NCBI RefSeq assembly: GCF_025698545.1
Contig: NC_068567.1
Location: forward strand, 60,710,705 to 60,774,704
Origin: Gossypium raimondii
Taxonomy: Eukaryota; Streptophyta; Magnoliopsida; Malvales; Malvaceae
Length of the DNA stretch: 64,000 nt
Direction: 5' to 3'
The number at the start of each line of letters is the position of its first letter. Position 1 is the first letter of the stretch. Positions 1-64,000 of this stretch are shown in pieces. The position numbers and the translations under genes are program-made. Below the pieces are notes generated by a model. The model did no database searches, was not told the DNA's origin, and saw only the letters and a list, made by a program, of their open reading frames with translations.

Positions 1-127
1 CAACAGCAGTTAACTATAAAGCTAAAACCAGACATTGGCGATACAAACTAAAATGAATATAAGGTTTGAAAGAATTACTAACCAGCAAAGCCAATTTATC
101 TGTTAGTCTGAAATCTGCCCCCAGTTT

Positions 128-3100
128 TTACTCATTTTCATAGTCTTCTTCATCTCCAAAACTGAAAACAGACGTATCAGCAGCCATTACCTTGAATTCA
201 CTTTCTGAGCTCGAAACTTCAGTGCTGGCAGCAGCAGCAGCGGCATCTTTTGTCGGGTTACTAGTAGTGTGTGTCTGTTTGGAGTTTGCACTTCCTAAAG
301 AAACTTTTTCAGTAGAATGAACTAAACTTGTAACTTGATCTGGATTGGTACTCGTTTCCGATTTGGTGGTGGCTGAGGGGGCAGCTGGTTTTTGCTGCCT
401 GTTTGTTGATGTGGCAGACTCTTCTTCCTCACCGTCTGAGAACACATCATCTTTGTTGTTATTGTTGCTTGATGGGGCTGCACTGGTGCCTGAACTTTCA
501 TCTGGCTTAGTTGTGGTAGTTTTGGTTGGTGGGTTCGACGGAACAGGGTCATTATAATCTGCTAGCACAACCTCAACCTGGAAACCAGGGGAAGGTAATT
601 TCCTCTGCATATATTACCAAAAAGTGGCAATAACATCAGAGAAGACACTATTTCAACCAGACATAAAGAAATATAAAGATCTTGTCTCATCATAACATTT
701 TCATGTTTTTACCTTGTCAAACCAATCAAGATCACTGGTATTCAGAATTTTTCTGTTTTCCATCATTGTTGTGTTTAGCCAACTGATAGATCAAATGGGC
801 GGAAACACAATAAGACCAGTTAAATAAACACAAAGTTCAATATAATTTTATCAGAGAGGGGGAACTAATTACAGACCAGTAAAAATCTCCTTGGCCATCA
901 TGAAAATGAATTTTGAAGTCCCCGGCCAACTCGGTCAGACCAGGTTCCCCAGGCAAAGCAAATACCATGACTCCTTTCTTTGGTGCACTAAACCAATAAT
1001 CTTCTGGCTGTGAATTAGCACACAAAACTTTGAATTGGTGAGGATGCTCCAGAGAGCTTCAAATGGCATGTTTTAAAAATTATAGGTTGTGATCATATTG
1101 ATTAGATAAAAGAACCAAACATACAGAGAGATCCTTGGTACGTGTATGCTTCTTTGTCGAGAAGAGAACACCTGCAGAGAGAGGAAGCTCATGATGATTA
1201 TGTAGAGGCAGAAAGGCATGAATGTTTTAGTAGGACAATACAATGACTACATGTTCACCTGTTTGGAGCGCTACAGGGAAAATAATGCATATGAAAATTT
1301 AATTTGAAATGATGGCTCAAGTCAATTATAACCTCATTAGATTGCTCTCTTAGTTGTTATCAGGACAATTCAAATAGGGAAAAAACGAGTCTGCAATTAA
1401 AGATAAATATGATTTTGAAATTCCTACAAGTGCCTGCAGCTGAAAGTTTGGGCAGTAAAATCTCATATTCACGTCTATCCAAACGAGTTTGTCTATGCAT
1501 CAAAAGCATCTTATGCACGTATTGAGAAGCTCAAAATAACTAAAGGAAGCACCAATCATCGATTAAACAAAAAAAATTGTCATACCGTTATGATCAGACA
1601 CTGTAATGGAGGGCCTGATCCAATAAGGACAACGAAGAAGCCGGAATCCTCGAAGCATGCACCTGTATAAAGATGGTCTCAGCACTAATATAAAACCAAA
1701 GATGCAATATAAACATTGCATTGCTAGAAGAATACCTGCGCCCAGGCTGGTTTTCACCATTGAAGTATGTTAAGGTGCGCTCAAAGTATTTGACATACCT
1801 CTGGAGAACATAACAAGAAAATATATGGTAATCAGATAAGATATAAACAGCTTGCCAAAGAATGAACCCAGAAAACACAACTCAAAGAAAACAGCTAGAA
1901 GTCAACTGCTCACAATTTGACTAGGTAGAACAAGCCCCTTTCCATCCACACATCTTTTCTGGTTGTAATATCCCATTGACTCTTCAGCAGTGGGAAAGAA
2001 CTGCAAAGGGATAATTAAGTTATAAAAAGAACCGACCACTGTAGCCAAGAACTGTGTAGCTATATTAAATTCACTAGCATTTCTTCAAGACATGTTCATT
2101 GGGTCGAACCTTCAAATATAGAAGAAGGCTAGAGATCATCAACCCTGTCCTTGCCATCCCAGCTTTACAGTGCACAACCACAACATTCTCAATATCTTCC
2201 TTCAGCCATGAGTAAGCACTTTGACAAAAAGATAGTATCAATTGAATTGGGGGGCAATTATGGTCATCGAATGGGAAACTAGCCACCTGAAGAAAAAGGT
2301 CGATATCAATTGTAAGATTTCTCAATTTTATTTCTCATTGGTCCCTTTTACAGTAAGTTTTAACAGTGCATATTTGCTGTTATGCATTCATGAGCTGGGA
2401 AACAGAGGATAGTGAAGCACTGTCAAAGTTGAGGAGGAACCGGCTCTTCCAACAAATTAGGCTCTTCCTACAAATTATCCTCTGCCAGCAACTAATTTTT
2501 ATCATTGAGTGAATGACTCTTCCCCGACCTCTCCTAGTGGATTCCATTGGCAAAAAGTTTAACAAGAAATTAGTGGCTGATTTTTTTTTTCTGATTTGTT
2601 CCACAGATCCAGACAAACGGAAAGTCTAGATAGTAAATTTATTAGGTTAAGAAACCTCTGAGATGATCTTTTATCAAAGCTACATGATAGCCACATAGCC
2701 ATAGCAAACAACAATTCAAGGAATAAGCCCATCTGAATTATTAGAAGTAAACATATAGTGTGTTACCATAATAAATCACAGCATACCTTTCCTTCAAATA
2801 ATGAAGCATCGTACAATCTCTCAGAGCAAAGATTATATACTTTGTACTTGTCCTGCATAAAAGTCTATAGATTTTAGGACCAAACTGTACAATGCGTAGC
2901 AATAAGGCAAGGAAGAAACAATGTACGCACACGCGTGCGCGCATATATGACTTTAACTGCTCCGGCAATCTCAGACAACAAGGTTCATATTGAAGAAAAG
3001 GTGGATGTAATGGGAAAAAAGTATGGGTCAGAAACTTGATATTGACTAATAAAGTTGCTATATACAAAAGTAAATACAGATCATTGCCAAAGCAGGTATA

Positions 3101-4192
3101 GCGCAGAGAAGACTAAAGGCTAAGCCAGTTATCATGTTCAAAGAATAGAGAACATATTAAAAGAAGGGGCAGGAATAGTCTCCCTCCACCAATATCAATC
3201 AAACTCAGTAAACCAGTATTTCAATAAGTTGCTTTGCCAACATGCACGCCTTATTATTGGCTAAGATGTATATCACAAATAGACCAGCATAAAACAAACT
3301 AGACCATGATTTTTTTTCCTCAACTTATTATGTAAAGAACTACAAGTACACACACACACACACACTATATAGGAGAAAACCAGAAAAGAAAAAAGATGCG
3401 GCGTGTGGCAGATTTATAAATCAAATAATCAATAGACATGTCATTACCTTGTGATGCGTTTCAAAAAACTGAATCACTTCTTCCATGTGATTTCGATAGA
3501 ACCCCTGTATCACAATTATAGAATTCTTAGGCTAAATATAAGAGGATAGCCAAATTCAACTATTGATTCTTTTAGCTACCTCAACATATCCAAAAAACCC
3601 AGAGCTCATGTCACCAGCAGGGAACCCCATAGCAATTATATTCTCAGTGATGTATGACAAATCTAAGTCAAATCCTCCCTCCTGAAGTGAAGGTGCACAG
3701 GTAAGTTTACAAATACTGAGATAGTCATAGTATAAAAAACAAAAATTTTGGATATATCACTTTGGAGGCACATCTCAATACTAAAGAAAAATGTATAAAC
3801 CCCACCTGGTATCTCCGTTTGTTTTGTGAAACAACATGCCGAGCCTTGACCTGTACAGCTTTCACAGCATTTTTAGATGAGTCAACTATGCCTTTTGTAA
3901 TTGTTCCAAGAAAACCAGGTTGGGTTGTCGTTGAAGCTCCATCAGCGTTACCATCTGCAGTAGTAGATTTTGAAGGCGACCGCAATCCTAGCCCGCTAGT
4001 AAACCGAGAAAAAGTTGATTTCCCAGCATTCCCTGTAGGTGTTGACTCCTCTTGAGAGGCAGCAAAAGGCTGAGGAATTTTTAAATTTCTAGTCCACGAT
4101 GACAGCTTTGACGGTGCATCTTCCGTAGAAGAATTATTCGGTCCTGCATCCGTTGCAAAAGGAGCCGGCGAGTCAGCAGAGACGTTAGCCAT
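128..4192 (-). CDS. PTEN2: PTEN2-type phosphatidylinositol 3-phosphatase / dual-specificity phosphatase
   Basis: Twelve exons on the minus strand, all with GT-AG borders: 4192-3806, 3681-3580, 3504-3448, 2852-2787, 2286-2110, 2000-1914, 1800-1736, 1662-1586, 1171-1125, 1007-877, 782-713, 604-128. They join in frame to 580 residues; Arabidopsis PTEN2 proteins are about 610. The catalytic CX5R loop is HCKAGMARTG at about residues 243-252 (Cys244, Arg250). The C2-like region follows, including KKGVMVFALPGEPGLTELAG. A low-complexity acidic Ser/Thr-rich tail ends in FSFGDEEDYENE. The long N-terminal extension with NAVKAVQVKARHVVSQNKRR is typical of plant PTEN2 and not of animal PTEN. The family removes the 3-phosphate from phosphoinositides, and plant PTEN2 also binds phosphatidic acid. 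The start was chosen because MANVSADSP opens the conserved N-terminus. The copy looks intact. PTEN2A and PTEN2B cannot be told apart here. Confidence 0.95.
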
Positions 4193-4700
4193 TCCGCCGA
4201 TCCAGAGGTCTTGAAAAGATGATTAAAAGTTCAAGTATTCAAACTTCAAAATCCCAGCATATGAAACACCAGTGTATAGTCCTTAAAAACTACAACTGCA
4301 AGCATAATGTATAAGTTCAGCTAATAAAAAAATTAGTAAATGCTATTAAAAACATAACACTTCTTCTTCTTCCCGTCCTAAGTAAAGAACAATCATGAAT
4401 TGCTAAATTCTATACTTATTTGACCTAATGCCTAAAAAAATTTATATAATTCCAACAAAAAAGCATAAATCAACCATCGAAAACTCTGAACAGTTGACAA
4501 CCTAACACTGAAATTAAAATGAAACCAACGATCGCATTAAAATTTTAAAAAAAAACTTTTAAATCTAAGCCAATGATCTTACCTTGCAGAAACGGAAACT
4601 AAAAAAATTTAGGGTTTCGAGATCTAATAATGGAAAGGAGAAAAGACTGTGAAACAATGGCGTTTCCTTTATTTGGAGGTGTTCGTTGTTTTTTTGCTTC
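4193..4700 (-). promoter_or_regulatory. PTEN2 5' leader with a probable leader intron
   Basis: Upstream of the ATG at 4192 the minus strand reads as a short leader exon to about 4209. It is preceded by a CAAG acceptor at 4210. A matching donor (CTGCAAG/GTAAGATC) lies at about 4582, so a leader intron of about 370 bp at 4210-4582 is likely. The upstream leader exon near 4583-4660 contains an AAACCCTAAATTT stretch common in plant 5' UTRs. Inferred from splice signals only. Confidence 0.5.
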
Positions 4701-6385
4701 AGTTCACGTGCTATCCGTGGTCAACGAATGTGAGCCGCTGATTTAGTAGAATTGTATTGAAGATCTTAATCGAACGGTAGGAAAATTCTTGTTTTTAAAT
4801 TGTTGTGTACGCTTTCACACTCCAGAATTCTATTATCCATTTATATTGTTCTACTGATCCAATAGCGGGATAATAACTTGACGATGATACCAATGCGTAA
4901 TTTACATCTAAGGCACTAAATTATTAGTAATTTTACGTTTTGGTCACTCAACTTCAAAAAGTTACAACATGATCACTAAATTATTTGAAAGCTTTCATTT
5001 TAAGTCACTGAATTATTCGAAAGTTTTTATTGAAGTCATTGGGTTGTTAAGTTTCTTTTTTTTTTAAGTCTGGTTAGTGAGGTTCAAGCGAAGATTCGAC
5101 AATTGGTTTGGTGGATCAATACCTATTGACAAGTAAAAGATATACCTTAAATCCAAGTCAATCAAATGGTTAGTGTCAGAGATTGGAGAAGAAAACTGTT
5201 TGAATTTTGGTTCGTAGATTTGAGACGTTTAAAGTTGTTTCATGAAAAAAGAACTGAATTATAGAAGAGAAGGGGATTGAGAGCTTTCAATTGGTGTAGG
5301 TGGTGCGAATAAAGATATAAACATACTAATAATTCAATAACATTGGGTGTAATTTACCTTAAATTTAATTATAAAAAGATATAAACTTTTATCTTTTTAA
5401 AAAGTAAACATTTTGTGAGTTGAGTCGGGTCACATGCGAATCTGGACTTGAAAATTTATTAAAATCAAGTATTACTTTGACTGAGTTTAGTTCGGCCTAT
5501 GAATGTTTCTAGCAAAATAAATGGGTGAAGATCCCTAGGAAAATAGATCATTAAAAAATCATGAAAATAAAAATATTTAAATAATTGAGAAAACTAGTTC
5601 AATCGGTCAGTATTGATTCACAGGTCAATCGATTCAACCCTTGTCTCTGGACAAGTACCCCCGTCTAATTTTCAGTCCAATTGGTCGATCTAGTTTTAAA
5701 AATACTAATTTTGATTGATGAAATAACTTTTTTAATCCCACCAAGTCGAGCAAACAAGTGGTGAAGTTCAAAAATAGAATTAATCGCTAGCGTCTTGACC
5801 TCAAGAAGAAAAAAATCGAGTATTATCGATATTACTAAATATTATAAAGGGAGACAAAAAAAAATAAAGAGAGAAAATAAAAGAATTAAAATAGTTTGTA
5901 GGTGTAATTAAAATAGTTTGCAGCTAATATAAAAAATTAGTTACATAAGATAGTTTTGATAATGAAAGGATCTGATTGATATAATATCGATAGTTTGTAG
6001 ATGTAATTAAAATATTTTAAAGTCTAAGAACTAGTTTAGAATAAGGGTTATAGTTTGGGGATGTCTAGAGCAATTTACTATTATTATTATTATTTAACCT
6101 TTTAGAATTAAAAGAGATTCAATGACAATGGCTGGAGAAAGAAGTACAGAAATGGTGAAAGGAAATCATTAAAAATAATCTGCAATATACATAAAAGACA
6201 ATAAATCTAAAGGCATTGTGTATGCTTTAGTTTAAACAAGACTACTAAATATAAATGAGTAAATATTTTGTGATCTCCCTTAATTTGTTTTTTATGTCAT
6301 TAAAAACCAGTAGAAGTATTTTTCATCCATTGCAGACTTGGTTTTAGCTTTCTCCTCCATGACCAAGGAGGAAATCCATTGCTTC
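4701..6385. other. Intergenic spacer with MITE copy A and AT-rich decay
   Basis: Between the PTEN2 leader and the protease stop codon. It holds one copy of a dispersed MITE (listed separately at 4910-5360). A stretch near 5590-5700 is rich in GATTCAATCGGTCA-like words that recur, diverged, near 29980-30240. The rest is AT-rich with no coding signal. The protease 3' UTR must lie just left of 6386. Confidence 0.6.
4910..5360. repeat. Dispersed MITE family 1, copy A
   Basis: It begins with a GTTTTGGTCACTCAACTT-type arm and has a core reading GATTCGACAATTGG, then AATCCAAGTCAATC, then GAGATTGGAGAAGAAAA. The same order recurs at 11940-12595, 26725-27240 and 48987-50035. The right arm here is eroded. 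No ORF lies inside. Confidence 0.7.
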
Positions 6386-8716
<2,331 letters not shown>

Positions 8717-9240
8717 TTATGTATTCTCATCTTCAATCCACTTATCAGATCGTTGCAAGCTGTTCAATCCCAATCCATCTAACAAATCCTTCAAAACCAG
8801 ACTATGATGATGATCCATGCCTTCTTCAACAGCTCTATTTGCCATCTCCTTCAACACACCACCTTCTTTCATTAGCTTCATCACCGCCATGGCTATATCC
8901 TCTTTCATCTTCCATCCAATCAGACCATTCTTCAACACCCACTGCAACGCTTTTCATTACAGAACTACTCATTGCGCTGAGCAGCCATATGTAATCATTG
9001 GCACTCCATAAGTGATACCTTACAGCTTTGAGTTCGACCCTAGGTGAGTCATAAAGATCAACTGAGTCGGGTTAATTATTCCTTTGAGTCAAGCCATCTT
9101 AAGCATTCATTTGCATCAATGGAGGCTCCATTTCCTCTTTGTCCTTGTTGCAGAGAGATAAAGGCACTGTAAGTATTTGTTTCAAGTGGTTGTTGAAGCA
9201 AAATCTAAGAGCCTTGATGAATTTAGGAACCATTTCTTGG
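8717..9240 (-). pseudogene. UDP-glycosyltransferase (family 1, UGT) remnant, frameshifted and internally deleted
   Basis: On the minus strand a frame reads ANECLRWLDSKE and then a stop (about 9108-9070), matching the linker just before the PSPG box of plant UGTs. After a shift, GVPMITYGCSAQ and a stop (about 9006-8968) match the C-terminal end of the PSPG box. Then WVLKNGLIGWKMKEDIAMAVMKLM and VLKEMANRAVEEG match the final UGT helices, ending at 8717. The middle of the PSPG box (the W..Q...L.H....F.TH.GWNS part) is missing, and at least three stops or shifts break the frame. It cannot encode an active enzyme. The subfamily cannot be assigned. An alternative reading as a random ORF is unlikely, because three separate UGT signatures lie in the right order. 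Confidence 0.65.
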
Positions 9241-9804
9241 GATCAAATTTTCATTAGGATTAAATCATTATTTGGAGTTTAAAGTTGTTAATTATTTTCA
9301 TATTATAGCTTGAACTAGGTAATTGTTCTCACGTTAGAACTTGAACTTTTTTTTTTATCGAAGTTAATCGCTAAATTTGGTAATTCTTCCTACACTAAAA
9401 CCTAAACTTTCCAATTTTTAAGAAAATATCAATGACCCCAATATGAGAAAAGTTACTAAATTCGAACTCCAAAAGGTGATTTAATCTTTTTCGTTAACTC
9501 TATGGTTAGATTGAGATAAAGTAAATATTTTTCTTTATTTAGATATAACGATGGCAAAAAAAAAAAACTTGAAACCGATAAAAATTTTGATCTGATTCAA
9601 TCGATTAAATAGACTATTTTTTTAAATTGGATTCGAGACAAAAACGGGTTTAAAGTTCGGGTTTGGATAGATCCACCTTGCCCCGAAACATTTACAAAAT
9701 TTCCCCACATATATTATATTTATAAATTATATTTACATATAGTTTCTTTCCTTCTCACTTAAGAGAAACTCTCTTTTTCCCCATTATTTCTTCCACCGCC
9801 TTAG

Positions 9805-9844
<40 letters not shown>

Positions 9845-10139
9845 TAAATCAGAGTTTTTGGTAAAAATAGACAACATATGAGCTTGACATTTGGCACATC
9901 CAATATATTTACACATCAACAATAAATTTTTATGACATGTGAAATATAGGCATTGATTTTGTGAATGCGTGTTATATATTTTTAATTTTACTATATTAAT
10001 AGTTTATTTTATAATTTTTAAAATATTAAATCAAAATTTTATAATTATTTAATAGTTAAAATGTAATTTTATTAATACTAATTTAAAATTGTATAAATTA
10101 TAAAATGGACTTAAATAGAATTTTTTTCATTTTAAGGGG
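9241..10139. other. AT-rich spacer with a TA microsatellite
   Basis: No gene. It contains a (TA)n run of about 34 bp at 9806-9840 and long A/T homopolymers. I see nothing coding. Confidence 0.6.
9806..9840. repeat. (TA)n microsatellite
   Basis: About 17 uninterrupted TA units, directly visible. Confidence 0.95.
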
Positions 10140-10640
10140 TCGACTCCTACTTAGACTTGTTCATGGGTTAGGCTGCCCAATACGGCCGGAATGCCCGTCC
10201 GAAAAGTGGGAAGATTTGAGCAAAAAAATAAAGCCCAAACCGAATTAGCTAAAAGGCTAAAAAATATGTTATTTTATTGTTGTTTTCTCACTATTTTGCT
10301 ACAATTTCACTATTATGTTACTACTATTTTGTTGTTATTGTTTAGATATTATATAACTATTGTTTTATTGTTAATTTTATTATTATGTTAGAAAAACCCG
10401 TTTAAAAAGTGGGTCGGACCTCAAGTAATTTTTTTGCTCATGCCCAGCCCAAATTTTCAATAAAAAACTTTGCTATTTTTGTTGCTATTTTTTCATGTTT
10501 TGTTGTTGTTTTCCCACTTTTTGTCACCGTTTTACTACCATTTCACTATTATGTTGTTAATGTTTGAATATTGTATAATATTTATTTTATTGTTAATTTT
10601 ACTACTATTTTATAGGCATTTATTTTTTAAATTTTACATA
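10140..10640. repeat. Degenerate transposon fragment with two internal copies of a T-rich unit
   Basis: It starts with a TTCATGGGTTAGGCTGCCC-like word shared with the GGGCC-type dispersed repeats. It then has two diverged copies (about 10265-10385 and 10465-10620) of a T-rich unit containing ATTTCACTATTATGTT and TTTTATTGTTAATTTTA. A GTGGGTCGGACCTC word separates them. Non-coding. Confidence 0.55.
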
Positions 10641-10689
10641 AAAAGATAAAAATAACTATGAAATAATATTTAACCCTTGTAAAAGTAAA

Positions 10690-11178
10690 AGGTTTTTAGA
10701 AAATTCACAACTAAATTGGGACTCGGTTGAGGGTACACTAGATAAAATTTCATGTGATTCAGTAAACAGAATAAAAATTCAATTCCATCATTATTAGATT
10801 GATTCGTAGGATTCGATAAAGAATGAGAAAAGAATGGGATTTTTTTGAGAAATGAGAAATTCAAAATGCTCGGGGATGAAAATGGGGAAATGTCTACAAT
10901 ACTTGGGTTGAATCAGATACAATTTGAAGGATTTTGTGTGTTCATGGATCGGGGCTTAACAGAAGAACTTTATAAGTTTTCAAAAATTGAAGATACAGAG
11001 CAAGAAATTGAATTTCAATTATTTGTGGAAACATATCAATTGGTGGAACCGTTGATAAAAGAAAGGGATATTGTATATGAATCACTCACATATTCTTCTA
11101 AATTATATGTATCCACAGGATTAATTTGAAAAACCAGTAAAGATATACAAGAACAAACCATTTTTAATGGAAACATTC
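10690..11178 (+). pseudogene. rpoB: Nuclear copy of plastid rpoB 5' end (NUPT)
   Basis: From the ATG at 10866 the frame reads [20 protein letters not shown], then [43 protein letters not shown] and [18 protein letters not shown]. That is the N-terminus of the plastid RNA polymerase beta subunit, as in cotton-type plastomes. The frame then hits TGA where Trp is expected. The homology continues through KTSKDIQEQTIFNGNI to about 11178 and stops. The preceding 170 bp look like the plastid rpoB leader. Apparent differences from the plastid gene include Pro to Ser, Glu to Lys, Ala to Thr and Trp to stop, all explicable by C-to-T or G-to-A changes. That pattern is expected for methylated, deaminating nuclear copies. 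It is a fragment of a gene of about 1070 codons and is not functional. Confidence 0.85.
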
Positions 11179-14094
11179 TCGAACTTTAAAGAATAGTATA
11201 AATATAAAAACAATATATATTAAATTATTTATGCTTAAAAATGTGATAAAATACAAAATGTTATCAAATGATTAAATTTTAAATAATGAATAAATATATT
11301 TAAATTTATCAAGATTTTGATAAATTTTAAAACTTATATTTTGATTTAATCCGAGCTTAACAATTATGTATAGATTGGTTTTCAAAAAAAAAGTTAAATG
11401 TAATTTTTCTTCTAAATTTCGTACCTATATTTTTTAATTTACTTTTGTACCTAAAACCAATTAATTATAATAAAAATAAATTTAAAGAGAATCCACATAT
11501 TTACATAGATCTTAGTGGAGGATTTAATTCCTTTTTTCGAATTCTAATTATGCATCTTTTAATTTTAATTAAATTTATTTTTTTCAAAATTTTATTAATC
11601 TCGTAAAAAATTAAAATTTTATTTAAACCCCAAATTTTCATTTTCTTTTTAAAATTTTAAAATTTGTAATTAAATCCTTAATCTTAACCTTAAAATCCAA
11701 TTACGTTCAAACATGAAATCTTAAAATGATTGAAGTCTTAGTAGATTAATAGGTTGATTTGATGGGTATTTTTAAAGTTGGGTTATATAATTACAAGAAT
11801 ATTGATTGAATGGGATAAAGGTTGCTTAAGTATATCAACTTTTCTTTTGTGTTAAAGACGTTTTGCTTTTCAAACTTGAAAGTTGATAATACTAATTTTT
11901 ATTGTTTTAAAATTGTATACTACATCCTTTTGATTCGAGGTGTTTTTTTTCTTTTTAAATGTTTCGTTAGTGAGTTTTAAATGACGATTTCATGATTGAT
12001 ACGGTAGATCAATACTATCGACGAATAGCAGAATATATTTTAGATTCAAATTAATATAATGATTAGCATCAGAGATCGCAGAAAAAAATTATTTAAATTT
12101 TGGTTCATAGATTCATGATATACAAAGCAAGCCCAGCCTTGAGATAGTTTGTGAGTGCAGCCGCCTAAGGCTCAAAGTTGGAAGAGGCCCAAAAATAAAA
12201 TTTTCAACTTTTAACATGGAAAAAGAAAAGAAAAAAAAAAGGCCCCAAATTTGTTATTTTATTACTAGTATATGTTTCTATTTTATTGTATTACATTTTA
12301 TAATTTTTTTAAAAATAGGTCCCAATTTATTGTTTCGCCTAGAGTCTCAAAAATATCAAAAACAGGTTTGATCCAAAGCAGTTTTATGAAGAAAAAAAAC
12401 TGAACTATAAAAGATAAGGTAAAAAAGAGCTTATGATTGATGTAGACAGTACGAACAAAGAAAACCATATAATATCGATTTTAACAACTCAGTGATTTAA
12501 ATAAATAATTTTGAATGGCTCAGTGACTAAATTACTAGTTAAACGATTAAAATAAAATTTTACTCATAGATTAGTGTTTAACGACGAAGTTTACCCTTTT
12601 TTTTTTTCCCCTTTTTTAGAAATTAATCATTAAAAATAACTAATTAAACAACTAATGATTAAAGCAATACGCGTTTGACAACGGAAGGCTTTGTTATTTG
12701 TGTGAGAAAAAAGGAAGCCTCCGGTAAATAGTTTGTGATTATGATTATAATGATTATCAAATTAATTGACTTAATCCTAAAAAGGAAGCTTCCTATTTTC
12801 ACATTTCCAGTTAGTTAAATTTAGGTACATTTATTTAGCAAAATAATTATTATTGTCATGTGTAAAGTTGTTATTTAAATAGTAGCTGGACTTATTTAAC
12901 ATTCTAACATTGTCATAACTCAAACACGATATATCTGAATTGATTACAAGCGTTTAATATAATAAGAAAACTAACTCTGAATATTTCAAAGCGGCGAGCA
13001 AAAATCGACAAAAGAATCGGGTATTCATCAAACTAGAGAGGACGACGACAAAACTATCTCTAAAATCACTTGTAAAACTAAAAAACGTGTTATAAGAGCA
13101 GACGAAAACTTCTAAAACTGTAAAATTATTAAACAATAGAAAAACTAACAAAAAAATATAAAACTTAGACAACATTGTCCCAAATCGACTCGTGAAATAA
13201 TTTATTATTTTGAGATACTCTCAAAACAGAAACACATTAAGAAGCTGACGAAGGGCCACCCACTTTCCAATAAAAATTATTGGTGGCCGGTGGAGTTTTA
13301 GCGAACGACAGGCGCTGTCATCTATCCATTACAACCTGTGAATACAACAAAGATACCCATAAAATAGATGTGTAAACTGAAAATAGAGAAGACATATGGA
13401 GTGAATGAGAAGAAGAAATAAAGAAAGGGTTAGTGGGAGAGAGAAAAAGACGGGCGATAACCAACCTAAAAACTGACACCACCGCTGGGTAAAACAAAAA
13501 ATAAGAAGCAAACAACTTGGAGAAAAAAGAGAGAAGTTTTTAAGGCTTTTTCACACATTATCTTGCCTTTATTTCTAAAAATTTAGTTATTTTATTTTTT
13601 AGATTTAAGATATACGAAAAGTATAAAGACTCATAACATATTTTAATATTTTTGTATTAAACATATTAAAGGTGAAAATAGATGAACAACATTTTAAGAA
13701 TCAGATCAATGATTAAATCAATTAAACTAATGAACATAAACACCAATCAATCGGTTTTACACAAATTCATCTCAATTTTTTAAATACTAAATCGTTGATT
13801 TTTAATTTAATCGATCATGTGCAAGCTGGGATGGGCTAACTTTGATCGGATGTTTGATGGTTACTACAGCAGTGAAGTTACCTTACCTAATTTTGCAACT
13901 GGAATGTCAGCCCAATTTATTGCTCACTTAATTCTCCCTTGTGCTCTGTTTTTTTTTCTTCAGTAATAACATGTTCTTCAAGCTTGACTTTTCTTAGTTA
14001 TGGTCTCCTTTTTTTCTTATCTATCTATCTGCCCCCTGCTGTATTAAACACCCTCTCGAGGATCTCGTGAACACAAGAAAAAGAACAGAAAAAA
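11179..14094. other. AT-rich spacer left of the first LRR gene
   Basis: Mostly very AT-rich decay with MITE family 1 copy B (listed separately). A short, less AT-rich patch at 13225-13330 holds an ATTGGTGGCCGGTGG word. No coding sequence is recognised. The right end, from about 13990, must contain the promoter and leader of the LRR gene; a clear TATA box is not seen. Confidence 0.5.
11940..12595. repeat. Dispersed MITE family 1, copy B, with a nested insertion
   Basis: It shares the family core (TTGATACGGTAGATCAATAC, AGCATCAGAGATCGCAGAA, TTTTGGTTCATAGATTC) and right arm (GGCTCAGTGACTAAATTACT). Compared with copies A and C, it is interrupted at 12129-12373 by 245 bp of unrelated sequence flanked by CAAAGC on both sides (12123-12128 and 12374-12379). 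Confidence 0.6.
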
Positions 14095-15642
14095 ATGCGT
14101 ACCCTTTTTTTATCATCTTCGTTTTTGTTGTTTTCAATCATTTTTCATCCATTTTCTGTTCACCATGTGGCTAGTGATCACGATCCAGTGATCAGGGGAA
14201 ACAGGGAAACGTTGGAAATAGCCAACGGCGGCGGTGGGAAAGTTCTTTCCCCTGAAACTTACAATGACAACTGTCCTCCCCCACCTCCTAAACCTGAATG
14301 TCCACTTCCACCCCCGCCTCCACCTCCTCCCCCTCCTGTACCAAAATGTACACTTCCCCCACCTCCACCTCCACCTCCGCCTCCGCCTCCGCCTCCGCCT
14401 CCGCCTCCTGTACCAAAATGTACATTTCCCCCACCTCCACCTCCTCCTCCGCCACCACCTCCACCTCCTCCTCCGCCTCCTTGTAAGTTCAAGACAAAAA
14501 GCGGCTGCTTCAGAAACCAGCGGCTAGCAAAAACCCACGACGTGATCCAAACATTCAAGAGCAAAATCCTAGTCGACGACAACAGCAAAAAATACACAGA
14601 GACATGGCGAGGCACCGAGATTTGCAACTACAAAGGCTTCACGTGCGATATCCGTCCCGACGTGAACGAAACAGCCGTTGCTTCCGTCGATTTCAACGGC
14701 GCTAAATTTGCGGGGCCGAACGGTTATCTTCCCCTTGATGGCTTCATCGACAAGTTAGACGACTTAGCTATTTTCCATGCCAATTCAAACAACTTCACCG
14801 GCACCATCCCATACGAGGTCTCCAAAATCAAATACTTATACGAGCTCGATTTAAGCAACAATCAGTTGTCCGGTGATTTCCCGATGAACGTCCTTAAAGC
14901 CACCAACTTAACCTTTTTGGACTTACGGTTCAACTCCATTAAAGGTCTGGTTCCACAACAAGTTTTCAACTTAGACCTTGATGTTCTCTTCATCAACAAC
15001 AATAATTTCGAACAAAGACTCCCCGAGAATCTCGGTGACACACCGGTTTTATACCTCACTTTTGCAAACAACAAGTTCACCGGTCCGATTCCGACAAGCA
15101 TCGGCAAAGCACCCAACTTGCTCGAAGTGCTTTTTCTTAACAACAAACTTACTGGGTGTTTACCATATGAGATCGGCAACTTGAGTCAAGCCACCGTGTT
15201 CGACGTCGGGTCGAATAAGTTAACTGGTCCCATACCATACTCGTTTGGGTGTTTAAAAAAGATTGAGCTTCTCAACTTGGCCTGCAATGAATTCTACGGC
15301 GAAGTACCGGAAATCGTTTGTCAACTCAAAAATCTACAAAATTTGTCATTGTCATACAACTATTTCACTCAGGTTGGCCCAGCTTGTAGAGACTTGATAA
15401 TGAAGAAGAAACTTGATGTGAAAAACAACTGCATTTTGGACTTGCCGTTTCAAAGATCAGAAGCCGAATGCACTGCATTTTTCTCGAGAAATTTGTATTG
15501 CGATAGGAAAGATTCGTTTAAATGGGTTCCTTGCATGAAAGGTGGGTATAATAAATACAAGCATTCAAGCCCAGAATCAACAACGAGTTCTTCTTCACCA
15601 TCTGTGAGAACTTACAGCACCCTTATCCCGCACCGCTTGTGA
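14095..15642 (+). CDS. Secreted leucine-rich repeat protein with Cys-punctuated polyproline region (At4g06744-like / LRR-extensin-like)
   Basis: Intronless, 515 residues. Residues 1 to about 26 form a signal peptide. Residues about 60-130 are almost pure proline, broken by KPEC, VPKCTL, VPKCTF and a closing Cys. A plant LRR N-cap follows with RGTEICNYKGFTC. About ten LRRs of the LxxLxLxxNxLxGxIP type follow (for example YLYELDLSNNQLSGDFP and LEVLFLNNKLTGCLP). A Cys-rich C-terminal cap carries CILDLPFQRSEAEC. There is no membrane segment after the signal peptide and no kinase, so it is probably an apoplastic wall protein. LRX proteins carry the extensin part C-terminal to the LRRs with Ser-Pro4 repeats. 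Here the prolines are N-terminal and lack SPPPP. Its homologue is at 27515. The exact role is unknown. Confidence 0.88.
   Translation: MRTLFLSSSFLLFSIIFHPFSVHHVASDHDPVIRGNRETLEIANGGGGKVLSPETYNDNCPPPPPKPECPLPPPPPPPPPPVPKCTLPPPPPPPPPPPPPPPPPPVPKCTFPPPPPPPPPPPPPPPPPPCKFKTKSGCFRNQRLAKTHDVIQTFKSKILVDDNSKKYTETWRGTEICNYKGFTCDIRPDVNETAVASVDFNGAKFAGPNGYLPLDGFIDKLDDLAIFHANSNNFTGTIPYEVSKIKYLYELDLSNNQLSGDFPMNVLKATNLTFLDLRFNSIKGLVPQQVFNLDLDVLFINNNNFEQRLPENLGDTPVLYLTFANNKFTGPIPTSIGKAPNLLEVLFLNNKLTGCLPYEIGNLSQATVFDVGSNKLTGPIPYSFGCLKKIELLNLACNEFYGEVPEIVCQLKNLQNLSLSYNYFTQVGPACRDLIMKKKLDVKNNCILDLPFQRSEAECTAFFSRNLYCDRKDSFKWVPCMKGGYNKYKHSSPESTTSSSSPSVRTYSTLIPHRL
14278..14485 (+). repeat. CCN trinucleotide repeat tract coding polyproline
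   Basis: An imperfect CCT/CCA/CCG tract inside the LRR gene, in three blocks of roughly 10, 18 and 18 prolines separated by near-identical TGTACCAAAATGTACA spacers. The repeated spacer suggests growth by unequal duplication. It is length-variable by nature. Confidence 0.85.
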
Positions 15643-16261
15643 CTTCCATGCTTTTAGATATTATATACAACATCAAGCAACAACATTGATTTCGGAATGT
15701 AATCTATAATCCTATGTTGTATTTCTCTTGCAGTATGCATTAATTAAAACTTACGGTGATTAAATTAACATAGTTTTATTTTACAGAAATATAAACTAAA
15801 CTGGGACTTTAATATGTCATTTTCTTATCCATCTTTTCCAACTAAAAATAAAGGAAAAGTGGTTTGAAATCATGGCATAAATTTTTTTCTTAGGGTCGAA
15901 GTATGTTACAGTGTATGAAACAGTAGACTAATTAATTAAAATTTCATAAAAAATCGTAAAACCGCTTTTCTGATTTAATATTTTTTTTTGAAATTAATAT
16001 ACTAATTAATTTCTGATTTAACTGATCCGATTCCGGTGACCGGACAGAGAGTAAATAAAGGGACGGACCCATCGCAAATGCCGACAGCAAGCAAGGTCCA
16101 CCATGGGCACAATTGGTTCCATGCCATTGCCAACTGCCAAGTACTTTGCTTGGTGCATGAGTCCAAGGCGAATCTTCTACTTTGGGCCCTAATTGTTGCA
16201 TATATTGAGGCCCGGCTTACTAGTTTTAAAAGGTTCGGTCCGATTCAAATAAAATATTAAA
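15643..16261. other. 3' flank of the first LRR gene
   Basis: AT-rich 3' UTR and spacer. A short patch of more balanced composition lies at 16030-16210. It has no recognisable protein or RNA. Confidence 0.5.
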
Positions 16262-17015
16262 AAATAGTTATTTTTGTTTACCTCAGACTATATTTTAGTC
16301 ATTTATATTATCTCGTTGTAATATTTTAGTCACTGCATCGTTAATGACATAACATTATAACAATAAGCTGACGTGTCACGTTAAATCATCATTTCAAATA
16401 AGATATTTAGGTTAATTTGTACAATCAATCCCCATATTTTTTTCGTTTTGAGTAATTTAATTTTTTTTCTTTTATGTTCTTTTAACTTTCTTTTTTTTTA
16501 ATTTTTCGTTCTCTTCTGCTTCTTCCTCTATTCTCCTCCTTCTCCATTTCTTTTAACATATTTTTTTTTATGTTTTCCATTTGTTAAAACCAGTCCCTGT
16601 ACTTTTATTTTTTTGAACAATTTAATTTTTTTCAAATGAGGCGAGCTTGCCTTGTGGAATAGTTTTAACAATTGGGAAACATATAAAAACTACGTTAAAA
16701 GAAATGAATAAGGGAGGAAAACAGAGGGAGAAGCAGAAAAGAATGAAAAAAAAAAGTTAAAAGAACATAAAAGGAAAAAAATTAAATTGCCCAAAATGAA
16801 AAAAAAAATATAGGGACCAATGGCAGAATTTAACATAAAATTTTCATTTGAAATGATGATTTAACTTACCACTAAACTGTGGCTAAAATGTTACAACACG
16901 AAAACGTGACTAAAACGTTATAACACGAAAACATGACTAAAACGTAAGATTTCAAACATAAGTGACTAAAATGTAACTTGAGGCAAGCAAAAGTAATTAT
17001 TTTGATAATTTACCC
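16262..17015. repeat. Long hairpin (inverted-repeat) element of about 750 bp, MULE-MITE-like
   Basis: The left arm (TAGTTATTTTTGTTTACCTC, then TTTAGTCATTTATATTATC) is the inverse of the right arm (AAGTGACTAAAATGTAACTT, then AAGCAAAAGTAATTATTTTG). The inner arms also pair: TTTTATGTTCTTTTAACTTT on the left with AAAGTTAAAAGAACATAAAA on the right. There is no ORF. The end sequences resemble the compact element at 47802-48150. Confidence 0.7.
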
Positions 17016-17094
17016 ATAATTAAAATATGTTACAAAATAAAAAAGAACATCAACATGTTATAAGTATAATAATATCGTAACATCTATGTCGAAA

Positions 17095-17660
17095 CCGTCT
17101 TTTTGAAAACAAAAAATTTAGTTATCAACTTTAAAAATAAAAATAAAAACTGGAGTCGCCACCGATCCTTTATTAAGGTGTGACCGGTCCACCTTAAAAA
17201 TTATTCTGGTCTGCGAATTTTGAAAACAGGTTCGGGAGTCAGTTACGCACGAGGAAGGGTTAGCACCCTCGTAACGCCCAAAATCGGTACCAAATTGATT
17301 ATTTGATGTCTTTTGTGTCGAAAGTTTAAAAAGATTTTAAAATAAGCTTGAATGATGAAATTCGCAAAAGGATATCCAATTGTTCAAGTCATATACATAA
17401 ATCGAGTCCCAATACGTTAGGGTACAATTCCTCATAATTCCCCAAACTTGAATATCACTTTTATTTTATACGAAAATATTCATTTCGAGAAAATAACATG
17501 CCACACCCAATACATTAGGGCACAACAAGTTAAGTTCCCAAAAATGATTTTTATGCATTTTGAATAAAAATATTCTCGGTCATTTAGGATTGACAAAGAA
17601 AACCAGAACCCAATACGTTAGGGCTCAATTCCCCTCGAAAATCCCAAATTTCCAAAAATT
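17095..17660. mobile_element. Gypsy-like LTR retrotransposon fragment
   Basis: It carries words I associate with Gypsy LTRs of cotton: GGAGTCGCCACCGATCC, TTATTAAGGTGTGACCGG and TTACGCACGAGGAAGGGTTA followed by GCACCCTCGTAACGCCC. Three spaced copies of a CCCAATACGTTAGGG-type motif follow (17408, 17507, 17609). Both ends are lost and no protein domains remain. The superfamily call rests on memory of similar repeats. Confidence 0.5.
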
Positions 17661-17739
17661 ATTTTATTTCTAATTCTATTTCCTTTTTCTTTATTATTTT
17701 CATTTCTCATTAAGTTTCCAAAACCCACCTATATTTACA

Positions 17740-18155
17740 AAAGATTAACTTAAGCTCATTTTTGGCTCGTTCATATTTTTTTAATTTTTTTAAAATTTTT
17801 TTATATTATTTCATTTTAATATTTAATAATTTTATACTTTTTTATTTATTGAAACTTTTATATGATCATCTTAACATTATTTTAATATTTACATTAGAGT
17901 AGCACTATATATTTAGTATAACTTTATTTTTTAATGTGTTCTAAATTATATAATATATAAAAATAACATAATATAAAATATTATAAACTTAAAACGGGTT
18001 GGGTCAAGCCAGGGGTCGGGTCTTGAATGTTCAAGCCAGAGCCCGACCCATATTTTAAACTGGCCTAATTTTGTTGCCTAAGCCTATTTTTTGAACCTAA
18101 TATTTTTACCAGACCTTCGAGTCTGAACGAATAACTTGACCTATAAACATATATA
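17740..18155. repeat. GGGCC-type dispersed repeat, copy 1
   Basis: It reads AAACGGGTTGGGTCAAGCC, TTGAATGTTCAAGCC, GAGCCCGACCCATATTTTAA and CTAATATTTTTACCAGACC. Related, diverged copies lie at 31262-31745, 34130-34450, 37400-37570, 46066-47197 and 62850-63182. Non-coding and A/T-rich in the middle. Confidence 0.55.
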
Positions 18156-18314
18156 AATCTGAGACTTTCAAAGACAAATGAGAGGTAACTATTTAAAAGT
18201 GAGCACAACATTTATGTAGTTGAATGCTTAGAAACATATTTGGTTGTGGCATGTGAACCTAATAAATTTGATGGATTTGAAAATCAAAACAAAAAGATGA
18301 GTTTCGGTTATTAG

Positions 18315-20670
18315 TATAACACCCCTAACCCATATCTATCGCCAGAATAGGGTTATAGAGCATTACCGGAGTTTACAAATCAATTTACAGACATTTCATT
18401 TCATCAAACATTCATATTTATAACCAATCAAAATCAAAACATTAATGAGCTAATGTTGGCCGATTTAACTTATTCATGCCATTATAACCAGAATCAAATC
18501 ATCCAAAATCACGGATAAAACCAATGGATAGTGTGATATATCTCCGACAAGCTTCTAATCCAATCGAGCTTCCGATAATCATTTCAATGCATCTAATAAT
18601 TATACATATTACCAATAATAATTCAATTCCAATAATAAAACACATATTTATATAATATTCATCACCAAATAACACTCACTTTAATTAAAATTATACAGAA
18701 TATAGTTCATACGAACTTACTAGGCTAAATTATGAAATACCAAAATTTAGGGACATTTTGGTAATTTTTATTTTCCTCAATTTCTACCCAATCTTGATCT
18801 AAAATAATATTTCACTCAATTTATTAATTTAAATAATAAAACAATTCATTTCATGCAATGTGGTCACTTTTTGACATTTTTACAAATTTACCCTTAAAAT
18901 TTTACTTTTATTCAATTTAGTCCCTGAACCTAAAACATGCAAATTAGCCTTTTTAATGAAAACTCATGCTAGTTGAATAATTATATCTTTTCATCATCCT
19001 CCTCTCCATTCCACATCCTTAATGTATATAACATGCTTATATATAACATTATTTATAATTTCACTATTTATTTATATGTTCATTCAAAGCTGTCTACTTG
19101 AGTCATAGTCAGTAAATTATTTACATCTTGAGATACAGAACTCCGAATTAAGATCCGCTAAATTTATATGAAACTAGACTCACATATCTTCTTACCATAA
19201 AATTTTCAGAATTTATGGTTTAGCCAATAACTGTAGTTTATTATTTAAATTCATCCCTATTCTGCTGTCTGACAGTTTCGACCCTTCTTCACTAAAAATT
19301 AATTATCTCCTAGCACGGGATTTGGATGATGTTACCATTTGTTGCTATTGGAAATAGACTCATTAAGGATTTAAAAATATAAATTTAAGCAGCTAATTTT
19401 TTTTCTCAAATTGTTGATGATTTTCCAAAGTCAGAACAGGGGAACCCGAATTCATTCTGACATTGTCTCACAAAATTTATTATATCTCATGGTTTACAAT
19501 TCCATTACTTACACTGTTTCTTATATGAGAAACTAGACTCAATAAGATTTAATTTCATATATTTTTCATCATCTAATTCTATCTCCACAATTTATGGTGA
19601 TTTTTCAAAGTTAACTTACTGCTGCTGTCCAAAACTGTTTTAGTGCAAGATGTTGATTACTAAGTTTATAACTCCATTATTCCCTTTCTCTATAATATTT
19701 CTCATCATTTTCACTTATTTCCCTTCACTAATACATTAAGAATATAAGACCTTATATAAGAAAACTCTAATATAACATCATTTCTATGCTTTTTCAATAA
19801 TATCAAACTTAAAAATATATTGAAATCTTGATGTTCTTAACTTGTCCTATTAGTTTCAACCTTTAACTTGATTTTCTCTCTCCTCCAGCTTCTCTTTCTT
19901 CAATCTAACTTGATATTCTAGCTCCCCATAGTCTCCTTGTTATCTTTCTCTCTTGATGAATATGGAAATTCTTTTGATTTCCAAGTGAAAATGGTGAATT
20001 TTTGGTGGAAGGACCAAATTGTAAAGAAAGCAAAACTCTCTTTCTTTCTCTCTTCTTCTCATGTTGGTGCATGGGAAAAAATGGTGGAATGGTGATATTT
20101 ATCTTCCTTTTCTTATATATATACTGAATAAAATAATAATAAAATAATATTTAAAATCAAATTAAAATATTAATAAACTAATATTTATTTATTTAATTAA
20201 TCTAAAATATCTCCAACATCATCATTGCCTTCTAGATTTCTCTCTCTTCTAATTGACCATTTTTCCCTTTATAATCTTTAAAAATTTCATCCTTGAGTCA
20301 TCACTTAATTTGGTAAAATTGTGATTTAGTCTCTCAATTCTTTACCTTTTCAATTTAGTCCTAATTCATCCATTTTCCTTAGTTTCTAGATTATTGTACC
20401 CTTAAAATATTTGCACCATTGGTCATTCAACTTTTCATATTTACACTTTACCCCCTCCAATTTTGAATATTTACTCTTAATCAACAAAACTTTTCTCACT
20501 TTTGCGATTTAATTCTTTCTTGAATTAATATATCATAATATACTTCCCAATGTTGCCATAACTCAAAATTTCCCTTTTTTCACTTTATTTCCTATTTTAC
20601 TATATCAATGATACCTACTTTCTTCTGTAGTAATTTTCGGGTATTACAATAGTAATTTTGGGATATTACA
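18315..20670 (-). mobile_element. Solo LTR of 2356 bp, minus orientation, 5-bp target duplication ATTAG
   Basis: The element starts TATAACACCCCTAACCCATA and ends GGGATATTACA. It is bracketed by ATTAG at 18310-18314 and ATTAG at 20671-20675. Read on the minus strand it begins TGTAATATCCC and ends with the GGGTTAGGGGTGTTATA type. Its left end matches the reverse complement of the right end of the element at 21512-24342 (for example GGGTTATAGAGCATTACCGG against GGGTTACGGAGTATTACCGA). There are no gag-pol domains and no second LTR within the window, so it reads as a solo LTR of a probable Gypsy element. The original terminal TG has mutated to TA at the left end. Confidence 0.72.
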
Positions 20671-21320
20671 ATTAGGGTTTCTAGCCATTGGCATATTTTA
20701 TTTATTATATATTAATATCTCTTGGATCAAGTGATAATAATTTCGTTATTTTTAAGTAATATTTTGGATTTAATTCTCTAAATGGAGAAAATAATATAAG
20801 GAGAACTTATATACTAATTAAAAATTTGACCTGTTTCGACCTCGAATTTAATCGATGCCCATTATAACTTTCGAATATCAAGAGTCTCGTACCAAAAAAA
20901 GAATAATAAAAAAAGACGCTAATTACATAAATCAAAATAAACTTTAAGTAATCATGTATTTAAGACCATATTTTTAGCTTCATCTTGGGATAATAAATCA
21001 AGTTTGTTGACATAACAACCCAAGAAATCATTGAGGGATATGCAAGGGCGAAGCCAGAAGGCTGGCAGGGGCCTCAGCCTTTCTCTTTCAAATGGAAATT
21101 TATACTTTTAGTTTTTTATAATTTATAAAATTTTAAATTAGTATATGATAAAATTACACTTTGGCCCCCCCAAAAATTTATAAAAATATGATATACTCCT
21201 TTAAAAAATATAAAGATGTAAGCTATTAAAATAGTAAAATTACATTTTTGCACTTAATTCCGACCCCTCAATTCTTTTTTTTTGTTTCACCCCTATGGAT
21301 ATGGCTATAATATGGTATAA
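20671..21320. other. Spacer between the two solo LTRs
   Basis: AT-rich, no gene. Around 21040-21300 it includes words (GCCTCAGCC, TTTGGCCCCCCC, TTTCACCCCTATG) typical of dispersed cotton repeats. I cannot place borders on them. Confidence 0.4.
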
Positions 21321-21511
21321 TAATGGGTAAAAGTAGCATGAAAGTCCCCATACTAGGAGTTAGGTTACATTTTGCCCCCTTTACTCAAAAAATGGGCAAA
21401 TTAGTCATTGTACATTAGATCAAAGAGCAAATCAAATTTTTTTCAAAAAAAATTATTCATTTATACTGTTAAAAATTAGTCCATGTATGTCAATGTTAGG
21501 TACATGTGGCA

Positions 21512-24342
21512 TGTAACAGCCCGTTTTCACTGAAATTGGAATAGTTGTTTCAGGACCACAAATCCGAGCCCGAAAGGAAAATTATTTTAATATCACGGCA
21601 TGGTCTGCATTATGGTAAGAAAGACGTATGAAAATTTTATTATGAAAATTTTACCAATTTCATATTTAATTTAATAGAAATGACCAAATTGTATAAAGTG
21701 CAAAAGTTGAATTCTAGTAGCTAGAGGGATCAAATAGCTATGGAATTCAAAATTTGAGGTCCTAATAAGGAAAATATACCATTAAGAGGAGTTAGTAGAT
21801 AATTATGATGATTCATCCATGGAAATTTAACAAAAGAAATGAACTAAATTGGAAAGTGAAAATAATAAAAGATGATAATTAATTAAAAGACAAAATATCA
21901 TGTTATTTCATCATTTCTCCCAAATTATTTTCATGGAAACCCTAACTAAGAGAAAAGAGTTCAAGCAAGCTTAATTGGCTCAATTAGGTAAGCATTCTTG
22001 TCATGTTTTTAGTAGTTTTTATATTTTCGAGATCGTAATAGCTTAATTTAACTATCTCGGAGAGTAATTTGTAAAGTTATAAAAGTATTAAATTTTTTCC
22101 ATGGATGAGTATGCTGAAATTTTGAAGTTTATGAGAGAAAATGAAACGTTGTTGATAGATAAACAACTTTTGTAAAGTGAATTTTGATGAAATTGTGATT
22201 TAGAGACTAAATTGAATAGGATGCAAAATTCATGGAAAAATTCTGATTTTTGTGAAATACATGGGCTGTAAATGTTATATGTAAAAATGGGTTAGACTTG
22301 GAATAAGGATTAAATTGCATGAATTTCATTTTCCGAACCTAGGGACGAAATCATCATTTATTAAAAATATGGGGACAAAATGGTATTTTTTCATAGGATG
22401 TGCATTAAATTGAATTGGGTATGAAACATATTAAATTAATGTTAAATTTTACTCATATAGAACCGGATAGATCTATTACGGAATTGGATCGAGAAAAACA
22501 AAAAGTAGCGGATTAGCAGATTTTTATACACGAGCAAGTGTCAAGGTAAGTTCGTGTAACTTAATTGTGTAATTACATGCTTGAATTGAATGATATGTAT
22601 GTGAATTGTATAATTGTTATGTATATGAAATGGATCACATGTCCGACAATGTGACAATGTCTGATAAATGTTAATTCCCGTTTGAATAAATGAAATTTCG
22701 ATGAATACTGGGTTCCCGAATTGGTTATGGTCTTGCATATGTTGCAGACATACCACAGCTCAAAAGAGCGTCCCGTTATAAGCCCTTTCAAGTTTCTCGT
22801 TATCTGATTTTTGCGAGCTTCCCGTTATAGCTCTTTGGAGCATCTCAATAGGTTGTGGTCCTACATATGTTATGGACACACCTTAGCTCTTATAAGCGTC
22901 CCGATAGACGGCTCTTCGTGAGCTTTCCGTTAATTGGCTCTTTTTGAGCTTCCCGATATGGCTCGCTTGAACTTCTCAAAATATGGTTATCCGGAGCTTC
23001 CCGATTAATGGCTCTTCAGAGCTACCCGTTGTAGGCTCGCATGAGCTTCCTAATTACGGCTCTCATGAGCTTCCCGTTATATGACCCAGATAAGTTTCCT
23101 GTAACATGACTCACATGAGCTTCCCGTTATATGGCTTGAGAGGTGCTTCCCGTTTATGTGCTAGAATGAGCATTCCCAAGTATGAATTAACGGATTACAG
23201 TTTGCACGCCTTGTGTGTACTACCAGTGTATCCACCGATATTTTCAATGATTCAACGGGTAAAATCCTGACATGAGAAAATATGAATTCAAAATGAATCA
23301 TTACCTGTATTTACATGATAGATATGAAACTTGATATTTGATGAGCTCATCCTTGTTCTTGGTACTCACATGAAATGCATGACTAACATGTTGATGAGAA
23401 TGTGTGTTTAGGTTATTGATTAAATTGATTTGGATATATTTTGTATACTCACTTGAAATGTAAAAGTATGGTAAGTTAATTTCCCGTTATACGAACTTAC
23501 TAAGCATAAAATGCTTACTCTGTTTATTTCCTCTGTTTTATAGTATTTGGAAGCTTGTGAAGGTTGAACGTGGTCGGAGCAACATTACACTATCCTTTAG
23601 CTTGTTTTGGTATAAATAGCAAACTTTATTTTGGAATAATGGCATGTATAGGTTAAATTGGCCAAATGATGGCTTATAAATATTTGGTTGTAACTAGAAT
23701 GGCTAGTGATGGTATGTTTTAAGGTATATATGTATGAGACCATATTAAGTTTGGTATGTGTATATGCTTGGATTGATATATTAGGTATAAACTTGCTTAA
23801 ATGAGTATTTGATTAATTTGGTAAGTGGACACTTGAATAAATGTGATAATATATCATGCACAAGACTTAATTTGGTTTGGTTTTAATGCCTTCAATTGGT
23901 TGGTGATTATATTTATGTGATGGTGTAGGTCAATGCCATGTTTGAGTGAAAAATAAGGCTTAGAAATGGCCTTATTATGTCCACACGGGCAGAGGCACGG
24001 GCATGTGTCTCAGCTGTGTGTGCCTTACATCAAATGCCCACATGGCCTAAGACATGGGCGTGTCTCTTGGCTATGTGAACCACACGGCCTGGCGACACGG
24101 GCGTGTGTCCCCTGCACCTAGGAAAAGTTTTGGAATTTTACGAAAAATTCTCTGAGTTCCATGATTAGTCCCGACTTGTTTCTAATGCATATTTTGGGCT
24201 TTAAGGGCCCATATAAGGGACAATGTGATTGATTATGATATGAATAGTAAATGTTAAAAAAAATTAACTATATTAGATCTGTAAACTTCGGTAATACTCC
24301 GTAACCCTGTTTCGGCAACTGATATGAGTTAGGGGTGTTACA
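21512..24342 (+). mobile_element. Solo LTR of 2831 bp, plus orientation, 5-bp target duplication TGGCA
   Basis: It begins TGTAACAGCCCG and ends AGTTAGGGGTGTTACA, so it has TG...CA ends with short terminal inversion (TGTAACA/TGTTACA). TGGCA lies immediately outside on both sides (21507-21511 and 24343-24347). Inside are a minisatellite (22790-23170) and a segment rich in CACACGGGCGTGTG-like words (23985-24110). I associate that segment with cotton Gypsy LTRs. No pol genes are present. It is a relative, inverted, of the LTR at 18315-20670. Confidence 0.78.
22755..23175. repeat. Minisatellite of GAGCTTCCCGTTATATGGCT-type units inside the LTR
   Basis: About a dozen diverged units of about 28-30 bp, each containing GAGCTTCCCG followed by TTATATGGCTC or a variant. 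Visible directly across 22755-23175. Confidence 0.8.
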
Positions 24343-24490
24343 TGGCACGCTACGCTAGTTTTTAACAGTAGAAATAGACGAAATTTTTAACTAATATAAG
24401 ATCAATTTTTAACTACTTTACCTATTTTCTGAATAAAAAAAGCAAAATATAATTTCACTTCTAGTACAAAAGCTCCCCTGATTCTTTCCC

Positions 24491-26724
24491 CAATAATAAT
24501 AATACTAATTTTTCTCCACCACTAAACATTGAATCTTATTAGGAGTGAGGCAACGACTTTGAAATTCCAGCAAAGAAGCAGCTATTATTGGAGCACTAAA
24601 TGTTCCCTTTAATGGTGGACTTTGCACATTATCAATTTGCACCTCTCACTGCTATTAATGGTTTCGGGTTAATGGGATTGGGGTTAAAGGACTAATTCTT
24701 TTAGTATGTATTAGTATTATTCTTACTATTATTATTATATTAAACAAGCTTTTTTTATCACTTTATTTAGGTAAATCTCAAATAAAAATTAAAATATAAG
24801 ATCTGAGAGGTTGTTTGGTAAACAGAGTTTCGGGTATTTTTTAATTGATTGGGCATAAATAGAATGATTGGGTAGTCAAACCCTCTAATTGTATTGTTTG
24901 ATGAATGAAGGTTTGCAAGAACTTGTTGAGCTAAAACCTCTACAATAAAAAACACAGGGATGAACAACGTTTTTCACAGCTGATTGAGAATGAGATATGT
25001 GGAATGATATACCTGACCATGCTTGCTAAAAAATTACTCCCTCTGTCACATGCTCCTATTTGTGACATGCTCCTATATGTCATTTTACACATATCAGCTT
25101 TCAACTATCAATTAAGTTTTACCAAATACTTTTAGATAAACAGTTAAAAGAATCAGTTGGTCAAATCAATTAATAGAATCAATTTGTCAATCCAACAACT
25201 GCAATCAGCAATAAACCATCGGCCTATTGCAATACTGAGAGTTAAATGGTTTCTTTTAGTAATTCAGCTTTTATTTTTGTTTATTTTCTGATCATTTGTG
25301 GGAAAGAAACAGCAAACATGAAGCAGCCATAATAGGCCCACCTTTATTTTTTTCCTGTGACCAAATTTAAGTCCCAACTATTTTGGGAAGACCTTGCATT
25401 AAATATACAAATATCATGACTTTGTAAATGATGGGGTGAAGCCTAATATTGTTAATTTTTCTCTATTTCTTCGAGTTGGTACTACACTTTTTTTTTGCTA
25501 AAATATCTCGTTGATTGAAAAATATTTCTTGAATATGATGATCAACTATTTAACGACATCTGATTAGAAATAATTTTAAAAAAAATAGAATTAATTCAGT
25601 GAATGATGTCATAAATTTATAAAATTATAACTTAATATATAGTAAATTTACTTTGATATTTCCAAAAATAATTTAATTTTATGATTTAAAAGATTATAAA
25701 GATATGAATTAGTAAAATAGAGAAATTTTGGTCTTAGAAAATTTTTTTGGCTTCCCCGGGTTGCATGTGACCAGCACAATAGGTCATAGATGGTTTACAA
25801 AAGATGAAACAGACCAAGATAAAAAGGATTGAAAGAGACAAGGCGTCAACATTGCCCCAAACAACAAACGACCAATATAATTCTTGACCTATAGCTTTTA
25901 CCATCACCACCAAGGATTCGCAAGGAAAGCCCCCATTTGAGACTATAGGATGACAGGGATGATTCAAGACCACCCAACGATGAAAGCCTTTAGGCATTGC
26001 TCCATGAACTCAGGGCACTAAGAAGCAAGGGGTAAAAATGGTTCAGAGGCCAAGTGATCACAAGTAGAGGAGTCTCACTCCGTCAGAAAAGAGAGACATT
26101 AAGATCATCTTCGACTAAGAGAAACTATCGGCATCGAATGACGGCCCTTAGAACCACACAAAAGATCCCTAAGAAAAAGAAAACACAAGAAGTAACATAA
26201 AAAAACAAAAACCAAAAAGAAGAGAAGTTCGTGAGAAAAGGAGGTGGTGGAGGAGCGCACGGTGGTCGAAACAATGAATGACCATCGAGGCGAAAATGAT
26301 GCAGGAAAGAGACTAGAAAAACAAAGAACAAATTAATTTTCACAGTTACCATACCCTATTCTCACTACTACTAAGTTAATTTTCAACTAATGAAAGTGGT
26401 ATCAAATTTGTATTATAGAACTGTGTGTTGACCTGATGGTTAAATTGTTCACCGTTTTAGGTATAATCTGAGTTCGAGTCATATATAATACATTGTCTAA
26501 AATAAACCCACGCTAAAATCCTATATTAAGTCCTAATAATTTAAACCCACACTATGCTAACGAGCCCTAATCATAGGCTGGCCTATCACTATCGTGGAGC
26601 AAATATATTCAACTATCCACTTCTTCATTTAATTTGTAGGTAAATGTACCACTAAATTTTATATTTTAACTGCACTATGTGTATTGACTAGATTCCCATT
26701 TACAATTTTTTTGGAACACTTAAT
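24491..26724. other. Spacer with unassigned moderately GC-rich patch
   Basis: Mostly AT-rich. Around 25040-25230 are words (TATCAGCTTTCAACTATCAA, AACAGTTAAAAGAATCAG) typical of short MITEs. The stretch 25740-26350 has more balanced composition, with open but unrecognisable frames on the minus strand. I see no known domain there, and a decayed transposon segment is the simplest reading. Confidence 0.4.
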
Positions 26725-27240
26725 ATAATTAAATTATTAGTGAGATTATATTTTGGTCACTCAATTTTAAAGAGTTATAAAATGATTATTAAATTATTCG
26801 AAAGTTTTCATTTAAGTTATTGAATTAATCGAAAGTTTTTATTCAAATCATTGGACTGTTAAGGTTTTTTTTTAAGTCCGACTCGCGAGCTCCAAGTGGT
26901 GATTCGACGATTGGTACGGTGGATTAGTACCCATATTCAACGAGTAGAAGAGCATATCTTAAATCCAAGTCGATCTGATGGTCAGTATCAGAGATAGGAG
27001 AAGAAAGTTTTTTGGATTTTGGTTCACAAATTCGTGACGTTCAAAGTTGTTTCATAGAAAAAAAATGAATTGCAAAAAAGAAGAACGAGAACTTCCGATT
27101 GATGGAGACAATCGAACAAAGAAGACCATATAGCAACGATTCTAATAGCTCAATGACTTAAATAAAAACTTTCAAATAGTTCAATAATCATTTTATAACT
27201 TTTTAAAATTGAGGTACCAAAACGTTAAAAGTAGATTAAA
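26725..27240. repeat. Dispersed MITE family 1, copy C (best preserved)
   Basis: The left arm TTTTGGTCACTCAATTTTAA and GTTATAAAATGATTATTAAA inverts as the right arm AATCATTTTATAACTTTTTA and AAAATTGAGGTACCAAAACG. The core holds GATTCGACGATTGGTACGG and AAATCCAAGTCGATCTGATG. It has no ORF. It lies about 275 bp upstream of the second LRR gene. Confidence 0.72.
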
Positions 27241-27463
27241 CCCATAACATATAACAAATCCTTAAAATCCCAAGCTTTAAATAGATTCAAGATCTCAAAA
27301 ATCACGAGACATTAACCAAAATTTCACCTACCAAAACCAATGTGAACCATATAAACTTATAATGAACCATCTTCCATATCCACTACCACTAATAGAACCC
27401 ATATGAATACATTTTCATTTCGACAATGATACTCAACAACCACACTAACCCCATTATATAATA

Positions 27464-27476
27464 TTATATATATATA
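27464..27476 (+). promoter_or_regulatory. TATA-rich box of the second LRR gene
   Basis: TTATATATATATA about 40-50 bp upstream of the ATG at 27515. It is a plausible TATA element giving a very short leader. The position is unusually close to the start codon. Confidence 0.4.
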
Positions 27477-27514
27477 CACCCAATTGCAAAGATTTTTGTT
27501 TCACTTTTAATAAA

Positions 27515-28756
27515 ATGGAAATTTTAACTTACAATACCATTTCCTTTCTATTCCTTTACTTTTTCGTCTCCGTTTTATGCCAGAATGGTTCCGATATCAG
27601 CCCGATAAGTTCGCCGTCACCATTTGGTGTCTCGACTAAACAGTTAATCTTTAAAGACCGGAGACTGGCCGTTGTTTACCCTATAATCCAAGCGTTCAAG
27701 GCAACCATCACGGAAGATCCACTTAACCGGACTGGAAATTGGGTTGGAGGTGACATATGTAACTACACGGGCTTTTACTGTGATAACCCGCCTGATAACT
27801 TGTCCGCCATTGCCCTCGCCGGCATTGACTTCAATGGTTTCTTGTTAGGTGCACCGACTCTCGAAGGTTTCATCGATAAGTTGCCGGACCTTGCTATCTT
27901 CCATGCAAACTCCAACAAGTTTGCCGGGTCCATACCAGACGTCTCGCAGCTCAAGTACTTTTATGAGTTGGACGTAAGTAACAATGTGCACGCCGGTACA
28001 TTTCCGATGACGGTCATTGGCGTAAAAGATTTGTCGTTTGTAGACATCCGTTTTAATCTATTCTCCGGTTCGGTCCCTCCCGAAATTTTCAACCAAGCAC
28101 TCGAAGTACTCTTCATTAACAACAATGATTTCACCGCCAAACTACCGGAAAACTTCGGTTCAACACCGGTTCGTTACCTCACTTTGGCTAACAACAAGTT
28201 AACCGGTTCGATCCCACGAAGTATCGGCAACCTCAACATGACATTGATCGAAGTACTACTGCTGAACAACAAGTTAACAGGTTGTCTTCCTTACGAAGTA
28301 GGGTTTTTAAAAGAACTCAAGCTCTTTGACGTTGAAGACAACCTTTTAACGGGTCCATTGCCATGTTCACTGTCCTGTTTGGACAAGATCGAGCTGCTCA
28401 ACTTGGCTAATAACCTGTTTTACTGGGAAGTGCCTGAAGAACTGTGTGCGCTTGTCAACTTGGAGAATTTGACGTTGTCGGGTAATTACTTCACTAAAGT
28501 TGGTCCTGCTTGCAGAAAGCTGATAAAAAATGGCATTCTTGACATGACACAGAACTGTGTCCCTGATCTTCCCCACCAAAGATCGTTGCTTGAATGCACA
28601 GAGTTCTACTTGAAGTACATTAGGTTTTGCCCGTACCCTGAGACGTATAAAATCATACCCTGCAAGGATGGTTATCACCATCATTGGGAAGGGTCCAAAG
28701 CCAAGACCATGAAAGCACCTGTTACTTACAAGACTCTTTCAAGACACAAGTTTTAA
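27515..28756 (+). CDS. Secreted leucine-rich repeat protein (At4g06744-like), no polyproline region
   Basis: Intronless, 413 residues. An N-terminal signal peptide (about 1-22, ending near VLCQ) is followed by a short Ser/Pro stretch, the LRR N-cap GGDICNYTGFYC, about ten LRRs (LFINNNDFTAKLPENFG, LLNNKLTGCLPYEVG) and a Cys-rich C-cap (CVPDLPHQRSLLEC). Segment by segment it matches the protein at 14095-15642, sharing DLAIFHANSN, NNKLTGCLPYE, KIELLNLA and VGPACR. It lacks that protein's polyproline block. There is no kinase or membrane anchor, so it is probably apoplastic. Wall or receptor-partner roles are plausible but unproven. Same strand as its homologue, so an old tandem duplication is likely. 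Confidence 0.88.
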   Translation: MEILTYNTISFLFLYFFVSVLCQNGSDISPISSPSPFGVSTKQLIFKDRRLAVVYPIIQAFKATITEDPLNRTGNWVGGDICNYTGFYCDNPPDNLSAIALAGIDFNGFLLGAPTLEGFIDKLPDLAIFHANSNKFAGSIPDVSQLKYFYELDVSNNVHAGTFPMTVIGVKDLSFVDIRFNLFSGSVPPEIFNQALEVLFINNNDFTAKLPENFGSTPVRYLTLANNKLTGSIPRSIGNLNMTLIEVLLLNNKLTGCLPYEVGFLKELKLFDVEDNLLTGPLPCSLSCLDKIELLNLANNLFYWEVPEELCALVNLENLTLSGNYFTKVGPACRKLIKNGILDMTQNCVPDLPHQRSLLECTEFYLKYIRFCPYPETYKIIPCKDGYHHHWEGSKAKTMKAPVTYKTLSRHKF

Positions 28757-30518
28757 GGTTTATGTTTTTTTTTCCTTTGTTTTTACTAATATGGGTTAAT
28801 ATTTGATGTATCTTTAATGCATAAGTTTTATTTGTTATCGGTGAAAACGATATTTCATCATTAGTAAAATAAAAAAATATAGAAAAATTATAAATAAATA
28901 CTAATAATTTTATTTAAATATAACCCCAAAACCCTAAACTTAAAATATGAAAGATGGTATAAATTCTAAACCCTAAACTCAAACTTTAAACCCAATAAGT
29001 AATATAAACCCTAAATCCAAAACCAAAAGAAAAATATAATAATTATAATTAATTTTTAATTACGATTTATCATATCTGCTCATACAATATTTAGAACTAT
29101 TCATAGTTATAAGAGATACTGCGCTTCAGTGTACTCAAACCCACATACTCCTGCACTGACAACATACCGATGCTAGTTGAACTATTTAATATATTTATTT
29201 GTTAAGATTTTTTAAAAAGAATTTAAATTGAACTGTTTATTTTCCCAATATTGGTCTACCTTTTAACTTTTTATATGAAAGAAAATGTATTAGTGTTGAG
29301 TAGAAAAACATTATGATTAAGTTTTATTTTTGACCTACTTATCGTTAATTCAGTTAATTTATGTAATCATTTTTAAAATACAATACTCGATAAAATTCGA
29401 ATTTAAAAGTTAACAAATGTTAAAATTGTCAAAAATATAAACAATCTCTTTATTAAACAATAATCATAAGGGTTGTAATGTTGTCAACTTGGATTGTAAT
29501 GTTGTTCTCCACTAATGTGGGGGGAAAAGTGGCTGCTCATTAGGCTGAGGTAATCATTTGATCATGATATCTTCATGAAAGATATATAAATTAAGATATT
29601 TTTCATATTCGTTTTATGAATTATAAAAATATTTTTTAAAAATTTATGATTATTCATTTTAATAATATTATTTTTAAATATTTAAATTTAAATTTTTTAT
29701 TAAAAATATAATGTACCTTACTACTACTCATCGAAAAAGGATAATAGAAAATGGGCAAATTGCATTATTTTTAAATGACCTAACAAACAAGTAAAACCAA
29801 CCCTACTATAGGACTTGAGGTGGGGCCCATGATGAAAAGCCCAAATAAGAGGTGCTCAAAATTAACAATTAATGGCAATCCCATTGCCTAAGGGCTAAGG
29901 CCACTCAATTTATGCTCCTATCCTACTAGCTGTTGTCCTCCCAAATTCCTACTTGTATTCCATTTAGAAGGTTGTTGTAACTGGATTAATCAGTTAATCT
30001 GATTGGTTGGATGGAGAATCGATCAATTTATTAGTTCAAAGAAAGAAATTGAATTTATAAACTTGTGAACCGGGTTAAAAAATCAATTCAATCTATTTTT
30101 TTTTTACTTTTTTCTATATATTTTTTATTTCATGAATTTTTTAATAATTTATGAAATCAAATTTGATCAAATTGATTGAATCGATCAAATGAAGAATTTG
30201 CAGATTGGCTAATCCAATCACAAATTCGATTAAGGAAATTTTGGTTTTATCTCCTACTAAATAATTTCATCACTAACCAAATATCTAAAGTTTCAACCTA
30301 ACATTAATAAAAGTTTAATTACAACTATTTTCTCATTTTTATTGTTGAATAATTTTTTATAAATATATTTTAATATTAATTTTTCACTAAGTATAACATA
30401 ATTTATTATCTAAGGGAAAAAAAAACCAATGAAGCCTTCACATTGTTTAAAATTAAATTAAATTATAATGATGTGATATCATCTTTTTTATTAACAATGT
30501 ATAAATATATATGGTGGT
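28757..30518. other. 3' flank of the second LRR gene, AT-rich
   Basis: 3' UTR then decayed spacer. At 28925-29035 there are several degenerate AAACCCTAAAC-like words in a row. At 29980-30240 a diverged inverted stretch contains AATCAGTTAATCTGATTGG and later AGATTGGCTAATCCAATC. No genes seen. Confidence 0.5.
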
Positions 30519-31031
30519 CACCACTGGAAAAAATGTGGATTAAACTCAACATTGATGGAGCAGTGTCATCCATTAGCAATTGTACTTCGATAGGAGGCGT
30601 GTTAATTTAGAGATGCTGATGCGAGATGGTTGTGTAGGTTCTCAATGGTGGTTGGCAGGGAAATAGTTTTTCGAGTTGAAGCACGAGCCATGCTTGAAGG
30701 ATTGCGCATAGCATGGGAGAAATGATTCAAGTAGTTAGAACTAGAATGCGATGATGCACTTCTAGTGGAGACTCTACTAGTTAGTGGAGTTGCCAATAAT
30801 AGTTTGGTGGAGCTACGTTTAATTAATTGCCTTTTCAAACGAAATTGGAAGATAAGACTTCGTCATATTCCAATGTCTCGAAATGCGGCTGCTATTCAAA
30901 TGGCTAAGTACGTGAATAATGGTACATCGAATTTATTGTTATTGTGGATTCACCAAGTTCAATACAATGGGTTTTGCAGTTCGAGAGTAATGTCTTTACA
31001 CGGATTTGATTGGTTCGATATAATTACTTAA
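30519..31031 (+). pseudogene. RNase H-like domain remnant of a LINE-type retroelement (or related host family)
   Basis: From 30519 the frame reads WIKLNIDGAVSS, then SIGGVLI and a stop, then further pieces VFRVEARAMLEGLRIAWE, LELECDDALLVETLL, LRLINCLFKRNWKIRLRHIP and MSRNAAAIQMAKYV. This order (N-DGA..., G-GV-R, EA-A...GL, -E-D, hP-R-N-AAD-LAK) is the plant RVT_3 / RNase H-like module found next to non-LTR reverse transcriptases. It has at least three stops and the reverse transcriptase part is absent. It is a dead fragment. Confidence 0.68.
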
Positions 31032-31261
31032 TGTTGTTTCTTTTCTACCAAAAAAAAAATTATACACACTACCGACAAATCCAATATTAACTCTTGTATA
31101 AATAGGTATCAATCGTGTTAGGGATCAAATCATATTATACATTATACATAACTTTCATTTATTATACCAACGTTTATTAGACTGAGTGATAAAAGTTTTA
31201 GACTTCATAAGTGGAGGAAACAACCCTAGAAAGAGCTTTGTTCTCATTTAGAAATCCGATT

Positions 31262-31745
31262 AGAGGTGTACATGGGACGGGTCAGACTTAAACATGATAT
31301 TAATATATCTTATATTTGTCTAAACTCAACATTACTCAAAATATGAGTCTAAAATTTTATCCAAACTCATTTTAAGCTTGTCCATATCATTTTTTTTTAA
31401 AATATTCATATAATTTTAATTTAATATTTAATAATTTAAAATATTTTTCATATATTATATTTTTATAAGTAGGCAATTTAATATTTTTAGTATGTTTATA
31501 TATAGTATTATTTATTGCTATATATATTTAATTTTTATGTGCTAGAAATTATTTAATATATAAAAATAATATAATATAATACAAACTTAAAAACAAGTCA
31601 AGATCGAACCTAATATTTTAAACCGGACTAATTTTTTACCTAAATTCATTTTTCAAATCTAATATTTTTACTTAAACTCTCTTAAATTTGAACTATATTA
31701 AATAAATAACCCAAACTACAAAACAAGTATAGATACATTCCTATT
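31262..31745. repeat. GGGCC-type dispersed repeat, copy 2
   Basis: It opens AGAGGTGTACATGGGACGGG and continues TCTAAAATTTTATCCAAAC. It ends AACCGGACTAATTTTTTACC with CTAATATTTTTACTTAAAC, in the same order as copy 1. Non-coding. Confidence 0.55.
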
Positions 31746-31899
31746 AAAAAAGAACTTTCATCTAGTGTATAATTAATTGAGGACCTCCATAACTCCAAAT
31801 CTACCAAACTCCTAGACCCCCTAAACTATCTGTATTCAGATTCAGATTGCTGTGAATAATGTTCAAAAGAACTTGTTTGTGAAATGACAGGGCAAGGGG

Positions 31900-32720
31900 G
31901 GACCTATGCACCATGTTCCAACTAGTCCAACCACACGAGATGAGAAAGTGACAAGTAGAGGAAGAAACATAGTAACCCCATCCGCAATAAATTCCCAGGA
32001 ACCAAACCTCGCATCAATCTACTTTACATGTACTCTGTCAATGTCGTGTCAACAGCCTGTTTTGTGTGACATAAATAAATACCCTTTGTACCTCCTCCAA
32101 TCACTCATTTTTACAGTGTATATTGATAATACAAAGTGGGTAACCTTAACTAATAGAAAAATATTGTAAGGGATCTATTACACCGTTGCTTTTTATTTTT
32201 ATCGAGTAAATTGGGACTAAAGACTCAACATGTGCGCATTGCCGCTGTCTGGCCTAGTCTGTGTTTGTGTATTGTGCATATTTCTTGACACTGTTATTTT
32301 AACATTTTGTTTGTTCAGAAAATAGTATAAATAGCAGACTTTTTTTTTTTTTCCATTTTTCCACAACAACAAGCAAACAACAATTTCTTCTCTGCCTTTC
32401 TTAGCTTTAGAAAACTTTTCCGGTCAAAATTCCAACCAAGTTTTCAGCTTTAGTTTCAAGTCTACTTTTCTGAATACTTTAGAGAAGAGTAATATTAACT
32501 GTGTTCCACATTCTTTATTTGGGTGTACGAATATCGAAGTACTGTATTAACTTTGGGAGGTGACGTCCGCTACACGATTACACCGATTAGGACGGATCTG
32601 CTTCTAAAACTGTGATTCTTCAACAGCACAGTGATTGTTTTCTTTATTTACGTTTAGTTTATTTAGTCTATCAATGTTAGTTATTTTGTTTTGTAGTAGT
32701 ATATTTCCAACAATCTGCAC
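31900..32720 (+). mobile_element. Possible Ty1-copia-like LTR remnant with its own TATA box
   Basis: A TATAAATA box (32326-32333) is followed by a leader-like stretch (CCACAACAACAAGCAAACAA), then GGGAGGTGACGTCCGCTACA, CGATTACACCGATTAGGACG and TTCTTCAACAGCACAGTG. It ends near TATTTCCAACA at about 32712. These resemble the U3-R-U5 of plant Copia LTRs. Neither a clear TG start nor a target duplication was found. It could instead be an orphaned host promoter and leader. Confidence 0.35.
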
Positions 32721-34129
32721 CATTGCTACATTTATTTTTTTTACTGTGCAATTACAATTCTATTGGGGTTGTAATGATATTCAGGTAAATCTCACCCAAT
32801 AATATGCATGTTGAGTCATTTTTAATGGGTTTTCACTTGACAGGTCTAGCTAAACAGTAGTGTTTTTACCCACTAATACCGGCATATGTTTGAACTCTAC
32901 CAAGGCCAAATGTTAGACATTCCCTTGACGGTGAGGTGCTCCCTAGACCTATTGGGTTACCCTCGGGGAGTCAGGAGACAATACCTAGAGTTAAAATCAA
33001 TTATACACACCCTTGTCACAATACCTCCACTATTTGAGGACCCGACCGACTGCTCCCAAAAGAAAACCGACCCCCCAACAATAAGTCTTATTTTATATTT
33101 TACAAAAATAATGCACTCAAGATTCATCAAATATTCTTCCAAATAAAAATACATATATTTATTAAAAATAGCATTTAAAAATGTCATGTGTGTTTATTAA
33201 ATGTACATAAACTCGTGTGGTAGTATCATACATCATACCAAACCTTGAGACGTATCCAAATGTTGTTGCCATAAGGAATCAGTGAGTTGTGTTCTATTTT
33301 TAACTCTCAATCCATCATTTTCACATAATAAAATAATAACTTCTCAAATAAAACAACAAAATTAAACTCTAATTATCAATTAATTTATATATAAACTAAT
33401 AGTTTTGGCTAATGATTAAGTTGTTAAGGCTCCTAATCATTTGTAATTATTGTCACTCTTCAACTTGTTTGTATTCTAATCATACCATTTGTAGGGTTGT
33501 TAAAAATTCAAATTCTCCTACTAGACCCTATACTTTGTGCAAGTCGTGGGTTTAGTATCTGTACTTTAATTTGGTAACTTTTAGTTCCTGTACTTTTAGA
33601 ATTTAAAAATTTTAGTACTGACCAAATGATAACTATCAAATTCATTAAGTTAAGTTATGTTATTTTTTAACTTTGGTGCGTTAAATATATTATCACATGT
33701 GCAATGCTATGTTTATTTGTTATTTTCACATGTTACTTACAAAAAAAATCAATTAACGTATTTAACGGCTGTCATTTGCATTAAGACAAATTCTGAAATT
33801 CAAAAATGATCCAATTGGTGAACTTGACTAAATCTATAACTTTAGGCATAATGCAAGGCTAATGATATAATTTAACCAAACAGATTTAATTGTTACCATT
33901 GGATCAGGACTAAAATTTTAAAACTCGAAAAATATAAGAACTAGAGTGTCCTTGATTGAAATCATATCATATCTAATTTTTTATTAATTTAAAATAATAT
34001 AAAATATTATTCTAATAATATAATTTAATTTGTAAAAATATGATTTTTTTATAATAATTTTACAAATGAGTTTAGATTTGACAAATGAACAATACCAATT
34101 TAATCAGATAAGTAGAAAATTTTGTTCAA
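32721..34129. other. AT-rich spacer including a palindromic MITE at 33525-33960
   Basis: No genes recognised. The palindromic element is listed separately. The patch 32880-33080 has balanced composition but no recognisable protein. Confidence 0.45.
33525..33960. repeat. Palindromic MITE-like element
   Basis: The left arm AGTTCCTGTACTTTTAGAAT with AATTTTAGTACTGACC is the inverse of the right arm GGATCAGGACTAAAATTTTA with AAATATAAGAACTAGAG. There is no ORF. A diverged left-arm-like piece recurs at about 36600-36715. Confidence 0.6.
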
Positions 34130-34450
34130 ATCATCCATATTTGCAAAAGACTAACCTAAACCAAATTTAGACCTCCTATATTTATTTTAATTTTAATATA
34201 TATTTATATTATATTATTTTAATATTTAATAATTTTATACTTTTTATTTATTAAATTTTTTTATATTTATCTTAACATTATTTTAATATTTATATTATAA
34301 AGTATTATATATTTAATATAAATTTATTTTTTAATGCATTCTAAATTACATAATATATAAAATATAAAATATTATAAACTTAAAAACAAATCTATATTTC
34401 AACGATTCTAATATTTTTACTCAAATCCTTCCAAATTTAGAATTCAGATA
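34130..34450. repeat. GGGCC-type dispersed repeat, copy 3 (partial)
   Basis: It shares the A/T-rich middle of copy 1, with TTATCTTAACATTATTTTAAT, TTTATTTTTTAATGCATTCT and AAAATATTATAAACTTAAAA. The GC-rich ends are eroded. Confidence 0.45.
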
Positions 34451-35273
34451 TGGATGAAAACCACATAATATGTAATAACCATGTTTTATTGCTACACCGA
34501 CACACCTCTTTACCTTTCCACTCTTCTGCCGAAACGTACGCTTTTAATCACGTGGACCACGTGATCACCCTGGTACGAAAAGAAAATAAAGACATATCTT
34601 CAGAAATAGATAAATCAGTTCCCCGCAAAAATACCGGGAAGCTTCTTATCCGCACGCGCCTCTAAGCCAATTATTTTAAGAGTTGACATTCATACACCCT
34701 CGTAGCGCGTACCGCTCTAATTCCAGATTTTTAAATAGTAGTACCCACCGGGGTTCGCTAATCTTACGCCGCTGTTTCTTACATTCATCCTCAGCCGCAC
34801 CCTCGCTACCAAAACTCATAATGCTATCCCTCCACCGACGCTACGCCTACTTGTACTTTTTACGTCAAAATACCTTCCTTTTTTTTTTTCAATTTTACCG
34901 TTTGGTTGCTGAGAAAATAACAAAATTTGATGGAAAATTTCATTTTGTCTTGCATGGGATTCTTTTTATATTTATGAGACCTTTAAAATAAAATTCAAAT
35001 ATCATTTTCTTTAAAAAAACAAATTCAAATTCAAATTTCAATTTCTTACTTTCCCACTTTATTTTAAAAAAAATTGATATTTTCCCCTATTTTCTCAGAC
35101 ACCAACCACAATTAATTAAATTTACATTTCGTAAAAACTAGATTATATATATTTTGTGGATACACTTACAATGGTTAAAAGTTTTAACCTTTTATAACAT
35201 TACATTTCTGTACCTGGAAAAAAAAAAAAAGAAAAAGAATTGCCAAAGAGATTAAACGCCGTCGGAAATTCAC
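34450..35273. other. Spacer with a GC-richer promoter-like island and a double G-box
   Basis: The stretch 34480-34860 is richer in C/G than the surroundings. It holds ATCACGTGGACCACGTGAT (34547-34565) and a TTTTAAATAGTAG that could be a TATA element (34729-34741), then a C-rich leader-like run. The first ATG-started frame in it (34819, 56 codons) matches nothing I know. From 35150 to 35273 lies the 3' flank of the IRX15-like gene. Confidence 0.4.
34547..34565. promoter_or_regulatory. Paired G-boxes forming a 19-bp palindrome
   Basis: ATCACGTGGACCACGTGAT contains CACGTG at 34549-34554 and 34558-34563. It is symmetric except for the central base. G-boxes bind plant bZIP and bHLH factors. The target gene is unclear, because it lies about 700 bp past the 3' end of the IRX15-like gene. 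Confidence 0.55.
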
Positions 35274-36233
35274 TCAATCAACATCCTCACCCGACGATGA
35301 TGAAACCGACGCCGGCGACGATAACGTCGTGTTCTTACAAAACCCAGAATTTTTACCATCGTTGGCTTCTCGTTTTTCCACGACGAAATGACCCAAAGAA
35401 TCCACAGTTTCCACCAAGTTCTCGTCGCATAGAAACTCGTCACTAAAAAGACTTTCAACGTCCCTTTCGAAATCATGCACGAAAACATGCGTTTCCCTCC
35501 CTCGTTTCTTGCTCCTCGCCAACACTCCCGCCGTAAAAATCGGAGCCATCCTCCCCGGAGCATCGGGAAAGTACCCACGTGGACCGTCAATCAAGATCAC
35601 GTCCCAGCTTAAATCGTAAATATGGTTCGGCATGTCGTTGATGGCAAGCTTACAATCGGAAAACAAGAGGTTTTGAACCGGTCTACATTCGTCACCGACA
35701 TGGGATTTTGCCGTTGACAACAAGCGCGACATTTGACTCACTTTGGTACCGTACTGTATATCATACGCTTCGATTTCCGGGTGACTCCGCTCGAATGAAG
35801 AAACCAAGTACTCACTCTCGTCGAGAAACACGGTGTGGCCGAGGATATTAAGCGAATGCCAGAGGAGAGATTCATGGGTAAGACCGAATACAAGGAACCG
35901 ACAAGGTGAGGAAGGACAGTTATGAAGAGCAGAAGCAATGACGGATAGTTCAGAAGACGACATGTGATGGGTAGTAGAGTTGGCCGCCGCGGTTGAAGCA
36001 TAATGGAGGAGCGCGGCGGTTACGGAGGAAGGGAGGGAAGAAGAAGCGGCGGTGGAAAGAGAAGGTGTGACGGAATTCGAAATGGAAGTGGTGGTGAAGA
36101 GTGTTAAAGAGAAAGCTAAAGCGAAAAAAGTGATGAAGAACAAGAGGAAAAAACGGTGAGGGGAAGAAGTGGGTTTGTGGATTGAAGGGTGGAGAAGAAT
36201 GAGTTTAGTATTAGGGTTGCCGGCGTTCTTCAT
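35274..36233 (-). CDS. IRX15-L: IRX15 / IRX15-LIKE protein (DUF579), xylan biosynthesis in the Golgi
   Basis: Single exon, 319 residues from the ATG at 36233; Arabidopsis IRX15 has about 317. It opens [20 protein letters not shown], like the conserved IRX15 start, followed by one membrane anchor (about 28-48). The lumenal DUF579 domain includes [65 protein letters not shown] and [13 protein letters not shown]. In Arabidopsis the pair IRX15/IRX15-L is needed for normal glucuronoxylan in secondary walls. Related DUF579 members (GXMs) methylate glucuronic acid. The frame is open upstream to an in-frame ATG at 36341, adding 36 residues. The internal start is preferred from family length and sequence. 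IRX15 versus IRX15-L cannot be decided. Confidence 0.93.
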
Positions 36234-36600
36234 ATTTTTGCTCGCCGTGGGTTGTTCTTTTTTCAGTTGGGGGGTGTTATTTTTGAAGGGAAAGAAGGCG
36301 GAGGAATCACGGAGAAAATTGTGAGGAAGTACTGACCCCAAAGCACGAATCCCGAAGGGAAAGTGAAAGGGATTGACTGAGAGAATAAGGAAATAGTAAT
36401 GGGGGGGGAGGGAAAGAGCTGGGGTGTTTTTATTGGAAGAAGGAAAGGAAAGGAAAGGAAAGGGAAAATGGTGGTGGAGCCGGTGACTATGGTGAAAACT
36501 GAAAACACTTAAAAAAGGGGTTGTCGTCGCTGTTGTCTGTTCTTAATTAATCACGTAAAAAACGGAAGAGAGAGAGGGTTTATTAATTGGTTAAAATATG
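36234..36600 (-). promoter_or_regulatory. Leader and proximal promoter of the IRX15-like gene
   Basis: It contains a G8-9 run (about 36400-36410) and a (GGAAA)n tract at 36431-36466, CT-rich on the coding strand. Such CT-rich runs are common in plant leaders. No clear TATA box is seen. Confidence 0.4.
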
Positions 36601-39600
36601 ACTACAGTCCCCGTACTTTCCAAAAATTAGTAATGTAGTCCCTCTACTTTTTAGATTTCAAAATTCAGCTCTAGCTGTAAATACTGCTAAATTTATAGTT
36701 GTGACATTTTAAAATTATGTGGAGTGAGTCTCCCATTGGCATGGGTATTATTGTTAATGCAGAAAGATGTAGATTCGAATACGCTGAAGCTCATTATCCT
36801 CTAATTTATGGGTTGAAAAATAGTTATAGTTAGTTCTAGACATTATATTAAAAGAAACAGATTAGTCAGGACTTACTCGTTTTCTTTTGTTTGTTTCGAG
36901 AAAAAAAAATGGTAATTGTAAATTTTCTTATTTTACTTGTTACAAAAGAGTAAAACATTTTACAAAAGCTTTCCCGTGTAAGTTGATTTCACAAAATCAC
37001 GTAATCATTTTTTCTCATTTTTCATGCCATAAGTTGATTTAATTGCATGAATTTTGTTTCATGCCATTTTCATGCCCTTTTGCTTCTTCTTTTTTTCATT
37101 TTATTTTATTAAATTTAGGTAATTTGATTTATATTTTTCATGCCATTTGCTTCTTTTTTTCTATTATCAAAGTTTTAAATCTCAAATTAATTATGAAAAT
37201 AGAATCTCGATAATATTGTATTTGTTTCATTTGAAACTTCATTTGGAAAATTATTTAAGAAAAATTTATCAAACAAAATTATTTTATACAGAATCGTTTA
37301 AGCACCAAAAATATCAAAATTAAAAAAATAATACAATTTGTAACATTCCCAATATCCCCAATTTGTAACAATGTTAAATCGAGAGTAAATAAGTTAAAAT
37401 TGAAGAAGAAAAAACGAGTTAAATATAGATATAGATATTTTATTTTTAAAATTGGAAGTCTAAATTCAACTCATATTTTAAGTAAGTCTAAATTTTTTAT
37501 CTAAACCCAATTTTTATTCTAATGATTTTTATCTAAACCTTCTCAAATTTCAAACAAATCTTCGAATGACACTTGAACAAGTATATGCTACAAAATTAAG
37601 GCTGCGTGGAAATTTAGAGACAACAAATAAAACCAAAATAGAGGGACTAAATTCAGAATTAAACCTTTATGGTGACAAGGTTGTAGACAAAATTTTCTCC
37701 ATTTTTTGAAATTTGAATGGGTCTGTAATTATTAATAGAGGGTTTAAATCTGCAAAAAGAGCTTGTGAAATAGACAGTAGTAATTGATGGGGGATGTTGG
37801 AATAGCCAAAGTAATAAAAAAAAGTATGCATTTATGAGTTTATGACACACATAAGGAACTACCTTTTTTTTCTTTTAATTTTTGAAATTGATGAACTTTC
37901 TGTACTCTACTTTATTTTTCTTTTTACCAATAATAATAATAATGAGTTTGGAGATTTGGGTTTTACCTAAGTTCAGCTATATAATAATAAATGTTTCGGA
38001 TGTTCGAGTCTCATCATGTGTAATTGTGATGTATATGTTTCTAGTCTTATCTTATGTATATGTCATGTGTGGGCTTTGATAGGTTCTTCCCATTATAATT
38101 CGATTTTTGTCAATTCTTTGTTTACTATATTTTATGTTGATTTAATTCTATATTATAATTAGTCGAATATCCTCTATTACCCGAGATAATCAAATATTCT
38201 CCTACCCACAAATACTTTATAAATTTACATAGAGATGAGTAAAACTCGATTCGTGTTTCAAGTTCAAACCGAATTGAATTTTACAATTTGAATAATTAAA
38301 ATAATTCAAAAAATGGTCTCTCTCTCAACAAAAATTACAAAAAAATCAAATTAATTTTCAAAAATTAAAATATTTATAAATATTCCAAAATTTATATTTT
38401 TAAAAAGTTCTAAAATATATATAAAAAAGTTAAAAAATTAAAATTTTCTAAAATAGTAATTTTGGGACCTAAATAGGTTAATTAATGATTCGAGTTTATC
38501 GTACTAAAATTTTTCTTTTTTTTTATTTTTTGCTTTAAAAAGTTTTCAAATATATAGTTTCAAATTTATGTGATCTAGCGTGGAATTAGTTATACTATAA
38601 CAAAATTTAATTTGACAAGTTAAATTTTTCAATTTAACTCGAACAATTTCACTTAACTCAATTCAAAAAATTTCAAATCAAATTAAAATAATAAAATAAA
38701 ACTCATCGACTTAAATTTTTTTCACTCGATTGGATAAAATGCTTACCTATTTGCATATATGAAGTCAATGAGAGGGTTTAAAAGAAAATTCATGAAATAT
38801 GAAACCAAAAAGTTTGGTTTTACGGTTGTGCCATTGACTACAACAGTTAGGCATGGTTTTGTAGTCTTAACTATGATTTGTCGTGTATTTACTCCGTGTT
38901 TTACGGGATTTTCTGTTATGGTTGTTACCACAAGCTTCCTCGAGCCTTCAGTTTCTTACATCCTTTACTAATGTCCTCTAATTAGGGATGAAAAAGAAAA
39001 CCCTAATCGAGAGTTTTGAGATAAGATTTCATTTGATTAACATCCGAGCTTTTATTAATTAAATTTGGGTTCTTCGGGAATGATTTTGATTCGGATTTAA
39101 ACTAAAAAATTATAATGAAATTCGAATTGAAGTCAATTGCGTGTAAAAATTCAATAAGTACAAAATAAATTATACAATATCCAATGAACCTATAATCTAA
39201 TTTCGAGAGAAATTATGAACTCCACTTGAATGAAATCGGTTATTGAAAAGAGGAAGCAAAGAAGCTCAAAAAATCTCATAATCCTTCGATGGATGCCATC
39301 ATCGAAACACAATAACATCAAGACAAAGCCATTGGTTTCGTTCTACTTTAGTCATCAGACTTTTCGAAATCAAATATTTTGGTCACTCTCGTGTTAAATG
39401 AGTGCGGGAAGCTAATGTGAGCTTTTATTTATTGGTCTAATAAGAAAATTAGTCCACTAATATTGACACAGTCTATCATTCTGATCATAAATATAACATA
39501 TTCAATAAACTTAGTCCTTACTATTTAAAAAATTTATCAATTTAGTTCGAATTCTAAAAAATTCAAAAAGAACAATGGAATTCTTAATTTAGAGTGAGTT

Positions 39601-39770
39601 TGGATGAGCAATGCATTTACTTGCGGTCAGTGTAAAAATAATGATGACGGTGAGCTTAGGTACTGTAATGATACTGTAATAAAAGATAGAAAGTAAGCTA
39701 AACGCACCGCACATCCGAACTCACCATTAATCAATTAATAGTTGAGTAACTAAAAAGGACTTGAATCTTT

Positions 39771-39813
<43 letters not shown>

Positions 39814-40225
39814 GACTTGAATGTCAATTAAATAGATATTTTATAACAATTAACCTTAATTAAATTTGAAATTCGAATATCCATATTTATAATTTTTATC
39901 GTGTTAATTTTAAGGAAAAGAATTTAAACACATTTGACGTGTAATTATTTAATTGGTGTACTGCAAAATTAGAAATAAATAAATAAAATACACGTGAAGC
40001 GTAATCTACCTTTGAAGCAATGTATTAAAGAAAAGTAGAAAAAGCCCCACGACAATTAAAAGATATATTAAAAAACATTTTTTTCAAAATTAAAACTAAT
40101 TTAAAAAGAAAATCCAAAATGTGCCGACAAAATCTGAGATACTTCTAATTGCATTACAACGAGATATTTCAATAAATACCTCATTTATTTATTTATTTAT
40201 TATTTTAGTTATGAAAAACAAATAT
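36601..40225. other. Long AT-rich spacer, no genes recognised
   Basis: It holds a partial MITE arm (36600-36715), a partial GGGCC-type repeat (37400-37570) and a (TAA)n microsatellite (39771-39811). An open frame at 38759-38971 has no recognisable relatives and ordinary AT-rich composition. The rest is decayed, AT-rich DNA. Confidence 0.5.
39771..39811. repeat. (TAA)n microsatellite
   Basis: About 13 TAA units. It is flanked on both sides by GACTTGAAT, a short direct repeat. Confidence 0.95.
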
Positions 40226-40227
40226 TT

Positions 40228-40608
40228 TATAAATTTTTCTCACCACATCATTTACAGTTCCTTTTCAATTATTTAATGATATTTTAGTAATTTTTTTCAT
40301 ATTATTAACACATAAATTTGGTAATTTTTTTACTTTGAACCTCGAACTCCGAACTTAGAACCTTGAATCCTAAACTCCGAACCTGAATCTTGAACCCTAA
40401 ACTCCAAAATCGAACCTCGAACTCGAATAATGAACCTTGAGCCTTGAACTCAAGTTTTGAGATTTAGAGAGTTTGGGGTTTAAATTTTGATGTACAGAGT
40501 AAAAAAAATTATCAAAATTATGTGTCAATAATATAAAAAATTACTAAAATATTATTAAATAATTAAAAATAATTATGAATGATACGGTGGAAGGGTTCAT
40601 AAAATAAT
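40228..40608. repeat. Hairpin MITE with a core of CGAACTC/AACCCTAAACTC-type short repeats
   Basis: The left arm (CACCACATCATTTACAG, TATTTAATGATATTTTAGTA, ATTATTAACACATAAATTTG) is the inverse of the right arm (AAATTATGTGTCAATAATAT, TTACTAAAATATTATTAAAT, AATGATACGGTGG). Between them (40340-40450) lie about ten imperfect 13-15 bp units such as GAACCTCGAACTCC and GAACCCTAAACTCC. No ORF. Confidence 0.7.
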
Positions 40609-42900
40609 TTCTCCATCGAATCTTTATTTTTTTCATTTTTTTAATTAAAACCGAACATATTTATATATAAAAAAGTGTTAACAAGTATATTTAGAATTTA
40701 AAATAGATATAAAATATGGGTTTTAATATATTAAAATATGAATTTATATTTTGTATACAATATTAGGGGCGGAGATAGGAGTAATACAGATGGAACCAAA
40801 GTGTCAAATGATGTTTGATAAAAATTTTAATCATCGCTCTGCTTAAATCAATACAAATATGGGTTAATATTTAATACACAAAAAGTTTTTATTTTTATTT
40901 TTTAAATATTTATAAATCTAAAATTGTATAAAACATTTTAAAAGTTTTTGTTAAAATTATTACAACTCAATTAAGCACTAAACACAGGGATTAATGATAG
41001 CAAAAATAAGACATCGTGTTTGAAAAAGTTTTGTATTGATTAAGGAAAAGTTGAAACTAAATAATAATGGTTGGCATTTGATGACCTTTTTGAAAAAGGT
41101 GTAGGCAACTTACCCTACACCACTTCCATTTTTCAGTCTTTTAATCCAATAATATATTAAATAAATTTGAAAATTCTATAATAAATAAATACACTTTAGT
41201 GATCTTTTATTTTATTTTTATTTTTATTTTTATTTTTAAATTAATAAAGACATTCTTTAAACTTTAATTAGTTGTAAAAAGTGGAATTTGGGCACTAAAG
41301 CTGAAAAAGTTCTCCTTGATTTCTTCGAGGGTTAATATAATTTTTAGTCCCCGAATTTAATAATTAGGTCCGTTTTAGTACATATATTTTTTTGGTTCAC
41401 TTTAGTATTTAAAATTGACAAGTCCGTTATGGTCATTGAACTTGACAGTTATAAAAAATTGATGATGTGTCACTTTGAGATTATAACATATCATCAACTG
41501 AAAATTTTAAAAATGTAATAAAAATCTAAGTGATGATGTGGCACAGTATCATAGTACCACATCAGGTGTTGATGGAATCCAAGTTTAAAGCCCAAAATGG
41601 TTTTATTTGCGAGGTTTGGGTACAAAAGTGGACCAAAATATACAAATACCAACGCCTAAGAGTTTACTAATCCATTACTCAATATATAGAGAGCTAAAAT
41701 AGGATTGTTAGGCCCATTAACCCTTAAGCTCAAGTGGTTAAGGAATTAAAGAAATCTGAAGGCCCAAAGCCTAGATCTCGTTAAGCCCAACTCAGCATTT
41801 CTGCTGAGTCCAAGGATGGCCTTTTGTACCCTAGCTCAGAGGTGACCCACTTTATGAGGTCTAAGACAGCCCATGCAGAAACCCGAGTCAGGAAACCCAT
41901 CTACATCGACCCATCTTTTAGAAGGATCATGTCTGCCATTCATCAACCGATTTTCAACTCAATTAAAAAATTACTGAAAACTCTATTCTTTCATAAAATA
42001 ATAAATATTACTATAAAGGGTATTTTTGTTGTTTTTTATTGTACGTAAAATCTATGAAAAAAAAAAAACACATAGTAGGATTTAAACTTAAAACATCAAA
42101 ATCATTTTAACCAAAATCTCATTTTCTTTTAATAAATATATTTTTGTATAGAAAAATTTCACTAATCTAGTAGTTATATAAGAGGGATTAATTAGGAAAA
42201 AAGACCATTAAATAACCTACTAAAATGCCACTAAATAGCTATATGTAAGAAGCTCCATCCTTCCCCTATATGGTCCAGATGTTTAATGTCGATTATTGAT
42301 TCATCTTCAACAGCATATAGATGAATGATTCGACATATTCCAAGCTTTTCAAAGCTTATGGACGACAATAGTCTGTTCGTCGAGTGGCAGACATGGCGGT
42401 ATTGGATATGTCGATGTTGCCCTGTAACCGGAGAGTTTCGATAAAGATTGATGACTGGATTGTTGGTCATGGTGGACGGATTTTCGATGAAGGGGTAGTC
42501 ATTGGTCTAAATTATCAGCAAGAAATTACCAGACACTGAAACATGGGCTTCTTAAATGTCGTTCATGGAACATGCAAATCTTAAATGTTGAAAAAAGTGT
42601 AGCCATTGTTGTCCAAACTAAACTATTCTATAACAGTAATGTAAAAAAGCACTCTAAATATTAATATTTAGATACAAACTACAGGTAATATGGTTTACTG
42701 CAATGGCATTACTGATTCTACCTAAGCTACTGTTGCCCTGTTTTAACACGCTCACGATTTCGTGTATAAGTTGTACATGGCAATGGCAAATGACCAAAAG
42801 GGAGATCGAGAATACTTGTTTCATCTGTATATCAAAGAAAGAATCATGCCATCAATTTGATGCCCCGAGATCGCGATCATCTCTGGATATTGGCATCATG
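40609..42900. other. Spacer right of the hairpin MITE
   Basis: AT-rich. Around 41330-41660 are words (TTTTTAGTCCCCGAATTTAA, GGTCCGTTTTAGTAC, GTGGACCAAAATATA) indicating another inverted-repeat element. A perfect 8-bp stem (ACTCAGCA/TGCTGAGT) lies at 41790-41809. The patch 42240-42480 has balanced composition with an unrecognised 79-codon minus-strand frame. It could be a decayed gene piece. From 42600 on is the 3' flank of the CBSX gene. Confidence 0.4.
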
Positions 42901-45279
42901 TCAACTTTCAATCGAACGTTTTATCTGCAGGGCAGCTCGAACAACGTTTCCCCTTGTAATGATCCCGACCTTCGAGATGTAAATAGATATCGATTAAAAT
43001 CATCCCAAGCTAATATGAATCCGATAGGCTAATTGTAAGAGAGAACATATAAACATGACAGAAAAGTTCTTACTAGTTTGCCATCAATATCTACCACGGG
43101 TAGTCGGCGATATTTGGTCTCGAGCAATAGCCTGATATGAAAAACATCGAATTAAGAACATCTAGATAACGAGACAAATGGGTTTGATGCATTAGGAAAA
43201 GCGGAGAAAAAGAATACCTAGCAGCATCTTCCAGGTTTGTTGTTTCACGAACAACGAGCGGTGAAGGTGTCATCAAGTCTCCGACCACTTTTCCGTTATT
43301 TTTGTTCATTAATTTCTGTATTTCATTGAATGTCTGCATAACAACCCGGAATTAGAAAAAAGGCAACAATTGTGCCACAAAATTCACGATCTAGACCTCT
43401 TTTGCCTGAAACCCAGCATTCGATATACAAAAAAGGAAATCAAAACAAAACGGCAGGAAAACGGACAATGTGAACATGCTCAGAGGCAAGCACCATATGC
43501 TGTTAAGTAAACTTATCGAGTTTGTGACAGAATTTAGCATCTGAATATTGATAATTTAAGACATTATAGATAAACTTCAAGCAAAACTGAAGAATCAGAA
43601 AGAGAATGCTTACGTACTTTCCAAGAACTATCAACATTAGGAAACAAGGTTGTGTCATTTTGACTGCTACCTGATAGTTCAAAAACAGAACGAGTAAGTA
43701 GCCATTTCAGAACTATTGCAAGGGAAACCAAATATAGAACCAAGGTGGCAAAACTCCATAGCTCGTTACATCAATAACGAACAACAAAATAACACAAACG
43801 GAAAAAATATATCATTGATGTATCATCGAGCTTGCATGTGGATACTAGATGGAAATAAACTAAGAAAGGGAAACCAATCCGTCAAAACTCCGAAGTAGGT
43901 GTAGCATTCACCTCTAATTCCAATTTCTGAGGTGCTCCGATTTCTTAACACTTTATAAATATGCATGCTAGAAAACACTACTCTAAGCAAGCCTTGTACA
44001 CATTTTGTTATGAAGCATCAAAAGCAGCTAATGTCATTTACCTAGGCAAGGAAAGTTATCGATAAAACAGAGTTCATGAATAATAATGACTTTAAACTCA
44101 CGGTGTATGTATCCGAATACCAATCACTCGTAATGAAAAGATGTTAGAAACTGATATCAGTAAATTTCTTTCACAGCGATTTGAAATAAACTTCAATAAT
44201 CCACTAGCAATTGCAAAGATGAAAAAGCCTATTTCAATGATCTATCACTAAAGAAATGTTAGGATGAAAACAATCTATCTGCTTTCGTCCTTAAATAAAA
44301 CTCAAACAAACAAGGAAGGGAAAACACCAAATCAACCCGAGAAATTCAAAGTTTCCAATCAGTTTCATAATCATCTTATAAACTTACCTGAAATCGAGTC
44401 GAGTGCCAACAAATCATAATCGGAAACAACGCCAACCTGCAATAGGGGAACCGGTCAGTACAATGAAGAAGGCAATAGCTCAAAATTCCCAATCCCGGAC
44501 GGGTTATAGACCAGAAAAACCATCTTTCTCACCACAAAACAAATCGATATCGAACAAGATCATGATCATCAAGTAAAGAAACAGCAAATTTGTGCATTCA
44601 TGTACCAAATCAACATGTATGATTCTCAGCAAAAGTAAAACAAACAAGATCTTAAGTCCATATGTGAGGTAAAAAGTATGGGATCTGGTAACATTTTCTG
44701 AAAATAAAACCCAAATTATATAAATGATGAAACAGTAATTAAAGAAGTTACCAAATTCCAGTCATCATCGATCACTGGGAAACCAGTAACTCTCTTCTCC
44801 ACAAGTGCCTCCAATGCTGCAATTACAGAATTTAAGTGCAAAATTAGACCCAAAAATGGTAATGATCAAATCATCACCAGCTAATACCTTCATCCACACT
44901 TGTTGTAGCTTTGACAACATGTAAATCCTCTTTCCTGGTCATAAAATCACCCACGGTATAATTTCCATTTCTTGACTACAAAAGAACCAAAAACCAGTAA
45001 AAAAAACAACAACAATCTCTTTAAATAAAAGAAAAAAAAACCCAAAAAGAAAATAAGGGGGGGGGGGGAAAGGGATACGGGAACAGAGTTGGTGATGAGT
45101 CCAGCAGCAAGACGAAAAGAGCCATCTTTGGGTTTGGGGAGAGACAAGCAGGGTGCCAGTGCCACTTTATGGGAATAATGGTACATGGAGACAATGCAGG
45201 GTTGCTTAGAATGAAGAAAGGAATTGAAAGAAGGGAATAGCTTCAGGGTTTGAGAATTAACGAAAGAAATGGAACCCAT
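42901..45279 (-). CDS. CBSX-type plastid protein with two CBS motifs (CBSX1/CBSX2-like)
   Basis: Eight exons with GT-AG borders: 45279-45079, 44975-44888, 44816-44752, 44436-44388, 43670-43618, 43333-43218, 43131-43074, 42969-42901. They join in frame to 232 residues; Arabidopsis CBSX1 has 236. Exon 1 encodes a Ser-rich transit-type peptide. CBS1 spans roughly VGDFMTRKEDLHVVKATTSV to VVSDYDLLAL. CBS2 runs from VGDLMTPSPLVVRETTNL through RRLPVVDIDGKLVGIITRGN, ending VVRAALQIKRSIES. In Arabidopsis, CBSX1 and CBSX2 are chloroplast proteins that bind adenosine nucleotides and activate thioredoxins. The start was chosen as the first Met of the transit peptide; upstream frames are also open but not family-like. 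CBSX1 versus CBSX2 is undecided. A G12 run lies in intron 1 (45058-45069). Confidence 0.93.
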
Positions 45280-46065
45280 TTTCGTTAAAAACACAACCTT
45301 TTCCCCCAAAAAACAAAAGAAAGATCCTAGCTGTATGTTAATGCTATGACGATTGTTTATGATAAACAAAAAAAGGGGGGGAAAGGGAGGTTTGGGTATT
45401 GAATAAACAGTGGGGAAATTGAGAAGTGGATATTGAAAGAAGGAGAACAACGAAAGGGGGTGATCAGATGTTACTTGTTCCGCTGAAACAGGAGACTTGG
45501 AAAGTGAGAGGAAAGTGAGAAATGGTCGGCTCATTAATGGGTGAGTTTGCTGCTTGTTCTTTCTTGGAGTCCCCACAGCCACGAGCCAATGATGCATTTG
45601 TCCATGCTTGTGGATATATTCGGTGCTTCGCAAGAAAATTGAGGCTCAACTTCGAAGGGGGTTGGTAGGTAAACTATCCTTTTCTCATTTACTCGAAATA
45701 GAAAAATGAGGAGTTTATATGATTTGGATTTTATGTTTTAATGGGTTTAACTTAACATGTTGTACTTCTAATCCTAATAAGAGTTAATAAGAGGTTGTAG
45801 TGGGTTATGACGGCTCATTCGAGTGTGAAAAGTCATAAGAAGGTTAAGATAATTAAAATTTAAATCGAGGGTTGAATAGGCGATTGGCGAATAAAGAGTT
45901 AGAGCTTTTATTTTTAAGAAGAGGAAGTGTCTTGGCCTATTTTTTAATGCTCGAAAGACTTTAAGGGTTTTTTTTTAAATAATTCTTTGAGGTGTCATGT
46001 GTCACCCACATATTAGTTTTGGATTCCTTACAAATTAGTTGGCCTTCGACTTAAGCTGTCATATC

Positions 46066-47197
46066 TATAGGTGTTCATCGGTTGAGCCTAGGCATGATAT
46101 TAGCACTTGCCTAAGCTTAGTTTGGCTCGAAATATAACTTAAAATTTTATCCAAACCTGCTTATATTTGTAAATAGTTAACCCAATCTTATATTCGTTCC
46201 GCCCATATTGTTTAATTTTTTTTAAATATATTTATTTATTTAAAATTTTATATATAATCTCTTAACATTTTTTTAATGTTTACATTATAATAATATTATA
46301 TACTATTTAATTTTTATGTGTTATAATAACATTATTTATTTGTAATTATCGTATTATTACGATTGGGTGTATAGTTGGGTTATGCTATGGAATTGAGTGA
46401 TCCGATTTAAATGAGTTGCAGGGATGAATTCGTTTATTAGAGTCGAATCTTTCTCACTCGCAAAGCTATCCAATGAATTAAATCATAGGATTTGTTCTTG
46501 AAGTTATTTAATTAACAAACGTTAATTGTCGGATTATTCCCGCAATTTATTTATGACTAAAGAAAGATAGATGGTGTGAGGCTGTTCCTCCATCACTTTT
46601 ACTAGCTTATCATTGAGCGAGAAAGTATTTGCAGTCTATGATCAATTCCGAAGCTGCAACTGCAACTGATGTCATGCATGAGGCTAGAGACATGTTCATG
46701 GGCAATGCTACCTGCTTAAGTCCAATGGCTTACCTGAATTTTAGGATGATTTAGATAAAAATATTAAGATCAAAACATGGGATTGAACAAAAAATTATGC
46801 CCGTTTTAAATAAGTGTTGAGCTTGTACTTGAACATTCAAGGCTTGAGCCCAACCCGTGTTTTAAATTTTTAATGTTTTATATTATGTTATTTTTATATA
46901 TTATGCAATTTATTACATGTAAAAATTAAATCTATAGTCATATATAATACTACTATACGAAAACATTAAAAAATGTTAAGATGACTATTTTAATAAAAAT
47001 ATAAAACTACTAAATGTTAAATTAAAAATAATATAAATATTTTAAAATTTTAAAATAATATGGATGAACCTGAAATAAGCTTAGGTTAACCATTTACAAA
47101 TATAGATGGATTTGAACAAAATTTTAAGCTAATATTTCGAGTTGAGCCAAGCTTAGGTGTTAGTATCTTATTTAGGCTCAGTCCATGAATACCTCTA
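46066..47197. repeat. Long inverted-repeat element with GGGCC-type arms
   Basis: The left arm (46066 to about 46330) begins TATAGGTGTTCATCGGTTGA and continues GCTTAGTTTGGCTCGAAATA and AAAATTTTATCCAAACC. The right arm (about 46740-47197) is its inverse, ending CTAATATTTCGAGTTGAGCC, AAGCTTAGGTG and CAGTCCATGAATACCTCTA. The middle (46340-46740) is unrelated, more balanced DNA of unknown nature. No long ORF. Confidence 0.6.
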
Positions 47198-47599
47198 CCG
47201 ATGCTGAAACTTTCATCCGATCAATTTATTCTAACTTTTATCGTTATTTAAGTTTTGTTTACTCATTTTTGCAACAATTTTAGAACCCTTTTTATTTATT
47301 TCACAAGTTTGAAAAAGCTTTGATCTCTTTATATTGTTGGACCTTTCTACTCGATTTTGATGTGTTGTTAAGATATTATTATGTGATATTATCTTTTAGG
47401 AATATTTAAATATATTATATATATTTAAGAATATGTTTAGAAATATTATATATATATATTTCTTAGCTCTACGTGACTGTTATGGTATAATTATGAGGTA
47501 TTCTCTTGAAGTCTATGAATAAGATTGAAAGAGATTATCCTATTATACTCATATGTTTTTAGGTGTAACATATTTTATTTTGGTGGATTCAACACCCAT

Positions 47600-47600
47600 C

Positions 47601-47642
<42 letters not shown>
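47600..47642. repeat. (AAT)n microsatellite
   Basis: About 14 AAT units, directly visible. Confidence 0.95.
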
Positions 47643-47643
<1 letters not shown>

Positions 47644-47801
47644 TTTTGCATAATTATCCAAACAGAAGAAAAATATTTTTGTTCAAAAAATCATTTTATT
47701 TTTGTAAATCACTTCACGAATGTTGTTTTTAGTAAAATAAACACATCCTAATTAAAAATGTGAATATCGAGTAATTTATCAAATAATTATATTTTATTAA
47801 A

Positions 47802-48150
47802 GGGTAAACTACAAAAATAGTCACTTTTGTTTACTTCATATTACATTTTAGTCACTTATGTTTAAAATATTACGTTTTAGTCACTTACGTTATCGTTTTT
47901 TTACAAAGTAGTCACTCTACATTAAACTTCGTTAACTCCCTAATGGCAGTCCAAATGAGTCTAAATTGGCAATTAAAACCCATTTGGACTCCCACATAGG
48001 ACTATCATTAGGGAGATAATGGGGTTTAACGGTAAAGTGATCACTTAGTAACAAAACGATAATGTAAGTGACTAAAACGTAACATTTCAAACATAAGTAA
48101 CTAAAATATAATTTGTGGCAAACAAAAGTGACTATTTTTATAATTTATCC
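47802..48150. mobile_element. MULE-type MITE, 349 bp, with 9-bp target duplication
   Basis: It starts GGGTAAACTACAAAAATAGT and CACTTTTGTTTACTTC. It ends GGCAAACAAAAGTGACTATT and TTTATAATTTATCC, so the arms are inverted. TTTATTAAA stands directly outside both ends (47793-47801 and 48151-48159). A 9-bp duplication is typical of Mutator-like elements. It has no coding capacity. Confidence 0.78.
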
Positions 48151-48159
48151 TTTATTAAA

Positions 48160-48986
48160 TTGACAATCACTAATAAAAAAATTTGATTATATATATTTAA
48201 ATTCACAATCAAATTTTTTATATATATTAATAAAATATGTTTTTTTTAAATATAAAAGGATGACTTTTTTTTAGCACACCGCCTTGTTGTCTGATAGGAA
48301 TAGTTACCTGCTGAAATCACCTCACACGTGTTTTTCCTAAATTTACGGTTATCAATGTTTTCATTTTTCTTGTGGGTTAAGTTTTAAATTAATCCTCCAA
48401 ATTTTAAAATATTCTAATTAAGTCCTTAAAGTATATGTATTGTATCGATCAGGCTCTTCTATCAATTTAACTATTAGTTTGGGCATTAAATGTTAGCTCG
48501 GATTTTAAGCTAAGCCTATTTAAAACCCGTTGATCAAATTATAAATACATTTCTACGTATCTCACGGATAGCTTAGATCTAGTGTATTAAAAAGAAGCCA
48601 TCTTGTCATTACTTGTATGAAGCTGTGGCTGAAGATTTTGTTAGACGCCTGTTTGGCACGAGTTTGAGTCGTGTTATCTCCATCTCCAACCTTTATTATT
48701 GTATATAAAAAAAACCGATCTTAAATTTTAATAACACTGTATTTTTTAACACTTCAAATTTGATAACGAACGGATTCATATTTTTTAGGCAATTTTGCAT
48801 TTAGATAGTTTAAGAAATAGAGATATGCAACCCGCTGCCATTCCTATGATGTTCTTATCCGATGTCATACACTTTTTGAGGGAAATTGAACAAAATTGAT
48901 GGTTTAGGATACAAAAAAAAAACTTTATTGACCAATCTGTAAATTTAGCTATAGTTAAGGGGCAATTTAATAATAAAAGTTTTTTT
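48160..48986. other. AT-rich spacer
   Basis: No gene or clear element seen. It includes words typical of decayed repeats (TTTAAATTAATCCTCCAAATT). Confidence 0.5.
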
Positions 48987-50035
48987 GGGTAAACTACACT
49001 TAAGGTTACTAAACTATTAGTAAGTTTATGTTTTTGTTACTCAACTTCAAGAAGTTACAAAATGGTCATTGAACCATTCACAAAATTTTATTTAAGTCAC
49101 TAGGTTTTTAAGTTTTTGTTTTTATTCTTAAAGTCTAACTAACAAGCTTCAAACAATGATTCGATGACCGATACGATGGACCAGTACCCATTGACAAGTA
49201 GATGAATATATTTTAAATTCAAATTGATATGGTGATTAGTGCCGGAGATCAGAGAATAAAATTATTTGGATTTTATTGACAGATTTGTGAAGTTAAAATT
49301 TATTCATGAAAAAAAAAGGTAAAAATTTCTCCCCAGTCCCTCTCAATTATGATATTGAACAAGTTGGTCTGTCTCAAAAAAATCATAGCAATTTAATCCC
49401 TGTCAATTTTGAAAGCGAGCAACTAAGGACAATTAATCACAACATTAATGTTTTTCGTCAATTTTACATGTATTTGACTGGTATAATAACAATTAGCTGT
49501 TCTAGTTTACAAATTCTATCATTTAGGTCATGATTTAACAATTTTATCCCGCAATATATTTGTAAATGTGTAAATATCGAGACTAAATTTGTTGAAACTT
49601 TTTAAAATCAATACCAATTTAATAAAATATGTAAGCTTTGAGGGCTAAATTTGTTAGTACATCAATCAAAATTATGCACAATTGACAAAAGATATTAACA
49701 CCATAATTAATTGTTCTTAATTACTCACTTTAAAAATTGACAGGGATGAAACTGTTCCAATTTTTTTAGAGGGACTAGTTTGCTTAATGTCAAAATTGGG
49801 AGGGATTGAAGATGCATTTTTATTGAAAAACTAAACTATAAAAGAGAAGGGGATGGAGAGTTTTCGATTAGTGTAGGCAATGCAAATAGAAAAGGGCATA
49901 TAATAACGATTTTAATAACCTAATGACTTAAATGAAAACTTACAAATAGTTTAGTGACAATTTTATAATTTTTTTAAATTTAATAATTAAAACATAAACT
50001 TACTAATAATTTAGTTAACTCGGCTGAAGTTTACC
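48987..50035. repeat. Dispersed MITE family 1, copy D, carrying a second MITE inside it
   Basis: Ends: GGGTAAACTACACTTAAGG on the left and the inverse CGGCTGAAGTTTACC on the right. Core words match copies A to C (GATTCGATGACCGATACG). It is split at about 49315-49800 by another inverted-repeat element. Its right end is about 560 bp upstream of the PABP start codon. Confidence 0.7.
49315..49800. mobile_element. Nested MITE inside copy D
   Basis: Its left arm (CCCCAGTCCCTCTCAATTAT, ATCCCTGTCAATTTTGAAAG, ACTAAGGACAATTAATC) is the inverse of the right arm (TTAATTGTTCTTAATTACTC, TTAAAAATTGACAGGGATG, CAAAATTGGGAGGGATTGAA). Removing it rejoins the family-1 sequence seen uninterrupted in copy A (CATGAAAAAAGAACTGAA). 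No coding capacity. Confidence 0.72.
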
Positions 50036-50149
50036 ATTATTATTTTTTTACTTTGTCATTTGGGGGGCCCAAAAAGAAAAACCCTCTCCTACCAAATCCA
50101 AGGGTGGAGATTTCATCCTGAGATCCCATCTTAGGGTTTACTACAGAAA

Positions 50150-50592
50150 CAAACCTCCGAACATATATTTACTCATTTATATGTTCAGTTCTCTCGCCTT
50201 ATCAGCTACACCTTAAAAAATCTCTCTTTTTCTTCTTCATTTTCCAACATCACCTTCTCACGCGCCGCCGCCGCCTACTCTTCCGCCGGCGGGAAATATC
50301 CATTCCCTTTTCTTTCCCTTCCCTCTCCTCCCTTTTATTAAAAAAAAGAAGAAAAAAAAGGTCACCTAAACAAAACAAAGTTTGCTTCTTTAGGAAAGGT
50401 TTTTTCAAAAGCACTTGAGATTTTACCATATCATTTACTATCACAATTATTTTACTCGTTAAGGTTTGTTTGATTAATAACAAGAGGAGAGGGAAGAAAG
50501 AAGAAAAAAACCCCAAAAAAAAGAAAGAGAAGGAAAGAGAAAAAAGAGTTTTTTTTGTTGGGTTTTTAGCTGTTGGTTTAGGGTTTTCAAAG
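50150..50592 (+). promoter_or_regulatory. PABP leader region with CT-rich and A-rich tracts
   Basis: CT-rich run at 50220-50330, A-rich runs at 50338-50360 and 50500-50548. The frame containing the PABP ATG is open upstream to an in-frame ATG at 50470, giving a Lys-rich 41-residue extension that is not family-like. The TSS is not determined. Confidence 0.5.
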
Positions 50593-53500
50593 ATGGCGCA
50601 TGTTCAAGTTCAGGGACAAAGTGGGGGCGTTAACAATGGATCTGGTGGAGCCAATAACCAGTTTGTAACCTCGCTATATGTTGGGGATTTGGATCCAAGT
50701 GTGACCGAGACTCAGCTTTATGAGTACTTTAACCATATTGGTCAGCTGCTTACGGTTCGGTTATGCACCGATTTGTCGACCCGGAGGTCCCTTGGTTATG
50801 GTTATGTCAACTATGGCAATCCCCAAGATGGTGAGTATTTAGTTTTTTTTCTCAGCTTAAAGTTCCTTTTTTTTATATTGTAGATTTGATGATTCACTAA
50901 TAATGGATAGTTGCTTTAGTTAGTATTTTAAACAGTGTTCACATATATATGTTTAGTCGATTTGCATCTAGTTTTAATGAATGATAGAATGAAAGAGATT
51001 AAGTGATTAGTTTTGCTTCAATTATTGTGAACCTGATATAGGCAGGAAACTAAGATGTAAGTTTCGGTTGTGTTTGTTGAAGTTTATGCTCAATGTGCGG
51101 TTTTGCTGATGATTTTCATGTTCAGATGAGGATTCTGGCTATGTTATTGATTATATACATGTAACAAAACACCATTTTGTCTCGGTTTGGATTGTATGTA
51201 TTGAGCAGCTGAAAATTTTCCTCTGGAGGTTTGGACCACTTGGTTGATGCCGTGTGAGCCATATTTATCAGCCAAATGTAAACTATGTCTATTTAATGTC
51301 GAGGGTATGACTATTTAACCTTAAGCCGGAGATAAAATAGGAAATGCTATTAATGTGCTTGTTAAACAGATAGTAAAGGAGAATGTTTGTAATGATTAAA
51401 AAAGAATGCCGGATAACGGCCTAACAGAAATCGTGTTGTCCGTAACATATTTTTTGCTGTTAAATGATTTTTTTGTTACCTTATCAGGTTTCCTTGTAAA
51501 TATTATTAACTAAGTTGGTTTCTATCAGCAAGATTGAGATCAAATTGAGCGTTAGCTTTTCATTATCTTAATCACTGAATCCTCAACTCTGTTTACTTAC
51601 AGCTGCAAGGGCATTGGAACTTCTGAATTTCACTCCTCTGAATGGAAAGCCTATCCGGATTATGTATTCCAACCGTGACCCCAGTCTTCGTAAAAGTGGT
51701 GCAGGGAATATATTCATCAAGGTAATAGAAGTTGTCAGTCATGTGGATTCTTTTGCTGCTTTGTTTTAAAAAATCTGTTCTTAATGTATCTCTTATGGTT
51801 TGTGTTGTGTTTGTTCTCCGTGAATATGGCAGAATTTAGACAAGGGAATCGACCAAAAAGCTTTGCATGATACGTTTTCTGCATTTGGAAACATTCTCTC
51901 TTGCAAGCTAGCCACAGATTCTTCCGGCCAATCAAAAGGTTACGGGTTTGTACAATTTGACAACGAAGAATCTGCCCAAAAAGCAATTGAGAAGTTGAAT
52001 GGTATGCTATTGAATGATAAGCAAGTCTATGTGGGCCCTTTTGTTCGCAAGCAAGAAAGAGATACTTCTACTAGCAAGACAAAATTTAACAATGTCTACG
52101 TAAAGAATCTCTCGGAATCAACTACCGATGAAGACTTGAATCAAACTTTTGGTGAATTTGGTCCGATCACTAGTGCTGTGGTAATGAGGGATGCTGATGG
52201 GAAATCCAAGGGCTTTGGGTTTATCAACTTCGAGAACGCAGATGACGCTGCTAGAGCCGTTGAGTCCCTCAATGGAAAGAAATTTGACGATAAGGAGTGG
52301 TTTGTCGGGAAAGCTCAAAAAAAATCTGAAAGGGAGGCTGAACTGAAACATCGATTTGAGCAGACAATGAAAGAGGCAGCAGATAAATTTCAAGGAGCGA
52401 ACTTGTATGTCAAGAATTTGGATGATAGCATAAGTGACGAAAAGCTTAAAGAGCTATTCTCTCAATATGGTACCATAACATCATGCAAGGTGCGTTACCT
52501 TATTCTCTAGAATAGCTAAGTTCAATGAATTTTGGTACTGAGTTGGCTGATCCTGTCATTAAATGTTACAGGTTATGCGGGACCCTAGTGGAATAAGTAA
52601 AGGATCAGGGTTTGTTGCGTTTTCGACCCCAGAAGAAGCTTCTAGAGCTGTAAGTTGTTAAAGGTATACGTATTCCCATGACCTTATCATGTATCATAAT
52701 CTTTCTCTTGGTATAACAGCTTGCAGAGATGAATGGCAAAATGGTTATCAACAAACCTCTCTATGTTGCACAAGCTCAAAGGAAGGAAGATAGGAGAGCC
52801 AGGTTGCAGGTGTGTTCTCTTGATATTTTCCGTATCTTGACCAAATTTTAGCAGCACAGAAGGATGGTTTTGTTTCTTTAATATGCTAAAGTACGTGCTG
52901 CACTTTTAACAGGCTCAGTTTTCTCAAATGCGACCACTTACAATGGCATCTTCTGTTGCACCACGAATGCCGATGTACCCACCTGGTGGTCCAGGTCTTG
53001 GACAGCAAATATTCTATGGTCAAGCACCTCCGATTTTCCCCCCTCAGGTACCTATTGATATAAGTATTTTATAGTCCTATGGGCTATATTTTTGAAATTC
53101 ATGGTTTTATTTATGGCTTTTTCTTCTGTTAGCCTGGATTTGGATATCAGCAGCAGCTTGTTCCGGGTATGAGGCCTGGCGGTGCTCCAATGCCAAATTT
53201 CTTCGTACCAATGGTTCAGCAAGGTCAACAGGGTCAGCGTCCTGGTGGGAGAAGGGCTGGAGCTGTTCAGCAAAATCAGCAACCAGTTCCATTAATGCAG
53301 CAGCAGGTTTGTTTATGACTTCTCAGATTTTGTAAAGCTCTAATACATAAGTTCATATCTTTAAAAAACTCCATCTGATTACTTCACTAAAAATGTCAGA
53401 TGCTACCCCGAGGGCGGGTCTATCGCTATCCAGTGGGGCGTGGTCTACCTGAAGTTTCGATGCCTAATGTTCCAGGAGGCATGCTTTCTGTTCCATATGA

Positions 53501-53979
53501 TATGGGCAGCATGCCAATGCGTGATGCACCACTTTCTCAACCAATTCCAATTGGAGCTTTGGCCTCGGCTCTTGCAAATGCTACTCCAGAACAGCAAAGA
53601 ACGGTACGTTGCATAATACTAGTCCCTTTCAGTCATTTGTTAAAAGGGTTAACTTGCAAACACCATGCTCAATGATATTACTTAGAAGTATCCTAGTTAA
53701 ATGAAATGTTCACATATGGTTAAATTTTAGATGCTGGGGGAGAATCTCTATCCACTTGTCGAGCAGCTGGAACCCGATGCAGCAGCCAAAGTAACAGGGA
53801 TGCTTCTGGAGATGGACCAGACGGAGGTTTTACACTTGCTCGAGTCACCAGAAGCTCTAAAAGCCAAAGTTGCAGAAGCAATGGAAGTTCTGAGGACTGT
53901 AGCACAGCAACAGCAGCAAGCTGGTGGAGCTGCTGATCAGCTGGCTTCATTGTCTTTAAATGACAACCTTGTTTCATGA
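50593..53979 (+). CDS. Poly(A)-binding protein, cytoplasmic (PABP2/4/8-like)
   Basis: Nine exons with GT-AG borders: 50593-50830, 51603-51721, 51833-52489, 52572-52649, 52720-52809, 52913-53047, 53133-53306, 53400-53603, 53731-53979. They give 647 residues. Four RRMs follow each other: RRM1 about 27-104 ([17 protein letters not shown]), RRM2 115-192 ([16 protein letters not shown]), RRM3 206-283 ([16 protein letters not shown]) and RRM4 309-386 ([16 protein letters not shown]). A Pro/Gln/Gly/Met-rich linker leads to the C-terminal MLLE domain (about 555-630, [20 protein letters not shown]). The protein coats mRNA poly(A) tails, binds eIF4G and recruits PAM2 proteins to support translation and stability. 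The start MAHVQVQGQ matches the conserved N-terminus. It appears intact. Confidence 0.97.
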
Positions 53980-55658
53980 GTTGGTAGTAGTGTTGGCCTT
54001 TAATGTGCTAAAAATGAGTTGGCTTGGTTAGAAGGATTATTGATTCAGTACTGTTTTGGAACTTGAAAAATACTGTCACTGTTATGGGGTTATAGTTGTG
54101 ACTGAACTTGGTTTTTCACTGTTCATTTTTATCTTTTTTGGATTTGGAATTTTTATTGTGTGCCTTTTGGGTGAAAATTTTTGCAGATTCATTGGCTTTT
54201 TTGAGATTGTGATTAATTTTGTTTTTTTATTTTTATTTTTATATTGCTTTTCAAGTTTTATGAGCTGATTCTGATTTTAGTTCTACTTGTTGAAAAGTGT
54301 TGGGGTTTAATTTCATGTTCCAAAAAGAGTTGAAATATCCATTTTAAACTATGTTAAAAAGTAAAATTAATTTAAATTATAATTTATGAAATGTTAAAAT
54401 TACATATCTTAATTTTGCAAATTCAAATATATTTTAATTTATATGTCATAATTTTAGAATTTCTTTTTAGGTTAGAATTAACTTGGGAAATATATTTTAA
54501 TTTATATATCATAATTTTAGAATTTCTTTTGTAGGTTAGAATTAACTTGGGGTTTCACCTAAATTAGAAAAATTAATTGCAAAATGGGGTATTTAAGAGA
54601 AGAGTATGTTTTTACGTCAACGTGTCAAGAGCACTAGTTATAAAAATAATTATTAAATAATAAATTAAATAAAAATTATGTTAATGCAAAATGTGTGGCA
54701 CCTTTTAGTTTTTTTTTTTTATAATTTGGGGTGAAGTTAAAATAAAAATTAATTTTAATTTTCATAAAATAGAAGAATAAAATTTAAAATTATACCTTAA
54801 TCACCCCAAACTAAAAGGAAAAAATTAAAAGTGGGAAGGAGAAAAGTTGTGCACTTGACATTTTGGTTTTATCCTTTTTTTCTTAATTAAAATAATATTT
54901 TTAATTTATTTTATTAAAATATTAATTTTATAATTGATGCCACTTTGATAAATTGATGGCATTTAATTTTACTATAAAAACATCATTTTCATAAATAATC
55001 TATAATATGCTCCATTTTGTAATATCTAATAAAACCCATTAATTTGGGATTACCATCAATATTTCTTTTGTTAAAATAATCATATCTATATTTTCTTTAA
55101 TAAAATTTATCATCAACACATCCACATACTCATATCAACATATCAAATATAGACAATATCAATAGTTAAATTAAGATTTTAAATTAGAAAAAAAGGAAAA
55201 AATAAATTTGAACTTACGTAGAGAATATATTAAACGTTAATTTTTACCTAAGTTAAATGCAAAGTGTTGATTGAGTTAAATTTAAATATTTTAATATTCA
55301 ACTCGATTAAGTTTACAGAAAATTTAATATTGAAAAAAGTACTAATGAACTCTTTTATGAAATAATTGAATCTAATAATTGGAGATAAGATATTAACTAA
55401 ATTTGCAATTGAGTTGTAAATAAATAACAATTTGTTTGATTTCTAAATTGCTGAAAATTTGAAGAGGAACCCTAACAGCCGTGTTTACTATGCACAAGAT
55501 TAAGAAGCCAATTATACTGTTTTTAACACCATTCTTGGCCAAATACTACCCAGCATTGTGAAATATCAGCTTGTCAAATTATATTTGAACAATGCATTCA
55601 TACAAGCTTTCCAAAAAAAAAAAAAAACCCTTCCTAATGTGTTTCGTTAGCATCATTT
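53980..55658. other. 3' flanks of the convergent PABP and SUD1-like genes
   Basis: The PABP 3' UTR is probably 53980 to about 54300, T-rich. An AT-rich spacer follows. It includes a near-duplicate pair (TATATTTTAATTTATATGTC near 54427 and TATATTTTAATTTATATATC near 54491). The SUD1-like 3' UTR lies left of 55659, with an A-run at 55612-55627. The two genes converge here. Confidence 0.5.
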
Positions 55659-58600
55659 TTAATTAACATGCCTCAATCTCAACCCGACATCAGCATCACG
55701 GTCGAGCTGCCGGATTATTCCAGTGCCCCTCATATTAGAAACCAGTGGTGCTTCAGAGGGAGTCCCTGCTTCACTTTTCTTCTCTTGCATGTCTTCACCG
55801 AAGTTATGAAGTCGACGACCGATAAGGTATCTGTCGTCCCTAATGGAGTTGTGGAGGTTGGTGAACCAGACATGGAATCTCTTTGCACAAAAGCACAACA
55901 AGCTGAAGCCAAGGCATCCTAGCCATGCAAATCGGTAGACTGCTGAGTTAACCACTAATGGGTAGCCGAGTACAGGAAACACCCCTCGGGCTAATACGTA
56001 AGGTAAACACAATGCTGTTAGCAGCTTCATTATGATGGGAAACACAATCTCCCGCAATACCCAGAGGCCCTGAAGCCTAGAGAAACCATCTTCTCTCACC
56101 CTTTCGAACTTTATTCGCCAGCTTTCATCTACCAATGGCATCATATGATCCAGCATAACCTGTGATATAAGATATCAACTTTTGACTGTCATGGAATAAT
56201 ATCCTCCTATGTCTATCACGAAAATCTAAGACATGTCGGAACAATTTCTTTTTTCTATTGTACATAATAAATTTTGGTATAACACTTACCAGTCTAGTCC
56301 ATATCTTCAGAAAAATGAGACCTAATGCCCAATCCTGATAAAGAAGGAAAACTGGACTCTCATCCACAGGCACCCGCATGGGCACAATCACCAAAAGCTC
56401 AAAAAGCAGACCGATAAGAACAGGTATGACGAAAATCTGGACATTATAGTGCCAATGAAGATTTCTTAGTTAGGATATTGGGAACAACAAAACAAGTAGA
56501 AAACCAGATTATGCCAGATCACATACCCATATTGATAAGAGCACTGAGCTCTTGATGACAATGGCACTCCACTTCCAGATTTGGCTCAACAGAACTGCAG
56601 CCCTCTTTGTTCTTATGTGCTCAATGGTGTATCTAGCCCCAGCCATGGCTGTCCAAATGAAATAGCTTCCAATGACGAAAGCATAAAGGTCTACAATGAA
56701 GAAAAAAACCCATTTAGCACCAAATTATAAAGGAGACATTATAAGGGGGAAAAAGTGAAACTACATTACCATTGCACTTAATGCCATGAGTTATTGGGAG
56801 AAGAGGAATTGCATTGAATAGCGCGCGTCCAAGTGATATCGGTACTACTATTAAGGCAGAGTTAAATATAAGCAGGGTCATCCAAGCAATGACCAGCAAC
56901 AGCACAATGCGAAGAACAAAGCTGTACCTGCTAAAGAATACATCAATAAAATTTACAAAGCTAATTAGAAACAAAGACAAAAAGGAACAAAGCAGAAATT
57001 ATGATATCAATATGTGTGTGTATAAATAACTGGCGAAGTGATATAGCTGCCAACATTGCACATTGACAGGCACAGAATATCCAGTCCTTAATTGCAGGAT
57101 TTAGAAATTAACAACTAACTACTTGAGAAAATTTATTTGGATGAATCGGATATAAAAGAATAACTTGAATACTCATCCCAGAAAATGGTAAAAATTCATA
57201 TCATTCTAATACATCAAAAAGAAAAGGGAGTTAAAATGTCCAGCAAATAAATCTAAAGCCTACACACTATCCGACGTCAATAATAACATTCCTGTAATGC
57301 ATAGTCAATGATTTTTTTTAAATGTTTAGAGTTTAAGTAAAGCCTACACATTCTAGTAATGAATGTACAATCTTAGAGCAGAGGTGCATGGAAATATACC
57401 GTCAAACAAAATGAAGACAGACTAAATACTGAGTGCAATTAAAGCAGACACATCAAATAATATTGTCAATCAAAAGCACCATATAACTTACTCTGAATCA
57501 GTTTGTTCATCCTCATCAAACTCCTCCGCAACACTAGAGTTCCCTGATGCCATGAGGCCTCTATTTGGATCATCATCAGCAGCAAATGCAACCATGGGCT
57601 GTTCCTGTCCACCTAGTTGCACAACCTGCAGTCTATCCTGTTGTCCTGGTTCCACATTAACATTGTCTTGGCCACCATTCTCCTCAGGGCTGGGAAGTAA
57701 AAAGTCTGTTAAGCCTAATGCCCAGCCAACTGCAGTGAACCAATAGCGCAAAAGAGACTTGATTGTTGCCCTCAATTTAAAATGCTCAACAGCAAAAGGA
57801 ATGCATATTTGAAAGAGAAGCATGTCAGCTGGAATCTCGGTAAATGGATCAGATACCCTGCAACAAACAAGTCATTTAAATGGAAGCTAACAAGAAGTAT
57901 ACATGAGTGCAGAAATGAGAAAAGGTATGAGCAAATCTTACGATATATCAAGTGGGAAAATAGAGGGCACCATCCTCATAGCAAGCTTGACAGGCAAAAA
58001 TACCAGCATCACAATCAAACTCCCATAAACAGCAACAGATAACAAGACCCTCCGAGCATGCTTGTGTACAGGATCATCGATTAAATCACGGAAAGGGTTG
58101 TAGTTTGGATCGGCTGGATCTCGCAGGAAGTACAGAACTCCATTTCGTAATACCTGCCCTTAACAAAAATGATATTATAAGACTCATGCTACAATATGGT
58201 AACAGCTTCCAAATAAAATAAATCATACTATGGAAAAGAGGATTACCCCTCGAAGAAGGCTGACAAAGATGCTTATTTGTAGCATGTACACAATTCCTAC
58301 AACCCAATGTATCAATGAGCTTGCTAAAGGTGAAACCGAGAAGAACTGAACTCTTTGAGACATTGATTTCCCAAACATTCTTATAGTACATACATCTAGC
58401 CACCATCCACACATCAAAGGGAACACCCCAAGCTCAATTACAAGCAGGAAAGCAACTTTAATCATTGTCATCAGATGCCTCATTGCTGCCAAGAACTGCC
58501 TGAAGAGGGATGGCATTGTCTCGGCTATTGAAGCAATTCCATAGAATCTCCCCATTGACAAAGGCTCGCCCCTAGTGTACCTAATCAAAGTGACAATACC

Positions 58601-61443
58601 CAGGTAGAAGAAGACTAAAGAGAATATAAACATGTAGCCAATAGCAAGAGTTGTAACATCAGAGAGTCTTGATGCTCCAATGGTTACTCCTTTCAAAAGA
58701 TCTGCTGAAAATGGTGCACTTGTGTTGCTTGAAACTTCAGCGATTGCAGTAGAGTTTGCTTTCAACATTTCTGCAACCTGGCCACGCATGCCATTTTCTT
58801 GGCCTTCAGATGTTAAATTCGTAACAGCAGTTAATGCATTCTTCAATGTGATGTTTGCTAAGGAAAGGGCAGTATCTGTCAGTGGCATGACTACTGACAG
58901 CACCGGACCACTTGCAGAAGAGAAAAGCCAAGATACATAATACAGAATGATCCGGCCTATAGAGAAAGGCACAAAAATTACAACACCAAGGAATATCATA
59001 TTGCTTGCTAGAACCTGCGGGAATGGATCATCAAGTCATCAAAGAATATCGTGCTAACCAGGGAAAAAGGCTAAAAATTAAACATTGCATTAGCATCATG
59101 GAGATTGAGAGTTCCTAGCTGACATCATGCAATTCAAATTAGTACCATATAAAGGAACACAATTATAAGATTATATTTAGAGCCAGGGTAATGCATAAAA
59201 CCATAAAATCATAGAATGCCATCTATTGTCAGTATTTTGGAAGTGGGTACATTTAAAGGAATAGTAATAGACGCATGAATTGCACTCTTAGAGACAGCAG
59301 AATATTCAGGATGAAGTTTCCTCCATTAAGAATATAACAATGCAAACAATCATCAGGCATCCAACCAAGAAAACAGCGGAAAACCGGTCATTTTGATCAC
59401 TCAATGAAGTCCTAAGCTATAAGTCTTATCAAATTTCAATTTACACTAAACCTATGCCACTTGACACAATATCACTCAAATCATCCTTTGTTTAGATCGA
59501 TGATAAGTGATAAGCTAGTCTCAGTGCCTAAAGGTTCCCAAGAAAAATCCCAAAGAAGAAGTCAAGTCAAGCATTAATAAGAAAATGTCAATTAGAACTT
59601 AAGAACCAAAGAGACTTACAGTAAATGCATTCTCAACCAAATGGAAAACAGGACCCTGCATGCCGACAAGCTCATCAAAAGGTACATCCTCAGCACCATC
59701 AGCATCATCCAGGCCATCAAACATCTGTTCAACATGAGCTTCAAGACGAGCTGCCTGCATTTCCCAACGTGCAGCCACATTTTCAGCATTCCTTCTGATC
59801 ATTTGACCGGCTCCACCAATAGCTTGTGCTCCACCAGCATCTTCACCATTTCCATCACCAGCTAAATTCCTATTAGCTTGTCCTGGGGGTCGTCTAGCAG
59901 CACGAGCACCATTCCTATCCACTTCCTCTTCTCTCTCAACATCTCCTCCAAGCTCTTGCAAATGCCGAAAATAATCCCTCAAAGAAGTGGCTCCAAGAAA
60001 AATAAACACAATGCTAGCAGAAAGTAGGAACCCATGCAAGCAATCAGTAAGAATGACCGTGGTTGAAATATGGCTCAAGAATAATCTCTGAGCTTCACCA
60101 AAACTCCTCACAAAAGCCAACCGCCATATCCAAAAGGTAATGAAAGGTATAATGAGGAGCCAAACTGAAAGTACAAAACTAAGGCGCAAAAAGAACTGTA
60201 GAACATGACAAGCTTTCATTGCCATCCCAACAACAAACTCCTGAAAAGGAAGCCTTGCTGGAGCATTCTCAGCATACACGGGAGAGAAAGAAAATGCATG
60301 CTTGCAAACCTGCAAAGCAAGTCAAGCATAGTTTTAAAATCACATATAAGAAAAGGGGACAGATAGAAAGATACAAGTAGTAGAAGCTTAGAGAAAGACA
60401 GACATAAATAAACAGAGACAGGAGTTAGGGAACTGGCTCTCACGCAGCTAGTATTATGAGATGCCATATAAAATGAGAAGCCATGCTCACAACATGGAAG
60501 CAGAAAGTATCCCTAGATCAGCAAACTTCCCCAAAAGCTATGAACTCCATTCATATTGTGGTACTAATGCGGAATCAACACTTGTGCATGTCCTTTTAGC
60601 CATCAAAACCTATAAGTTCAAGGCTAATCGCTAACAGCATTAAATTTATGTCTTTGATCATGTGTTAGTCAGTTTGAAATAGGTGTGTCAGAACGCATGA
60701 GAATCATTAGAAAACCATGCTTCTCATCAACCGTATGACAGCAACCACCATCCAGTTGGAAGCATAGCTTGGCAAATTAAAATAACAAAAGTAAATTTGT
60801 TCTTTTCAAAGTATACGGACCTAGCAAGAGAAATCTCCCAAGATTTTCATCTTCAATGACATTCTTTATTATAAAGATAACCAGCAAAAATAAATTAAAA
60901 GAAAAGCCAACAATTGTCTTAATTTCTTAATCACCTTTGTTAATCATCAAATAATCATACCAAAATCAAACACCAAATCATGAAATTTAATTAAAAATAA
61001 ACCTAAAACCCTAACTGAAATTAACCTAATCAACGAAAACAGCTTTCATACAAAAAGCGATTACAAAAAAAGAATCTAACCTCGCATTGGCGAGCATTGC
61101 TGTGATTCAACCATTGAAGAAGGCACTCCTGATGGACATATTTAATACTGCCGCTACACGCGCAAGGGTATCGAAGCGGATTCTCTGCATCGCCTGGGTT
61201 CCGGCAGATCCTGCAAACGTCTTCCTCTTCCTCCTCCTCCTCCATATCCGCACCATACTTCGCCTCCGCCGCCGCCCCGAAAGACATCGACGATGACGTC
61301 GCTTTTTCTTCCATCTCTGACGATGCGGACGACGTTGATGGCAACGGATGTATGTTGTCTGCGATAACGGCAACGGTCGAAGAAGCGGCGCTATCGCCGC
61401 CCGGAGGATGAGGAAGAGGCGGAGCCGCGGGAGCGATCTCCAT
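55659..61443 (-). CDS. SUD1: ER membrane RING-CH E3 ubiquitin ligase, DOA10/MARCH6 type (SUD1-like)
   Basis: Nine exons with GT-AG borders: 61443-61081, 60309-59620, 59014-58247, 58153-57942, 57857-57492, 56927-56770, 56690-56527, 56436-56290, 56159-55659. They give 1122 residues; Arabidopsis SUD1 has 1108. An acidic N-terminus leads to a RING-CH zinc finger with Cys77, Cys80, Cys94, Cys96, His104, Cys107, Cys120 and Cys123 (VCRIC, CACSGSIKYVHQECLLQWL, CEVC). The last pair spans the exon 1/2 border. Many membrane segments follow (for example FVLSVWLLIIPFITFWIW and FVLRIVLLLVIAWMTLLIF). The family is an ER-associated degradation ligase; Arabidopsis SUD1 affects HMG-CoA reductase activity and cuticular wax. 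The start at 61443 (MEIAPAAPPL) is the first Met in frame before the finger. Intact as read. Confidence 0.95.
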
Positions 61444-63380
61444 CGGGTTGAGTTTGCGAACGACGGAAGGAGTCGGTTGAGTCTTTGTGGGATATTTGCA
61501 AATATTTTTTTACGAATTTTTTTTAAAATTTTTAATTTTTCCTTTTTTCCGCTTATGAGGGACAAATGGATTGAGGCTGAGTTTGAAACGAGTTATATTA
61601 TATTGCGGGATATGTCGGCAACTCGGATTGGTTAGCTTTTTAAAAAATAAAGATAAAAATTAATGAGAGATTAAAATAATAGATAATTAATTTGTATTAT
61701 ATTTTTAAACAAATCTCGAGCTCTAGTTCTAACACGATAAAAATAAATTTTCTATAAAATAAAATAATCATTTTAAATTTTTTATACGATTCATATTTTA
61801 ATAATTCGACTGTTAAATTTATTAAATTCGAATATTGAAGATTTACATTATTAGGAGAGGCAACTACGAACCCCAAGTATGAACTATAAACGAACATGTA
61901 GAATACAAAAAAACCAATCTAAAATATTATTTATAATAATATATATTTAACAGTTGATTTGTTTTTACTTAAAAAGAATAGTTAGAAATTTTAATTTATG
62001 CCAAACTTAACACGCATGACCTATATGAATGGAGTATGAAATATGATGATTAGATTGTTTAAATATTAGTTTTATATTGATGTAAAAGGATCTCGCTCTA
62101 TTTTTCTACTATAAAGTAAATTTTAAATTGATCTAATTTAGATAAATATTTTAAAACTATATTTTCTTTAATTACTAATTCTTAAATCGAGAAGTTGATC
62201 ATTTTACTTAATTTTTGAGGTTTTATTAAAATAAAAAGTCAGTCCAATGGTTGATAAAATATATGAAATTGAACTATTGATAATTCATTGAACTGTTAAT
62301 TTTTTATTAATTTCACGCATATAAATTACTAAATCGCAAATTTCTTAAGTAGCAAATTACGGTAAAGGTTTAGCAAGGTTAATAAATTAGATTAATTTAT
62401 TAATTGCCAATGATGTTTCGATTTGTTGTAATATTAAGGTCTTAGAACTTTGATGGTCGAAGTTCGAGTCTCGCTATGTACTAATATTATGTGTGAATTT
62501 TATACAAATTTATTTATTTTATTTTAGATTTGAATACATCCCGATTTTCAATAAATTATGTTTTTTATTAAATTTATTCTACTTCTAATGGATAAAATTT
62601 ATATAGTTGTACTTGTAGATTCCTTGAAAAAATATAGTGTTTATTTTTATTTTATAAAATAAAAGAATAAATTTCATAATTAAACTCAATAAAGTGAAAT
62701 ATTGAAAAAAAAATAGTGATATAATAAATTAAAATATCTTACCCAACATTATCATTATTTTCCCAGCTTTCACCATGACGCGCGTGGCTGCCGCCCACTT
62801 TAAAGCAAACTAAAATTTAATGCAATAAAATATGGGTACCTTATTCAAGGCCCTGAGTCTAACCAGATTTATTTTTAAGTTTATAATATTTTATGTTATG
62901 TTTATTTAAAACACATTAAAATATATATATATTAAATATAATACGACTCTTATGTAAATATTTAAATAATATTAAGATGACTATATAAAAAAATTTAATA
63001 AAATAAAATTAAAAATTAAAAAAATATAGACGAGCCTAAAATAGACTTGGATTAATCTTTTATAAATATAAATAATTTTAAACAAAATTTTAAGTCCATA
63101 TTTTGAGCCAACTTGAACAAACATGAGGTATGTTAATCTCATGCTTAGACTCAATCCGAACACAGCCATGAGCACCTCTACTCCCGTACAAACCCTTTTC
63201 CATATTTTTTATTTTTATAATTTCTTAATTTTTCTTAATTAACATCAAGTCTAGGTTGGGGAGAGAAAAATACGTCACGCCTTGCCCTGTTTTTATTTTA
63301 ACTCTAAACACAACCAAATTTTATTTTTGATATAAAATTCCATATTCAATAATCATATTGAACTCCGATTAAATCCGAAA
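61444..63380. other. Upstream flank of the SUD1-like gene and AT-rich spacer
   Basis: 61444-61600 is the likely leader and promoter. Beyond it is AT-rich decay with one GGGCC-type repeat (62850-63182). A small frame on the plus strand near 61348-61635 overlaps the SUD1 exon and is a shadow. No other genes. Confidence 0.5.
62850..63182. repeat. GGGCC-type dispersed repeat, inverted copy
   Basis: Inverse of copy 2 in order: CAAGGCCCTGAGTCTAACC, GACGAGCCTAAAATAGACTT, AAAATTTTAAGTCCATATTT and ACACAGCCATGAGCACCTCT. Non-coding. Confidence 0.55.
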
Positions 63381-64000
63381 TTTAAATTTGTACCCTTGAA
63401 CCAAAACAAAGCTCTCTTGACCCTATTTACCTTGTACACAAAACTCGAACCCAAAACCCAACCTCTAACAGCGCGTGACACCACCTTTCTTTTATCTCCT
63501 CCTCCCTAAAAAATAAAATCCAAGAATCCCACTGCATGAAAACGACTCCATTTTTAATGGCACTTTCTACTTTAATTGAACCCCCCAATAGATCCTCCGT
63601 TGATCTTTTGATGATGATGATGATCATACTAACATTTTTCTACCCCACCTTTAGAATAAATTTCCTCCCTTTATCACCGCTCAGCTCTTTATTACTCTCT
63701 TTCACCATTTTTCATGGCTTTTTTTCCTCAAACATTTCTGAAGATTTTAACTTTGTTTGGTTGTTTGTCGGTGGAGAGTAGCATCCAATGTTATTAAAAA
63801 TAAAAATAAAAACCTGCCCTTTCAATTAAAACCCAACAAAAATCCAACTATTATCATCCTTCTGGTTTCTGGGTTTATGTGGTTTGTAATTTAAGCCACA
63901 ATCATTTCAGCTTCCATCACTTCAAATGCCAGTTTCTTCTTAACAATTCTCTCTGTAATGTTGGTTCAAAGCTTTAGCTGTTGTTGAAAAAACTTGATTC
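63381..64000 (+). promoter_or_regulatory. Possible promoter and leader of a gene that starts beyond the window
   Basis: The C/T-rich composition rises towards the right edge (CTCCTCCCTAAAAAAT, CTCTTTATTACTCTCTTTC, AACAATTCTCTCTGTAATG). This is the usual look of a plant core promoter and 5' UTR on the plus strand. No CDS that I recognise starts before the edge. Confidence 0.3.

Follow-up and report, generated by a model that had tools for sequence, protein, structure and literature searches.

We identify a decayed piece of the plastid rpoB gene in the 64-kb window, the whole stretch of Gossypium raimondii DNA analysed here, and conclude that it is almost certainly an ordinary, non-functional nuclear plastid DNA insertion (NUPT). 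The original prediction had described it in the same way, as a decayed rpoB NUPT, and this reading is borne out by matches to plastid protein and DNA, the nuclear-type genes around it, a stop codon, residues unique to it and an over-representation of C>T/G>A in its polarised changes. Using as DNA reference a piece of plastome designated L001, we delineated the following features:

10739-11178, plus strand: predicted NUPT comprising plastid rpoB leader and the first 104 rpoB codons (blastn to L001; resampling control)
10739-10865, plus strand: part of the rpoB 5' leader / trnC-rpoB spacer (Smith-Waterman score 84 against L001 4866-5000)
10866-11177, plus strand: rpoB codons 1-104, a truncated pseudogene without frameshift (phmmer with plastid RpoB chains; tblastn with the L001 RpoB)
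11127-11129, plus strand: in-frame TGA at the conserved Trp88 (TGG in L001)
11178-11179, no strand: 3' junction, the L001 match stopping within codon 105
10690-10738, no strand: stretch originally claimed as leader, with no above-chance match to L001

The reference L001 (CAMUZI010000007.1, 17355-27666) emerged from a pattern search of genome contigs, in which one of 71 pattern matches was confirmed, and covers 10.3 kb of a contig of 43 kb that is assigned to an uncultured Clostridia MAG. It codes for a full-length RpoB of 1070 amino acids, which matches the plastid RpoB in PDB end to end, and displays tRNA genes for Glu, Tyr and Asp upstream of rpoB, plus one for Cys on the other strand, as well as an ORF at 8240, after rpoB, which we take to be the likely start of rpoC1. 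Judged by this gene content L001 is plant plastid DNA, and because of that content its contig is taken to be a contaminant of the MAG, so that a GTDB-set genome appears to be contaminated with plant plastid DNA. A search for a closer plastome recovered no relative among plasmids (distant mode), E. coli genomes (near mode), viral contigs or, with the L001 DNA as query, phages (near mode).

The ATG at 10866 opens a frame of 87 codons (10866-11126) that is closed by a TGA. When this TGA is taken as Trp, the translation matches residues 1-104 of plastid RpoB without a gap, in agreement with the proposal that the translation from 10866 corresponds to the beginning of RpoB. In a phmmer search of PDB the best match of this translation was plastid RpoB (E-value = 1.3e-50), and the next group of matches, presumably cyanobacterial, began at an E-value of 5.1e-9. 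Likewise, a tblastn search of the window with the whole L001 RpoB recovered residues 1-104 (78.8%, E-value = 2.1e-43) and no second RpoB place below an E-value of 6. Codon 88, the TGA of the window, is Trp in all four plastid references compared. The fragment falls short of a full-length rpoB frame, with the stop at codon 88 and homology ending after codon 104. Pfam searches returned Rpb2_1 below the cut-off (E-value = 0.007 with the stop read through, 0.36 without) and, with the stop not read through, RA_2 (E-value = 0.17), also below the cut-off; we take the weakness of these matches to reflect the shortness of the N-terminal piece.

At the DNA level, a plastome match was obtained: blastn aligned 10739-11178 to L001 4866-5313 with 434 bits and an E-value of 1.4e-122, all the gaps falling in the leader and none in the 104 codons. 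Identical columns numbered 368 of 452 (81.4%), a figure that mixes plastid divergence with decay because L001 is another plant's plastome. As a control we prepared 200 first-order Markov resamples of 10600-11300; every one of these gave some match to L001 at an E-value of up to 10, the best of them scoring 41.9 bits against the 434 observed. A second match to L001 in the window (30336-30409; 41.0 bits) was dismissed as chance, since the resamples reach 41.9 bits. Together, the protein and DNA matches show the plastid origin of the fragment.

The two edges of the fragment are resolved to different degrees. The leader at 10739-10865 aligned to the DNA upstream of the L001 rpoB with a Smith-Waterman score of 84, which none of 500 shuffles attained. 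Thus, of the 170 bp claimed as rpoB leader in the original prediction about 127 bp are substantiated, and the full length is not, on L001 alone: both 10690-10738 and the longer stretch 10640-10738 scored at chance level against L001 (198 and 242 of 500 shuffles, respectively, scoring as high or higher). The proposed start at 10690 is accordingly not confirmed, as nothing before 10739 matches L001 above chance; the true 5' junction may nonetheless lie somewhat upstream of 10739, given that L001 comes from another plant and plastid spacers diverge fast. The 3' junction could be placed: the last homologous base, 11178, is the first base of codon 105, and the flank at 11179-11300 is shuffle-like when compared with the continuing rpoB of L001 (147 of 500 shuffles as high or higher).

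The fragment had also been described as lying between decayed, AT-rich repeats. This is partly supported: an AT-rich unit of about 119 bp is duplicated in the 5' flank (10272-10390 and 10498-10612; 77% identical), and a repeat that recurs at three further sites of the window begins about 760 bp past the 3' edge (11942-12113). The four copies of this dispersed repeat (5051-5220, 11942-12113, 26901-27046 and 49116-49274), of which the one at 11942 is 72.5-74.6% identical to the other three, perhaps represent an old transposable element. Elsewhere in the window we observed a MITE-like inverted repeat (47793-48159) with 128-nt arms that are 86% complementary and separated by 111 nt, and a related copy at 16934-17028.

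To characterize the surroundings of the fragment, 8 of the 15 listed ORFs of the window were scanned against Pfam, of which seven gave a match at an E-value of 1e-5 or better and one gave none. Two minus-strand ORFs (6562-8386) code for a papain-like protease with a granulin domain, the gene being divided over them as by introns; two further regions code for LRR proteins (14095-15639 and 27515-28753), and the remaining Pfam-matched genes code for an IRX15-like protein, an RRM protein and a RINGv protein. The rpoB fragment is flanked by the protease gene and the first LRR gene. The flanks and the window were compared with the 10.3 kb of L001, the sole plastome used, and the flanks showed no above-chance match to it. 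These plant nuclear-type genes, one of them split, together with flanks unlike the L001 plastome, show a nuclear setting for the fragment, as had been proposed.

We then examined the decay of the fragment using an alignment of its translation with L001 and three plastid RpoB chains from PDB. Over the 104 residues the window carries 14 residues found in its row only, with the other four in agreement, as against 4, 0, 4 and 4 in L001 and the three PDB chains (binomial relative-rate p = 0.03 for 14 vs 4, e.g. against L001, and 1e-4 for 14 vs 0). The codons at which the window departs from a residue common to all four plastid references form a polarised set of 14; their base differences number 22, of which 16 are nonsynonymous-type. 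A further 19 of the 33 differing codons were set aside, the change being silent, the window residue being shared with a reference, or the references being in disagreement. Among the 16 nonsynonymous-type changes 10 are C>T or G>A (7 G>A and 3 C>T), as read against L001, the sole DNA reference, the order of changes within multi-change codons being not known. The expected fraction is 0.106 under a uniform model (p = 7.7e-7) and 0.231 at a kappa of 4 (p = 8.5e-4). The four changes named at the outset, namely Pro to Ser (39), Glu to Lys (79), Ala to Thr (84) and Trp to stop (88), are all present, and each is C>T or G>A when read against L001. The claim of C-to-T and G-to-A decay stands for the polarised changes; the excess is weak when every one of the 43 differences between the 104 codons and L001 is counted unpolarised (19 C>T/G>A, 14 T>C/A>G and 10 transversions), a set that mixes both lineages.

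With regard to sequence context, 4 of the 10 polarised C>T/G>A changes lie at CG/CHG sites, compared with 28 of 102 background positions (1 CG, 3 CHG and 6 CHH vs 12, 16 and 74), which gives no clear enrichment in a set as small as ten changes. CpG observed/expected ratios are 0.56 for the fragment and 0.74 for its L001 counterpart, based on only 5 and 8 CpGs. Among the window-unique residues, those at 5, 7, 8, 27 and 45, together perhaps with some at 25, may already exist in the cotton plastid RpoB, in which case the decay count would be lower; leaving out residues 5, 7, 8, 27 and 45, a hand count retains 11 changes, 8 of which are C>T/G>A, so that the bias would persist and the extent of decay would shrink. 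Two reports describe NUPTs as carrying more C>T/G>A changes than expected and link this to cytosine methylation (PMC6376042, PMC7037861). The fragment fits this published bias, and a preference for CpG/CHG sites is not seen on its ten changes.

These observations bear on three other explanations of the fragment. As plastid DNA is abundant in plant libraries, plastid reads might have been wrongly joined into a nuclear contig during assembly; yet an intact rpoB is what one would expect of genuine plastid DNA, and the stop at Trp88 and the 14 residues absent from four plastid RpoBs argue against such a chimera, as do the small size of the piece (only ~440 bp) and the end of L001 homology on both of its sides, which together leave it exceedingly improbable. 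A frame that runs uninterrupted from the native ATG as far as codon 88, without frameshift, could instead be thought to reflect a nuclear-transcribed, putative short RpoB N-terminal peptide, encoded by the 87-codon ORF (10866-11126) and kept by selection. Such a frame needs no selection, since neutral change commonly leaves at most one stop (44-88% of neutral simulations with 10-25 substitutions), and residues common to all four plastid rows are altered; we regard a retained peptide as scarcely credible, and nothing about the fragment calls for a retained function.

Plant mitochondrial DNA also harbors plastid pieces, as in cotton mitochondria, for which ~13 kb of chloroplast insertions are described (PMC6852956). 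This raises the alternative that the window is mitochondrial DNA with a plastid insert (MTPT), or that the piece reached the nucleus through the mitochondrion. For plant mitochondrial DNA a G+C content closer to 45% is usual; the window has 33% G+C, its genes are of the nuclear type noted above, and it contains no tRNA detected by ARAGORN and no Rfam family at gathering score. On these grounds we consider this alternative very unlikely, although so short a piece could have been relayed through the mitochondrion.

Under the preferred interpretation as a NUPT, a short piece of plastid DNA, comprising rpoB leader and 104 codons, would have been inserted into a chromosome of a plant nucleus, most likely when a double-strand break was repaired by end joining. 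The insertion would then have decayed without selection, acquiring the codon-88 stop and a set of substitutions with a C>T/G>A bias, a bias that is expected from deamination of methylated cytosine, if decay indeed followed a methylation-driven route. The fragment shows no sign of activity and is probably without function.

Comparison with plastid rpoB, the gene for the PEP beta subunit, places the fragment as having in common with it residues 1-104 along with some 127 bp of leader, and as differing from it in ending after codon 104, in its stop at codon 88 and in its location outside the plastome. Counterparts are known from cotton: according to PMC6852956, nearly every one of 78 plastid genes has been inserted into the nuclear DNA of one or more of four cotton species, and the nuclear rpoB is named as degraded in G. 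barbadense but intact in G. hirsutum. Like these Gossypium rpoB NUPTs, the fragment is plastid-derived, truncated, decayed and in nuclear DNA, and we see no difference of substance between the fragment and the copies as described there. The fragment is a common sort of genomic fossil that belongs to a well-known class, at an ordinary locus, and its value is as one more data point for NUPT decay; NUPT pieces of this kind, if mistaken for plastid DNA, can mislead plastome assembly and plastid-based phylogeny.
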